54,682 nt of DNA from Candidatus Aminicenantota bacterium. Its GTDB lineage: Bacteria > Acidobacteriota > Aminicenantia > Aminicenantales > Saccharicenantaceae. Numbering within the stretch: position 1 is the stretch's first letter; every line of letters begins with the position of its first letter. Shown here one piece after another: positions 1-54,682 of this stretch. Location of the stretch: positions 1 through 54,682 of the forward strand of contig JABLWX010000032.1 in the NCBI GenBank assembly GCA_013178315.1, given 5' to 3'. Made by a program: the position numbers and the translations under genes. Below the pieces are notes generated by a model, which was not told the origin of the DNA, ran no database searches, and saw only the letters and a list, made by a program, of their open reading frames with translations.

Positions 1-1
1 G

Positions 2-1636
2 TGGAAGAAAACCCTGGAGCTAAAGCCGGGTGAGACGCTGATGCTGGAAGAAGGCGGTGAGGCCAGGGAGCGGATGGCCATCAGGCTGGAAAGCTACGGG
101 CTGGATGATGGCCGGCAGGTCGAAATCCTGGTCTGGGTCATCGATGACGACGGTAACGAGAGCCTTAAGTCCGGCGGCGATTACCACGATGATTGTTACC
201 TCTACGACCTTAACCGGGATGGCCAGGTTGACCTGATGGTTGATTATGCCGATGAAAACGAGGATGGCCAGGCTGACTTCATTGAGGTGAGGTACTTTGA
301 AAGGGGCTACCTGTCCCGGGCCTGGATTGGCTACGACTTTGAAAACATAGGGGAGATAATCAAGTTCAAGAATCCCCTGGAACTTATGGCCGAAATATTC
401 ACCCAGAACCTCAACGGGAAAAAACTCCACTTCCAGAACGTATACAACCAGGCCCTCAGGAGCTGGCGACCTTCTGGAATCTGCCCGGTGGCCAGCCTGG
501 ACCTGAATGATGACGGGTTGACTGACCTGCTGGTCCGGGTCAACGTGGTGGAAGAGGCCACCGGCCCGGTAATAGGTTCACTCGAAATAAGTTACGATGT
601 CGACCGCGGTAACAGCCAGGATGCGCCCTTCCACTATGATTTAGGGCTGACCCTGTCCGGCCGGGCCCCCTTTATTCTCGATGAGTACAGGATGTTTTCC
701 CAAAAGAGGAGGCCGCCCCAGGAGGTCTTTACCGTCCCCTTTGAAAAAATTAAAGGCCTGATTAAGGGCATTGAAGTGTCCGAAGCTGGTTTTTCCTGGA
801 GGGAATACCGCGATGAGAGCCTGGAGAAAAACGCAAACTGGAAGGAACAGGAAGGGCAGGGGATAGGCTGGACCGGGGAGCGACGGGAACTGGCCTCGGC
901 CTCCCGCTGCCTGCAGAAATGGAATGTCAGAAGAGAAATTGCTTCTTCCGCAGGCCAGGCGGAATTCTACTACAACGAGGTTGATAACAGGATTCACCTG
1001 TTCCGGGCAGAAGAGGGCTGGCTCCCGCTGGGCTACCTGGCCGGCATGCCCAGGGTCGGGGAAATCCGTTATTATGATACCAATGGCAACGGCTATTTTG
1101 ACCGCCGGGAAATATTCCTGACCAGCAGTGCCAGGCCGGTTTTAACCCTGCCCCTCGCCGAAGATGGCAACCAAAAGTTGCCGTTCGACTTAGATCGGTT
1201 GTCTGAGTTTTATTTAAAAGAAGTATTGCCGGCAGCCATGGCCAGGAATGAATCATACCTCAGGGCCATGAAGAAGATTTATTCCTACGACCGGCCCCCG
1301 GGCCTTCAGGCTGCCCTGGACCGGGCCACGCCGGGGGAGAAGAATTACCTTCTGGAATTCTATGGCCTGCTCTACTTCATAAGCCTAAGAGACCACCTCC
1401 TGACCATTGCCAACCAGACTCTTTTCCAGGAACTTTCGCCGGATAGAGAAGGGTTGCCCGTGGGCGACCTCCATCCGCGGGTTTTCCGGGACCCGAAAAG
1501 GGTGTCGGAACCACTGAGCTCGGACCGGGCCTGGAAACTGGCCAGGCTCCTGACCGAACTGGAACAGGCCTATGGACTGGGCCGGGTGGAACAGTTCGAG
1601 CAGATCATTGACCGGATTAAAGAACTCGGCTTTTGA
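2..1636 (+). CDS. Partial protein with EF-hand-type calcium loops, function unknown
   Basis: The frame is open to the left edge of the window, so the true start lies outside. The first ATG (41) has only a weak GGTGAG-like site and the residues before it look like coding sequence. Counting from that ATG, four D-x-[DN]-x-[DN]-G loops are visible at about 56-64, 71-82, 154-162 and 346-357. Those at 71-82 (DENEDGQADFIE) and 346-357 (DTNGNGYFDRRE) are complete 12-residue EF-hand loops with the final Glu, so calcium binding is likely. The C-terminal third is helical and lacks a motif I recognise. It meets the fructose-bisphosphatase gene tail to tail with 7 bp between stop codons. Calcium loops of this kind are common in exported proteins, but no signal peptide can be checked because the 5' end is missing. 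I do not assign a function. Confidence 0.8.
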   Translation, partial: WKKTLELKPGETLMLEEGGEARERMAIRLESYGLDDGRQVEILVWVIDDDGNESLKSGGDYHDDCYLYDLNRDGQVDLMVDYADENEDGQADFIEVRYFERGYLSRAWIGYDFENIGEIIKFKNPLELMAEIFTQNLNGKKLHFQNVYNQALRSWRPSGICPVASLDLNDDGLTDLLVRVNVVEEATGPVIGSLEISYDVDRGNSQDAPFHYDLGLTLSGRAPFILDEYRMFSQKRRPPQEVFTVPFEKIKGLIKGIEVSEAGFSWREYRDESLEKNANWKEQEGQGIGWTGERRELASASRCLQKWNVRREIASSAGQAEFYYNEVDNRIHLFRAEEGWLPLGYLAGMPRVGEIRYYDTNGNGYFDRREIFLTSSARPVLTLPLAEDGNQKLPFDLDRLSEFYLKEVLPAAMARNESYLRAMKKIYSYDRPPGLQAALDRATPGEKNYLLEFYGLLYFISLRDHLLTIANQTLFQELSPDREGLPVGDLHPRVFRDPKRVSEPLSSDRAWKLARLLTELEQAYGLGRVEQFEQIIDRIKELGF

Positions 1637-1643
1637 GGTTGGC

Positions 1644-2639
1644 TCAGGTCCTGGCCCGTTCCTTTTTCAGGACCTCTTCGATTTCAGCCACCAGCTCAGA
1701 AGAACCCAGGTACAGGGCCGTTCTCTGGTGGAGATGCTCGGGCTTGATTTCCAGGACGGGCTGGCCATTTTCATCGACCGCCCGGCCTCCTGCCTCCCGG
1801 CACATAAAACTGACCACGGCCGCTTCGTACATTAGCCGGAGCTTGCCCTGGGGATAATTTTTTCTGGGGTCGGGGTGGTTGACGATGGCCGGGTAGAGGA
1901 ATAATCCGCCGTTACTCAGGATGCGGTGAAAATCGCCGGCCAGGGCTCCCAGGTAACGAAACTGGTATTTAGTTTCATTCCTGTTTAGCCAGTCACGTAC
2001 GGCCGGGGCAAAATACTCCCGGTGGGCAGAATTGAACGACAGCTCCCAGTTCTTTTTGTCAGCCGGCAATTCCATCCGGGTCGGCTTGACGAAATTCATC
2101 GTTTCATCAATGTGGAAGCGCCAGCAGCCGGCTTCTTTCAGGGCTATGGTGAAAGTCCCGGTGGGTATGACGAACATCCCGGAGGCAATGAATTCCTGCC
2201 CGGCCCTGAGGTGGCCGTCCTCCGGTCCTTCCAGGTTTCTCTTGGCTATGCCAAACAGAAAGCCAACCGGAAGGTTATGGGGTATATTGGAAGAGCCATC
2301 CATCGGGTCGTAATAAACGAAATAACGGCCGGCGGCATTCATCGGAATTATTTCATCTTCTTCTTCGCTGACGGCATAAATGACCCGGCCGGAGCGGGCC
2401 AGGTAGTGTTTGACCACCTCGTTGGCTATCTGGTCGAGTTTCATAACCCTTTCCCCCTGGATATTGACCAGGCCGCTCAGCCCCAGGTTTCCTTTCAGAG
2501 CCCCGGTCAGGTAATAATGCTGGATCCGCTTGGCCGCGTTGAGGATACTGTTCATCAGGATCAGAAAGTGATAGGTCCGGCCGTGCCGTTCCTGGTGTTC
2601 CAGAAGAAAGTCCATGAAGGTTATCTCAAAGTTAAGCAT
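1644..2639 (-). CDS. fbp: Fructose-1,6-bisphosphatase, class I
   Basis: Hydrolyses fructose 1,6-bisphosphate to fructose 6-phosphate, the committed step of gluconeogenesis, in the cytoplasm. The 331-residue length matches class I enzymes. The metal-binding acidic run SEEEDE lies at residues 91-96 and the family signature DPMDGSSNI at 111-119. The C-terminal part has the sugar-phosphate-site pattern GKLRLMYEAA followed by FMCREAGGRAVDENG, as in the E. coli enzyme. The ATG start is preceded by GGTGGAG at normal spacing. The gene stands alone, convergent with the EF-hand-loop gene. With the TCA enzymes elsewhere in the window it fits a heterotroph that makes hexose from amino acids or organic acids. 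Confidence 0.95.
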   Translation of the reverse strand: MLNFEITFMDFLLEHQERHGRTYHFLILMNSILNAAKRIQHYYLTGALKGNLGLSGLVNIQGERVMKLDQIANEVVKHYLARSGRVIYAVSEEEDEIIPMNAAGRYFVYYDPMDGSSNIPHNLPVGFLFGIAKRNLEGPEDGHLRAGQEFIASGMFVIPTGTFTIALKEAGCWRFHIDETMNFVKPTRMELPADKKNWELSFNSAHREYFAPAVRDWLNRNETKYQFRYLGALAGDFHRILSNGGLFLYPAIVNHPDPRKNYPQGKLRLMYEAAVVSFMCREAGGRAVDENGQPVLEIKPEHLHQRTALYLGSSELVAEIEEVLKKERART

Positions 2640-2762
2640 TCTCCACCTCTTGGCCTTCTTGATTGCTCTTAACTACCACACCTCGAGAAAAAATTCAAAC
2701 TGAACCGGCCTAAGGGTTACATCTGGCCCGGGTGAACCGGATAGTCAGTTCGTTTTCCCTGT

Positions 2763-3647
2763 TCAGCTGGAATGGATGGGTTTGAAGCCCTTGCCCAGGA
2801 CCTCATAGGTGTCGTTGATGATGACAAAGGCCTGGGGGTCGGTCTTCTTGATAAAGGCTTTCAGCTCGGGCAGCTGTTTGCGGTGGATGACGGTGATGAT
2901 GATTTCACCCTCGCGGTTGAGATAAAGAGAACGGGACTTGAGGGCGCTGCCGCTGCGGTCGAGCTGATTGATTATAAAGCTGGCGATCTGGTCGGCCCGG
3001 GTGGAGGTGATGAACACCAGCTTGGAGAAGCTCCAGCCTTCCAGGACCAGGTCTATTACCTTGGATGAGATGAAAAGAACGATGTAACCGTAGAGCGGAG
3101 CTTCCAGGTTTTTGAAGACCAGTCCCGAGGCCGAGATGATTATGAAATCGGTAAGCATGATGCTGATGCCCACGGTCAGGCCGGTGTACTTGTTCAGGAT
3201 TAAGCCGATGACGTCCGAGCCGCCGGTGGAGGCCTGCCCCCGGAAGACCAGGCCCAGCCCCAGTCCCAGCATCAAGCCGCCGTAGATGGCGGCCAGCAGC
3301 GGATTTTCCGTTCCCCGGGGCAGTTTGATTATTTCATTGAACAGGTCAATCAGCAGCGAAGAAATGGTCATGCCAAGAAGAGTGGTCAGGAGGTACTTTT
3401 TCCCCAGGAATCTATAACTCAGCAAAAAAACCGGTAAGTTGAGGGCGATTATCAGCAGGCCAACGGGCAGCTTGAACAGGTAATTGAGTATGATGGAGAT
3501 GCCGGAAACCCCGCCCGGAACCAGGTGGTAGGGGATGAGGAAAAGTGCATAACCGACTCCCATGATGGCCGAACCGGCCAGCACCAGGAGGAGGTTCTGG
3601 CTGATTCTTTTTAAAGATTCCCTTCGGAGAAGAAATCTGGTTGTCAT
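2763..3647 (-). CDS. YitT-family membrane protein with C-terminal DUF2179 domain
   Basis: A polytopic inner-membrane protein of the YitT/DUF161 family, about 294 residues. The first two thirds form five to six hydrophobic segments, with the family pattern GGVSGISIILNYLF in the second. The C-terminal 90 residues form the soluble DUF2179 domain, ending in a DPQAFVIINDTYEVLGKGF pattern. The frame continues upstream to 3704, but the ATG at 3647 (MTTRFLLRRES) has a GAGGGCAAAG ribosome site and removes an Arg/Lys-rich leader that looks untranslated. The transported substrate of this family is not established. It is read divergently from the MFS gene. Confidence 0.85.
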   Translation of the reverse strand: MTTRFLLRRESLKRISQNLLLVLAGSAIMGVGYALFLIPYHLVPGGVSGISIILNYLFKLPVGLLIIALNLPVFLLSYRFLGKKYLLTTLLGMTISSLLIDLFNEIIKLPRGTENPLLAAIYGGLMLGLGLGLVFRGQASTGGSDVIGLILNKYTGLTVGISIMLTDFIIISASGLVFKNLEAPLYGYIVLFISSKVIDLVLEGWSFSKLVFITSTRADQIASFIINQLDRSGSALKSRSLYLNREGEIIITVIHRKQLPELKAFIKKTDPQAFVIINDTYEVLGKGFKPIHSS

Positions 3648-3743
3648 CTTTGCCCTCGACCAGGATGTTTTTGACTTTCTAACATAAGCCGCCCGGCGTG
3701 TCAACCGGTCGGGGCCGGAAGGAGTTGATATTTTACAACGGAG

Positions 3744-3771
3744 TTGATTTTTTTGCGCTCTGTGATAATAT
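3744..3771 (+). promoter_or_regulatory. Predicted promoter of the MFS/nitroreductase genes
   Basis: A TTGATT -35 box (3744-3749) and a TAATAT -10 box (3766-3771) lie 16 bp apart in AT-rich DNA between the divergent YitT and MFS genes. The gap between the chosen starts (3648-3939) holds no other gene. The mRNA would start near 3778, giving a leader of about 160 nt if the ATG at 3940 is used. This is a sequence match only. Confidence 0.45.
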
Positions 3772-3939
3772 TATATCGGACTCTGTTGTGCTGGCTGGGC
3801 AGAGTCAAAGGATACCCTCCTTCAATCATCCCCTTATATGAGATTTTCCCCTAACCCCAACAGCCAGCACCCTGTTTACAAACAACCTGAATTAAGCTAT
3901 TTTTCTATTTCAATTTATCGGGGCCGGCTGGAAAAATCG

Positions 3940-5121
3940 ATGGCAGAAAAATCAACTCTCAATCGAAGGAATGGGCTCTGGAGCCGGGATTTCCTGCTCG
4001 GTCTGACTGCCTATTTTTTTCTCTTTCTTTCGGTCAGTCTTTTCTTCCTTTTGCCGCTATTCTTGAAACAGTTCCAGTTCAGCGGCAGCCAGGTCGGGTT
4101 GATCATGGGTATTCACAGCCTGACGGCCATTGCCATCCGGCCATTTTTTGGCAGACTGATTGATCGGCAGGGCGGGAAAAAAATATCGCTGCTGGGCATA
4201 GCCATCCTTACCTTAAGCGTCCCACTCTTCCACCTGGTCAGCGGGGCCGGGGCCCTTCCGGTTCTGCTCAGGGCCCTGACCGGGATTGGCTGGGGAATAA
4301 GCATGACCGCGACCATAACCATGTGTACCGACCTGGCCCCGGTTCAAAGCATGGCCCGTTCCATCGGGATCGTCGGTGTGGCCGGGTTGATTGCCAATGC
4401 GGTTGGACCTTCCCTTGGCGAAGAAATAATCAGACGGGCCGGTTTTGCCGGCCTGTTCAACTGCAGCCTGGTTTTCCTGGTGTTATCATTTCTCCTGGTT
4501 AGCCTGACCCGGGAGCTGCCCAAAGAAGACCGGGAGCCAGGCCGGTCTTCATCCCTGTCGGGTATTCTGGGTTCGGCCTCGCTGGTCGGGCTGCTGATTA
4601 TCGGCTCGATGCCGGTAGTTCATGGGTCAGTCAGGGGGGCAATGATTTATTTCATGCCTCTTCTGGTGAAAGCCCTCAGCCTGGGCTGGGTCGGGCCCTT
4701 TTTTATCATTTTCTCAGCCGCGGCCATTATGTCCAGATTCCGGCTGGGTGGACTGGCCGACCGTTTTGGCCCAAAAAAGGTGGTCTTGCAATCGGCGGTG
4801 ATCATCGGCCTTAACCTATTTCTGATCTGGCAGGTCAGGTCCACAGCCGGGCTATGGCTGACCGGTTTTATCGGCGGCTTTGGACAGGGATTGATCTTTC
4901 CGGCACTCAGCACCTATTTAATAGATTTCCTGGGAAGGGAGAACAAGGGACTGGCCATTAGTCTTTACAATTCCCTGTTCGATGTGGGGATGGGGCTGGG
5001 TTCAATCTTCTACGGTTGGATTTCCGAGCTGGCCGGACTTCAGCCAATGTACCTGGTGGCCGGAATCGTATTGCTTTCCTTCACGATTATTTTTAAGATA
5101 AAAGCGCCGGACATCAGATGA
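3940..5121 (+). CDS. Major facilitator superfamily transporter
   Basis: A 12-helix inner-membrane transporter of about 393 residues. Hydrophobic helices run the full length, and loop 2-3 carries the MFS signature form GRLIDRQGGKK; a second copy, GGLADRFGPKK, starts the second half. An upstream in-frame ATG (3838) adds 34 polar residues without homology-like character, so I prefer the ATG at 3940, although its ribosome site is weak. The layout resembles drug or metabolite efflux members of the family, but substrate cannot be read from sequence. The nitroreductase gene follows after 32 bp and is probably co-transcribed. Confidence 0.85.
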   Translation: MAEKSTLNRRNGLWSRDFLLGLTAYFFLFLSVSLFFLLPLFLKQFQFSGSQVGLIMGIHSLTAIAIRPFFGRLIDRQGGKKISLLGIAILTLSVPLFHLVSGAGALPVLLRALTGIGWGISMTATITMCTDLAPVQSMARSIGIVGVAGLIANAVGPSLGEEIIRRAGFAGLFNCSLVFLVLSFLLVSLTRELPKEDREPGRSSSLSGILGSASLVGLLIIGSMPVVHGSVRGAMIYFMPLLVKALSLGWVGPFFIIFSAAAIMSRFRLGGLADRFGPKKVVLQSAVIIGLNLFLIWQVRSTAGLWLTGFIGGFGQGLIFPALSTYLIDFLGRENKGLAISLYNSLFDVGMGLGSIFYGWISELAGLQPMYLVAGIVLLSFTIIFKIKAPDIR

Positions 5122-5153
5122 CCGGCCTGGACCCGGACCGAAGGAGGGTAAAC

Positions 5154-5750
5154 ATGGAAGATTTCCTGGAGCTGATCAGAAAGAGAAGGACCATCCGTCA
5201 GTTTCGCGCCGAAGAGATACCGGCCAATATTCTGCTGGAACTGGCCGACCTGGGCCGGCTGGCACCTTCGGCCGCCAACCTGCAGCCCCTGGAATTCATA
5301 ATAGTCCAGGACCCGGAAGTTAGAAATCAGGTCTTTCCCTGGCTGCGCTGGGCGGCCTACATCAACCCCGCTGGCAATCCCAAGCCAGGGCAGGAGCCGA
5401 CAGCTTACATTGTGATACTGGTCAATGCCGGAATCAGGCAGAAGGGCTATGAATACGATGTCGGGGCCGCTGCCGAGAATATCATCCTGGGAGCCTTAAC
5501 CCAGGGAATAGGTAGTTGCTGGTTGATTTCGGTAGACCGGGAGCGGTTGAAGAATATACTGGAAATTCCGGAAGAATATAAGATCGATTCGGTCCTGGCC
5601 CTGGGCTATCCGGCCGAGAGCCCGGTGGTCGAAAGTTTTCAGGGGTCGGTAAAGTACTGGAAGGATGAGAACGAAACCCTGCATGTGCCGAAGAGGAAAT
5701 TAGCCGATGTTATTCACCTGAATCGCTTCGGGCGTAGAATAGAAACTTAG
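5154..5750 (+). CDS. Nitroreductase-family flavoprotein
   Basis: A 198-residue FMN-dependent oxidoreductase of the nitroreductase fold, cytoplasmic. The N-terminus has the phosphate-binding pattern RKRRTIRQF followed by APSAANLQPLEF, and the C-terminal half has the AENIILGALTQGIGSCW helix typical of the family. A frame extending to 5118 overlaps the MFS stop, but the ATG at 5154 is preceded by AAGGAGGG and begins exactly where family members start. Physiological substrate is unknown; members reduce nitro compounds, quinones or flavins with NAD(P)H. Confidence 0.9.
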   Translation: MEDFLELIRKRRTIRQFRAEEIPANILLELADLGRLAPSAANLQPLEFIIVQDPEVRNQVFPWLRWAAYINPAGNPKPGQEPTAYIVILVNAGIRQKGYEYDVGAAAENIILGALTQGIGSCWLISVDRERLKNILEIPEEYKIDSVLALGYPAESPVVESFQGSVKYWKDENETLHVPKRKLADVIHLNRFGRRIET

Positions 5751-5758
5751 AACACGGC

Positions 5759-7099
5759 TTACTTTCCGGCCACGGTCATTTCTCCAACCCTGATGGTCGG
5801 ACCGCAGACCGGGCTTTCAAACTGAATATCGTTGCCCACCAGTTCGATGTTCTGGAGGACCTGGCCCAGGTTTCCGGCGATGGTCACCTCGGAAACAGGG
5901 AAGACTGCCTGGCCGTCCTCAATCCATAGCCCGCAGGCCCCGCGCGAGATGTCGCCCGTTACCGAATTAAGCCCGTGTCCGATGACCCTGGTCAGCAGGA
6001 AGCCTTTTCTGGTTGACTTGATAATTTCGTCGGGTGTTATTGTCCCCGGTTCCAGATAAAAGTTGTTCGGAACCACCCCCCGGCCGTTGCCGTTGCCGGT
6101 GGCCGGCAGATTCAATTTCCTGGCAGCGTAAGTATTGCAGAGGTAGTTCCTCAGCACGCCATTTTCTATGACCACCGTCCGCTGGGTGGGCACTCCTTCC
6201 GAGTCGAAGGGCCTGGAGCCAAGGCGACCCGGTAGCAAACCGTCATCAACCACGGTCACCAGGTCATTTCCGATTTTTTCACCCAGGCGCCCCGCCAGAA
6301 ATGTGGTCTGCTGATAGACGGCAGTTCCGGAAACGCAGGAAAAGAGAAAAGCCAGCAGCCAGGAGGTCATGGTCGGCTCAAAAATTACCGGGACATTTTG
6401 AGTTTCCACTTTCCGTGGATTAAGCTGCCGGACGGTTCTTTCGACCGCCATCCTGGCCACCTCTTCGGGCTGGGCCAGGTCCCTTAAATGCCTTTTGGAA
6501 GAGAACCAGTAATCTTCCACCAGGTGATCGCCATGACCGGCCTGCAACCCCAGGCTGAGGCTACAATAGGTCTGCAAATATTCCCCGCTGAAGCCGCTGG
6601 AATTGACCAGGATGGTCCTCAGCTCGTTGGTGACAAAGCTGGCCCCGAAGGAATTGGTTATTCTCCTGTCCTCGAGGGCTATTCTTTCGGTGGCCAGGGC
6701 CATTTTGATTTTTTCCTGGGGTTTCAGACCGGCCACCTCAGGGTCATAGAGCTTGAGCGAGTCCTCGGTGATCTTGAACCGGGCCGGAGCCGGCAGGCCG
6801 GCGAACTCGTCGGCATGAGTCAGGCTGGCTCTCTTCAGGGCCTTCCCGACCAGGGCCTGGAGCGTGGCCAGGCTGAGGTCGGAGGAACTGGCCGAGGCTA
6901 CCTTTTTATCCTTGAACAACCGGAAGGCACAATAGCGCGAGTCGGCCTCAACCAGGTTTTCAATCCGGCCGAGTCTGACGTCGACATTGAACTCACGGCC
7001 GTCGTACAGGGTTACCTCCATTTCATCCGCTCCCAGCTTCCGTCCATACAGGACCAGCTTTTCGGCCAGTTTTCTGAGGTCATGGCTGGCAGCTTTCAT
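5759..7099 (-). CDS. pmbA: TldE/PmbA-family subunit of the TldD-TldE peptidase
   Basis: A 446-residue partner of the metalloprotease TldD. In the family TldE has the same fold but lacks the zinc motif, and no HExxxH is present here. The C-terminus shows the shared TldD/E pattern, including LLTRVIGHGLNSVTGDIS and a closing IRVGEMTVAGK strand. Its ATG overlaps the tldD stop by four bases (ATGA), so the two are translationally coupled, as expected for an obligate heterodimer. E. coli TldD/E matures microcin B17 and degrades unfolded peptides in the cytoplasm. No microcin-like precursor is visible nearby, so a general peptide-degrading role is more likely here. Confidence 0.92.
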   Translation of the reverse strand: MKAASHDLRKLAEKLVLYGRKLGADEMEVTLYDGREFNVDVRLGRIENLVEADSRYCAFRLFKDKKVASASSSDLSLATLQALVGKALKRASLTHADEFAGLPAPARFKITEDSLKLYDPEVAGLKPQEKIKMALATERIALEDRRITNSFGASFVTNELRTILVNSSGFSGEYLQTYCSLSLGLQAGHGDHLVEDYWFSSKRHLRDLAQPEEVARMAVERTVRQLNPRKVETQNVPVIFEPTMTSWLLAFLFSCVSGTAVYQQTTFLAGRLGEKIGNDLVTVVDDGLLPGRLGSRPFDSEGVPTQRTVVIENGVLRNYLCNTYAARKLNLPATGNGNGRGVVPNNFYLEPGTITPDEIIKSTRKGFLLTRVIGHGLNSVTGDISRGACGLWIEDGQAVFPVSEVTIAGNLGQVLQNIELVGNDIQFESPVCGPTIRVGEMTVAGK

Positions 7100-8535
7100 C
7101 TGAGTCCCCCCACGGTCATCCCGGAAATTTTCATGGTCGGGCAGCCGTCGGCCACCGGCACGTCCTGGCCCTCCTTGGAGCAGGTCCCGGTCTGCCAGCC
7201 AAACTCCAGGTCGCTGCCGACCATCTCGACTTTTCGCAGGATATCGAGGTTGGTTCCGATCAGGGTGGCCTGTCTAACCGGACGTCCCAGCCGGCCGTCT
7301 TCTATCAGATAGCCAAGAGTTACCGAAAAGGTGAACTGCCCGGAGTCCTCGACCTGACCGCCTGACAGCCGGCTGACATAAAAACCTTTTCTTACGCTAC
7401 GGATGATTTCTTCCGGGTCGTATTCGCCCCGGTCGATATAGGTATTGGCCATCCGCGGCAGCGGCCAGCAGGAAAAATCCTCCCGGCGGCCGTGCCCGGT
7501 TGGTTCCTTTTTCATCAGGCGGGCTGAGAGCAAATCCTGAAGGAACCCGCGGACCACGCCTTTCTCCACCAGCAGGGTCTTTTGCGGACGACTGCCCTCG
7601 TCGTCAAAATTGTAAGAACCGCGGAAGCCCGGCCGGGTGGGGTCGTCGTAGATGTTGAGCTGTTCGGAGCCAACTCTTTTTCCCAGCTTGTTCCAGAGGA
7701 CTGAAGTTTTCTTACGGATGAAATCGGCCTCCAGCAGGTGTCCCACCGCTTCATGGATGAGCACGCCGCTGTGGCCCGGGGACAGAACCACCGGCATCTC
7801 GCCGGCCGGCGGGTCCACAGCTTCGAGCAGCAGGCAGGCTTCCCTGGCCGCTTCCTGTCCGATGGTTTCCGGGGTCAGCTCGCGGTTGAAGTATTCCAGG
7901 CCTACCCTTCCGCCCCCACCGCAGAAGCCTGATTCGCGGCGCCCGTTTTTTTCGGCCAGGGCCATGACCACCAGTTTGACCATCGGCCTTTTATCCTCAA
8001 CCAACAGGCCCTCTGAGTTCAATATCTTGATGTGCTGCAGAGATTCTCCATAGGCTACCTGGACCTTCTTGATATCCTGGTTATGGTTCAGGGCGGAACG
8101 GTAAGCCCTTTCCACCAGCCTGATTTTTTCCTGGAGGGGACGGGAACTGGCCACCAGCCTGGCCCGGCTGACATCTTTCTCCGGTCTGAGATTCCTGAAA
8201 GGCAAAGGTAACTTCCGGGCAGTCCTGGCACTGGCTATGGCCGAGGCAGTCAGGGCTACCGACTTGAGCTTTTCTTCTGATAGGTCATTGGTATAGGCAT
8301 AGCCGGTTCTATCTTTGCGGATAACCCGGAGTCCCAGGCCCAGGGTGACGTTTTCGGAGGATTCCTTGATTATGTCTTCTTCCATGAGGATGGACAGGGA
8401 GGTACGATATTCCAGGAAAATGTCGGCAAAATCTCCTCCCCGGGCCAGGGCCAGGGCCAGCAACTTTCGCAGGTCTGCCGGGTGGAGTTGAAAATAGTTC
8501 GGCTCGGTTTTCACCGCCCTTTTTCTTTGTGCCAT
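7096..8535 (-). CDS. tldD: TldD metalloprotease subunit
   Basis: Catalytic subunit of the TldD-TldE zinc peptidase, 479 residues from the chosen start. The zinc motif HEAVGH is at about residues 261-266, in the usual context SGVLIHEAVGHLLEAD. A GRGE/GSYNFDDEG-type region follows, and the C-terminal strand KISGMTVGG mirrors that of TldE. The frame is open to 8613, but the ATG at 8535 (MAQRKRA) has an AAGGATC ribosome site and matches the usual N-terminus. It is first in a two-gene operon with pmbA and divergent from nadC. Confidence 0.93.
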   Translation of the reverse strand: MAQRKRAVKTEPNYFQLHPADLRKLLALALARGGDFADIFLEYRTSLSILMEEDIIKESSENVTLGLGLRVIRKDRTGYAYTNDLSEEKLKSVALTASAIASARTARKLPLPFRNLRPEKDVSRARLVASSRPLQEKIRLVERAYRSALNHNQDIKKVQVAYGESLQHIKILNSEGLLVEDKRPMVKLVVMALAEKNGRRESGFCGGGGRVGLEYFNRELTPETIGQEAAREACLLLEAVDPPAGEMPVVLSPGHSGVLIHEAVGHLLEADFIRKKTSVLWNKLGKRVGSEQLNIYDDPTRPGFRGSYNFDDEGSRPQKTLLVEKGVVRGFLQDLLSARLMKKEPTGHGRREDFSCWPLPRMANTYIDRGEYDPEEIIRSVRKGFYVSRLSGGQVEDSGQFTFSVTLGYLIEDGRLGRPVRQATLIGTNLDILRKVEMVGSDLEFGWQTGTCSKEGQDVPVADGCPTMKISGMTVGGLR

Positions 8536-8643
8536 AACTTGATCCTTTGCCCTGAGAAAAATTAGGAAGAATTTTGCCACAAAACCAGTCCCGGGGCAAG
8601 ACGGGAAGGCCAATTAATTCGGGCAGCAGGGCTATCCATAAGG

Positions 8644-8672
8644 TTGACGCTATTCTTTCAAACTCATATAAT
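8644..8672 (+). promoter_or_regulatory. Strong predicted promoter of nadC; transcript probably leaderless
   Basis: TTGACG (8644-8649) and a perfect TATAAT (8667-8672) are separated by 17 bp. Normal spacing puts the transcription start at about 8679, only two bases before the nadC ATG at 8681. The bases between the -10 box and the ATG (CAGTTCCA) contain no ribosome-binding site. Confidence 0.7.
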
Positions 8673-8680
8673 CAGTTCCA

Positions 8681-9523
8681 ATGGACTGGCAAAGAATTGA
8701 CCACCTGATAGACCTGGCCCTGGCTGAAGACCTGCCAGCCGGCGATATCACCACCGAGGCCATAATACCGGAAGAGGAACTGGCGAGGGCAATGTTCCAG
8801 GCCAAGCAGGTCGGGGTGCTGGCCGGTATCGAGGTAGCGAACAGGGTTTTTCTAAGGCTGGACCCGGGGGTTGAATTCATAAAAAGGCTGGAAGATGGCC
8901 AGGCGTTCGAGCCGGGCCAGGTCCTGGCCGAGGTCAGCGGCCGGGCCGCATCGCTGCTGAAAGGGGAGAGGACCGCTCTTAATTTTCTCCAGCGACTATC
9001 GGGAGTGGCCAGCCTGACCAGATTATTTGTTGAGGCCACCGGGGGAACAAGGGCCAGGATCCTGGATACCAGGAAAACCACTCCCGGCTGGCGGCAGCTG
9101 GAGAAATATGCCGTCAGGATGGGAGGCGGGACCAACCACCGGATGAGCCTGTCCGACATGATGTTGATCAAGGATAACCATCTCCGGCAGGCCGGGGGAA
9201 TTGCTCCCGCCCTGAAGAAAGCCAGGGAGTATCTCAGGGCCAGGTCCCTGGCAGATGTCAAAATCGAAGTTGAGGCTACCAGCCTGGCCGAGGTCAGGGA
9301 AGCGCTGGACAACGGAGCCGACTGGATTATGCTGGACAACATGACGGTGGAAGAAATCAGGGCGGCCGTAGAACTGGTTTCAGGCCGGGTGCCCCTGGAA
9401 GCCTCGGGTCGGGTCAACCTTCAGAATGTCCGCGAACTGGCCCTGACCGGTGTTGATTACATATCGGTCGGAGCGCTGACCCATTCCTTTAAGTCGGCCG
9501 ATATTTCTCTTGAATTTCTTTGA
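8681..9523 (+). CDS. nadC: Nicotinate-nucleotide pyrophosphorylase (quinolinate phosphoribosyltransferase)
   Basis: Converts quinolinate and PRPP to nicotinate mononucleotide, CO2 and PPi in de novo NAD synthesis. It has the family length (280 residues). The N-terminal ALAEDLPAGDITTEA matches the QPRTase N-terminal domain; the barrel carries LDTRKTTPGWR, then GGGTNHRMSLSDMMLIKDNH, the PRPP/quinolinate-binding segments. Late barrel strands VEVEATSLAEV and IMLDNM are also present. The start is fixed by family alignment: no Shine-Dalgarno sequence precedes it. nadB follows after 13 bp. nadA, the third gene of the pathway, is not in this window. Confidence 0.96.
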   Translation: MDWQRIDHLIDLALAEDLPAGDITTEAIIPEEELARAMFQAKQVGVLAGIEVANRVFLRLDPGVEFIKRLEDGQAFEPGQVLAEVSGRAASLLKGERTALNFLQRLSGVASLTRLFVEATGGTRARILDTRKTTPGWRQLEKYAVRMGGGTNHRMSLSDMMLIKDNHLRQAGGIAPALKKAREYLRARSLADVKIEVEATSLAEVREALDNGADWIMLDNMTVEEIRAAVELVSGRVPLEASGRVNLQNVRELALTGVDYISVGALTHSFKSADISLEFL

Positions 9524-9536
9524 GAACGCGTAACCA

Positions 9537-11123
9537 ATGCTGAAGAAAAAACACGAACAAGAAGAATACTTTTCAGACCTGTTGATTATCGGCGGGGGCA
9601 TAGCCGGGGCCACGGCGGCTCTGGAAGCAGCCGGCCTGGGGCTGGAAGTAAACCTGGTGATCAAGTCTTCCGGTCCCGAAGGCTCAAATACTTTCTGGGC
9701 TCAGGGTGGCATAGTTTCCTTCGGAGACGATGACGACCCCGAGTTGCTCAAGTCAGACATCCTCAAGGCTGGCGACCAGATCAACAATCCCGAAGCGGTG
9801 GAAGTGCTCGTGAGCGAGGGCCAGCGGGCCATCGAGCGGATTCTGATTAATGAATTAAAGATACCCTTTGCCCGCTCTTCCCCGGAGAAGCTGGATTATG
9901 CCCTGGAAGGGGGTCATTCCCGGCGCCGGATTCTTCACGTGGAGGATGCTACCGGGCGGAGGATTTCCACCTCTCTCATGGACAGGCTCCGGCGGCTTCC
10001 CAACGTTCACCTCTTTTTTGACCATACGGCCGTCGACCTGCTGACCGTTCCGCATCATTCCACCAGCCCGCTCAGCTATTACCGGGAGCCCTGTTGCCTG
10101 GGAGCTTATGTGCTTGACAACCGGAGCAGGAGGGTAAAAAAATTCCTGGCCCCCCATACCATCCTGGCCACCGGCGGTTGCGGGGCCGTGTACCAGTTTA
10201 CCTCCAATCCAAGAACTACAGTCGGTGCCGGCTACGCCATGGCCCTCCGGGCCGGAGCCAGGATAGTGAACATGGAGTACATCCAGTTCCACCCGACTTC
10301 TCTCTATCACCGCGAAGCTGACGGTTTCCTGATTTCGGAGTCGGTCAGGGGAGAAGGGGCCAGGCTCAAGACCAGGGATGGTCGGACCTTCATGGAGAAA
10401 TACAGTCCACAGAAGGACCTGGCCCCGCGGGATGAGGTGGCCAGGGCCATATACCAGGAAATGATCAATACCAATTCCAGCTTCGTTCTGCTCGACCTGG
10501 CCAGCTATGCCAGGGTGGATATCAAGAAAAGGTTTCCCTACATTTATAAAACCTGCCTGCAGTACGGCATAGACATTACCAGGGAACCGATTCCCGTGGT
10601 TCCGGCCGCCCATTTCTGCTGCGGCGGGGTGCTGGTCGACACCTGGGGAAGAAGTTCCCTGAACGGTCTGTATGCCGTGGGTGAGGTGGCCTGCAGTGGA
10701 GTTCACGGGGCCAACCGGCTGGCCTCCACTTCGCTGCTGGAAGGCCTGGTCTGGGCTATTCGAGCAGTCCGGCATATTTCCGATCATTTCCAGCCGGGCT
10801 TCCCTTACGACCCATCACTCATTCGACCCTGGTACTACCCGGAGAACGAGGAGGACATCGACCCGGCCTTGATTCATCAGGACTGGGCCACCATCCGGAG
10901 CACCATGTGGAACTACGCAGGCATCATCAGGACGGCCAAGAGGCTGGAGAGGGCCCGGGCTGACCTGGAATACCTCAAGCACCGGATTGATAAATTTTAT
11001 AGGGAAGCTCCCATGGACCCGGAAATCGTAGACCTGCGGCACGGCATCCAGGTGGCCCTGATGATTACCCAGGCGGCCCTGGCCAACACCGAGAGTCGGG
11101 GCTGCCATTTCCGCCAGGACTGA
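9537..11123 (+). CDS. nadB: L-aspartate oxidase
   Basis: FAD enzyme that oxidises L-aspartate to iminoaspartate, the first step of quinolinate and NAD synthesis. At 528 residues it is typical of the family. The dinucleotide-binding motif GGGIAGATAALEA lies at about 19-31. Substrate-domain landmarks SNTFWAQGG, SVRGEGARL and the FAD-binding GLYAVGEVACSGVHGANRL are all present, and the C-terminal helical domain ends at ANTESRG. The start has only a weak ribosome site, so translation is probably coupled to nadC 13 bp upstream. The NadA partner must be encoded elsewhere or replaced. Confidence 0.95.
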   Translation: MLKKKHEQEEYFSDLLIIGGGIAGATAALEAAGLGLEVNLVIKSSGPEGSNTFWAQGGIVSFGDDDDPELLKSDILKAGDQINNPEAVEVLVSEGQRAIERILINELKIPFARSSPEKLDYALEGGHSRRRILHVEDATGRRISTSLMDRLRRLPNVHLFFDHTAVDLLTVPHHSTSPLSYYREPCCLGAYVLDNRSRRVKKFLAPHTILATGGCGAVYQFTSNPRTTVGAGYAMALRAGARIVNMEYIQFHPTSLYHREADGFLISESVRGEGARLKTRDGRTFMEKYSPQKDLAPRDEVARAIYQEMINTNSSFVLLDLASYARVDIKKRFPYIYKTCLQYGIDITREPIPVVPAAHFCCGGVLVDTWGRSSLNGLYAVGEVACSGVHGANRLASTSLLEGLVWAIRAVRHISDHFQPGFPYDPSLIRPWYYPENEEDIDPALIHQDWATIRSTMWNYAGIIRTAKRLERARADLEYLKHRIDKFYREAPMDPEIVDLRHGIQVALMITQAALANTESRGCHFRQD

Positions 11124-11172
11124 AACCCCGAAAAATTGGTCCCGGGCAGTGGCAGATTGGGTGGAGCTGTTC

Positions 11173-11178
11173 TATAAT
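11173..11178 (+). promoter_or_regulatory. Predicted -10 box upstream of ileS
   Basis: A perfect TATAAT stands 33 bp before the preferred ileS ATG. The hexamer 17 bp upstream (TGGCAG) is a poor -35 match. It could drive the ileS-lspA-lgt-rluA-family operon, with possible read-through from nadB. Confidence 0.4.
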
Positions 11179-11211
11179 AGAAAAAATTGATTTACCCGGT
11201 GGAGAATGCCG

Positions 11212-13991
11212 ATGTCTGAACCGATTGACCTCAAAAAGAGCCTGAACCTGCCCCAGACTTCTTTTGCCATGAAGGCCCAGCTGGCCCAGAAAGAGCCGGA
11301 AATAATCAAGAAGTGGGACGGTATGAACCTTTACGAAAGGATCATACAGAGCAGGAAGGACCGGCCGACATTTGTCCTGCATGACGGCCCGCCCTATGCC
11401 AATGGCCATATCCACCTGGGGACGGCCCTTAACAAGATACTCAAGGATTTTATCGTCAAGTCCAGGACGATGATGGGGTACCTGTCTCCGTACATACCGG
11501 GCTGGGACTGCCATGGTTTGCCCATTGAAATCAGGGTTGACCAGCTGCTTGGAACCAGGAAAAAGGAGATGTCATCGACATCAGGGAAGAATGCCGCAAG
11601 TATGCCCTGAAATTCATCGACATACAGAGGGAGGAGTTCCGGCGGCTGGGTGTTTTCGGCGACTGGAAGAATCCCTACCTGACCATGAACCCGGGTTACG
11701 AAGCCGACATATTGAGATTCCTGGCGGAATTTTTTGCTTCGGGTAATATTTACAAGGGGAAGAGGCCGGTTCACTGGTGCCTTCACTGCCAGACCGCCCT
11801 GGCCGAGGCCGAGATTGAATACAAGGAGAAAAAATCACCGTCGATTTATGTCAAGTTCCCCATGATTTCGGACCTGTCGGAGAAATTGCCGCAGCTGCGG
11901 GGAAAAAAGGTTTCGGTAATCATCTGGACCACAACTCCCTGGACCCTGCCGGCCAACCTGGCCATCGCCTTCCATCCGGATTATGAATACTCGGTGGCCG
12001 AGGTCGGAAACGAGGTGTTCATCCTGGCCAGGAGGTTGCTGCCGGTGGTGGCCGAGGAACTGGGCTGGGCCAGCTACCGGGAACTGGCCGTCCTGACGGG
12101 CCGCGACCTGGAAGGCCTGAAGGCCCGCCATCCTTTTATCAACCGGGAATCTGTTTTTGTCCTGGCCGATTATGTCACCCTGGAGGACGGGACCGGTTGC
12201 GTCCACACCGCCCCGGGCCATGGCTATGACGATTACCTGACCGGCCTGGCCTACGGCCTGGATATTTATACCCCGGTCGATGAAGAAGGCCGGTTCCTGG
12301 CCCAGGTTGAACGTTACGGCGGACTGAATGTCTTCGAGGCCAATCCGAAGATAGTGTCGGATATGCAGAAGGAAGGGACCCTGCTCAAGCAGGCCGAAGT
12401 CAGCCATTCCTACCCGCACTGCTGGCGCTGCAAACAGCCGGTCATCTTCAGGGCTACCGAGCAGTGGTTCATCTCCATGGACAAGAACGGCCTGCGGGAA
12501 AAGACCCTGGAAGAAATCAAGAAAATCCGCTGGATTCCGTACTGGGGCGAAGAGAGAATAGCCAACATGATGCAGAGCCGGCCCGACTGGTGCATCTCGC
12601 GTCAGCGGTCCTGGGGTGTGCCCATCCCGGCCTTTTATTGCGAAAATTGCGGCTACATCCTGGCCGATGAGCATATCACCCGGAGGGTGGCCGATATCTT
12701 TGAAAAACACGGTTCCAACTCCTGGTTTGAGAAGCCGGCTTCTGAGTTGCTTCCGCCGGGACAAAAATGCCCGAGCTGCGGTGGCCAGAGGTTCAAAAAA
12801 GAAAATAACATCCTGGATGTCTGGTTTGAATCAGGGGCCAGCCATGGCATCCTGGGCAAGAGTCCAGAATTGCCCTGGCCGGCTGACCTCTATGTTGAAG
12901 GCCATGACCAGTACCGGGGCTGGTTCAACAGCTCCCTGGTGATCGGGGTGGGGGCCAGGAATGGTTCGCCCTACCGTACCTGTCTGACCCACGGTTTTGT
13001 CCTGGACGAACAGGGCCGGGCCATGTCCAAGTCCCTGGGCAATATTATCGAGCCCGGAGAGATTATTTCCAAGCACGGCGCCGAAATCCTGAGGCTCTGG
13101 GTGGCCATGCTCAACTACAAGGAAGATGCCCGCTTCGGCCAGGAAATCCTGCAGCGGCTGGTCGAGGCCTACCGTAAGATTCGCAATACCTGGCGCTTTC
13201 TGCTGGGCAATCTTTACGATTTTCATCCCGATACCGACCGGCTGCGGCCGGAAGAAATGCTCTGGCTCGACCGCTGGATTCTGGAGAGGGCCCGCCAGGT
13301 GCGGCAGAGGGTGGTGAAGGCCTACGAGGACTATGAATTTCACATCGTCTTTCACTCTCTCTACAACTTTTTTACCGTTGACCTCAGTGCTTTCTACCTG
13401 GACGTGATCAAGGACCGGATGTACTGTTCCGGTCCGGCCTCAAAGTTACGCCGGTCAGGGCAGACGGCCATGTTCCTGGTTTTGGAGAATACCCTGAGGC
13501 TGATGGCCCCGATTCTTCCTTTCACGGCCGACGAGGCCTGGGAGGCCATGCCTGGTTTCAAGGATAAGGCCGGTTCGGTGCACCTCTGCTCTTTTCCCGA
13601 GGATAGCCGGCCCTGGCTGGAGCCGGAATTGATGCAGAAGGTCGAGCTCTTGCTGGAAATAAGGGAGCAGGTCCAGAAAGAAATGGAGAAGGCCCGGGAA
13701 GCCAGGCTGATAGGTAATTCATTGGAAGCCCGGCTGGTTTTCCAGGCTCCCGGTGAAGTTTTTGACCTCATGGAAGAATTTAAGGACGACCTGCCGTCGC
13801 TGTTCATCGTTTCGGAGGTTGAGGTCAGTCCGGTGGGGGACGGGGAGCTGGTTGTGTCCGTGGGCAGAGCTGGCGGACAGAAATGCGAACGCTGCTGGAA
13901 TTATTCATCGAGCGTTGGCCAGGACCGGGACTATCCGGCAGTCTGTGAGCGCTGTGCCCGGGTGCTCAGGGCGGAAATGAAACTTAAGTAA
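11212..13991 (+). CDS. ileS: Isoleucine--tRNA ligase, reading frame broken once
   Basis: Charges tRNA-Ile with isoleucine and edits valine. The coding sequence lies in two frames: 11212-about 11565 and about 11566-13991, the latter one base back. Together they give about 926 residues, the normal length. The first part has the ATP motif HIHLG; the second has the editing domain ([24 protein letters not shown]), the KMSKS-type loop AMSKS and a C-terminal zinc site with two CxxC pairs (CERCW and CERCARV). The two frames join at a run of five A (11560-11564): KK before it and [13 protein letters not shown] after it fit the family if one base is restored. A missing base in the sequence or a real mutation is most likely; -1 recoding is possible. 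Start: the ATG at 11212 is better spaced from GGTGGAG than the ATG at 11206. Confidence 0.9.
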
Positions 13992-13994
13992 ACC

Positions 13995-14510
13995 ATGACC
14001 ATTTTCAGGAAGAATTATTTTTATTTTATTTTCATCCTGTTCTGGCTGGCCCTGGATCAGCTGACCAAGTTCCTGGTGGCCAGGTCGCTGGCCCTATACC
14101 AAGTTGTGGAGGTGATCCCGGGCTTCTTCAACTTGACCAGGGTCCATAACCGGGGGGCCATCTTCGGTTTCCTGGGCAACAGCGGCAGCTCTCTGGCCCT
14201 GGTGGTCTTAAATGTCGGAGCCCTGCTGGCCTTTGCCGTGGTTACCTATTATTTTCTGAAAACCCCGTCCGAAATGTTTCTGACCAGAATTTCCTTTGCC
14301 CTGATTATCAGCGGGGCCATGGGAAATATTCTGGACCGGATCTTAAGGGGCTACGTGATCGATTTCCTTGACTTCTACGTTGGGAGGTTTCACTGGCCGT
14401 TCTTCAACCTGGCCGATAGCTGCATCACCGTCGGGGCAGCCCTGCTGGTCTTTAATCTATTCAGGAGTCAGAAGAAATGTTCCCCATCCTCTTCCGAGTC
14501 GGTCCGATAA
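13995..14510 (+). CDS. lspA: Lipoprotein signal peptidase (signal peptidase II)
   Basis: Inner-membrane aspartyl protease that cleaves the signal peptide of diacylglyceryl-modified prolipoproteins. It has 171 residues with four hydrophobic helices. Conserved motifs are LDQLTK near the N-terminus, NRGAIFGF, and the two catalytic Asp regions GNILDRI and NLADSCITVG. It starts three bases after the ileS stop, the classic ileS-lspA order, and overlaps lgt by 34 bp, so the two lipoprotein-maturation steps are co-expressed. Substrates in this window would include the DUF5107-TPR and glycosidase lipoproteins. Confidence 0.95.
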   Translation: MTIFRKNYFYFIFILFWLALDQLTKFLVARSLALYQVVEVIPGFFNLTRVHNRGAIFGFLGNSGSSLALVVLNVGALLAFAVVTYYFLKTPSEMFLTRISFALIISGAMGNILDRILRGYVIDFLDFYVGRFHWPFFNLADSCITVGAALLVFNLFRSQKKCSPSSSESVR

Positions 14511-15274
14511 CGGTTCATACCTACGGCTTCTTCATGGCCCTGGGGGTGGCCGCGGCTCTCTGGTTCATCTATGTACAGGCCAGGAAGCTCGGCTACGATA
14601 CCAATAAGCTGCTCGATGCCGCTTTCTGGATAATCCTGATTTCACTCATCGGAGCCAAGCTGATCCTTTTTTTCAGCCATTTTTCGTATTACCTGGAAAA
14701 CCCGGGCGAACTCCTGTCGCTGGCCAGGTCGGGAGGAGTTTTCCAGGGGGGACTGACCTTCGGGGTCATTTTTGCCATCATCTATTTGCGAAAAAAGAAA
14801 ATACCGCTGTGGCCGACGGCCGACCTGGTGGCCCCGGCTGTGGCCCTGGGACACGGCTTTGGCCGGCTGGGATGTTTTTCTGCCAGTTGCTGCTACGGCC
14901 GCGAGTGTTCGCTGCCCTGGGCGGTAGTTTTCAAGAATGAATATGCCCATGAACTGACCGGCATTCCGCTCAACACACCGCTGCATCCGGTTCAGCTGTA
15001 TGAAGCCGGGCTTAATTTTCTGAATTTCGTCATTCTGTTTGCGGTTCTGAAACGTCGCAAATTTTCCGGCCAGGTTTTCAGCCTTTACATAATAAATTAC
15101 TCAATCATTCGTTTTTTCACCGAGTATTTCCGGGGAGACCATGAAGACAAGGCCTACATCCTGAGGGGGGAAACGGCCCTCGGCAGCCTGTCCCTGCCCC
15201 AGCTCTACTGCCTGGCCGGGCTGGTGGCCGGAATCATCCTGTTCTTAGTGATGAGACGCAGAAAAAGTGATTGA
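14477..15274 (+). CDS. lgt: Prolipoprotein diacylglyceryl transferase
   Basis: Transfers diacylglyceryl from phosphatidylglycerol to the lipobox cysteine of prolipoproteins, in the inner membrane. It has 265 residues and about seven hydrophobic helices. The N-terminal HTYGFFMALGV, the central GHGFGRLGCF and the downstream HPVQLYEAG correspond to the conserved Lgt segments. The ATG has AGGAG nine bases upstream, inside the lspA coding sequence. The pseudouridine synthase gene overlaps its end by eight bases. Confidence 0.95.
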   Translation: MFPILFRVGPITVHTYGFFMALGVAAALWFIYVQARKLGYDTNKLLDAAFWIILISLIGAKLILFFSHFSYYLENPGELLSLARSGGVFQGGLTFGVIFAIIYLRKKKIPLWPTADLVAPAVALGHGFGRLGCFSASCCYGRECSLPWAVVFKNEYAHELTGIPLNTPLHPVQLYEAGLNFLNFVILFAVLKRRKFSGQVFSLYIINYSIIRFFTEYFRGDHEDKAYILRGETALGSLSLPQLYCLAGLVAGIILFLVMRRRKSD

Positions 15275-16187
15275 GAAAAAATTCCTGGTTGAATCAACTG
15301 AAAATATCCGCCTGGACCTATTCCTGAAAGCCGGGTTGCCGGAGCTGAGCCGGGCCCAGGTCCAGAGGGCCATAAGGGAAGGGCTGGTTCTGGTCAATGG
15401 ACGAAAGGCCAGGCCTGGACAGAGACTGAAAGAAGGGGACCGGATAGAGCTGTTCCTTCCCGAACTCAGCCCAGAAGATAGGCTTCAACCCGAGCCGATT
15501 GACCTGCATATTATCTACGAGGATGAACATATCGTGGTGCTGGACAAACCGTCCGGGCTGGTGGTTCATCCAGGAGCTGGTGTCAAGCGGGGGACCCTGG
15601 TTCATGGGCTGTTGTACCGCTATCCGGAAATAGCGGCCGTGGGTTCTGCTGCCCGCCCGGGAATAGTTCACCGCCTGGACAAGGATACCTCGGGTGTGAT
15701 GGTGGTGGCCCGAACCAATCTTGCCTACCAGTCGCTCCGGCAGCAGTTTGAGGACAGGACGATTCACAAGACCTACCTGGCCCTGGCCCGGGGCCGGTTC
15801 AGGCAGAAAAAGGGCATAATCGATCTTCCCCTGGGTCGCCATGTCCATCACCGGGAAAAAATATCGGTCCGGACCAGGAAGCCGCGAGTGGCCATTACTC
15901 ATTATGAAGTCCTGAGGGAATTCAGGGAAACTACATTCCTGGCCCTGCGTCCGGTGACCGGGCGGACCCATCAACTGCGGGTTCATTTATCAGCCATCGG
16001 GCATCCTCTCCTCGGGGACACCAGGTACGGGGGAAGCGGCCGCCAGAAGCCCGGGTGCCCGCGCCTGTTCCTGCATGCCTGGAAGCTCCAGCTGCGGCAT
16101 CCCGGGAGCGGCCGGGAAATGGAATTCGAAAGCCCCCTGCCCCCGGTGCTTAAGGAAATCCTTGAGAAAGAGCCGGGGCTAAAGTAA
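15267..16187 (+). CDS. RluA/RluD-family 23S rRNA pseudouridine synthase
   Basis: Isomerises uridines to pseudouridine, probably in 23S rRNA. The 306-residue protein has an N-terminal S4 RNA-binding domain (about 15-75; RAQVQRAIREGLVLVNG) and a catalytic domain with the signature HRLDKDTSG, whose Asp is the nucleophile, and GRTHQLRVHL near the end. The start is a GTG overlapping the lgt stop by eight bases, consistent with translational coupling. Placement after lspA is common for RluD-type genes in many bacteria. The exact target positions cannot be read from sequence, so I leave the symbol blank. Confidence 0.92.
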   Translation: MIEKKFLVESTENIRLDLFLKAGLPELSRAQVQRAIREGLVLVNGRKARPGQRLKEGDRIELFLPELSPEDRLQPEPIDLHIIYEDEHIVVLDKPSGLVVHPGAGVKRGTLVHGLLYRYPEIAAVGSAARPGIVHRLDKDTSGVMVVARTNLAYQSLRQQFEDRTIHKTYLALARGRFRQKKGIIDLPLGRHVHHREKISVRTRKPRVAITHYEVLREFRETTFLALRPVTGRTHQLRVHLSAIGHPLLGDTRYGGSGRQKPGCPRLFLHAWKLQLRHPGSGREMEFESPLPPVLKEILEKEPGLK

Positions 16188-16201
16188 TTGGCTTGCTTAC
16201 C

Positions 16202-16230
16202 TTGAGTAAATCGCCTTTTTTTACTATTAT
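16202..16230 (+). promoter_or_regulatory. Predicted promoter of the EF-G-like gene
   Basis: TTGAGT (16202-16207) and TATTAT (16225-16230) are separated by 17 bp, in the gap after the pseudouridine synthase gene. The predicted start is near 16237, giving a leader of about 60 nt that ends in a GGAGG ribosome site before the ATG at 16297. Confidence 0.6.
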
Positions 16231-16296
16231 ATATACTCGTTTTGCTTTCCAAGAATCTCTTTCTTGGTCTGAATAAACCTAACTGGAGGAATTACA

Positions 16297-18390
16297 ATGG
16301 CCGATTACAGCCCGGATAAGCTCAGGAACATTGCCTTCATAGGACATGGTTCGTCCGGAAAGACCTCGCTGACGGCGGCCGTCCTGTTCGACGGCGGGGT
16401 AACCACCAGGCTGACCAAGGTGGACAAGGGAAACACTGTCACCGACTATGACCCTGAAGAAATAGAGAGAAAGATATCCATCAACTCTGCTCCCTGTTTT
16501 GTGGAGTGGAAAGGAAACAAGATTAACATAATAGATACGCCCGGTTACAGCAGCTTTCTCTGGGATACCAGGGCCAGCCTCCGGGCGGTGGATTCAGCCC
16601 TGGTCCTGGTTTGCGGGGTGGCCGGGGTGGAAGTGGGTACGGAAAAAGTCTGGGAAATGCTGGAAGAGCTTCAGCTGCCCAGGATGCTGGTGGTCAACAA
16701 GCTGGACCGGGAAAATTCCAGTTTCAAGCGTACGGTCGAAGAGATCCAGCAGTTTTTCGGACGCCAGGCCATACCCGTCCAGATCCCGGTGGGCGAGGAA
16801 AAGGACTTCTCCGGGGTGGTGGACCTGATCAAGAAGAAGGCCTACCTTTACGAGAAAGACGAGAGCGGAAAGTACCAGGAGGCCGAAATTCCGGCCAGCC
16901 TCAAGGAAGAAGTCGAAAAGAGATATACCCAGCTGGTGGAAATCGTGGCCGAGAGCGATGAAAAGCTGATGGAAAAATACTTCGAACAGGGAGAGCTGGC
17001 GGCCGAAGAACTCCTCCAGGGATTGAAGAAGAGTATACTATCGCACCAGATTTTTCCCATCTTTGCCGCCTCGGCTTTGACCAATATCGGAGTCCAGCAG
17101 GTTCTGGACGGGATCGTGGATTTCATGCCCTCCCCGGTAGAAAGGGGAAGCGTTAAAGCCAGGGTTAAAGGCCAGGAACAGGCTCTGCCGCTTTCGGCTG
17201 ACGGTCCCTTTGCCGCCCTGGTTTTCAAGACCATTTCCGACCCCTATACCGGGCGTATTTCGCTGCTCAGAGTTTTTTCGGGTAAGGTCAGCGGTGATGC
17301 CATTGTCAGCAACACCACCAAGGATACCGAGGAAAAGCTCGGTGGTATCTTCTTCCTGCAGGGAAAGGAGCAGGTGCCGGCCGGCCAGGTCCGGGCTGGC
17401 GACATAGTGGCCACGGCCAAGCTCAAGGCCACCCTGACCGGTGATACCCTGTGTGCCAAGGGAGCCGAAATTGAATTCGAGCCCATCAAGTTCCCTGAAC
17501 CATCCATTTCCTTTGCCATAGAACCCAAGACCAGGGCCGACGAGGACAAGATATCCCAGGCCACCCACCGGGTAACGGAAGAGGATCCGACCGTGAGAAT
17601 AGAGAGAGACCCGGAGACCAACCAGTTGCTGATTTCCGGCAACGGCGAACTCCACGTCCGGATCATCACCGACAAGCTCAAGAAGCGCTACAACGTGGAT
17701 GTCGACCTCAAGCCGCCCAAGATTCCTTACCGGGAAACGATCAAGGGCCGGTCCGACGTCCAGGGCAAGTACAAGAAACAGACCGGAGGCCGCGGCCAGT
17801 ACGGCGATTGTAAGATCAAGATGGAACCCCTGCCCCGCGGCAAGGATTTTGAATTCGAGGATAAAATCTTCGGTGGAGCCATTCCCAAGAACTTCATTCC
17901 TTCCATCGAGAAGGGTATCCAGGAGGCCCGGAAGAAGGGAGTCCTGGCCGGCTATCCGGTGGTCGATTTCAAGGTCATACTCTACGACGGTTCCTACCAT
18001 GAAGTGGACTCCTCCGATATCGCCTTCAAGATTGCCGCCTCCATGGCTTTCAAGAAGGGGATGAAGGAAGCCAGGCCGACCCTGCTGGAACCGGTGATGA
18101 ACGTTGAGATCTATACACCCGAAGCCTACATGGGCGATATCATGGGTGCTCTCAACGGTCGCCGCGGCAAGGTCCAGGGCATGGAGCAGAAGGGAAATAT
18201 GAGAATCCTGAAGGCCCAGGTGCCGATGGCCGAAATGCTTGATTTTGAGCCCACCCTGACCTCCATCACCGGAGGCCGGGGCTCCTTCATCATGGAATTT
18301 TCCCATTACGAAGAGGTGCCGGCTCAAATCCAGCAGAAGATAATCGCCGAGGCCATCAAGGAAGGCCGGGTCAAGCCCGAAGAAGAATAG
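16297..18390 (+). CDS. Elongation factor G-like GTPase (EF-G2 / FusA2 type)
   Basis: A 697-residue translational GTPase with all EF-G domains: G domain with P-loop GHGSSGKTS (16-24), NKLD (134-137), then domains II-V, ending with a GGRGSFIMEF strand. Two positions differ from canonical EF-G: the switch I Thr is Ser (KISINSA) and the switch II motif DTPGH is DTPGY (Tyr84), replacing the catalytic His. These features and the VEVGTEKVWE segment match the EF-G2 paralogue group, some members of which bind GTP with little ribosome-stimulated hydrolysis. It stands alone with its own promoter, not in a str operon (no rpsL, rpsG or tuf beside it). So it is probably a paralogue, not the main translocase, although the main gene is not visible to compare. 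Confidence 0.88.
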   Translation: MADYSPDKLRNIAFIGHGSSGKTSLTAAVLFDGGVTTRLTKVDKGNTVTDYDPEEIERKISINSAPCFVEWKGNKINIIDTPGYSSFLWDTRASLRAVDSALVLVCGVAGVEVGTEKVWEMLEELQLPRMLVVNKLDRENSSFKRTVEEIQQFFGRQAIPVQIPVGEEKDFSGVVDLIKKKAYLYEKDESGKYQEAEIPASLKEEVEKRYTQLVEIVAESDEKLMEKYFEQGELAAEELLQGLKKSILSHQIFPIFAASALTNIGVQQVLDGIVDFMPSPVERGSVKARVKGQEQALPLSADGPFAALVFKTISDPYTGRISLLRVFSGKVSGDAIVSNTTKDTEEKLGGIFFLQGKEQVPAGQVRAGDIVATAKLKATLTGDTLCAKGAEIEFEPIKFPEPSISFAIEPKTRADEDKISQATHRVTEEDPTVRIERDPETNQLLISGNGELHVRIITDKLKKRYNVDVDLKPPKIPYRETIKGRSDVQGKYKKQTGGRGQYGDCKIKMEPLPRGKDFEFEDKIFGGAIPKNFIPSIEKGIQEARKKGVLAGYPVVDFKVILYDGSYHEVDSSDIAFKIAASMAFKKGMKEARPTLLEPVMNVEIYTPEAYMGDIMGALNGRRGKVQGMEQKGNMRILKAQVPMAEMLDFEPTLTSITGGRGSFIMEFSHYEEVPAQIQQKIIAEAIKEGRVKPEEE

Positions 18391-18906
18391 AGCTGGTCTC
18401 AACTCGATAGAGCTTTCGGTAACGAAAGAAGTATAGGCGGCCGGGATTTCTGGAACCCGAAGCTTTCTGACTCTTCACTCTGGCCGCAAGCAATTACCGG
18501 GTACCTTAATCCAGGTGTGTCGTTCTTATTCGAGTTCAAGGCACTTTTTATAGGGTTTATCATTTTTTCCCCATTTCCTAATCGCGCCTGCCAACCGGAC
18601 CGATTTCGCAGAGGCCATTATTAAGTGATCGGATTTCTTCTGTGTATTCTCGGTACCTCATATCCTGCCAACAAAACATTCTGCTGAGGAGAAGGTGGGC
18701 AACCCACCGGAAATGTTGTCAGAAATTATGATAATGCCGCCAGATTTTTCTTGAGACCGCTGTGGCTGGAAATATTTAAGGCTGGAAAAATTTTTGGTCC
18801 CGGCTCCTTTCAGCCAGGAACTGAAAGAAATAGAACTTCTTTTTAATAGCGGGCAGATGGGGTAAAATTAGACCAATGAAATTCTCAACATATCTCCGGA
18901 GACAGG
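18391..18906. other. Gene-free stretch with several perfect short hairpins
   Basis: No reading frame of gene-like character is visible on either strand here. It holds a 6-bp hairpin with a GTAA (GNRA) tetraloop (CTTTCG/CGAAAG, 18413-18428), directly followed by a GCGGCC/GGCCGC closing stem (18437-18442 with 18482-18487) around two small hairpins. Further on is GGTGGG-CAA-CCCACC (18694-18708), enclosed by AACATT/AATGTT. None has a T-tract, so they do not look like terminators. A structured non-coding RNA or leader is possible; I match it to no known family. A TAAAAT -10-like box lies about 35 bp before the next gene. Confidence 0.4.
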
Positions 18907-20157
18907 ATGAGAAACCTTAAGGGATTATCCTTTTCAATCTCAATTTTAGCTATCGTCTTTCTGCTTTTTGCTCTGCAGTCTGATAGCTCGGCCTGCACCC
19001 TGATTGTGGCCTCGGGCCGGGCCACGGCCAGCGGTCGACCGCTGATGTGGAAGAACCGCGATACCCCCCAGCTCTTAAACAAGCTGATGTATTTTAAGGG
19101 TGAAAAATACAATTTCATCGGCCTCGTCGATTCCGATGATGAAGCCGGAAAGGAAATCTGGGCCGGCTTAAATGACCGGGGGCTGGCCATCATGAATTCC
19201 CAGGCCGATGACCTGGCGGTCAGGGAAAAGAAATACGAGGGGGCTGGCAACGGGGCCTTCATGAAACTGGCCCTGGGCCTATGTGCCACGGTTGATGATT
19301 TTGAAAAACTCCTCCAGAAGGAAAAGGGCAAGTGGGACCTGGCAGCCAATTTCGGGGTCATAGATGCCGAAGGCCGGGCCTGTTTCTTTGAAACCTCTTC
19401 GGAATATTACACCCGGTTTGATGCCGACGATAAGAAGGTGGCCCCGTTCGGTTATATCGTCAGGACGAATTTTTCTTATACTTCTCCCGATTACCTTCAG
19501 GGTGGTGGCTTTATCAGGTTTGAAAGGATGTCACACCTGGCCGAGGCGGCCAGGGCCGAGGACCGGCTGGGAGTTCGGTTTATCCTGCAGGAAGCAGCCA
19601 GGGATTTGAATCATGAGAAGCTGCATTCTTTTCCTTTGAGCCGACTCCTTCCCGATGACCCATCGCGACCACTTTACATAAATACCAACGATACCATCAA
19701 CAGGAACAGCACGGCTGCAGCCGTGGTTTTCGAGGGTGCCCCATCCCCGGAGCGTTCCGACCTGGCCACCATGTGGGTCCTTCTGGGCCAGCCCATAACC
19801 ATCGCCGCCATTCCCGTCTGGCCGGCTTCTGGCCAGGTCCCAGCGGTGGCCTCGGCACCGGGAAAAGAGACCTGCCAGTTGAATGCCTTTTCCAGAAAGC
19901 TGGTTCAGTATCTTTATCCTGACCGGAGGGGCCGGATGCCGCAGTACTTGAATGTCAACCGGTTGAGGACTTACGGCAGGGAGGGGGTTCTAAGCAAGAT
20001 CATCAGAATAGAAAATCAGGTCCTGGAAAAAGCCGGGGCTCAGCTCCGGGCCTGGGAGAACAGAAAGGAATCAGCGGCCAGGGTGGCGGCCTTTCAGGAA
20101 GCCCTGGCTGAATTTGTCAGGCAGAACCTTTACCAGGAATTCCCGGATATCAGATGA
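18907..20157 (+). CDS. Secreted Ntn hydrolase, C45/penicillin-acyltransferase-like
   Basis: A 416-residue exported amide hydrolase. Residues 1-29 form a signal peptide, and the mature protein begins at or near Cys30 (SSACTLIVASGRAT), which would be the N-terminal nucleophile of the Ntn fold. The following GRPLMWKNRDT with its Arg-Asp pair is typical of acyl-CoA:6-APA acyltransferase-like and linear-amide C-N hydrolases. The ATG has GGAG seven bases upstream. The physiological substrate (N-acyl amino acids, peptides or conjugates) cannot be told; choloylglycine hydrolase is a related alternative. It is the first of three consecutive exported-protein genes with gaps of about 100 bp, and a distinct C69 Ntn peptidase occurs at 52.3 kb. 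Confidence 0.82.
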   Translation: MRNLKGLSFSISILAIVFLLFALQSDSSACTLIVASGRATASGRPLMWKNRDTPQLLNKLMYFKGEKYNFIGLVDSDDEAGKEIWAGLNDRGLAIMNSQADDLAVREKKYEGAGNGAFMKLALGLCATVDDFEKLLQKEKGKWDLAANFGVIDAEGRACFFETSSEYYTRFDADDKKVAPFGYIVRTNFSYTSPDYLQGGGFIRFERMSHLAEAARAEDRLGVRFILQEAARDLNHEKLHSFPLSRLLPDDPSRPLYINTNDTINRNSTAAAVVFEGAPSPERSDLATMWVLLGQPITIAAIPVWPASGQVPAVASAPGKETCQLNAFSRKLVQYLYPDRRGRMPQYLNVNRLRTYGREGVLSKIIRIENQVLEKAGAQLRAWENRKESAARVAAFQEALAEFVRQNLYQEFPDIR

Positions 20158-20254
20158 GGGCCCGGGCGCTGATTGAAAATGCCTGGAAAACAAGATAGAG
20201 AAAAAGATAATGTCCTGCTATGTGATGATATCAACCTAAAAGGAGTCATCTGTC

Positions 20255-21523
20255 ATGAAAAACAGCACGGGTAGGCTAATCTTGGAAATCGCACTTAAAG
20301 GCCTGTCGCTTTTTTTCCTGGTCGGGTTCCTGGCGACCGGTCTCTGGTCCCAGAACCAGGCTGAAGACAAAACACTGACCCTGCCTCTCGGGCCGAAGCA
20401 GTTGCGGGGTCGGTTTATCAGGCTGGAGAGCGGGCAACTTTATTCCGCCAGGAAGGGGAAGCCGGTATCCTTCGAGGCCATGCTCAAGGAAATGAAAAAG
20501 GCCCGCTTGATTCACGTGGGCGAGACCCACGACGACCTGGAAATGCATGAGATGCAGTTCAGGATCATCGAGGCCCTGTATCGGCAGGACCCCAACCTGG
20601 CCATCGGGCTGGAACAGGTCACGGTTGACCTCCAGCCGCTGCTGGACCGCTGGGTGGCCGGTGAGCTGGACGAGGCTAGCTTCCTGAGAGAAATTAGCTG
20701 GTACGTAACCTGGAATTTCAATTTCAAATATTACAAAAAGGTATTTGATTTTGCCCGGGAGCACAGGCTCCCCATTTTTGCCCTGAATGCTCCCCGGAAC
20801 CTGATATCCAAAGTCCGGATGCAGGGTTATGAGGCCTTGAGCGAAGAAGAAAAGCGGGTAATTCCGCCGCTGGACCTGTCCCACCAGGAGCACCGCCTGC
20901 TGATCCGGACCATTTTTGAATCAGAAGAAATCCCGCCCCAGATGAAAGGCGCTAACCTGGATTCCATGTTTGAGGCCCTGTACCGGGCCCAGGTGGCCTG
21001 GGATGAAACCATGGGGCGGAATGCCGTCCGGGCCGCGGAAGCCACCGGCCGGCGAGTTGTGGTTCTGGCTGGTTCGGGCCACATGCTCTACGGTCTCGGC
21101 TTGAACCTGAGGGCCGGGCTGATGAGCCGCCTGCCCCAGGTTACGGTCATCGGAGTCCAGGTGACCGAGGGCCAGAACCTAAAGGTTTCCCGGGGGCTGG
21201 CTGACTTTATTTACGGAGTGAAATCCAGGGATTACCCGGCCTATCCGGCAGTAAGCGTAAACCTGAAAAAGGTGGAGGGGTTGAACAACCTGGTGGTGGC
21301 CAGCCGTCCAACCGAACCCCTGGCCCGGGCTTCAGGTCTGGAAAAGGGAGATGTGATTCTGTCGCTTGCCGGAAAAGAGGCTTCTGAAGTCAATGACTTT
21401 CGGATGATTCTGGCCGGTTTCAACTGGGGAGAAGAAGTTAAGATTAAGGTCCTGAGAAACGGGGAGGTTCTCACTCTCAATCTGAAGCTGGACCCGTCGT
21501 TGCTGAAAGACAAAAAAGATTAG
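20255..21523 (+). CDS. Secreted ChaN/TIKI-like protein with C-terminal PDZ domain
   Basis: A 422-residue exported protein with an N-terminal signal sequence (hydrophobic stretch about 13-32). Residues about 70-310 form a ChaN-like domain (DUF399, haem-binding or TIKI-type putative hydrolase): HVGETHDD near the start and VLAGSGHMLYG near the end carry the conserved His/Glu and Gly-His motifs. The last 85 residues look like a PDZ domain (GLEKGDVILSLAGKE, then a WGEEVKIKVLRNG strand). ChaN lipoproteins are linked to iron/haem uptake; related TIKI proteins are metalloproteases. There is no lipobox. An AAGGAG site precedes the ATG. The flanking genes both encode exported hydrolases, which favours a peptide-processing role, but this is inference. 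Confidence 0.8.
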   Translation: MKNSTGRLILEIALKGLSLFFLVGFLATGLWSQNQAEDKTLTLPLGPKQLRGRFIRLESGQLYSARKGKPVSFEAMLKEMKKARLIHVGETHDDLEMHEMQFRIIEALYRQDPNLAIGLEQVTVDLQPLLDRWVAGELDEASFLREISWYVTWNFNFKYYKKVFDFAREHRLPIFALNAPRNLISKVRMQGYEALSEEEKRVIPPLDLSHQEHRLLIRTIFESEEIPPQMKGANLDSMFEALYRAQVAWDETMGRNAVRAAEATGRRVVVLAGSGHMLYGLGLNLRAGLMSRLPQVTVIGVQVTEGQNLKVSRGLADFIYGVKSRDYPAYPAVSVNLKKVEGLNNLVVASRPTEPLARASGLEKGDVILSLAGKEASEVNDFRMILAGFNWGEEVKIKVLRNGEVLTLNLKLDPSLLKDKKD

Positions 21524-21533
21524 GTGACCCAAT

Positions 21534-21555
21534 CCAGGGCTGAAGGAAAGCCTGG
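21534..21555 (+). terminator. Possible hairpin after the ChaN-PDZ gene
   Basis: A seven-pair stem (CCAGG-CT with AGCCTGG, one bulged G) follows the stop codon by 10 bp. The T-tract is not immediate, so any termination effect is doubtful; it may only protect the mRNA 3' end. Confidence 0.25.
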
Positions 21556-21629
21556 GCTGGTAAAAATTTTATGGTTGAAAGTTTTATTTATTAAAAAAAG
21601 CGAGGCCAAAAATATTGAAGGAGGTTTGG

Positions 21630-23315
21630 ATGCTTACTAGGAAAAAATTAACCTTATTAATTCTGGCGGTCTGGCTACTGTCATCAATTTCCCTGGCCGC
21701 CGAGCTCGTAAAGACCCCGGCCGAGGAGACCCGTTATACCAGGTATAGCCAGTACGAAGATGTGGCCAGGTTTCTGTCCGTGCTCTCGGCCCGCTATCCC
21801 GTGCTCAAAATCAGGATGGCCGGAAGGACGGCCGAGGTTGAAAATTACCCCGGCCGTGATCTTTTCCTGTGTATCCTGACCGAGGAAGGAGTTAGCGAAG
21901 CGGCTGCCCTGAATCGTGACAAACCAACCCTCCTGTTCGTTGCCTCCCAGCACGGCAACGAGCAGTCGGCCAAGGAAGCGGCCTTGAGGCTTGTGCGCGA
22001 CCTGGCGGCGGGAGATTTAAGGCCGTTGCTCAAAAAGGTCAACGTGCTCGTCATTCCCCAGGCCAATCCTTACGGAAATTATTTTGATATCCGGCAGAAC
22101 GAAACCGGCCTGGACCTGAACCGGGACCATGTCAAACTGGAAGGCGAGTCGACCAAGGCCATCCATCGGGTCTTCAGTCTTTATCAGCCCGAAATCTCCA
22201 TGGATGTCCACGAAAAAGGTGATGACTATTACCGGGTTTCGGTTGGTTGCGTTTCCAACCTCAACATCCACCAATCGCTCCAGGATTATTCCAGGAACAC
22301 CATATTTAAAGAGATCGAAAAGAAGCTGGATAAGAAGAGGATAACTTTTCATGAGTACCTGGTCAGTGAAGTCCTGGGTATGGATACCTCCTCCGGGGCC
22401 CGGTTAGCCCAGGAGGGTGCCAGGGAGATGATGCTCAGGTTAAGCACGACTGACCTGAACGACGGTCGCAACAGCCTGGGAATTTATGAAACCCTGGCCT
22501 TCATCCAGGAAGGCGCTTCCCGGCACGACCTGGCCACCCTGGAAGCCAGGACCGGCTGGCAGTATCAGGGTCTGCGGGCCCTGCTGGAGGTCGTGGCCGA
22601 TCGTCCGGCCGAGATGCTGAAACTGGTCAGAGAGCTGAGGGCAGGCCTGCTGACCAGGGCCAGGTTGCGGGCCAGCGACGACCTGGTTCACCTAAAGATG
22701 GCCTATGTCCGGGACCCGAAGCAGCCGCAGCTTACGCTCAAAACCTTTGAAGCGACCAGTTCCAACATAAGGGGCATTCTAAAAGTTGATAAGAAAGCCG
22801 GAGATTATCTTCTGGCTGAAGATATCTCTCCCTATCAGGGCCCGTCTCGACTTAAAGTCGTAGAACGGGTGGAGAAAAACTGGTTTCCTTTAGTTGAATC
22901 CAGGCTGACCGTCAGGCGGCCGGCCGGGTACATCATTCCGGCCGAAAGGCTTGACCTGGCTGAGGTTCTGGTCCAGCATGGCCTTCGGGTCCAGATGCTG
23001 GAAAAGGCTGCCCTGGTCGAGGTGACCGGCTATAAGGTCACGGCCGTGGTTCCGGCCAGCGCCGATTACCTGGCCCCGGAAAAGCTGGAAATTCAGCCGG
23101 AACTGCTTAAAATGCCATTCAAACGAGGGGATTTCTATATAGACTGCGAACAGCCGGCAGCCAACCTGATTCCCTGCCTGCTCGAACCACAGTCTGATTA
23201 TGGTTTGATCCGTTACTTCAGGTTTAAACTTGTTCCCGAAGCCGGCGATTATTTTGCCATCTACCGGGTGGAAGTTCCCGCCGACCTGCCCCTGGTCGGC
23301 TACAAGGGCTGGTAA
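21630..23315 (+). CDS. Secreted M14-family zinc carboxypeptidase
   Basis: Exported metallocarboxypeptidase of about 561 residues. A signal peptide spans about 1-24. Zinc ligands are visible as H108 and E111 in QHGNEQS and H194 in MDVHEKG; substrate-site residues appear in NPYGNYFDIRQNE and LDLNRDH. The catalytic Glu is probably in the LAFIQEG region (about 295). The remaining 250 residues form a C-terminal extension of beta-rich character, longer than in minimal M14 enzymes. The ATG at 21630 follows an ideal AAGGAGG, whereas an upstream TTG in frame lacks one. It ends the three-gene exported cluster and is convergent with the OmpA gene (4 bp between stop codons). It probably trims peptides in the periplasm or outside. 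Confidence 0.88.
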   Translation: MLTRKKLTLLILAVWLLSSISLAAELVKTPAEETRYTRYSQYEDVARFLSVLSARYPVLKIRMAGRTAEVENYPGRDLFLCILTEEGVSEAAALNRDKPTLLFVASQHGNEQSAKEAALRLVRDLAAGDLRPLLKKVNVLVIPQANPYGNYFDIRQNETGLDLNRDHVKLEGESTKAIHRVFSLYQPEISMDVHEKGDDYYRVSVGCVSNLNIHQSLQDYSRNTIFKEIEKKLDKKRITFHEYLVSEVLGMDTSSGARLAQEGAREMMLRLSTTDLNDGRNSLGIYETLAFIQEGASRHDLATLEARTGWQYQGLRALLEVVADRPAEMLKLVRELRAGLLTRARLRASDDLVHLKMAYVRDPKQPQLTLKTFEATSSNIRGILKVDKKAGDYLLAEDISPYQGPSRLKVVERVEKNWFPLVESRLTVRRPAGYIIPAERLDLAEVLVQHGLRVQMLEKAALVEVTGYKVTAVVPASADYLAPEKLEIQPELLKMPFKRGDFYIDCEQPAANLIPCLLEPQSDYGLIRYFRFKLVPEAGDYFAIYRVEVPADLPLVGYKGW

Positions 23316-23319
23316 ACCT

Positions 23320-23988
23320 TTATTTCCCGGCCTGCTCCTGGGCTATTTTTTTCAGCTTTTCGTTGGCGATAATGCCCAGGTCCACCCGCCGATTCTGCTG
23401 GCGGCCTTCTGGCGTGTCGTTGGAAGCTATGGGCTGGTCAGGACCGTAGCCGGTCACTGAAAAGCGCGATGACTGGACCCCGAGCTGGGCCAGGTAGGTG
23501 GCCACAGCCTTGGCCCTTCTTTCAGACAGGGTCAGGTTGTATTCCCTGGTTCCCGTGGAATCGGTGTGGCCTTCTATTATTATATTGGTATCGGGATACT
23601 TGTTCAGGATGACTGCCAGCTTCTTAAGATTCTCCTGGCTGGCCGGGCGCAGGTCGTATTTATCCACGTCGAATAGCAGTCCGGAATCGAAGGTAATCTT
23701 TATGCCCTCGCCAATTCTTTCCACCTTGGCCCCTTCCAGGTCCCGGCGCATTTCCTCGGCCTGTTTGTCCATCTGGCGTCCGATGTAAGCTCCGGCCGCT
23801 CCGCCCACGGCCGCCCCGATTATGGCCCCGGCCAGAGTGCTGCCGGCTATCTTACCCACCACCGCCCCGGCCACCGCTCCGCCGGCCGCGCCGATGGTCG
23901 CTCCCTTGGCTGTCTTGCTCCAGCTGGCGCACCTGAAATTAAAACTTATCAGGCACAGCACCAGCACCAGAGGAAGAATTTTTTTCAT
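23320..23988 (-). CDS. OmpA-family outer-membrane (lipo)protein with glycine zipper
   Basis: A 222-residue cell-envelope protein. The signal sequence leads to Cys20 (FNFRCASW), an imperfect lipobox, so lipidation is likely but not certain. Residues about 28-70 are a Gly/Ala-rich glycine-zipper segment (GAAGGAVAGAVVGK). The C-terminal 115 residues form an OmpA/MotB peptidoglycan-binding domain with IIIEGHTDSTGTREYN, LSERRAKAV and QQNRRVDL, which includes the Asp and Arg that contact diaminopimelate. It supports a diderm envelope. The ribosome site GGGAGG precedes the ATG; overlapping palindromes lie 28 bp further upstream. Confidence 0.92.
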   Translation of the reverse strand: MKKILPLVLVLCLISFNFRCASWSKTAKGATIGAAGGAVAGAVVGKIAGSTLAGAIIGAAVGGAAGAYIGRQMDKQAEEMRRDLEGAKVERIGEGIKITFDSGLLFDVDKYDLRPASQENLKKLAVILNKYPDTNIIIEGHTDSTGTREYNLTLSERRAKAVATYLAQLGVQSSRFSVTGYGPDQPIASNDTPEGRQQNRRVDLGIIANEKLKKIAQEQAGK

Positions 23989-24015
23989 GCTAGCCTCCCT
24001 TTTCTGTTATCGGAC

Positions 24016-24037
24016 AACTATAGTTATAGTCTATAAC
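24016..24037. promoter_or_regulatory. Overlapping palindromes upstream of the OmpA gene
   Basis: AACTATAGTT (24016-24025) is a perfect 10-bp palindrome and shares three bases with GTTATAG-T-CTATAAC (24023-24037), a perfect 15-bp palindrome. They lie 28-49 bp upstream of the OmpA ATG, where -10-like TATAAC and TATAGT hexamers occur on the minus strand. This may be an operator. No convincing -35 box is visible. Confidence 0.35.
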
Positions 24038-24040
24038 ACA

Positions 24041-24073
24041 GGCCTTTATCATAAAAGCCTTTTTATTTTTTCC
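24041..24073 (+). terminator. Hairpin with T-rich tail at the end of the DUF5107 gene
   Basis: On the plus strand, GGCcTTTAT and ATAAAaGCC pair around one base and are followed by TTTTTATTTTTT, an intrinsic-terminator layout. It overlaps the stop of the minus-strand DUF5107 gene. No plus-strand gene ends close by, so it may stop antisense or read-through transcription from the M14 gene. Confidence 0.35.
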
Positions 24074-27000
24074 ATGAACTCTGCCGGGCCTGCCTGCCCG
24101 GGGGCAGAAGCAGGGGCCTTCTGGCCGAGTCTTGGCAGGCTCAATTCATAGAAAACAGCGTAGGGCCCCGACGGGAACTTCTGGCTATAATCGATGATAT
24201 TCTGGTATTTAGTTCTGGCTTCAGCGGTCCGGCCGAGCTTCTCCAGGCACAGGGCCTCCAGGAAATCCTGAATTCGCTGGTCCGGGTCATAAGGACGCCC
24301 GGTTCCCAGGATTTCCGGATATTCCCTGGAACGGGCAATTTCAGACAGGGCCGCGGCCCAGTTCTTTTCCAGCATAAGGTCGAGAACCAGATGGAGATGG
24401 GTTTTTTCAAAAAGGGAATGAACTTCGCTGGCCCCCTCGTAGGGCAGGACCTGCATCCTGTCCAGCAGGGCGGAGGCCTGTTCATAGCGAGCGCCGGCCA
24501 GAAGAGCTTTTACAGTATCGGACTGAATGTAGATATTGTCCGGAAATTTCTCTGAAGCCTGAAGGGAGTGTTCCAGAGCGGCTTGGTTATGGCCCCGGGC
24601 TAACTCGTGGCTTATAAGGTGATGCCAGGTTCGCCAGGCTTCGGGAGCCAGTTCCCTGGCTTTTTGCAGGTCGAGATAGGCTGCTTCCGAGTCTTCAGGA
24701 TTCAGGTAAGCCCTGGCTATGAACACAGGATAATAATCGGCTTCATCCAGGCTGGCAAACATCTTCCTGGCTTCTGACCACCGGCCTTTATGCCAGTAGA
24801 TCAGGCCAAGGTAATAACGGAATTTCCAGCAATCCGGTCTTCTGCTGGCCGCCCATTCAAACACCGGGATTGATTCTTCTCGAAAAGGAAAGACCAGCCA
24901 GGGAGAGGCCTTGGCCGCTCGGTCCAGAAAAACAAGACTCTTTTCCCGGTCGCGGTCTCTATGCACAAAGGACTGCCAGGCCAGGACCTCCGGGTTCTCG
25001 GGGGCGAGAGAGAGAAGTTCAGCCGCCTGCTCTGGCTGGCCGGTTCTCCAGTAATAAAGGGCCAGTTCCAGGTAAGTTTCTGCCGGGAATTCGTTGCGAA
25101 TCATATTTTGAAAATCATGGAGCCTTCTGGAGTCACGTTTAAGCAGGTATAACTCATACCTGGCCAGGTGATTCAGGGGTTCCAGTTCCAGGAGCTGGCG
25201 GATATTCTGCCTGGCTTCTTTTTCTTTGCCCTGGAGGCGCAGGACCGAGGCCAGGAGCTCGTAGGGCAGGGGATTTTGGCCGTCACGGTCAGAAGCCCGG
25301 CGGGCAAGGTCTTCGGCGCCGGAGTAATCCTTTTCGGCCAGGGCCATTTCTGCCAGTTGAAGATAGGCCGGCCCGGCCAGGGCCGGAGACCTGGCTGCCC
25401 AGCCCAGAGTTTCCCTGGCGTCGCTCCAGCGGTTGAGCTTGCGGGCAATCAGTCCATAAACGTAATTGGCTTCAGGGTCGTACATGGAAATTTCCAGTCC
25501 GCGCCGGGCATAGTCTTGGGCTGTCTGGTATTCCCCCCGGCGAAGATAGAGCTCGGCCAGGCGGTTCAGGGCCGGCAGGTGCTCTGGCTCTTTTCTTATG
25601 ACTTCCAGGTATTTTTCCAGGGCCGCGGTGTAGTTCCTCTCGTTTTCCAGGTTCTGGGCGGCCAGGAAGAGGGCCTGGGGCGAATCTCCCGAAGGATGGT
25701 GAAACTTAAGCGGGCGACTCAGTTCGCTGTCCTTGGAGGTCGGATGGATGATTTTTCGTCCGAGGGAGATGACCAGGTTATCAGGAGAAGAAACATCCTT
25801 TAACCCGATTACCATGTTTTGTGCCGGCCTGAGGTTTATTTGGCCGCGGAATATTTCCCGACCTTCTTCTTTCACCACCAGCGTGTCTCTTATTTCTTCC
25901 AGGGCATAAAGGCCAAGCTCCAGCCGGCCTTCTCCAGGATTCAGGCTGAGGGCAGCAGCCGGGGTGGCCCCGGCCAGGAGGCCAATACCACTATAGGGAA
26001 ACCAGATTTCCTTCCAGGAATCGGACACGGCCGGGAAAAAAGTTCCATGGTCGGACTGATTCAGAAGTCTTCCGGCCTGGGGTTCGGTGTACTGGCCGTC
26101 GGAGTCGGTCAGCAGGTCAACCCAGATTTCCCCGGCCCGGCTCAGGTCCCAGATCCAGATCTTCTTGCCCGGCATGTCTGAATAAAAGGCCTGGTGGCCA
26201 AAGCCAAAATCGGAGGACTGGTAATAGCCACCGTAAAAATGGTCGTAGGTTCCGACCACGAAGTAACTCTTGGAGCTACCGAAATCGTTGTTCCGATACA
26301 AGGACAGGTCACGGCCCTGGGCATCTATTGGCCAGGGTTCAAGGGGACTCGAATAATCATGACCTATCTGGTATCTTCCCGGGAATATGTATTTCAGGTC
26401 AGAAGTGGCCGGAACGGCCGCACACATCCAGGCATAGTAAGACTGGCGTATGGGGCCCGGGTTGGTCCAGCGGACAGCCGTCTCGAAATAGGCGCGGTCG
26501 GGATGGAGGGTTACCGTGACCTGCCAGCGGGTTCGTGAGGGCCAGTCATAGTTGCCGACGGTGCAGGTCAGGCTGCCATCATCCTTTTTTGCGAGGTAAT
26601 AGTCGACTGGAGTGGCGGTGGAGGGGGCGTGCCCGATGACTCCGAAGTTGAATTCTATGCCGCCCGAGGTCCAGGGACCGCGCAGGGCGATTTCCCTGAA
26701 TTTAAGAACCCGGTTGGTGTAGAGGAAATCCTTTCCTGTTTTCAGGTCGCGGGCTCCCCAGACCTTGCCGCCTACTTCCGGTAAAATGGAGACCTCCAGG
26801 TATCTGTTCTTGAGCCTGATCACCGTCCAGTCCTGCGGCCGGGATTCCTGGCTGAACCCGTTGAAAACATAGTAGGGATAAATCCTGGAGCCGGAACCCC
26901 AGAGGGAGGACCGGGCAAAGACCGGAACGGGGTCCGGGTCATAAAAAGGATAGGTGGTTATGGTTTCGCGTTTGATGGAAAATGATGGTTGCTGGCCGGA

Positions 27001-27093
27001 ATTACAGCCGGGCAGTGAAAAACACATCAAAAATATCAGAAATAAGAGAGCAAGCCAGTTATTTTTCAATCCGGGTAGTTTAAATTTCTTCAT
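24049..27093 (-). CDS. Lipoprotein with DUF5107-like domain and C-terminal TPR array
   Basis: A 1014-residue lipoprotein with signal peptide and clean lipobox LPGC (Cys30). Residues about 45-430 resemble DUF5107, a beta-rich galactose-mutarotase-like domain rich in Trp/Tyr (EVGGKVWGARD, GGIEFNFGVIGHAPS, YYAWMCAAVPAT, WIWDLSRAGEIW). Residues about 470-1000 form many TPR units, such as NYTAALEKYLEVIRKEPEHL and EYQTAQDYARRGLE. Similar architectures occur in polysaccharide-degrading Bacteroidota and Acidobacteriota; the enzymatic role is not settled and may be carbohydrate binding or glycoside hydrolysis. It lies 89 bp after the metallo-beta-lactamase-fold gene on the same strand and close to the GH-D-clan glycosidase, supporting a sugar-related role. 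Confidence 0.78.
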   Translation of the reverse strand: MKKFKLPGLKNNWLALLFLIFLMCFSLPGCNSGQQPSFSIKRETITTYPFYDPDPVPVFARSSLWGSGSRIYPYYVFNGFSQESRPQDWTVIRLKNRYLEVSILPEVGGKVWGARDLKTGKDFLYTNRVLKFREIALRGPWTSGGIEFNFGVIGHAPSTATPVDYYLAKKDDGSLTCTVGNYDWPSRTRWQVTVTLHPDRAYFETAVRWTNPGPIRQSYYAWMCAAVPATSDLKYIFPGRYQIGHDYSSPLEPWPIDAQGRDLSLYRNNDFGSSKSYFVVGTYDHFYGGYYQSSDFGFGHQAFYSDMPGKKIWIWDLSRAGEIWVDLLTDSDGQYTEPQAGRLLNQSDHGTFFPAVSDSWKEIWFPYSGIGLLAGATPAAALSLNPGEGRLELGLYALEEIRDTLVVKEEGREIFRGQINLRPAQNMVIGLKDVSSPDNLVISLGRKIIHPTSKDSELSRPLKFHHPSGDSPQALFLAAQNLENERNYTAALEKYLEVIRKEPEHLPALNRLAELYLRRGEYQTAQDYARRGLEISMYDPEANYVYGLIARKLNRWSDARETLGWAARSPALAGPAYLQLAEMALAEKDYSGAEDLARRASDRDGQNPLPYELLASVLRLQGKEKEARQNIRQLLELEPLNHLARYELYLLKRDSRRLHDFQNMIRNEFPAETYLELALYYWRTGQPEQAAELLSLAPENPEVLAWQSFVHRDRDREKSLVFLDRAAKASPWLVFPFREESIPVFEWAASRRPDCWKFRYYLGLIYWHKGRWSEARKMFASLDEADYYPVFIARAYLNPEDSEAAYLDLQKARELAPEAWRTWHHLISHELARGHNQAALEHSLQASEKFPDNIYIQSDTVKALLAGARYEQASALLDRMQVLPYEGASEVHSLFEKTHLHLVLDLMLEKNWAAALSEIARSREYPEILGTGRPYDPDQRIQDFLEALCLEKLGRTAEARTKYQNIIDYSQKFPSGPYAVFYELSLPRLGQKAPASAPGQAGPAEFMEKIKRLL

Positions 27094-27182
27094 GTTATTT
27101 CTCCAGACCGAGGCCGGCTGTATGGCGGAACCTGGAAGGGATCATCCTGGTCAGGTCCCGAGCCGGCGATTTTATATAAGGC

Positions 27183-28106
27183 CTATTTTTTTTCCTTGAT
27201 TTCCTGGAAAATAATTTCCACCAGGGAGGGGCGCCTGACCTGCGAACCGGATGGTGGCGGCTGCACTCCAAAGGCTGCCTTGATGTCATCCAGCGTCTTG
27301 CCCTGTTCGATCATTTCCCGGATTTTAGCTTCTTTGTCTTTCAGGCTGGCGATCAGGCCGGCCACTTCCGGGCGCCCCGCGGGTTCAGCATGACCGGACA
27401 GGAAGATTTCAATTTCTGGCCGGTAGTCGAGCATGGCCTGCAGGGTATTCAGGTAACCGTAAAAGGTTCCATTCTTGTGCTTGTGAATCAGCGGGTCCCG
27501 GCCGTAGAACATCAGGTCGCCGGTGATGGCCACCCGGCTCCCCGGGATGAAGATGATGGTATCACCGCTGGTGTGAGCCGGCCCGAAGTTCCTGAGTTCC
27601 GGCCTGGTGCCCTCAAAATCAATCAGCTTCTTTCCCTCGTAGGTTTCGGTTGGCAGGATGTCCTTGAGTTCCGGGGTCTGTTCCACCGCCGGCAACATTT
27701 CTTCGTAGGTCTTACGGTGAGATAAAATCTTAACTTTTTCCCGGAGTCCCCTCAGGCCGTTAACGTGGTCTCCATCGCTATGGGTCAGAATAATCATTCC
27801 CAGCGGCCGGGCTGAGATTTTCTGTATTTCGGCCAGCATTTCCTTAAAGGACTCGGGCGTCATCTTGGCATCAACCAGCAGGTTGGCTTTCTTCCCGGCT
27901 ATCAAGAAACAATTGGCTCCCGAACCACCCTTGATGATGTATACATTGTCCTTGATTCTTTCTATGGTCAGAGGCGGTGGGGAGCCGGGTTGCTGGGCGA
28001 AGGTCGGGCCTGTGGTCATGGTCAAACACAATATAAAGGCCATGACCGCGGCAACCAACTTGACTGAACCCTTTAAGATTATTTTCTTTGATCGTAAATC
28101 TCTCAC
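27183..28106 (-). CDS. Secreted metallo-beta-lactamase-fold hydrolase
   Basis: A 307-residue exported protein with signal peptide (about 1-38, ending TFAQQ). The MBL fold is shown by THSDGDHVNG, a later PAHTSGDTIIF with the third-His region, AITGDLMF with the bridging Asp, and LSGHAEP with the last His. The main metal motif reads HxDxDH instead of HxHxDH, so zinc binding at the first site is altered. A C-terminal helical tail (about 235-307) is extra. The start is GTG with an ideal AAGGAGG six bases upstream. It is probably transcribed with the DUF5107-TPR gene. Substrate is unknown; Pro-rich TAQQPGSPPP-like sequence after the signal peptide looks like a linker. Confidence 0.8.
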   Translation of the reverse strand: MRDLRSKKIILKGSVKLVAAVMAFILCLTMTTGPTFAQQPGSPPPLTIERIKDNVYIIKGGSGANCFLIAGKKANLLVDAKMTPESFKEMLAEIQKISARPLGMIILTHSDGDHVNGLRGLREKVKILSHRKTYEEMLPAVEQTPELKDILPTETYEGKKLIDFEGTRPELRNFGPAHTSGDTIIFIPGSRVAITGDLMFYGRDPLIHKHKNGTFYGYLNTLQAMLDYRPEIEIFLSGHAEPAGRPEVAGLIASLKDKEAKIREMIEQGKTLDDIKAAFGVQPPPSGSQVRRPSLVEIIFQEIKEKK

Positions 28107-28282
28107 AGGGCCCTCCTTTAATTATTCTTTCTCTGGCTTCTTCTTTATACCACAGGCCCCGGTAAAATTACATATCAATTCACTGCCCCGGTCCTCATCA
28201 TTTGAGCACTGCGTTTCTTGGCCGGGCGGTTCCAAAGCCTGATGGGCATCATCATCAATCCCGATTGGACAGCCGGCCAGAA

Positions 28283-28312
28283 TTGACACTGCTAAAAAAT
28301 ATGTTTTATTAT
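28283..28312 (+). promoter_or_regulatory. Predicted promoter of the GH-D-clan glycosidase gene
   Basis: TTGACA (28283-28288) and TATTAT (28307-28312) are 18 bp apart, giving a start near 28319 and a leader of about 70 nt. The rest of the gap after the divergent MBL gene (28107-28282) shows nothing I recognise. Confidence 0.55.
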
Positions 28313-28388
28313 TGGCGGGAAAAACCAGCCGGCAGGTTTTCTTCCCGGCCGCCAGTCAAGATAAACTAACGAAAAAAGGAAACCTCCG

Positions 28389-30554
28389 ATGAAAATACTG
28401 ACTGTAGTCCTTAAGACCTTCACCAGCAACTTTTACCAATATGCTTTTGGCCGTACCCGAATCAGGCCGTTCCTGTTGCTTCTGGCCGTTTGCTGGTTGC
28501 TTTCTGCCTGCGGTCGGGTTTCCCATCCGACCGATGCTTACAATGTCCCCCCGGAAATCAAGGTCAAAGGACAGGAAATCATAATCGAATACAGGGGAGA
28601 GCCGGTATTCACCGGAAAGGTCATAACCGAGAACGGGACTTTTTCAGTTACCAGGAATATTTTCCAGGAGGAAAAGGCCCTGACCGGAGTGGTAGCCCTG
28701 ACCGCGGCCCGGGGAAGCAAGTTAAAGCTGGCTGGCCAGATTAAGGCCTCAGCCGAGTCTTTTCCCTGCCAAGCTGACCGGAGCGATTCGGGGGCGGTTG
28801 TGGTCAGACACGTATCCGGACTGAGCCGCAGTCGCCTGAACCGGGCGGTCTATGACCGCAGGTCTGACTGGGTGCTTTCGGTTGATTCTGGGCCTCGGGT
28901 TCAAGTTTCACCGGCCGAGGAGACATCTGACAGTCGAGTCTATGCCATGGAAGCTTCTGGCAATGAGATTATACTCAGGTTCAGGCCGGCTTATTACCGC
29001 CTTCATCGCGGCCTGAAATATTATGAGCCCTGGACTTACCGCCCGAAGCAGGATTCAGTGGCCGGGTGGATTTCCTGGTTTGCCTTCTATGACCGGGTGA
29101 CTGAAGCGGACATAGTGGAAACGGCTGAGACCATGGCCGAAAAGCTCATGCCTTTTGGTTATAACCTCTTGCAGATTGATGACGGTTATCAGCGAGGGGA
29201 AGGACTGCCGGAACTCTGGCTTCAGGCCAATGACAAGTTTCCGCGCGGGCTTTCTTTCCTGGCTTCTTACCTCAAGGGAAAAGGCCTGGTCCCCGGCCTG
29301 TGGACCAATGTGGCTTTCAAACAGGCTGAATTTGTCCGGGCTCATCCGGATTGGTTTGTCCAGGACGATTCCGGTCGACCAGGCCGGGGCAACTGGGTTG
29401 AATACAGCCTCGATGGCTCGGTTGAAAAAGCCCTGGATGAAATCGTACGTCCGGTTTACCGGACTCTCAGAAAACAGGGCTGGGAATATTTCAAGGTGGA
29501 TGCCCTGCGTCACCTGCGCTACGAGGGTTACAATGCCCATAGCGGCCACTTCAGCCGGAAAAAAGTAGACCGGGAAAAGGCCTTTAGAAGGTATGTCGAA
29601 GTCATCCGGGAAGAGATCGGACCCGAATCTTACCTTCTTGGTTGCTGGGGGATCAGGCCGGAGCTGGTGGGTCTCCTGGACGGCTGCCGGATAGGCACCG
29701 ACGGCTTTTCCTACGCCGGGCTGGCCCAGTTCAATTCCTGGAATAACGTGGTCTGGAGAAATGACCCTGACCATATTCAGCTTGATGAGGAGAGGTACCG
29801 CTCACTTCTGGTGACCTCTCTTACGGGCTCTATTCTGCTCCTCACGGACAAGCCGGCGGTCTATCACAGCCCGGCCGTTGAGCCGGCCCGGAGAGCGGCC
29901 CCGGTTCTCTGGACGGTGCCCGGCCAGATTTTTGACGTTGACCCTTCACGGTCCAGTTTGCTCGACCGGGTGGGTGAGGAAGTCAGCGGTTCCGGGCCCA
30001 GGCCTTTTGACGCCGGGCTGAAACCGGCCTGCGACCTCTGGTCGCTGGAAATCGTTCGTCCCTTTGAAAACTGGCTGGTGCTGGGTCGGACCGGAGAGAG
30101 TGAAAAGAAAGTAAGGTTTACCGAACTGGGGCTGGACGACCAGAAAGAATACTTTGTTTTTGAATTCTGGTCCAGGCAGGTGGTCGGCAGCTTTAACGGG
30201 GGATTTGAGCCTGGCCCCCTCGACCCGGTTTACCGCTCTCAATGTTTCATTATCCGGGAGAGGGTGGCTCACCCCCAGCTCCTGGCCACCAGCCGGCATC
30301 TGACCGGTGGCGGCCCGGACCTCCTGGATTTAAGGTGGGAGGGTGATGAATTCTCCGGTAAATGTCAGTTAACTGCCGGAGACCCTTATGAGCTCTATAT
30401 CCACATTCCTCCCGGGTGGAACCTGGATGAAACGACAATTGATGGAGCCAGTCTGGAAAGCAGCAGAAGACAGGGCTCACTGCTCATGATCACTCTACAA
30501 GCAGGGACAGGTGGTCAGGCCAGCTGGACAATCAGGTTTTCCAGAACACGATAA
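28389..30554 (+). CDS. Alpha-galactosidase-like lipoprotein (GH clan D, GH36/GH27-like)
   Basis: A 721-residue cell-envelope glycosidase. The signal peptide ends in a perfect lipobox LSAC (Cys41). A beta-sandwich-like N-terminal region (about 55-215) precedes a TIM barrel with WISWFAFYDRVTEADI, QIDDGYQ and GLWTNVAF. The likely nucleophile is Asp371 in YFKVDALRHL, and the likely acid/base is Asp438 in RIGTDGFSY. A C-terminal beta domain completes the protein. The GH-D clan includes alpha-galactosidases and related alpha-glycosidases; the exact substrate is unknown. No sugar transporter or regulator adjoins it, so it is an orphan glycosidase gene. The ribosome site AAGGAAA lies eight bases before the ATG. 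Confidence 0.82.
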   Translation: MKILTVVLKTFTSNFYQYAFGRTRIRPFLLLLAVCWLLSACGRVSHPTDAYNVPPEIKVKGQEIIIEYRGEPVFTGKVITENGTFSVTRNIFQEEKALTGVVALTAARGSKLKLAGQIKASAESFPCQADRSDSGAVVVRHVSGLSRSRLNRAVYDRRSDWVLSVDSGPRVQVSPAEETSDSRVYAMEASGNEIILRFRPAYYRLHRGLKYYEPWTYRPKQDSVAGWISWFAFYDRVTEADIVETAETMAEKLMPFGYNLLQIDDGYQRGEGLPELWLQANDKFPRGLSFLASYLKGKGLVPGLWTNVAFKQAEFVRAHPDWFVQDDSGRPGRGNWVEYSLDGSVEKALDEIVRPVYRTLRKQGWEYFKVDALRHLRYEGYNAHSGHFSRKKVDREKAFRRYVEVIREEIGPESYLLGCWGIRPELVGLLDGCRIGTDGFSYAGLAQFNSWNNVVWRNDPDHIQLDEERYRSLLVTSLTGSILLLTDKPAVYHSPAVEPARRAAPVLWTVPGQIFDVDPSRSSLLDRVGEEVSGSGPRPFDAGLKPACDLWSLEIVRPFENWLVLGRTGESEKKVRFTELGLDDQKEYFVFEFWSRQVVGSFNGGFEPGPLDPVYRSQCFIIRERVAHPQLLATSRHLTGGGPDLLDLRWEGDEFSGKCQLTAGDPYELYIHIPPGWNLDETTIDGASLESSRRQGSLLMITLQAGTGGQASWTIRFSRTR

Positions 30555-30600
30555 GTCCTGTGTTCTGGTGCAGCCTGTATTTCAGGCTCAGGATTTATTT
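30541..30600 (+). terminator. Tandem hairpins at the end of the glycosidase gene
   Basis: CCAGAACAC (30541-30549) pairs perfectly with GTGTTCTGG (30560-30568) across the stop codon, and AGCCTG/CAGGCT (30572-30577 with 30583-30588) forms a second hairpin. The following ATTTATTTT is T-rich but five bases away. It probably ends this convergent transcription unit before sucD. Confidence 0.4.
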
Positions 30601-30640
30601 TGCTGTTTTGCCTCAAAATCTCCGAGAAAAGGCAGTGTTA

Positions 30641-31519
30641 TCACCGGGCCGACAGAACTTCTGCGGTCATAAGTCCGATTCGGGCCGGGTTATCAATTAT
30701 TTTAACTCCAGCCTCTCGCAGGCGGTCGATCTTGTCTCCGGCCGAACCCTGCCGGCCTTCTATGATGGCGCCGGCATGACCCAGCCGCTTGCCCGGCGGA
30801 GCAGTCCTTCCAGCCACGTAGGCCAGCACCGGCTTGGGATAGTCTGAAGCTCTAAGGTAATCGGCGGCTTCTTCCTCGGCCTGACCGCCAATTTCACCTA
30901 TCAACACCACCGCGCCGGTCTGTTCATCCGTCCTGAACATCTCCAGCAGTTCTACGAATTTCAGTCCGACCACCGGGTCGCCACCGATGCCGACAGCCGT
31001 GCTCTGGCCTAGACCTATGGTCGTCAACTGGTTGACGGCTTCATAGGTCAGGGTTCCGGAGCGGGAAATGATACCCACCGAACCCGGCCGGTGTATATGG
31101 CCGGGCATTATCCCGACCTTGCTCTTGCCCGGAGAAATCAGGCCGGGGGTATTTGGTCCGATAAGGTTGGCCCCATATCTTTTGGTCCAGCTCTTGGCCC
31201 GGAGCATATCCAGAAGCGGAATACCCTCGGTAATACAGACTATGAGCTTTATTCCGGCGGCGGCTGCTTCCATGATGGCTTCTGCCCCGGCCAGGGGAGG
31301 GACAAAAATTATTGAAACTTCCGGCTCCTCGGCCCGGACGGCCTCTTCCACCGTGTTAAAGACTGGAAGGCCCAGGTGAACCTGGCCTCCTTTCCCCGGG
31401 GTTACGCCAGCCACCAGCCTGGTCCCGTATTCCAGCATTCTTTGAGCATGGAAGGTGGCTTCCTTGCCGGTCAGTCCCTGCACCAGGACCCTTGAACTGG
31501 CGTCGATCAGAATGCTCAT
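30641..31519 (-). CDS. sucD: Succinate--CoA ligase, alpha subunit
   Basis: Alpha subunit of succinyl-CoA synthetase, which interconverts succinyl-CoA and succinate with nucleotide phosphorylation. It has 292 residues. The N-terminal CoA-binding Rossmann domain carries QGLTGKEATFHAQRMLEYGT and VTPGKGG; the active-site phosphohistidine lies in LGHAGAIIEG, and RSGTLTYEAVNQL and GEIGGQAEEEA are conserved. Its ATG overlaps the sucC stop by four bases, ensuring equal expression of the two subunits. Confidence 0.96.
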   Translation of the reverse strand: MSILIDASSRVLVQGLTGKEATFHAQRMLEYGTRLVAGVTPGKGGQVHLGLPVFNTVEEAVRAEEPEVSIIFVPPLAGAEAIMEAAAAGIKLIVCITEGIPLLDMLRAKSWTKRYGANLIGPNTPGLISPGKSKVGIMPGHIHRPGSVGIISRSGTLTYEAVNQLTTIGLGQSTAVGIGGDPVVGLKFVELLEMFRTDEQTGAVVLIGEIGGQAEEEAADYLRASDYPKPVLAYVAGRTAPPGKRLGHAGAIIEGRQGSAGDKIDRLREAGVKIIDNPARIGLMTAEVLSAR

Positions 31520-32682
31520 CTTGGTTGCCCGCTTAATTCCACGGCCAGCCTGGCTGCCTGTTCAAAGTCGGCGGCGAAGATGAAAGGCAGGCCCGATTCT
31601 TCAAGGATTCTGCGGCCTTCGGCCACATTGGTTCCTTCCAGCCTGACCACCACCGGACGATTGAGGGAAATCCGGCTGGCCGCGGCCAGCACACCCCTGG
31701 CCACCAAATCGCAGCGCACTATGCCCCCGAAGATGTTTATCAGGGCGGCGATCACCTGGCTATCAGAAAGCAAGAGCTCAAAGGCCTGGCTGACGGCTTC
31801 TTCGGTAACTCCGCCCCCAATGTCCAGAAAATTGGCTGGTTGCCCGCCGAAATGCTGGATGATGTCCATGGTGGCCATGGCCAGCCCGGCCCCGTTGACC
31901 AGGCAGCCTATGCCTCCATTCATCTTGAGGTAATTCAGTCCGAACATTCTGGCCCTTTTCTCCAGCTCGTTTTCCTGGCTTTCGTCCCGGAGGGCAGCCA
32001 GTTCCGGATGGCGGGCCAGGCTGCAATCATCGAACTCCATCCTGGCATCCACCGCCAGCAACTGGTCATCCTCGCTCCAGGCCAGGGGGTTAATCTCCAG
32101 GAGTTTAAGGTCGTTTTCGAGGAAAAATTCGGACAAACGTTTTAGCCGGACCACGAAGTCCCTGATCAATTTTTCTGGAAGTTCCAGGAAATAGGCCAGC
32201 TGCCTGGCCTGGAAATGTTTCAATCCTTCATCGGGATTGAAGAAAATTTTTTTGATAAGCTCGGGCCTGGAGCCGGACAGTTCTTCGATATTCAGGCCGC
32301 CCTGTCGACTGGCTATGGCCACCAGGGTTTCATTTCTCCGGTCAACGGCCAGACCACAGTAATATTCTTTGTTCAGGCTGATGGCCTTTTCCACCAGAAG
32401 CCTGTTTACCGGAAGTCCCTGGCTTCCCGTCTGAGCCGTAATCAGCCTGCTTCCAAGTAGCCCGCTGGCCAGCCTTTCGGCTTCTTCCGGGGTGGCGGCC
32501 TTGAGCACGCCGCCAGCCTTACCCCGGCCACCAGCCAGGACCTGGGCTTTAAGCATCACCGGGCAACCCAGCTCTCGAGCCAATAGCCCGGCTTCTTTTG
32601 CCGATTGGGCCAGGGCCGCGGCCGGAATTTTCCAGCCGAGTCCCTGAAGAAAATTCTTGGCCTGAAATTCGTGTATCAGCAT
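31516..32682 (-). CDS. sucC: Succinate--CoA ligase, beta subunit
   Basis: Beta subunit of succinyl-CoA synthetase, 388 residues. The ATP-grasp domain shows AQVLAGGRGKAGGV and LLVEKAISLNKEYYCGL; the C-terminal flavodoxin-like domain has FLDIGGGVTEEAVSQAF, INIFGGIVRCDLVARG and VRLEGTNVAEGRRIL. ATP versus GTP preference is not evident. The ATG lacks a good Shine-Dalgarno sequence (TTTTAAGTC precedes it), with a TATAAA box about 35 bp upstream. A terminator stands between this gene and mdh, so sucCD forms its own operon. Confidence 0.95.
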   Translation of the reverse strand: MLIHEFQAKNFLQGLGWKIPAAALAQSAKEAGLLARELGCPVMLKAQVLAGGRGKAGGVLKAATPEEAERLASGLLGSRLITAQTGSQGLPVNRLLVEKAISLNKEYYCGLAVDRRNETLVAIASRQGGLNIEELSGSRPELIKKIFFNPDEGLKHFQARQLAYFLELPEKLIRDFVVRLKRLSEFFLENDLKLLEINPLAWSEDDQLLAVDARMEFDDCSLARHPELAALRDESQENELEKRARMFGLNYLKMNGGIGCLVNGAGLAMATMDIIQHFGGQPANFLDIGGGVTEEAVSQAFELLLSDSQVIAALINIFGGIVRCDLVARGVLAAASRISLNRPVVVRLEGTNVAEGRRILEESGLPFIFAADFEQAARLAVELSGQPR

Positions 32683-32854
32683 GACTTAAAATCTAAGAAT
32701 ATTCAGATTTCCAATTTTATAAATTTTCAGGCCGACATTCCACTGGAATCTTCCGGGAGAGGGCCATCCACCTCGGGCCGGGCAGGAAACCTGTTTTGGC
32801 TATTACCGGAGATGGTGCGGCTATCCATCTTTAGGTGTATTGATTGTGATGGAG

Positions 32855-32888
32855 AAAATTAAAAGGACGGAGCCCCTTCGCTCCGCCC
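32855..32888 (-). terminator. Intrinsic terminator after mdh
   Basis: On the minus strand GGGCGGAGC pairs with GCTCCGTCC (one wobble) around a six-base loop and is followed by TTTTAATTTT. It stands 30 bp after the mdh stop. The plus-strand side also has a TTTCTTATT tail, so it may work in both directions. Confidence 0.8.
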
Positions 32889-32918
32889 TTTCTTATTAGC
32901 CAGAAATTATCAGCTGGC

Positions 32919-33851
32919 TCAGATCTTACATTCGGAAACTGTCTTGGTAACCGAGGCTATCGTCTTCTGGAACTGGGCCTTTTCTTCTTCGGTCAGCTTG
33001 ATCTCGAAAATCTTTTCCATGCCCTTGGCGCTGATCAGACAGGGGACGCCGATGAACAGACCATTGACTCCGTATTCACCTTCGCACAGGGCAGCGCAGG
33101 GGAGAACACGTCTCTTGTCCTTGAGGTAGGATTCGGCGATAACGATGGCACTCCAGGCCGGGCTGAAGAAGGCCGAGCCCTTGCCGAACAGCTTGACGAT
33201 TTCGGTCCCGGCTTCCCGGGTTCTGTTGACCAGCTTCTCGATCTGTTCGGGTGTGGCAATTTCGGTCAGGGGAACGCTACCCACAGTGGTTAAGCGGGGC
33301 AGGGGGACCATGTCCGGGCCATGGCCTCCGAGAACGGTTCCGGCCACGTCAGCCACCGAAACCCCGAGTTCCATGGCGATAAAGGCTCTCCAGCGAGCGG
33401 TGTCCAGGGTGCCGGCCATGCCGATGACCTGGTGCTTGGGGAACCCGGTGACCTTGTGGAAGACATAAACCATAGCGTCCAGGGGGTTGGTGACGATGAT
33501 GCAGAAGGCCTTGGGGGCATACTGCTTGACCCCGTTAGCCACCTCGGTGATGATCTTGATGTTGACGTTGAGCAGGTCTTCCCTGGTCATGCCGGCCTCC
33601 CTGGGCTTGCCGGCGGTGACTATGACCACGTCGGCCCCTTCGATGTCCTTGTAATCAGAGGTCCCGATGATATTGGCGTCATAGTTTCCATGGGGGGCCA
33701 TTTCCATCAGGTCCAGGGCCTTGCCCTTGCAAACGTTAGCGTAGCCGGGTACATCCAGTATGACGATGTCTCCCAGTTCCTTCTGGGCAGCCAGCATGGC
33801 CAGAATCTGGCCGATCTGTCCGCCGCCGATTAAAGCTATCTTTTTACGCAT
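32919..33851 (-). CDS. mdh: Malate dehydrogenase (LDH-like family)
   Basis: NAD-dependent oxidation of malate to oxaloacetate. It has 310 residues. The Rossmann motif GGGQIGQ lies at residues 9-15 and the acidic DVPGYANVCKGKALDL follows. The substrate loop reads AGKPREAGMTREDLL; Arg at the discriminating position marks malate rather than lactate specificity. The catalytic His is in LGGHGPDMVPL and the substrate Arg in TLDTARWRAFIA. AAGGAG precedes the ATG. It lies 67 bp after icd on the same strand; the two are probably one operon that ends at the hairpin downstream. Confidence 0.95.
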   Translation of the reverse strand: MRKKIALIGGGQIGQILAMLAAQKELGDIVILDVPGYANVCKGKALDLMEMAPHGNYDANIIGTSDYKDIEGADVVIVTAGKPREAGMTREDLLNVNIKIITEVANGVKQYAPKAFCIIVTNPLDAMVYVFHKVTGFPKHQVIGMAGTLDTARWRAFIAMELGVSVADVAGTVLGGHGPDMVPLPRLTTVGSVPLTEIATPEQIEKLVNRTREAGTEIVKLFGKGSAFFSPAWSAIVIAESYLKDKRRVLPCAALCEGEYGVNGLFIGVPCLISAKGMEKIFEIKLTEEEKAQFQKTIASVTKTVSECKI

Positions 33852-33918
33852 TTTGTACTCCTTAAATTGTGATCATTTGGTTCTGTGGTTTCCCGATATC
33901 AAGTATTCTAGACGGCAA

Positions 33919-35121
33919 TCATCCTTTAACGTAACCTTCCCAGGTCTCCTCGAGCTTGGGATTGTTCAGCCATTCAATCAGGTAGTCGGTAAAGGCCTTG
34001 CCGGTAGCCCCCGTCGGACGCCCGGTGATGACCAGTTTTTTCTCATACTGGCCGCAGATGTCCAGGGCCATTTCCAGCCGCCGGGCCTTTTCCGGGTAAC
34101 CGATATGGTTGATGAGCATGGCCGCGGCCCTGATCATGCTGGCCGGGTCGGCATACTGGGCTCTGCCTTCCTGGACCATCCTGGGCGCCGAGCCGTGGAT
34201 AGCTTCAAACATGGCGTACTGCTTGCCGATGTTGGCACTTCCGGCGGTGCCCACGCCTCCCTGGAATTCGGCCGCCTCGTCAGTCAGAATGTCGCCGTAA
34301 AGGTTGGGAAGGACCAGAACCTGGAATTCCCGACGGCGTTTCTCATCGACCAGCTTGGCTGTCATGATGTCGATGTACCAGTCGTCGGCCTGGATTTCTG
34401 GATATTCTTTGGCGATCTTGTAAAAGTTTTCCAGGAAACGACCGTCGGTAGTCTTAACCACGTTGGCCTTGGTCACGCAGGTCACCTTGGTTCTCTTGTT
34501 CTTTCTGGCATGTTCAAAGGCCAGGCGGCAGATTCTCTCCGCTCCGGGCGTGCTGATCAACTTGAAATCGATGGCGATATCTTCATCGACCTCGATGCCG
34601 TACGGGCCGAGGGCATACAGGTCTTCGGTATTTTCCCTGAAGAAGATCCAGTCTATGCCCTGTTTGGGAACGCGCACCGGCCGGACGTTGGCAAACAGGT
34701 CAAGCTCTTTTCTCATGGCCACGTTGCAGCTTTCGATATTGGGCCAGGGGTCGCCTTTCCTGGGAGTGGTGGTGGGGCCTTTCAGGGTGACATGGTACTT
34801 CTTGATTTCAGCCAGGACATCATCCGGTATGGCCTTTTTATGGGCAGCCCGGTTTTCGATGGTCAGGCCCTCTATAGTGGCAATCTGGATCTTGCCCTTC
34901 TTGAGCTCATCCTCAAGCATATAACGCAGAACTCTTTCGGCCTCGGTGGCGATGAAAGGTCCGATGCCGTCGCCAGGCAGAATTCCAATCTTGATGGGTG
35001 AGATCTGCCTGTAATCGATCCAGTCTGGAGCGGCTTTGATTTTTTCCATGCGTTCCATCTGGATCTCCAGAAGCTTGCCAAAATGTTCTTTGGCCTTCTC
35101 GATAGCAGTCCGGTTGATCAT
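33919..35121 (-). CDS. icd: Isocitrate dehydrogenase (decarboxylating), beta-decarboxylating family
   Basis: Oxidises isocitrate to 2-oxoglutarate and CO2. The 400-residue protein carries PGDGIGP, the substrate segment ANVRPVRVPKQG, the IDH-specific RENTEDLYALG, KANVVKTTDGRF and YGDILTDEAAE, which binds the metal. The cofactor region reads HGSAPRMVQEGRAQ: the positions that are Lys-Tyr in NADP-dependent E. coli enzyme are Arg-Met here, and the Asp of NAD-dependent forms is also absent, so cofactor choice is open. An AGGAGG site precedes the ATG. It is first in the operon with mdh and is read divergently from acnB. Confidence 0.92.
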   Translation of the reverse strand: MINRTAIEKAKEHFGKLLEIQMERMEKIKAAPDWIDYRQISPIKIGILPGDGIGPFIATEAERVLRYMLEDELKKGKIQIATIEGLTIENRAAHKKAIPDDVLAEIKKYHVTLKGPTTTPRKGDPWPNIESCNVAMRKELDLFANVRPVRVPKQGIDWIFFRENTEDLYALGPYGIEVDEDIAIDFKLISTPGAERICRLAFEHARKNKRTKVTCVTKANVVKTTDGRFLENFYKIAKEYPEIQADDWYIDIMTAKLVDEKRRREFQVLVLPNLYGDILTDEAAEFQGGVGTAGSANIGKQYAMFEAIHGSAPRMVQEGRAQYADPASMIRAAAMLINHIGYPEKARRLEMALDICGQYEKKLVITGRPTGATGKAFTDYLIEWLNNPKLEETWEGYVKG

Positions 35122-35163
35122 TTTGCCTCCTGATTTGGTTTTAAGAGAAATTATTAAGGTTTC

Positions 35164-35192
35164 ATTCTATTATTTTCAAAAGTCAAAATCAA
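35164..35192 (-). promoter_or_regulatory. Predicted promoter of icd-mdh
   Basis: On the minus strand TTGATT (35192-35187) and TAGAAT (35169-35164) are 17 bp apart. The predicted start is near 35157, giving a leader of about 36 nt with AGGAGG. It lies back to back with the acnB promoter. Confidence 0.65.
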
Positions 35193-35225
35193 CCAATTTT
35201 TTTTGGACCCCGGGGACTATTTCTT

Positions 35226-35254
35226 TTGACAAAAAAACCGATTCTTTTTAAGAT
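35226..35254 (+). promoter_or_regulatory. Predicted promoter of acnB
   Basis: A perfect TTGACA (35226-35231) and TAAGAT (35249-35254) are 17 bp apart. The predicted start is near 35261, with AAGGAG just before the acnB ATG at 35308. Only 33 bp separate its -35 box from the icd -35 box, so one regulator could act on both. Confidence 0.7.
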
Positions 35255-35307
35255 ATTAGCCTGTAATTTTCACTTCGACCGATCGAAACTTATAAGGAGT
35301 TTTAGCC

Positions 35308-37848
35308 ATGCTGGAAAGCTATTATCAAAAAGCCTTGGATAGAGAAAAGCAGGGCATCCCACCCCTACCGCTGACGGCTGATGAAGCCAAGGAACTCTGC
35401 CAGCTCCTGGAAAATCCACCGGCCGGAAAAGAACAGGAACTGTTACACCTGCTGGAACAGAGGATTTCCCCCGGTGTTGACCCGGCAGCCAAAGTCAAGG
35501 CCGACTGGCTATCCCGGGTGGCTGCGGGACAGAAAAAATCCCCCCTGGTCAGCCCGGAAAAAGCGATTTTCCTGCTGGGCACGATGATCGGGGGCTACAA
35601 CGTGGAACCGCTGGTGTCCATGCTGGAAAAGCCGGAGCTGGCAGCGGCGGCTGCGGCAGCCCTTAAGAATATCATTCTGGTTTATGGCGCCTATGAAAAG
35701 GTCCTGAATCTCTCCAGAACCAATAAATATGCTCGCGAAGTCCTGGAGTCCTGGGCCAGGGGAGAGTGGTTCCTATCCAGACCGGACCTGCCAGAAGAAA
35801 TAGAGCTTAAAGTTTATAAGGTAGACGGGGAAATAAACACCGACGATTTTTCGCCGGCCAAGTATGCCTGGAGTCGCCCGGATATTCCGCTTCATGCCCT
35901 GAGCATGGGTGAGACCCGCTTTCCGGGCGGGCTGGAAATAATCAAGAAATTCATAGAGGAAGGTTATAAGGTGGCTTTTGTGGGCGATGTGGTTGGTACC
36001 GGTTCCTCCCGAAAGTCGGCCTGTAATTCTCTCATGTGGCATATCGGCGACGACATTCCCTTCGTTCCCAACAAGAGACGGGGTGGCCTGGTCATCGGCG
36101 GCCTGATTGCCCCGATATTCTTCAACACCACCGAAGATTCGGGCGGGCTGCCCATCCAGGCCGATGTCAGCCGCCTTAAAACTGGCGACATAATCAGGAT
36201 TAAAACCAGGGAAGGGGCTATAGTAAGTCAAAGTGGTGAGTTGCTGGCCCGGTTTGACTGGAAGCCAGTAACCATTAAGGATGAATTCCGGGCCGGAGGT
36301 CGCCTGAACCTGATCATCGGCCGGCAGCTGACGGCCAAGGCCAGGAAGGACCTGGGCTGGCCCGAGGCTGACTTTTTCGTTCAGGTCCAGAACCCGGTGC
36401 CAAAACCCGGGCAGGGCTATACCCAGGCCCAGAAAATAGTCGGCCGGGCCTGCGGGCTTCCCGGGGTTCTTCCCGGGACTTCCTGTGAGCCCAGGATGAC
36501 CACGGTAGGTTCCCAGGATACCACCGGTCCGATGACCGCCGATGAACTCACCGAGCTGGCCTGCCTGGAATTTCAGACAGAACTTTTCATGCAGTCCTTC
36601 TGCCACACGGCCGCCTATCCCAAGCCAACCGATGTCAGGATGCACCGCAACCTTTCCGCCTTTGTGGTTGAAAGGAAGGGAGTGGCCCTTAAACCGGGTG
36701 ACGGTGTCATACATTCCTGGCTGAACCGGTTGATTCTGCCCGATACCGTGGGCACCGGTGGCGATTCCCACACCCGGTTTCCGGTCGGCATTAGCTTTCC
36801 GGCCGGCTCGGGACTGGTGGCCTTTGCCGGGGCCCTGGGCTTCATGCCCCTGGATATGCCCGAGTCGGTACTGGTCAGGTTTTCGGGAAAGTTGAACCCG
36901 GGCCTGACCCTGAGGGACGTGGTCAATGCCATCCCTTATTTCGCCATCAAGCAGGGGCTGCTGACCGTGGCTAAAAAGGGCAAGAAAAATGTTTTTAACG
37001 GCCGCATACTGGAAATGGAAGGCCTGGACAACCTGACGGTGGAGCAGGCCTATGAACTGACCGATGCCTCGGCCGAGAGATCGGCGGCGGCCGCCGTTAT
37101 CGCCCTCAAGGAAGAACAGGTTGTAGAATTCATCAAGAGCAATATTGCCCTGATGAAAAAGATGATCGAGGCCGGCTACCGGGATGCCGGTACCCTGGAG
37201 CGGCGGATCAGGGCCTGCGAAGACTGGCTGAAAAATCCAGTGCTTCTGAAAAGGGATGCCAACGCGGAATACGCAGCGGTCATCGAAATTGACCTGGCTG
37301 AGATTACAGAACCCATCCTGGCCTGTCCCAACGACCCCGACGACGTTAAACTGCTGAGCGAAGTGGCCGGAGACAGGATTGATGAAGTCTTTATCGGCTC
37401 CTGCATGACCAACATCGGCCACTTCAGGGCGGCAGCCAAGATATTTGAAAAAGCCTGTTATCCGACCACCCGCATCTGGTTGACCCCGCCAACCCGCATG
37501 GATTACACCCAGCTGATGAAAGAAGGACTGTTCGCTGCCTTCTCCCAGGTGGGAGCCAGAGTCGAGATCCCGGGTTGTTCCCTGTGCATGGGCAACCAGG
37601 CCCGGGTCAGGCCAGGAACAACTGTCATTTCCACCTCGACCAGGAATTTCGATAACCGGATGGGGGATAATGCCCGGGTCTACCTGGGTTCGGCCGAGCT
37701 GGCAGCCGTGGCCGCCATAGAAGGACAGCTGCCGCCGGCTGAAAAATACTTTCAGGTGATGAACGAAAAGATCATTCCGTTCTCGGAACAGATTTACCGG
37801 TACCTGGAATTTCACCGGATGCCGGATTTCAGTCTGAGCTATATCTGA
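35308..37848 (+). CDS. acnB: Aconitate hydratase B
   Basis: Interconverts citrate and isocitrate through a [4Fe-4S] cluster. The 846-residue protein has the AcnB order: N-terminal HEAT-like domain (about 1-160), swivelling domain (about 165-380; GDVVGTGSSRKSACNS), then the cluster domains. Cluster cysteines are Cys699 (IGSCMTNIGH) and Cys757/Cys760 (GCSLCMGNQ), equivalent to the E. coli AcnB set. GGDSHTRFPVGISFPAGSG and STSTRNFDNRMG are further landmarks. AcnB-type proteins can bind mRNA when they lose the cluster; that is family knowledge. A short-chain dehydrogenase gene follows after 14 bp. Confidence 0.96.
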   Translation: MLESYYQKALDREKQGIPPLPLTADEAKELCQLLENPPAGKEQELLHLLEQRISPGVDPAAKVKADWLSRVAAGQKKSPLVSPEKAIFLLGTMIGGYNVEPLVSMLEKPELAAAAAAALKNIILVYGAYEKVLNLSRTNKYAREVLESWARGEWFLSRPDLPEEIELKVYKVDGEINTDDFSPAKYAWSRPDIPLHALSMGETRFPGGLEIIKKFIEEGYKVAFVGDVVGTGSSRKSACNSLMWHIGDDIPFVPNKRRGGLVIGGLIAPIFFNTTEDSGGLPIQADVSRLKTGDIIRIKTREGAIVSQSGELLARFDWKPVTIKDEFRAGGRLNLIIGRQLTAKARKDLGWPEADFFVQVQNPVPKPGQGYTQAQKIVGRACGLPGVLPGTSCEPRMTTVGSQDTTGPMTADELTELACLEFQTELFMQSFCHTAAYPKPTDVRMHRNLSAFVVERKGVALKPGDGVIHSWLNRLILPDTVGTGGDSHTRFPVGISFPAGSGLVAFAGALGFMPLDMPESVLVRFSGKLNPGLTLRDVVNAIPYFAIKQGLLTVAKKGKKNVFNGRILEMEGLDNLTVEQAYELTDASAERSAAAAVIALKEEQVVEFIKSNIALMKKMIEAGYRDAGTLERRIRACEDWLKNPVLLKRDANAEYAAVIEIDLAEITEPILACPNDPDDVKLLSEVAGDRIDEVFIGSCMTNIGHFRAAAKIFEKACYPTTRIWLTPPTRMDYTQLMKEGLFAAFSQVGARVEIPGCSLCMGNQARVRPGTTVISTSTRNFDNRMGDNARVYLGSAELAAVAAIEGQLPPAEKYFQVMNEKIIPFSEQIYRYLEFHRMPDFSLSYI

Positions 37849-37862
37849 AAAGGACCCAAATT

Positions 37863-38624
37863 ATGATCAGACTTGACGGGAAAAAAGCCTTAATTACCGG
37901 TGGTTCGAGGGGAATAGGTCGGGCCACCGCCCTCCTGCTGGCTGAAGCCGGGGCTGATGTGGCCATCCATTACCAGAAAAACGAACGGGCCGCCAGAGAG
38001 GTAAAGGATTTGATAGGGGAAAAAGGCCGGGAGGCACTGCTCTGCCGGGCCGAAATTTCAAACCGATTTGAAGTAGAAGAGATGGTGAGAGTGATAGGGG
38101 AGCACTGGGGCCGTCTTGATATCTTGGTGAATAACGCCGGCATCTGGACCTACGGGGAAATGGGTAATATGCCCGAAGAAGTCTGGCGGGAAACCATGGC
38201 CGTTAATCTGGACGGGGTTTTCTATGTCACCAACGCCGTTGTGCCCTGGATGAAGAAAAATAAGCAGGGCTGGATAGTCAACGTGGCTTCGACCGCGGCG
38301 GTCAGGGGAGAAGCCTTCCATTCCCATTACGCAGCCAGTAAAGGTGCCATGCTGGCCCTGACCAAGTCCCTGGCCGTGGAACTGGCACCCGATAATATAA
38401 GGGTCAACTGCGTGGCTCCGGGCTGGGTTGATACCGATATGTGCACCGAGGTCTTTGCCGACCCTGAATTCAGGGAGAGGGTCAGGCAGTCAATACCTCT
38501 TAAAAGGATACCTCCGCCTGAAGATATCGCCGGCCCCATCCTGTTCCTGGTTTCGGACCTGGCCCTCCATATAACAGGGGAAATCCTGAATGTCAACGGC
38601 GGGTCGGTCCTGTGCGGGGGCTAA
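37863..38624 (+). CDS. Short-chain dehydrogenase/reductase, FabG-like
   Basis: A 253-residue classical SDR. The cofactor motif TGGSRGIGRA is at about 14-23, with NNAG at about 90-93, the catalytic Ser in VNVASTAAVRG and the YAASK Tyr/Lys pair at about 158-162. The C-terminal VNCVAPGWVDTDM and ITGEILNVNGGSVL are typical of 3-oxoacyl-ACP reductase-like members. It sits 14 bp after acnB and is presumably co-transcribed. No other fatty-acid synthesis gene is near, so a role in reducing a keto acid or sugar is as likely as FabG activity. Confidence 0.88.
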   Translation: MIRLDGKKALITGGSRGIGRATALLLAEAGADVAIHYQKNERAAREVKDLIGEKGREALLCRAEISNRFEVEEMVRVIGEHWGRLDILVNNAGIWTYGEMGNMPEEVWRETMAVNLDGVFYVTNAVVPWMKKNKQGWIVNVASTAAVRGEAFHSHYAASKGAMLALTKSLAVELAPDNIRVNCVAPGWVDTDMCTEVFADPEFRERVRQSIPLKRIPPPEDIAGPILFLVSDLALHITGEILNVNGGSVLCGG

Positions 38625-38632
38625 TAATTTGT

Positions 38633-38661
38633 TTGCCAAAATTCAATTTTTTTGATATTTT
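38633..38661 (+). promoter_or_regulatory. Possible promoter of the EF-Tu-domain-like gene
   Basis: TTGCCA (38633-38638) and TATTTT (38656-38661) are 17 bp apart in AT-rich DNA just after the SDR gene. The leader would be about 20 nt and contains GAGGAGGG. Confidence 0.4.
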
Positions 38662-38689
38662 TTAGACAAATTTTAGAGGAGGGTAAAAA

Positions 38690-38947
38690 ATGGAGGAGGT
38701 AGAGGTAGGCCGTATAACTCATTATTTTTCAAAGATTCAGGTCGGAGTGGCCAAGATCTCCGGCAGAGGGCTGAAGATTGGCGACGTGGTGCATATCAAG
38801 GGTCACAGCACTGACTTCTTTCAGAAAATCGAGTCCATGCAGATTGAGCATAGACCGGTGGAAGAAGCCAGGGCCGGCGAAGAGGTGGCCTTTAAGGTTG
38901 ACCTGCCGGTTCGGGAGCATGACGTGATTTTCAGGGTAATTGAATGA
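38690..38947 (+). CDS. Stand-alone EF-Tu domain II / U32C-like beta-barrel protein
   Basis: An 85-residue cytoplasmic protein preceded by a strong GAGGAGGG site. Its pattern VGRITHYFSKIQVGVAKI, then LKIGDVVHIKG, then a VDLPVREHDVIFRV ending, follows the beta-barrel of EF-Tu domain II and the C-terminal domain of U32 peptidases. Small proteins of this type are annotated in databases as translation elongation factor-like. No U32 peptidase or GTPase gene adjoins it. Function is unknown; binding an RNA 3' end or a partner enzyme is only a guess. It sits between the SDR gene and a membrane-bound M23 peptidase. Confidence 0.8.
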   Translation: MEEVEVGRITHYFSKIQVGVAKISGRGLKIGDVVHIKGHSTDFFQKIESMQIEHRPVEEARAGEEVAFKVDLPVREHDVIFRVIE

Positions 38948-39017
38948 GAGGTTTCTGACAAAATTTTTTAAGAGGTTGACAGAAAAGGTTACAATATGTT
39001 AAAGAAAAGGGTTAGAA

Positions 39018-39908
39018 ATGCCTAAAAAGTTTGTTTCGATAGTCATCGTCCCCAACTGGAAAACCAGTTTTCGCACCATAAATATCCCCCAGAAAGCAGT
39101 CCGGTTGATGATCGGGGCCGGTATCTCCTTCCTGGTCCTGTTTGTGTTCTTTCTGCTGGACTATTTCTCCATGACCATGACCAAGGCCCGCTACCGTGAG
39201 CTCCTCAAGGAAACTGCGGTTCAGAAAGAAACCATAGCCACCTATGAAAATACCATCTCCCAGATGAAAGAAACCATCAGCAATTTCGAAGAATATGCCC
39301 GAAAGATCAATGTCCTGGCCGGCCTGCAATCCGCTGAAAACCTGAAGGGGGAACCGGGCCTGGGCGGCGGGGAGAAGGTTGACGTTAGCCCTTCATCCCA
39401 GGTAAAACACGTGGAGCCCGGGGCCCTGCAGGCCATTAAGCAGAGGGCCGATGCCGTAGAAAAGAACCTAAATTACATGCTTAATTTCTTTGAAAGCCAG
39501 ACGGCGGTGCTGGCTACCACCCCCACCATCTGGCCCACGGTCGGCTGGGTTTCTTCCTCTTTCGGTCCCCGGATCGACCCATTTACCGGGAGGAACGCTT
39601 TTCATGCCGGGCTGGACATCGCTACCAACCTGAATAACCCGGTGGTGGCCACCGCCGATGGGGTGGTGGTCCAGGTCGGGTTCGATAAGTACAAGGGAAA
39701 TTATGTGTCCATAAGCCACGGAAATGGCTTTTCCACTGAATACTGGCATCTAAGCAAGTACGCGGTCAGGTCCGGACAGAAAATCAACCGGGGTCAGGTC
39801 ATAGGCTACGTGGGCAAGACCGGCAAGGCTCTGGGACCACATCTGCACTACGAAGTTCATCTGAATGGAAAACCGATAAATCCCATTCATTATATAATTG
39901 AAGAATAA
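39018..39908 (+). CDS. Membrane-anchored M23 (LytM-type) peptidoglycan peptidase
   Basis: A 296-residue cell-wall enzyme. A short cytoplasmic N-terminus leads into one hydrophobic helix (about 33-55), then a coiled coil (about 60-100) and a linker. The C-terminal LytM domain has the zinc motif HAGLD (H196, D200) and PHLHYEV (H275, H277), with the usual VSISHGNGFSTEYWHLS between them. All catalytic residues are present, so it is a likely active endopeptidase rather than a degenerate activator. TTGACA occurs 37 bp upstream, but no clear -10 box. Only 54 bp separate it from the end of fmt on the other strand. Confidence 0.92.
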   Translation: MPKKFVSIVIVPNWKTSFRTINIPQKAVRLMIGAGISFLVLFVFFLLDYFSMTMTKARYRELLKETAVQKETIATYENTISQMKETISNFEEYARKINVLAGLQSAENLKGEPGLGGGEKVDVSPSSQVKHVEPGALQAIKQRADAVEKNLNYMLNFFESQTAVLATTPTIWPTVGWVSSSFGPRIDPFTGRNAFHAGLDIATNLNNPVVATADGVVVQVGFDKYKGNYVSISHGNGFSTEYWHLSKYAVRSGQKINRGQVIGYVGKTGKALGPHLHYEVHLNGKPINPIHYIIEE

Positions 39909-39962
39909 CCTTAGATATTCTTTGAATCTCTGTAAAATGGTGGGCGGGGGAAGACTATACAG

Positions 39963-40896
39963 TCAACCCAGGATGGTTCCCACCCGTACCTTTCCCCCGA
40001 GCGAAAAAGAATAAGCAGACATTTCTTTTCTGCCTTCAGGTTTTACCTTTTCTATCAGGTAGAAGGTTTTCTGGCCGCAGCAGACATAAATCCCCGATTT
40101 GTCCAGCTGCACCACCTCGCCCGGCCGGGCGGCTGGCATGAGCCCCTGGGTGAGCTGGCCGGAAATTATTTCCAGGCGCAGGCCGTTAAGGTAAGTGAAG
40201 GCTCCCGGCCAGCCATAAAAGGCCCGGACCTTGCGGTCAACAGCCACGGCCGGTTCCTGCCAGTCTATCCGGCCCTGGTCCTTGGCCAGTTTCGGGGCAT
40301 AGCTGGCCAGAGAATGGTCCTGTTCCTTCAGCTGGATCTTTTCTATTTTTTCCAGGGTCCTTTAGCAGGAGCTGGGCCCCGATATGAGACATTCTGGTTT
40401 CAAGTTCGTGGGCATTCTCCCTGGGAAGGATGGGGACAACTTCCTGCGACAGGATAGGGCCCTCGTCCATTTTTTCGGTTAACTGAAAGATGGTGACCCC
40501 GGTAAATCTTTCCCCGTTAAGAATGGCCCATTGAACCGGGGCCGCCCCTCGATATTTTGGCAGCAGAGAAAAATGGATATTGAGAGATTTTAGGGGAGGC
40601 AGGTAGATTATTGAAGCGGGAATAATCTGACCGTAGGCCACAACAATATTAATATCAGGGTTTGCTTTTTTGATGGCTTCCAGAGCTTTTTCATCCTGTC
40701 GTATTTTTTCCGGTTGAAGATAGGGGAGGCCGTGGTCCTGGGCAAAAATTTTGACGGCCGGAGGGGTCAGCTTCTTTCCCCGGCCGGCGGGTTTATCAGG
40801 CTGGGTTATTATCAGCTTGATTTCATGTCCTGCGGATAACAGCCCGTTCAAGGCCGGAAGGGCGGTGGGGGGACTACCAAAAAAGACAACCCTCAT
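39963..40896 (-). CDS. fmt: Methionyl-tRNA formyltransferase, reading frame broken once
   Basis: Formylates Met-tRNAi for translation start. The first frame (40896 to about 40360) has VVFFGSP, NIHFSLLPKYRGAAPVQW with the catalytic Asn-His pair, and LTEKMDEGPIL. After about 40358 homology continues in another frame: LEKIEKIQL, SYAPKLAKDQGRIDW and RAFYGWPGAFT, ending at 39963. Removing one base in the AAAGGACC region (about 40356-40363) joins them into about 310 residues, the normal length. A single-base insertion in the sequence is the likeliest cause; a real disruption cannot be excluded. The ATG overlaps the def stop by one base (TGATG), the classic def-fmt arrangement. Confidence 0.9.
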
Positions 40897-41402
40897 CAGC
40901 TCTTGTCCAGTTCCTTTTTAAGGCGACTGCGGATCAGACGCCTTTTCAGCGGGGACAGGCGGTCCACAAACAGCTTGCCATCTAGGTGATCTATCTCATG
41001 ACAGAACACCCGGGCCAGGAGGTTGCTGGCTTCCAGCCTGATCTCCCGCCCATCTAAATCATATCCCTTAAGCAGAATTCGGGACGGTCGAGCAACTTTC
41101 TCGTATATCCCGGGTACCGAAAGGCAACCCTCTTCTCCGACCTGTTCCCCTTCGGCCTCAATTATTTCGGGGTTGACCATAATTATCAGATCACTCTGGT
41201 TCTCTCCAACTGACAGGTCGACGGTGATCAACCTGCGGCTGACATTGACCTGGGGTGCGGCCAGGCCTATCCCGGGCGCCTTATGCATGGTTTCCACCAT
41301 GTTTTTGGCCAGTTCCACGATTTCCTGGTTGATATTCTCAACCGGCAGGGCCCGGCTGGCCAGGGTGGGGTGTCCGATGGTTATGATTTCGAGCTGGGCC
41401 AT
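40896..41402 (-). CDS. def: Peptide deformylase
   Basis: Removes the formyl group from nascent proteins. All three signature motifs are present in the 168-residue protein: GIGLAAPQ, EGCLS and HEIDH, the latter two supplying the metal ligands. The C-terminal part with LSPLKRRLIRSRLKKE is a basic helix as in many type I enzymes. The ATG has no Shine-Dalgarno sequence; instead a -10 box ends seven bases before it (see the promoter entry). fmt overlaps its stop by one base. Confidence 0.96.
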   Translation of the reverse strand: MAQLEIITIGHPTLASRALPVENINQEIVELAKNMVETMHKAPGIGLAAPQVNVSRRLITVDLSVGENQSDLIIMVNPEIIEAEGEQVGEEGCLSVPGIYEKVARPSRILLKGYDLDGREIRLEASNLLARVFCHEIDHLDGKLFVDRLSPLKRRLIRSRLKKELDKS

Positions 41403-41408
41403 AGCTTT

Positions 41409-41437
41409 ATTTTAGACCAGCCCGGCCTTCCCGACAA
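41409..41437 (-). promoter_or_regulatory. Predicted def-fmt promoter; transcript probably leaderless
   Basis: On the minus strand TTGTCG (41437-41432) and TAAAAT (41414-41409) are 17 bp apart. The expected start falls on 41402, the A of the def ATG. Only AAAGCT separates the -10 box from the start codon. Confidence 0.55.
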
Positions 41438-41458
41438 CTGCCGTCGGAAAAATCAATT

Positions 41459-43483
41459 TCAGATGACGGCCGATGGTGGCGGTGGCTCGTCGGGAGCTCC
41501 GGCATTTTTAAGAGGAACGGCAATTAGATAGAATCCGATCAGGACCAGCACGGCCAGTCCGCCCAGGTAGGTCGGGTTCTTGAAGATGACCGGGATGTCT
41601 CTGCTGATTACATTCTGCAGGAAAAAGAACTTCCAGGCAGCCCGGATAAGACCGGTCAGGGCCTCTCCGGCAATCAGCCCGGCGGCCAAGAGGATGCCGA
41701 CATTTTCAACCCGGGCTTTCTGGGCCGGGTTAAGCTGTCTTCTGGCTATCATCCGGTCCAGGATTCCCTTGATCATTCCGCCCATAAAGATGGCAAAGGT
41801 GGTCTCAAGCGGAAGGTACATGCCAACGGCCACCAGCATGGGAGAGCGCACCTGCACCAGGATCAGGGCAAAGCCCATCAGCATGCCGACGATGACCAGC
41901 GGCCAGGCCATTTCGCCCCCGACTATGCCCTGAGATATGGCCGCCATCAAGCCGGCCTGGGGAGCGGGCAGGTCTTTACTGCCAAAGGTAAAGGCGCCGT
42001 GCAGGATCATCAGCGGGAAATAAAGAAGCAATGAGGCCAGCAGGACGCCAAAGATGTCACCCACCTGCATTTTCCAGGGAGTGCCGCCAAGTATATGGCC
42101 CACTTTAAGGTCCTGGAGCATTTCTCCGGCCACGGCCGAGGAGACGCAAACCACCGAGGCCACGCCGAGCACGGCCACCACTCCGCTGGTCCCCCTGGCC
42201 CCGATCAGGACCATCAGCAACCCGGCGATGATCAGAGTCGATAGGGTCAGGCCGGAGATGGGGTTATTGGAAGAACCGATGGTTCCGACCAGATTGCCGG
42301 AAACCGCGGCGAAGAAAAACCCGGCCAGTGCCATAACCACGGCCGCCAGTATGGCCGGGGGATAGCTACCGGCAAAGATTCTGTAAACAAAAACCATGAG
42401 AACCACGGTTACGGCCATCAGGAAAAGAACCAGACGGCTGTTCAGGTCCTTCTCTATCCTGGAGGTTATTTCGGTTTTCTCGGCGGCTTTCTTGACGTCG
42501 CCGATAGACCGCTTGATGCCAGCTCCCAGGTTTTTCCTCATGCGGAAAAGAGTGTAGCCGGCCCCGACCAGCATTCCGCCCACGGCAATCGGCCTGATGA
42601 TGAATTTCCAGACGTTGGTCACCAGCTCCGGCCAGGCCACCTCGCTCATGGCCACCCCCGGTCCGTAGAACTGGGTTACCAGGTGAGGCCCGAGGAAGTA
42701 CATCAGAAGCGGGGCAAACAATCCCCAGGCCAGGACGCCTCCGGCGAAGTTCAGCGAAGCCAGGCGCGGCCCGATGATATAACCGACTCCGATATAGGCC
42801 GGGAAGATCCCGGGACCGGACACGCTGACCAGGCCGCCGGTGCCGATGGTCTCGGCCTCCTTGGTGGCCCCCAGCCGGACAAAGCTGGAACCGATTTTGC
42901 CCAGCTTGATTATGAATTCCTTGGAGGCGGCGAAGAGTTGGACCACCCCCAAAGCATACAGCAGGGCTCCGACTCCCATGGCCTGGAAAAGGAACTTGGC
43001 CCCGGCACTTCCTTTCTGTCCTGCCTTGTGGATTTCGGCCGCAGCCACCGATTCAGGAAAGGGGAGCTCGGGGTCGGTTACCATGATCCTTCGGAGGAAG
43101 GTGACGAACAGAATACCCAGCAGGCCGCCCACGAACATCAGGGCCGTGGATTTAATGTAAGCATCCACCGTGTTGAATTTCAGCCAGGCCCCGGTTATCA
43201 GGAAGGCCGGGATGGTGAAGATAGCCCCGGCGGCCACCGACTCACCGATTGAACCAACCGTCCTGGCTATATTTTCTTCCAGGATTGAGCCGCGCATGAT
43301 CTTCAGCAGGGCCATACCTATGACCGCGGCCGGATAGGTGGCGGCTATGGTCATGCCAGCCCTCAGCCCGAGATAGGCGTTGGCTGCCCCGAGAATGACG
43401 GTCATTATAAGACCGAGGATAACTGCCCTCAGGGTGAATTCTTTCATATCTGTCTTCTCTGGAACGTAAGGCTTATAATCCAT
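41459..43483 (-). CDS. OPT-family oligopeptide transporter
   Basis: A 674-residue inner-membrane carrier with about 14-16 hydrophobic helices. The N-terminal pattern NAYLGLRAGMTIAATYPAAV is characteristic of OPT proteins, and NNPISGLTLSTLI lies in the second half. Bacterial members import oligopeptides or metal-chelate peptides, driven by protons. It fits the peptidase-rich context (M14, C69, TldD/E). An AAGGAG site precedes the ATG, and a promoter lies in the gap to mreB. It is a single-gene unit. Confidence 0.92.
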   Translation of the reverse strand: MDYKPYVPEKTDMKEFTLRAVILGLIMTVILGAANAYLGLRAGMTIAATYPAAVIGMALLKIMRGSILEENIARTVGSIGESVAAGAIFTIPAFLITGAWLKFNTVDAYIKSTALMFVGGLLGILFVTFLRRIMVTDPELPFPESVAAAEIHKAGQKGSAGAKFLFQAMGVGALLYALGVVQLFAASKEFIIKLGKIGSSFVRLGATKEAETIGTGGLVSVSGPGIFPAYIGVGYIIGPRLASLNFAGGVLAWGLFAPLLMYFLGPHLVTQFYGPGVAMSEVAWPELVTNVWKFIIRPIAVGGMLVGAGYTLFRMRKNLGAGIKRSIGDVKKAAEKTEITSRIEKDLNSRLVLFLMAVTVVLMVFVYRIFAGSYPPAILAAVVMALAGFFFAAVSGNLVGTIGSSNNPISGLTLSTLIIAGLLMVLIGARGTSGVVAVLGVASVVCVSSAVAGEMLQDLKVGHILGGTPWKMQVGDIFGVLLASLLLYFPLMILHGAFTFGSKDLPAPQAGLMAAISQGIVGGEMAWPLVIVGMLMGFALILVQVRSPMLVAVGMYLPLETTFAIFMGGMIKGILDRMIARRQLNPAQKARVENVGILLAAGLIAGEALTGLIRAAWKFFFLQNVISRDIPVIFKNPTYLGGLAVLVLIGFYLIAVPLKNAGAPDEPPPPSAVI

Positions 43484-43511
43484 CTGGCTCTCCTTTCCTG
43501 GTTTTTCTTAA

Positions 43512-43541
43512 TGTATATTAAAAAACGGAAGGTTAAGTCAA
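43512..43541 (-). promoter_or_regulatory. Predicted promoter of the OPT transporter gene
   Basis: On the minus strand TTGACT (43541-43536) and TATACA (43517-43512) are 18 bp apart. The leader would be about 22 nt with AAGGAG. Confidence 0.5.
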
Positions 43542-43574
43542 GACAATTTTTGACATTAAAGGGCAATTTACCAT

Positions 43575-43603
43575 TTGCCAGCGGTTGTTTTTTATGTTAA
43601 ATA
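43575..43603 (+). promoter_or_regulatory. Predicted promoter of the mre operon
   Basis: TTGCCA (43575-43580) and TAAATA (43598-43603) are 17 bp apart, placing the start near 43610 with AAAGGA before the mreB ATG. It lies back to back with the OPT promoter. Confidence 0.5.
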
Positions 43604-43637
43604 ATCATATGAAAGACCGAGGAAAGAAAGGACTGCC

Positions 43638-44669
43638 ATGAGCCTCTGGAGCTGGATGAAAGATCGTTTATTTTGTGACCTGGCGGTGGACCTGGGAACG
43701 GCCAATACGCTGGTCTATTTAAAAGGCCGGGGAATAGTGGTCCAGGAGCCATCGATTGTGGTGGTAAACAAGCAGAACGGGAAAATTGAAGCTGTCGGCA
43801 ACCGGGCCAAAGAAATGCTGGGCAAGACTCCGAATAATGTTGTGGCCATCAAGCCAATGAGGGATGGAGTCATCGCCGACTTTGAGATTGCCGAAAGAAT
43901 GCTCGATTATTTTATCAAGCAGGCCATGAATAACCGTGGCTTCCTGCTGCGGCCCAGGATTGTCATCGGGATTCCCACCGGCATCACCCAGGTGGAAAGA
44001 AGAGCGGTTAAGGACGTGGCCCTGAGGGCCAAGGCTTCGGAAGTCTATATAGTGGAACAGCCCATGGCCGCGGCCGTGGGGGCTGACCTGCCGATTTCTG
44101 AACCCACCGGGAACATGATCGTGGACATCGGCGGGGGCACGACGGACATTGCCGTCATCTCGCTGAACGGAGTGGTCTTCAACCACTCGATCAGGATTGC
44201 CAGCAACGAAATGGACGAGGCCATCATCCAGTATCTGAAGAAAAAGTATAACCTGCTGATCGGGGAGAAGACAGCCGAGCAGGTCAAGATGCAGCTGGGG
44301 TCGGCTTACCCCCTTGATGAATCACTAACCATGGAGATCAAGGGACGCGACCTGAGGGAGGGCATTCCCAGGACCATAGTGGTGGACGACCAGGAAATCA
44401 GGGAGGCGATCGAGGAAGTGGTTACGGCCATCATCAATGCTGTCCGGATTGCCCTGGAAAGAACTCCGCCCGAGCTATCGGCCGATATCATCGACCGCGG
44501 TATCATCCTGACCGGCGGCGGTTCCCTGCTGAAAAATCTGGATAAGAGAATCAGGGAAGAAACGCAGTTGCCGGTCTTTATAACCGAAGACCCTCTGACC
44601 TCGGTGGTCATGGGGGCCGGGCGTTTGCTCGACGACCTGGACCTGCTGAAAAAGATATCGCTGGAGTGA
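43638..44669 (+). CDS. mreB: Rod-shape-determining actin homologue MreB
   Basis: Membrane-associated actin-like ATPase that directs lateral wall synthesis with MreC, MreD, PBP2 and RodA. It has 343 residues. The phosphate-1 loop VDLGTANTLVY, the phosphate-2 loop DIGGGTTDIAVIS and the adenosine motif LTGGGSLLKNLDKRI are all present, along with the MreB-typical VVQEPSIVV. The N-terminal WSWMKDRLF is amphipathic and may bind the membrane. It opens an operon with mreC 19 bp downstream. Confidence 0.97.
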   Translation: MSLWSWMKDRLFCDLAVDLGTANTLVYLKGRGIVVQEPSIVVVNKQNGKIEAVGNRAKEMLGKTPNNVVAIKPMRDGVIADFEIAERMLDYFIKQAMNNRGFLLRPRIVIGIPTGITQVERRAVKDVALRAKASEVYIVEQPMAAAVGADLPISEPTGNMIVDIGGGTTDIAVISLNGVVFNHSIRIASNEMDEAIIQYLKKKYNLLIGEKTAEQVKMQLGSAYPLDESLTMEIKGRDLREGIPRTIVVDDQEIREAIEEVVTAIINAVRIALERTPPELSADIIDRGIILTGGGSLLKNLDKRIREETQLPVFITEDPLTSVVMGAGRLLDDLDLLKKISLE

Positions 44670-44688
44670 TGGACAGCACCGGGATTTG

Positions 44689-45525
44689 ATGTCTCCGACC
44701 CGCCTTTTTAAGAATAAATTCCTGACCGCCGGTCTGCTGGTGTTCTTCCATCTGCTGTTGATTTCTTATCAGGTCCCTCTGGGCAGCAAGACCACTCTGC
44801 TGGAAAAAATCCTATTCAGCCTGGTGGCCCCGGTGGAGAAGGCGGTGGTCAGTTCCGGTCGGGCCCTGGCCGGCGCCTGGAGTAATCTCAAAGACATGAG
44901 CAGAGTCAAAGAGATAAACCAGGAGCTGGAAAAGGAAATTTTTTTCCTGCGCCAGGAAAATAAACTGCTGCAGGAAAAATTGAGGCTGAGTCTGAAGCAG
45001 GCAGAACTGGAAGCCAGCCTGAAGCTGGTGGCTGAAACCGTGGTCCCGGCCAGAGTTATCGGCCTCGATACCTCCAACTTTTTTCGTTCGCTGGTAATCA
45101 ACCGGGGAAGCGCCGACGGCCTGGCCAAGAATCTTCCGGTCTGCGATCGAGCCGGGAATCTTATCGGGCGGACGGCCGAGCCGGTCGGGGCCCATGAAAC
45201 CCGGGTGTTGCTGATCACCTCTGAGGATAGCGGGGTGGCGGTGGTTACAGTCGGGGACCGGATGCCAGGTATTCTTTCTGGTGATGGCCAGGGCAGATGC
45301 CTGGTGAAATACGTGATGTCCAGTTCACCGGCCGGGCTGGAGGGCGATGAAGTCATAACCTCCGGGTTTGACCGGGTTTTTCCCCCGGGTTTGAAGGTGG
45401 GGAGAATCATCCAGATCTCCACCCGGGAAGGCATATTTAAAAAAATTATCGTCAAACCTTATTTCGATATCAGGGACCTGGAAATGGTGGCCGTCCTGAA
45501 AAACACCGACCTGATTCTGAGGTAG
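44689..45525 (+). CDS. mreC: Rod-shape-determining protein MreC
   Basis: Bitopic membrane protein linking MreB to periplasmic PBP2, 278 residues. One hydrophobic helix (about 12-30) is followed by a coiled coil (about 65-110; QELEKEIFFLRQENKLLQEK). The beta-domain has NRGSADGLAKNLPV, SEDSGVAVVT and GDEVITSGFDRVFPPGLKVG, conserved in MreC. A TTG directly upstream is in frame, but I choose the ATG at 44689. The ribosome site is weak and translation is probably coupled to mreB. Confidence 0.95.
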   Translation: MSPTRLFKNKFLTAGLLVFFHLLLISYQVPLGSKTTLLEKILFSLVAPVEKAVVSSGRALAGAWSNLKDMSRVKEINQELEKEIFFLRQENKLLQEKLRLSLKQAELEASLKLVAETVVPARVIGLDTSNFFRSLVINRGSADGLAKNLPVCDRAGNLIGRTAEPVGAHETRVLLITSEDSGVAVVTVGDRMPGILSGDGQGRCLVKYVMSSSPAGLEGDEVITSGFDRVFPPGLKVGRIIQISTREGIFKKIIVKPYFDIRDLEMVAVLKNTDLILR

Positions 45526-45527
45526 GC

Positions 45528-46007
45528 ATGGTCAGAAAAGGATTCGTGCTGGTGCTCGGCCTGATTCTGGCGGTGGCCCTTTATGCTCTTCTGGGCTGGC
45601 TGGAGCCATCCCTGGTCCTGCTGTTTAATACCTTTTCGATCCTGGTAATGGTTACGGCCATTGTCTACGGAGAGCTGGACGGAGCGATAATGGGCAGCTG
45701 TGCCGGGCTGGCCCAGGATGCGCTGTCTTACGGAGTGTTCGGGCTGGCCGGTCTGAGTCTGACCATCTCGGGATTTCTGGCCGGCTGGTTGAGCCGCAAG
45801 CTCGACGTTCATACTTTTTACAAGAGAACGGTCTTCGTATTCATTTTGAGCCTGGGACAGCTGATAATCTGGGCCTTCTTCTATTTCCTGATTTTCAGGA
45901 AGAGTCTGCTTTACAGCCAGCCGCTTCTCTATCTCCAGCCGCTGGCCACGGCCCTGCTGGCGGCCGTTCTGATAAAATTGGTCAGGAAGGTTAACCCGAC
46001 TGTTTGA
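45528..46007 (+). CDS. mreD: Rod-shape-determining membrane protein MreD
   Basis: A 159-residue integral membrane protein of the elongasome with five to six hydrophobic helices and little soluble sequence. The GELDGAIMGSCAGLAQDAL segment fits the MreD pattern of a polar-residue-containing helix. Assignment rests on both this and its fixed place: two bases after mreC and nine bases before mrdA. Confidence 0.9.
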   Translation: MVRKGFVLVLGLILAVALYALLGWLEPSLVLLFNTFSILVMVTAIVYGELDGAIMGSCAGLAQDALSYGVFGLAGLSLTISGFLAGWLSRKLDVHTFYKRTVFVFILSLGQLIIWAFFYFLIFRKSLLYSQPLLYLQPLATALLAAVLIKLVRKVNPTV

Positions 46008-46016
46008 TGAAGAGCC

Positions 46017-47822
46017 ATGGCCAGAATCTATGAGGACTTAACCACAATCATCAAGAGGTCGAAGATAACCCTCTACGTTCTGGCGGGGCTGATAATCCTG
46101 GTGCTGGTTTTCTACTGGAAAATCCAGGTTCTTGACCATCAAAAATACTGGAGAATGGCCGAGGCCAACCGTCTGCGGGAGCTGCCGCTCTCCGCACCCC
46201 GGGGGCTGATCCTGGACAGGCAGAAGGTGATTCTGGCTGATAACATCCCCAGCTTCAAAGTTTCCCTGGTGCGGGAAGCGGTCATCGATTATGAAAAGAC
46301 GATTGACAGCCTGGCCCTGCTGCTGCACCTCAACCGGGAAGAACTGAAGAAAAGAATCGACCGCTACCGGTTCCTACCAGCCTATGAACCGATCATCATC
46401 ATGGATAACCTGAAGCTGGAGGACGTTTCGCTCATCGAAGCCCGGAAGGATGAATTCCCAGAAATTAAGCTGGAGGTGGAACCAAGGAGATACTACCCCT
46501 TCGGTCTGACCGGAGCGCATCTGCTGGGGTACCTCCAGGAGGTCTCGGTGGACGAAATCAGGACCCAGCCCGAAAAGCGCTGGCGGGGCGGCGAGATGGT
46601 GGGCAAGGCTGGCCTGGAAAAGCAGTACAACGATATCCTGACCGGGCGGGAAGGGAAAATTCTGGAAATGGTCGATAGCCTGGGCCGGCCCCGGGCCGAG
46701 ATCAGCCGGACCGAGCCCCAGCCCGGCCGCAATCTCGAGCTGTCCATAGATTTTGACCTGCAGAGAAAAGCCGAAGAACTGCTGCAGGGGAGAGAAGGGG
46801 CCATAGTGGTCCTGGACCCCAGGAGCGGGGAATGCCTGGCCTGGGCCAGTTCACCTTCGTACGACCCCAACCGGTTCATCAGCCGGTTCTCGGCCGACGA
46901 ATGGTTGGCCCTGGTCAACGATCCCGGTAAACCGCTGGAAAACCGGGTCATTCGCGGCCTGTATTCTCCCGGCTCCACCTTCAAGGTTGTTATGGCCCTG
47001 GCTGCCCTTAATGAAGGAATAATCACCGAAAGTTCAACCTTTTATTGCAGCGGGGCCATTGAGCTTTACAATAAAGAGTTTAATTGCTGGTTCCGGCCGG
47101 GCCATGGAAACCTGAACCTGCCCGAGGCCATAAGAAATTCCTGCAATATTTATTTTTATCAGCTCGGCCGCCGGTTATCAATCGATACCATTGCGGACTA
47201 TGCCCGCCTGATGGGCCTGGGCCAGAAGACGGGAGTTGACCTGCCCGGGGAGAAAGAGGGACTGGTGCCGAGCACGGACTGGAAAAGAAGGTTCCTGCGT
47301 CAGGCCTGGTATCCGGGAGAAACGATTTCTGTGGCCATCGGCCAGGGCCCGTTGCTGGTCACTCCGTTACAATTAGCCTGCCTGACTTCGGTCGTGGCTA
47401 CGCGTGGCTTTAAGGTTAGACCTCACCTGTTCAGGGGCACTGGAAATGATGCCAGCCGGGAGAGAATAAACCTGCCCGAAGCCATCATAGAAAAAGTAAT
47501 AGAAGGAATGTGGCGCTCGGTTAACAACCAGGGCACCGGCCAGGGAGCCTATCAGCCTGGTTTTGAGGTCTGTGGTAAGACCGGCACCACCCAGCTCATC
47601 AGCCGGGAAACGGCCGAACGCCTGGTCCAGAGAGGAGTGGAAGTTAAAAAGACCCATTCCTGGTTTACCGGGTTTGCACCCCGCCAGAACCCGGAAATTG
47701 TGGTCACGGTGCTGGTGGAATTTGGCGGGATGGGCGGTCAGACTGCCGCCCCCATCGCCGGTCAGATATTCAAGGCTTACCGGGAGAAATATGTTAGACA
47801 GACGAATCTTCAGGGAGATTGA
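46017..47822 (+). CDS. mrdA: Penicillin-binding protein 2 (elongasome transpeptidase)
   Basis: Class B PBP that cross-links peptidoglycan during elongation. It has 601 residues: one membrane helix (about 20-38), a pedestal/dimerisation domain, then a transpeptidase domain. The active-site motifs are S320-TFK-323 in SPGSTFKVV, S375-CN-377 in RNSCNIYF and K521-TG in GKTGTTQ. The spacing and GLYSPGSTFK context match PBP2/MrdA rather than the division enzyme FtsI. rodA overlaps its end by 32 bp. Confidence 0.95.
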   Translation: MARIYEDLTTIIKRSKITLYVLAGLIILVLVFYWKIQVLDHQKYWRMAEANRLRELPLSAPRGLILDRQKVILADNIPSFKVSLVREAVIDYEKTIDSLALLLHLNREELKKRIDRYRFLPAYEPIIIMDNLKLEDVSLIEARKDEFPEIKLEVEPRRYYPFGLTGAHLLGYLQEVSVDEIRTQPEKRWRGGEMVGKAGLEKQYNDILTGREGKILEMVDSLGRPRAEISRTEPQPGRNLELSIDFDLQRKAEELLQGREGAIVVLDPRSGECLAWASSPSYDPNRFISRFSADEWLALVNDPGKPLENRVIRGLYSPGSTFKVVMALAALNEGIITESSTFYCSGAIELYNKEFNCWFRPGHGNLNLPEAIRNSCNIYFYQLGRRLSIDTIADYARLMGLGQKTGVDLPGEKEGLVPSTDWKRRFLRQAWYPGETISVAIGQGPLLVTPLQLACLTSVVATRGFKVRPHLFRGTGNDASRERINLPEAIIEKVIEGMWRSVNNQGTGQGAYQPGFEVCGKTGTTQLISRETAERLVQRGVEVKKTHSWFTGFAPRQNPEIVVTVLVEFGGMGGQTAAPIAGQIFKAYREKYVRQTNLQGD

Positions 47823-48882
47823 CTCCGTCACAATTCTGCTGATGGTGGTGGTCTCCACCGTGGGGATTGTTTTTGTCTACAGCGCCATCTATTTTCAGGC
47901 CTCGCAGTTTGTCTGGCGCCAGATTATCTGGCTTCTGGTCAGCCTCCTGGCCCTGCTGGTGGCCATCATGATAGATTATAAGTTCCTGATCTCCATCTCG
48001 GTCCCCCTGTATATACTCATGAATGTCATCCTCTTGGGACTGCTGTTCTTCGGTAAGCTGGTGGCCAATACCAGGAGCTGGATTGTCCTGGGACCTTTCC
48101 AGGCCCAGCCGTCTGAGGTGACCAAGATTGCGGTCATCCTGGTCCTGGCCAGGCTGTTTTCTGAATACAGGGAAGACCACCTGTCGTTCAAGGGTTTTGT
48201 GGTCAGTTCGCTGGTGGTCGGCCTGCCGGCGACCCTGACCGCGCTCCAGCCTGACCTGGGAACAGCCCTGACCTATCTGCCGATATTGGTCGGGGTATAT
48301 ATACTAACAGGAATGCGGAGAAAATATTTAATAATCATTTTGGCGGTGGTTCTGGTGACCGGGTTTGTCGGCTGGAACTATGCCCTGAAAGATTACCAGA
48401 AAAAGAGAATTGAAACACTGCTCACGCCCAACCAGGACCCCCGGGGATCCGGCTATCAGCTCCGGCAGTCGAAGATCGCCATCGGTTCCGGTGGCCTTAT
48501 CGGGAAAGGCTATCACAAGGGAACGCAGAGCCAGCTAAGGTTCCTGCCGGCCAGGCATACTGATTTCATCATGGCCGTGATTGCCGAGGAACTGGGATTT
48601 CTGGGACTGCTGGGTGTTTTTGGTATCTATTTCCTGCTTATTTATCGGTTTTTTTCCACGGTCTGGGTTTCGGCCGACCGGGCAGGAGTCTACCTGGCTT
48701 TCCTGGTGACCATGATGATTGCCTGCCAGTTCCTGATAAATGTCATGATGCTGGTGGGTTTGTTCCCAATTACCGGCATTCCGATCCCGTTTCTTAGTTA
48801 TGGGGGCTCTTCGCTTCTGGCCAACTTTCTGGCGGCCAGCCTGGTGATAAATGTCAGGATGCGGCGGTTCAGGTATGTCTGA
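47791..48882 (+). CDS. rodA: Peptidoglycan glycosyltransferase RodA (SEDS family)
   Basis: Polymerises lipid II into glycan strands as partner of PBP2. From the ATG at 47791 (MLDRRIFREID), preceded by GGGAG, it has 363 residues and about ten hydrophobic helices. SEDS landmarks are FQAQPSEVTKIAVILVLA, LQPDLGTAL, GSGGLIGKGYHKGTQSQL and PAVHTD-like PARHTDFIMAVIAEELGF, ending in GIPIPFLSYGGSS. A frame open further upstream overlaps mrdA and is not used. The radical SAM gene overlaps its end by eight bases. Confidence 0.95.
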   Translation: MLDRRIFREIDSVTILLMVVVSTVGIVFVYSAIYFQASQFVWRQIIWLLVSLLALLVAIMIDYKFLISISVPLYILMNVILLGLLFFGKLVANTRSWIVLGPFQAQPSEVTKIAVILVLARLFSEYREDHLSFKGFVVSSLVVGLPATLTALQPDLGTALTYLPILVGVYILTGMRRKYLIIILAVVLVTGFVGWNYALKDYQKKRIETLLTPNQDPRGSGYQLRQSKIAIGSGGLIGKGYHKGTQSQLRFLPARHTDFIMAVIAEELGFLGLLGVFGIYFLLIYRFFSTVWVSADRAGVYLAFLVTMMIACQFLINVMMLVGLFPITGIPIPFLSYGGSSLLANFLAASLVINVRMRRFRYV

Positions 48883-51445
48883 AGTAAAACTAAAAAAGCA
48901 TGGCCCCAGAAACCTGAAGCCTGTTGACCGGCAAAGGCTGGAACTCGCCCTGCGCCGGGTGCAGAAACCCGGCCGCTATACCGGAGGAGAATGGAATCAG
49001 ATTAAAAAGGATCCAAACAAAGTTAAGGTCCTGGTGGCCCTGGCCTTTCCCGAGGTCTATGAAATTGGCCTGTCTTACCTGGGACAGAGAATATTGTATG
49101 ACCAGCTTAACCGGCGACCGGATGTTCTGGCCGAGAGGGTCTATGCTCCCTGGCCGGACTTCGAAAGTCAGCTCCGGAGTTCTGGACTACCACTGTACAG
49201 TTTGGAAAATAAGATTCCACTTTATCAGTTTGATATCGTCGGTTTTTCCCTTCTTTATGAGCTGAATTATACCAACCTGCTGGGCATTCTCGACCTGGGA
49301 GGTATACCCATACTGGCCAAGGACCGCGATGTGGGTCAGCCGCTGGTAATTGCCGGAGGACCGGCCGCCCTTAATCCGGAACCACTGGCCGACTTCATAG
49401 ACATATTTGCCCTGGGCGACGGGGAAGAACTGATCCATGAAATCATCGACCGCTACCTGGAAGTCAGAGATTCTGCTCAGGACCGGCAGGAGCTCGTCAG
49501 GAGCTTGGCCGGAATCAGGGGCCTTTACCTGCCCGCCTTCTATCAGGCCAAATCACAGGCTGTAAGTCCGCTCCTGGTGCCCCGCCCGCAACCGGGGTTC
49601 CCGGAGAAGATTGAAAAAAGAGTAGTCTTCCCGCTGGACAGGGCCATTCCACCCGACAGCTTCATTGTGCCCAACATCCAGAGCGTTTTTGACCGGCTTC
49701 AGGTGGAGGTGGCCCGTGGTTGTCCCCAGAACTGCCGTTTCTGCCAGGCGGCCAGCCTTTATTTCCCGTACCGGTTTCGACCGGCAGGCCAGACTGTCCG
49801 GACGGCCTGGCAGGGATTGAAGGCCACCGGCTACGAGGACCTGTCTTTGAATGCCCTGTCGGTGGGGGATTATCCCTTCCTGGAAAAGATCCTGGACTCA
49901 CTGCTGCCCTGCCTGGAAAAAGAAAAAATAGCCGTTTCCCTGCCTTCGCTCAGGCCAGGACGGCTATCCAGAAAGGTAGTGGAGAATATAGTCCGCATCA
50001 GGAAGACCGGTTTTACCCTGGTTCCGGAGGCCGGAAGCGAAAGGCTGAGAAGGGTTATCAACAAGAAGATATCGGATGAGGAACTCCTGACGGCCGCCCG
50101 TTATGCTTTTGAGAACGGCTGGAGGCTTCTGAAGTTATATTTTATGATCGGGCTGCCGACCGAAACGGCTGATGACCTAAAGGCCATCATCAACTTAATC
50201 GGTCGCCTGGTGGAACAGGGCCGGAAAATTCTGGGCAGCCCCCCGGCCATCAACCTGAGCGTTTCTTCTTTCATACCCAAGCCGCACACTCCGTTTCAGT
50301 GGGTGGCCATGGATGAAGAAAAGCTGTTACAGCAGAAACAGGAATACATCAAGAGCAACATCGGCCGCTGGAAAAAAGTCGAGCTAAAAGAACACCGGGT
50401 TAAGGCTTCCATCTTGGAAGCCGTATTTTCCCGGGGAGACCGGCGGCTGGGAGCGGTCCTGAACGAAGCCTTCCGCCTTGGAGCCCGTTTTGATGGCTGG
50501 CTGGACCAGTTCAACTTTGAGCTCTGGCAGAAGGCTTTTGAAAGGGTCGGGGTTGATTACCATGATTATCTTAAAGCCATTCCCCTGGAGGCTGACCTGC
50601 CCTGGGATATTGTTGAGGTGGGACTGAAAAAGGCTTACCTGGAACGGGAACTGCAGGCCAGCCGGCAGGGAGTTTACAGTGATTCCTGCCTGGAAAGGAC
50701 CTGTGCCGATTGCCAGGCCTGTGATTGGCCTGATTATAAAGCTGTGCCCAAGGAAACAGAACAAATTGATTTCCGGCCAGAAATTGAAGACGAGACCCGG
50801 CTGCTCTCGGAACCGGTAAGGTACCGGGCTTTTTACAGTAAAACGGGTCCGGCCCGGTTCATATCCCATAACGACCTCCTGAACCATCTGGAAAGAGCTT
50901 TCAGGCGGGCCGGCCTGAAAATAGCCTTTTCGCAAGGTTACCATCCCAAGATGTTGATGACCCATGGACCGGCCCTGCCCCTGGGAATGGCGGCCATGGC
51001 CGAGGTTATGGAGTTCAAGGCGCTGGAAAACATGGATGAAACCGAATTTCTTAAGAAGTTGAATACCAGTTTACCCGAGGGGCTCCAGTTCATCGGCCTG
51101 ATAAAATGCCAGGCTGATTGCCCTCCGCTCTTTCAGGATATTAAGGCCCTGGTCTATACCCTGAACCTGTCAGACCCCGAGCTCTCAGACCTGGAAGGGC
51201 TTGAGGGCCGTTTATCAGAAGAAAACCTGGAACGGCTGGCCACGGCTTGCCAGAACCGGGTGCAAGTAAAGCCGGATCCTCCTGGCCAGAGGCTATGGTT
51301 TTTTCTGGACTTTGATGCCCAGAAGCCAATCAGGATCCAGGATGTGGTGGAAACACTTCTCGGTCTTCAGGGCTCGGTGTATCTGCTGACCCGGGAGTAT
51401 CTGATATTCAGCCATGGCCGGGATTCACGGCGGGCAGCAAACTAA
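48875..51445 (+). CDS. B12-binding-type radical SAM protein fused to DUF2344 domain
   Basis: An 856-residue fusion. Residues about 1-270 include a Rossmann-like B12-binding-type region; the radical SAM core has the cluster motif C283-x3-C287-x2-C290 in ARGCPQNCRFCQ. A small Cys cluster (CLERTCADCQACD) lies at about 607-619. The last 220 residues are DUF2344 (AFYSKTGPARFISHNDLLNHL, FSQGYHPKMLMTHGPALPLG). In many bacteria these two halves are separate neighbouring genes beside RNase E/G and ribosomal protein genes; substrate is not settled. Here it is the last gene of the mre operon, overlapping rodA. No RNase E/G gene follows. Confidence 0.88.
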   Translation: MSEVKLKKHGPRNLKPVDRQRLELALRRVQKPGRYTGGEWNQIKKDPNKVKVLVALAFPEVYEIGLSYLGQRILYDQLNRRPDVLAERVYAPWPDFESQLRSSGLPLYSLENKIPLYQFDIVGFSLLYELNYTNLLGILDLGGIPILAKDRDVGQPLVIAGGPAALNPEPLADFIDIFALGDGEELIHEIIDRYLEVRDSAQDRQELVRSLAGIRGLYLPAFYQAKSQAVSPLLVPRPQPGFPEKIEKRVVFPLDRAIPPDSFIVPNIQSVFDRLQVEVARGCPQNCRFCQAASLYFPYRFRPAGQTVRTAWQGLKATGYEDLSLNALSVGDYPFLEKILDSLLPCLEKEKIAVSLPSLRPGRLSRKVVENIVRIRKTGFTLVPEAGSERLRRVINKKISDEELLTAARYAFENGWRLLKLYFMIGLPTETADDLKAIINLIGRLVEQGRKILGSPPAINLSVSSFIPKPHTPFQWVAMDEEKLLQQKQEYIKSNIGRWKKVELKEHRVKASILEAVFSRGDRRLGAVLNEAFRLGARFDGWLDQFNFELWQKAFERVGVDYHDYLKAIPLEADLPWDIVEVGLKKAYLERELQASRQGVYSDSCLERTCADCQACDWPDYKAVPKETEQIDFRPEIEDETRLLSEPVRYRAFYSKTGPARFISHNDLLNHLERAFRRAGLKIAFSQGYHPKMLMTHGPALPLGMAAMAEVMEFKALENMDETEFLKKLNTSLPEGLQFIGLIKCQADCPPLFQDIKALVYTLNLSDPELSDLEGLEGRLSEENLERLATACQNRVQVKPDPPGQRLWFFLDFDAQKPIRIQDVVETLLGLQGSVYLLTREYLIFSHGRDSRRAAN

Positions 51446-51454
51446 GGTCTCATT

Positions 51455-52159
51455 TCAAGCAACGGTCACCCTGGAACTCTTGCCAATGTTCTTAAGTCCA
51501 TCCGGGCCACAGCACAGCCAGAGGTCAAGCGCTGACAGGTTGGCGATGAAATCACCCCAGAATTGAGGGTAGGCCACCGGCTGGTACTTTAAGAAGAAGA
51601 CCTTAATTCCGTTCCTGCTCAGAGAATCAAGGTTGAGATGACGGTCGGCCAGGTAGGGGAGAATGACCTCCTTGGCCCCGACCCGCAGGGCCAGCTCGAC
51701 CAGAAGGTCGGTTCCCCTGTTCTCGACCCCTAGCTCAGACTGAAGACTGAAGCCGGTGTTGATCCGAAAACTGTCGGCCAGGAACCTGGCGCAGCCCTGG
51801 GTAAGATCCAGAAAATTCTCACCAGCGCTGGAGATTATTTTTTCCAGTTCCCCGATAGTTTGCTCAAAATAGAAGGAATGGCCGTAATAGTGTTTTAGCA
51901 GGGCCAGGAATTTCCGGGCCCAGTTTTCCGGCTGGAATATCCGGAGGTCCCGGGTTCTCTGTCGGCCCAGCCCCTTCTTTCTGACCGGCACCGTGACCCA
52001 GATTTCACCCTGTGGGGCTTTGAGGCGGTTGCGGTTGACGAAAGTGAAACCACGGGCAAAAAGGGTGCTGTCCAGGATTATCATCAGGTCCGAGTTCAGC
52101 AGCCGGCCATAAAAGCCTCCCCAGGGAATAAACACCGGCTGGCTGAAGCTGATTCTCAT
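51455..52159 (-). CDS. WbqC-family protein
   Basis: A 234-residue protein of the WbqC family, often found in polysaccharide or glycan-biosynthesis loci and proposed to act in sugar or acyl modification. The N-terminus MRISFSQPVFIPWGGFYGRL matches the family start Q-P-x-x-x-P-W-x-G-(F/Y); downstream FVNRNRLKAPQGEIWVTVPV is the conserved central strand pair. An upstream ATG (52183) adds eight residues, but the likely promoter's -10 box overlaps it, so I choose 52159. The gene stands alone with no glycan genes beside it; biochemical function is unproven. Confidence 0.82.
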   Translation of the reverse strand: MRISFSQPVFIPWGGFYGRLLNSDLMIILDSTLFARGFTFVNRNRLKAPQGEIWVTVPVRKKGLGRQRTRDLRIFQPENWARKFLALLKHYYGHSFYFEQTIGELEKIISSAGENFLDLTQGCARFLADSFRINTGFSLQSELGVENRGTDLLVELALRVGAKEVILPYLADRHLNLDSLSRNGIKVFFLKYQPVAYPQFWGDFIANLSALDLWLCCGPDGLKNIGKSSRVTVA

Positions 52160-52175
52160 AGTCGGAATTTCTTTT

Positions 52176-52204
52176 TTTATCATTTTAACTCAGCCCCGGG
52201 TCAA
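52176..52204 (-). promoter_or_regulatory. Possible promoter of the WbqC-family gene
   Basis: On the minus strand TTGACC (52204-52199) and GATAAA (52181-52176) are 17 bp apart. Transcription would begin near 52169, ten bases before the ATG at 52159, giving a very short leader. Confidence 0.4.
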
Positions 52205-52212
52205 TAATAAAT

Positions 52213-52243
52213 GCCAGACTCACAATTCGTTTGACAGTCTGGC
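52213..52243. promoter_or_regulatory. Inverted repeat between divergent promoters
   Basis: GCCAGACT (52213-52220) and AGTCTGGC (52236-52243) are perfect 8-bp inverted arms with a 15-bp spacer. The right arm shares one base with the -35 box of the C69 peptidase promoter. The repeat lies between the two divergent promoters, where an operator would act. Confidence 0.45.
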
Positions 52244-52259
52244 TGGCAAAAAAGATAAT
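52231..52259 (+). promoter_or_regulatory. Strong predicted promoter of the C69 dipeptidase gene
   Basis: A perfect TTGACA (52231-52236) and GATAAT (52254-52259) are 17 bp apart. The predicted start is near 52266, with AGGAG before the ATG at 52292. Confidence 0.7.
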
Positions 52260-52291
52260 GAAATTCTTAATCTGTTCTCCAGGAGTTAAAG

Positions 52292-53920
52292 ATGGCTTTC
52301 AAGAAAGCGAGGAAAATTTTTCTTCCGGCCGGCCTGGTGCTGGTCCTGGCCTGGCTGTGGTTGTCCGCTCAGGCCACTCAAAGCGGGCTGGCCGACTGGC
52401 CCGGCCAGGATGAAGGCTGGGGCTGCACCAGCATCATGGTTGGACGCCTGGCCTCGGCCGATGGCTCGGTTATAACCTGTCATACCTGCGACGGGAACTA
52501 CCGCCAGTGGGTAAACATCGTTCCGCGACGCCAGAATAAGCCGGGGACGATGAACAAGGTGTACGAGGGTCGGATGCACACCGAGACTCCTCAGGATATG
52601 AAAGGAGTAATACTCAAAGGCGAGGTGCCTGAGGTTCCAGAAACTTTTGCCTTTCTCAATACGGCCTACCCGGCCCTGAACGAATTCGGACTGGCCATTG
52701 GCGAAACCACCATCGGCGGGAAACAGGAACTGTACAACCCGGAAGGCATGTTCATGATCGAAGAGCTGGAAAGGTTGATGCTGGAAAGATGCAAAACGGC
52801 CCGGGAAGCCATCAAGCTGGCTGGGGAACTGGTCAAGCAGTATGGCTACGGAGACTATGGCGAATGCCTGACCATAGCTGATAGCCGGGAGGTCTGGCAT
52901 TTTGAAATCTTTGGTGCCGGCCCGCTGGAAAAGGGAGCGGTCTGGGCCGCGGTCAGGATCCCTGATGACCAGGTTGGTATTTCGGCCAACATTCCCCGCA
53001 TAGGCCAGTTGAACTTAAAGGACCCTAATAATTATATGGCTTCCGACAATGTATTCAGGGTGGCCGAGGAAATGGGCTGGTGGGACCCCAAGAAAGGCGA
53101 ACCCTTCAAGTTCTGGAAAGCCTATGGTGGGCCCAAAGCTTTTGCCATCAGGGAATATTTTGTTTTCAGCCAGCTGGCCCCGTCACTGAAGCTTGACCTG
53201 AACGCCGAGGAGCTACCCTTTTCCATAAAACCCGAAAAGAAGGTATCGGTTCGCGACATCCTGCGCCTGTACCGGGAAACCTATGAAGGAACCGAATATG
53301 ATATGAGCCGGAACCTGATGGTCAAAAGGAGGAATTCGGAGGAGCTGAGCAAAAGCCCGGTGGTCAGCAACTGGATGTCACGAGACTGGATTACTCTTAT
53401 CAACACCCTTAAACCGGGCACGATTTCCCCGCAGCGCACCATTGCCATCAATGCCTGTGCTTATGCCACGGTCATCCAGCTTAGAAGCTGGCTGCCGCCG
53501 GCAGTTGGGGCGGTCTGCTGGTTTGCCTTTGACAATCCGGCCCTGAGTGCCAGGATACCAATCTTTGCCGGGGTAACCGAGCTTCCCCCGGGTTTTGAAG
53601 TCTGTGCCCAGCACCGGTACCGGGAAGACTCAGCGGCCTGGATGTTCCGCCGGGCCAACCGGCTGGCCATACTGCGCTGGGGTGACAACCGCCAGGTCAT
53701 GGAAGATACAGTCCGGGCCTTTGAAGAAAAAGCCATGGCTGAATTACCCCTGGTTGAAAAGAAAGTGCTGGAAATCATGAACAGCAAGACACCCGACAAA
53801 GAACTGCTGACCGTGAATCAATACCTGACCCAGTACACCGGTGATTTTGCCAGAGCGGCCATGCAGAAATACCGTGAACTTTATGAACAGTTCTGGACGA
53901 GATATGCCCGGGGATTCTAA
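52292..53920 (+). CDS. Secreted C69-family dipeptidase (PepD-like Ntn hydrolase)
   Basis: An exported cysteine peptidase of 542 residues. The signal peptide (about 1-28) is followed by a short propeptide to Cys45 in EGWGCTSIMVG, the N-terminal nucleophile exposed by autocleavage in C69 enzymes. ASADGSVITCHTCD, NEFGLAIGETTIGG and YGYGDYGECLTIADSREVWHFE are family landmarks. Such dipeptidases degrade small peptides; export makes a periplasmic or extracellular scavenging role likely, feeding amino acids or peptides to uptake systems such as the OPT carrier. It is a single-gene unit with its own strong promoter. Confidence 0.9.
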   Translation: MAFKKARKIFLPAGLVLVLAWLWLSAQATQSGLADWPGQDEGWGCTSIMVGRLASADGSVITCHTCDGNYRQWVNIVPRRQNKPGTMNKVYEGRMHTETPQDMKGVILKGEVPEVPETFAFLNTAYPALNEFGLAIGETTIGGKQELYNPEGMFMIEELERLMLERCKTAREAIKLAGELVKQYGYGDYGECLTIADSREVWHFEIFGAGPLEKGAVWAAVRIPDDQVGISANIPRIGQLNLKDPNNYMASDNVFRVAEEMGWWDPKKGEPFKFWKAYGGPKAFAIREYFVFSQLAPSLKLDLNAEELPFSIKPEKKVSVRDILRLYRETYEGTEYDMSRNLMVKRRNSEELSKSPVVSNWMSRDWITLINTLKPGTISPQRTIAINACAYATVIQLRSWLPPAVGAVCWFAFDNPALSARIPIFAGVTELPPGFEVCAQHRYREDSAAWMFRRANRLAILRWGDNRQVMEDTVRAFEEKAMAELPLVEKKVLEIMNSKTPDKELLTVNQYLTQYTGDFARAAMQKYRELYEQFWTRYARGF

Positions 53921-53933
53921 GGGCCTGTCCGGC

Positions 53934-54682
53934 TCAGGTCGGGCTCGGTCCAGGTCGGGTTGACATCCTGGATAGGCGGAAGAATAAAAACGCGGCGGTC
54001 ACTTGAGCCAGCACCGAGAACAGGACCATGGCTCCCAGCTGCCGGCTGTAGAGAAATCCCATCAGGGCGCTTCCGGCAAACCAGGCCGCTCCGAAAATGG
54101 CGTTAAAAATTCCGTAAGCGGTGGCCCGTTTTTCCGGTGAGATCATGTTGGCCACCACCGCTTTCAGGATCGATTCCAGGGCGCCCATCCCGATACCCCA
54201 GAGGACTATTCCGGCAATGACCAATGTTTTCTGGCCCGAAAGAAAAACCAGGGGAGCAAAGAAGGCCGAAATCAGGGTGGAAATCATCAGGGCCCCAAGG
54301 CCAATGCGGTCAAAGAGCCGACCGAAGATGAGGGCGGCCACGGCATCGATGCCCATGGCCAGGGTGTAAAGTAGCGGGATGGTGGCTCCGGCAAAGAGGC
54401 CGGTTTTCTGGAAATGAAAACCGAGCAGCGGGAAGTCAGCAAAGCCGGCGGCCAAAAACGAGGTTCCGATAAGATACAGCCAGAAACGACGGCCAAAGTT
54501 CTTTTCCCAGACTTTTTGTTCCTTGATTTCAAAACGGCTTGGCTCAGGGTAACGAATTCGACCGAGAGTCAGAACCACCATGGCCAGCAAAGCTGGCAGG
54601 AGAAGAAAGGCAAAACCGCGACGGTAGCTGCTGACTGTACCCAGTCCACGGTTCAGGAAAACTATGAGGGCCAGAAACAACG
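53934..54682 (-). CDS. Major facilitator superfamily transporter, 3' part
   Basis: The frame runs off the right edge, so only the last 249 or so residues are visible. They contain about seven hydrophobic helices, with GRLFDRIGLGALM as the second-half MFS loop motif and PEKRATAYGIFNAIFGAAWFAG downstream, a pattern seen in many bacterial MFS exporters. The initial residues in view are not a true start. Substrate is unknown. It is convergent with the C69 gene (13 bp between stop codons). Confidence 0.85.
   Translation of the reverse strand, partial: LFLALIVFLNRGLGTVSSYRRGFAFLLLPALLAMVVLTLGRIRYPEPSRFEIKEQKVWEKNFGRRFWLYLIGTSFLAAGFADFPLLGFHFQKTGLFAGATIPLLYTLAMGIDAVAALIFGRLFDRIGLGALMISTLISAFFAPLVFLSGQKTLVIAGIVLWGIGMGALESILKAVVANMISPEKRATAYGIFNAIFGAAWFAGSALMGFLYSRQLGAMVLFSVLAQVTAAFLFFRLSRMSTRPGPSPT

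Follow-up and report, generated by a model that had tools for sequence, protein, structure and literature searches.

The def-fmt gene pair of a Saccharicenans genome is preceded by a sigma-70-type promoter that adjoins the def initiation codon, and the geometry of this promoter makes a leaderless or near-leaderless def-fmt mRNA highly probable. The window (the whole stretch of DNA that was analysed, 54,682 nucleotides) is contig C82 of a 155-contig, 2.94-Mb assembly. The named relatives closest to it by def protein are Candidatus Saccharicenans (Aminicenantes) MAGs, with 79-92% identity where the entries are so titled.

Results

A promoter adjoins the def start codon

The minus strand reads, from position 41437 to 41400, TTGTCG, a 17-bp spacer, TAAAAT, AAAGCT and ATG (Table 1). 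The first-pass annotation had described TTGTCG-17 bp-TAAAAT ahead of def, and both boxes are found, on the reverse strand, between 41437 and 41409. Its placement of the −10 box seven bases before the def start is right if the count runs to the A of the ATG; six bases lie between. The codons upstream of def, TAA-AAT-AAA-GCT, include an in-frame TAA within the −10 box, 12 nt before the ATG, which no other start codon follows ahead of def, and the def match starts at residue 1 in 18 other genomes of the genus. The def start codon is therefore secure.

Table 1. Coordinates of the def-fmt locus and of the nadC promoter in the window.
Feature	Position	Strand	Remarks
−35 box TTGTCG	41432..41437	(-)	TTG invariant in 19/19 genus genomes
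−10 box TAAAAT	41409..41414	(-)	17 bp from −35 box; six columns invariant in 19/19 genus genomes
Discriminator AAAGCT	41403..41408	(-)	six bases, −10 box to ATG; no Shine-Dalgarno
def start codon ATG	41402-41400	(-)	A is position 7 after −10 box
def, peptide deformylase, 168 aa	40896..41402	(-)	TIGR00079 above cut-off; predicted +1 at 41402, the A of the ATG
fmt, methionyl-tRNA formyltransferase	39963..40896	(-)	reading frame broken in this assembly
OPT family transporter gene, upstream of def	41459..43483	(-)	TIGR00733 above cut-off
nadC promoter TTGACG-17-TATAAT-8-ATG	8644..8683	(+)	TIGR00078 above cut-off

The two genes share one base, the last of the def stop codon, on which the fmt ATG begins. 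In the window, fmt is divided into two reading frames, of 219 aa and then about 94 aa, and its TIGR00460 match falls in two pieces. The gene is a single frame of 310-316 aa in 17 of 19 genomes of the genus (G019 also has a short fmt), and the only other fmt match in the window genome is weak and partial. The split is probably a sequencing or assembly error.

Conservation within Saccharicenans

From the window sequence alone, the case for the def promoter is weak. The site matches 9 of 12 consensus positions, and a promoter scan of 1.2 kb returned two sites, the def promoter included, against 0.8 ± 0.9 in shuffled sequences. A site of this quality could arise by chance at about that frequency, but the comparison with relatives leaves a fortuitous match with a negligible probability and makes the promoter solid: TTGnnn-17-TAAAAT precedes def, invariantly, in all 19 Saccharicenans genomes compared (the window's own included), with conserved boxes and a spacing inside the 16-18 bp of sigma-70-type promoters. 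Loss of the boxes, which the first-pass annotation had named as grounds for refutation, was not seen. Pairwise identity among the 19 genomes is 1.0 for the −10 hexamer and the −35 TTG, 0.43 for the spacer and 0.31 further upstream; in the fourfold-degenerate columns of def (n = 34) it is 0.43, with one column of the 34 invariant. As to scope, G006 had no def match, and G012, G004 and G014 were matched without a locus and hence not read upstream. In six distant rows (L050, L053, L055, L057, L059, L062) the start was not placed on a start codon, and rows classed as "other" in the upstream comparison were left out of all counts.

The hexamer CTGGTC directly before the def −10 box (41415-41420, minus strand) is also well conserved, one of its columns being T in 19/19 genomes. 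The promoter of an epimerase-like gene (see below) likewise reads CTGGTCTAAAAT.

The first-pass annotation had further noted that def lacks a Shine-Dalgarno (SD) sequence, and this extends to the genus: no SD-like tetramer was found between −18 and −4 of def in any of the 19 genomes. SD sequences are widely used in the window genome, though absent at def; an SD-like tetramer precedes 204 of 428 sampled genes, as compared to 59 at a control position.

The distance from the −10 box to the ATG takes two values in the genus, 6 in 11 genomes and 9 in the remaining 8, and this distribution requires at least two changes on the tree. That the gap might vary in codon-sized steps, since only 6 or 9 occur at def, was considered and dropped: two changes suffice on the tree, the mutM gap is 6 in 18/19 genomes and 9 in 1/19, and that of nadC is mostly 8.

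Predicted start of transcription

Published start positions favour the seventh bp downstream of the −10 element, positions 6 to 9 being used in 8, 55, 29 and 7% of cases (PMC5730371). This rule describes an E. coli-type polymerase and may not be that of the Saccharicenans enzyme; we infer that the latter follows it. A pyrimidine-purine step is usual at transcription starts, and at the window's def promoter position 6 after the −10 box is a T and position 7 the A of the ATG. Because a gap of 6 puts it at the modal start position 7, +1 is expected on the A of the def ATG, as had been proposed for the window. Exact coincidence, with a leader of 0 nt, is predicted in the 11 species with this gap. 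Against it as a general feature stand the 8 species with a gap of 9, where the A of the ATG falls at position 10 and the prediction favours a 3-nt leader. Position 7 is a purine in 19/19 genomes, and in those with the longer gap a purine lies three nt before the ATG (8/8). In all 19, the −10 hexamer would thus place +1 on the start codon or within a few nt of it.

A start a few bases off, giving a leader of about 1-5 nt or falling inside the ATG, overlaps with the near-leaderless reading, and we consider it unlikely, yet with an appreciable chance of being correct. It would fit the range of published starts, 6-9 bp beyond the −10 box (PMC5730371), and the 9-nt gap in 8/19 relatives. The T at position 6 followed by the A of the ATG at position 7, which form the usual pyrimidine-purine step, speak against it, as does the sharp peak of strict promoters in the genus at gap 6.

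A different origin of the message was also weighed. The OPT gene lies upstream of def in the same direction in 19/19 Saccharicenans genomes, and in the window it ends 56 bp before def. def-fmt could then be expressed mainly by read-through from OPT, so that most def mRNA would be leadered and the abutting promoter secondary. This is improbable: conservation of the intergenic promoter greatly exceeds that of the flanking sequence, and def would have no SD in a read-through message. Nothing unusual emerged when the first 60 nt of a leaderless def mRNA (z −0.06) or the read-through RNA (z −0.68) were folded. A 9-bp hairpin could form over the −35 region in a read-through transcript (41421-41451, minus strand); its sequence is not kept in G033.

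In the scheme that we favour, def-fmt would have its own housekeeping-type promoter with a transcription start coinciding with the def start codon, and RNA polymerase would make an mRNA with a 5′-AUG end. Such a message would be translated by the known leaderless route, without SD interaction, and fmt would be translated from the same mRNA via the start codon that overlaps the def stop. Relatives with the 9-nt gap would produce an mRNA carrying a 3-nt leader.

The same geometry at other genes of the genus

The 19 genomes were searched with a strict pattern (TTG, 20 nt, TAAAAT, 6 nt, ATG). There were 80 matches at gap 6, 24 at gap 12 and 15 at gap 4, and reversed-pattern controls for the same three gaps gave 5, 6 and 7. 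Thirty of the 80 gap-6 matches were read as loci (L235-L264); 28 of them open long frames and 2 do not. Representatives were named murA, guaA, mutM (fpg) and def by NCBIfam, and a fifth family, epimerase-like, scored under every curated NCBIfam cut-off. Sorting by eye on promoter similarity assigned 68 of the 80 matches: 18 to murA, 16 to guaA, 12 to mutM, 11 to def and 11 to the epimerase-like family. We infer the family of the 50 matches that were not read as loci, excepting those of def and mutM, whose places agree with the located genes. The window genome has five gap-6 matches, all within these five families.

A full promoter at gap 6 precedes 6 of 428 genes in a 638-kb sample of the window genome, the other 49 gaps averaging 0.86 with a maximum of 3. 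No gap-6 peak appeared in a 200-kb sample of the related species G033 (of 139 genes, one has the promoter at gap 6, two at gap 9 and three at gap 17) or in the smaller sample of another genus, G007 (of 131 genes, none at gap 6 and one, nadC-like in sequence, at gap 9). A simple script set the gene starts in all three samples. An extended motif, CTnnnCTAAAAT, looked common to several gap-6 promoters and was dropped: it occurs 11 times in 638 kb, twice at gap 6 from an ATG or GTG.

The first-pass annotation had presented def as a second case after nadC. A similar promoter does abut nadC; the two are not identical, the nadC gap being 8. Counted from the −10 box, the A of the nadC ATG in the window is position 9, and a leader of 1-2 nt is predicted there with the same likelihood as none. 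Across the 18 nadC rows of the genus (L175-L192), TTGAC-17-TATAAT stands at gap 8 in 13 and at gap 7 or 9 in 4, the last row being unusable; G029 landed in another gene, G028 had no nadC match, and four rows whose ATG is shifted were inspected by eye. Judged from these promoters, murA, guaA, mutM and the epimerase-like gene are predicted leaderless housekeeping genes, and nadC nearly so.

def outside the genus

Among 11 genomes from elsewhere in the family, the def −10 box lies at gap 16-20 in 9 and at gap 6 in 1, and was not found in 1; five of the 11 have an SD-like tetramer at def. A survey of the phylum took one genome per genus, for 60 genera outside the family among the matches listed (293 of 297 genomes matched), and counted as consensus-like any −10 box with 5 of 6 positions or better. 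Such a box was found at gap 5-9 before def in 10 of the 60 genera among the matches listed and before 19 of 711 neighbouring ORFs (p 2.4e-5), the background starts being crude, that is, the first ATG of long ORFs. When the count was confined to operon heads, it stood at 5 of 15 for def and 6 of 528 for the background, again among the matches listed and with a cruder control, which accepted 528 of 721 background ORFs as heads and gave def an unchanged start in only 26 of 60. Of the def rows with a box, ten in all, four have the start codon 6 to 36 nt from the expected place, and an SD-like tetramer is present in one. By class, the box occurs in 6 of 13 genera within and 4 of 47 outside, 3 of these 4 in one family, among the matches listed. 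On these counts an excess at def is possible, mainly inside the class, and does not amount to a rule.

In other phyla, a consensus-like −10 box stands at gap 6-7 before def in 3 of 44 rows (L077, L099, L101), L079 and L088 being left out of the 44; recurrence of the def geometry in these phyla is possible. Four rows from Acidimicrobiaceae/Acidimicrobiales (L080, L082, L085, L087) have TAGATT at gap 6, under the threshold, and def is perhaps leaderless there too.

Discussion

A special meaning had been attached to the def promoter in the first-pass annotation on the ground that def and fmt govern formyl-methionine. Leaderless initiation would depend on formylated initiator tRNA, def-fmt would on this account stay leaderless across the genus, and frequently within the class, and the operon would sense, or be regulated by, its own pool. 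The excess of abutting boxes at def over neighbouring ORFs in the phylum, and over the crude operon heads, goes in this direction. Still, we find the proposal very hard to credit, since the background starts are crude, the def geometry is found in few genera outside the class among the matches listed, and the predicted leaderless genes of Saccharicenans span unrelated functions. Leaderless geometry was not found to be concentrated in formyl-methionine or translation genes; murA, guaA, mutM, the epimerase-like gene and, nearly, nadC share it. Because the gap-6 set is mixed in this way, a formyl-methionine link is not needed. def would be one member of a small leaderless set in the genus as opposed to a formylation-specific device, and its promoter by itself opens no new question on formylation. 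Leaderless mRNAs and 70S initiation are treated in general terms in the part of PMC7949028 that was available, and the corresponding part of PMC9031893 adds nothing on def or fmt.

A literature search found nothing joining "leaderless" with "Aminicenantes", or "Saccharicenans" with "promoter". The def-fmt pair is a well-conserved, testable case, from a class with few cultured members, of an essential operon predicted to be leaderless. A practical consequence concerns annotation: the starts of def, murA, guaA, mutM, the epimerase-like gene and nadC, all predicted to be leaderless (nadC nearly so), may be misplaced by gene callers that rely on a ribosome-binding site.

Leaderless genes are already reported for Acidobacteria (PMC3160421), and the arrangement at def is an ordinary one, which the genus also uses for genes unrelated to formyl-methionine. 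Zheng et al. (2011, PMC3160421) predicted TA-led leaderless genes in all of the 3 Acidobacteria genomes of their study, at an average of 13.3% of genes. These genes have, in the place of an SD, a −10-like signal some 10 bp ahead of the start codon (PMC3160421). def resembles them in this, and it also has a conserved −35 box at 17 bp. The TA-led study, as far as its available text indicates, predates Aminicenantia genomes of this kind (PMC3160421). The share of leaderless genes in the window genome looks smaller than 13.3%, under a stricter criterion. In Deinococcus-Thermus, a −10 motif about 6-7 bp before ORFs gives rise to leaderless mRNAs without pathway bias (PMC12340547). The def −10 region likewise adjoins its ORF; however, about one third of D. 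radiodurans genes are of this type (PMC12340547), whereas the window genome has a small set and uses SD widely. Finally, the locus resembles the bacterial def-fmt operon in that def is followed by fmt with overlapping stop and start codons, and departs from it in that the promoter abuts the def start codon, in the place of a leader with an SD.
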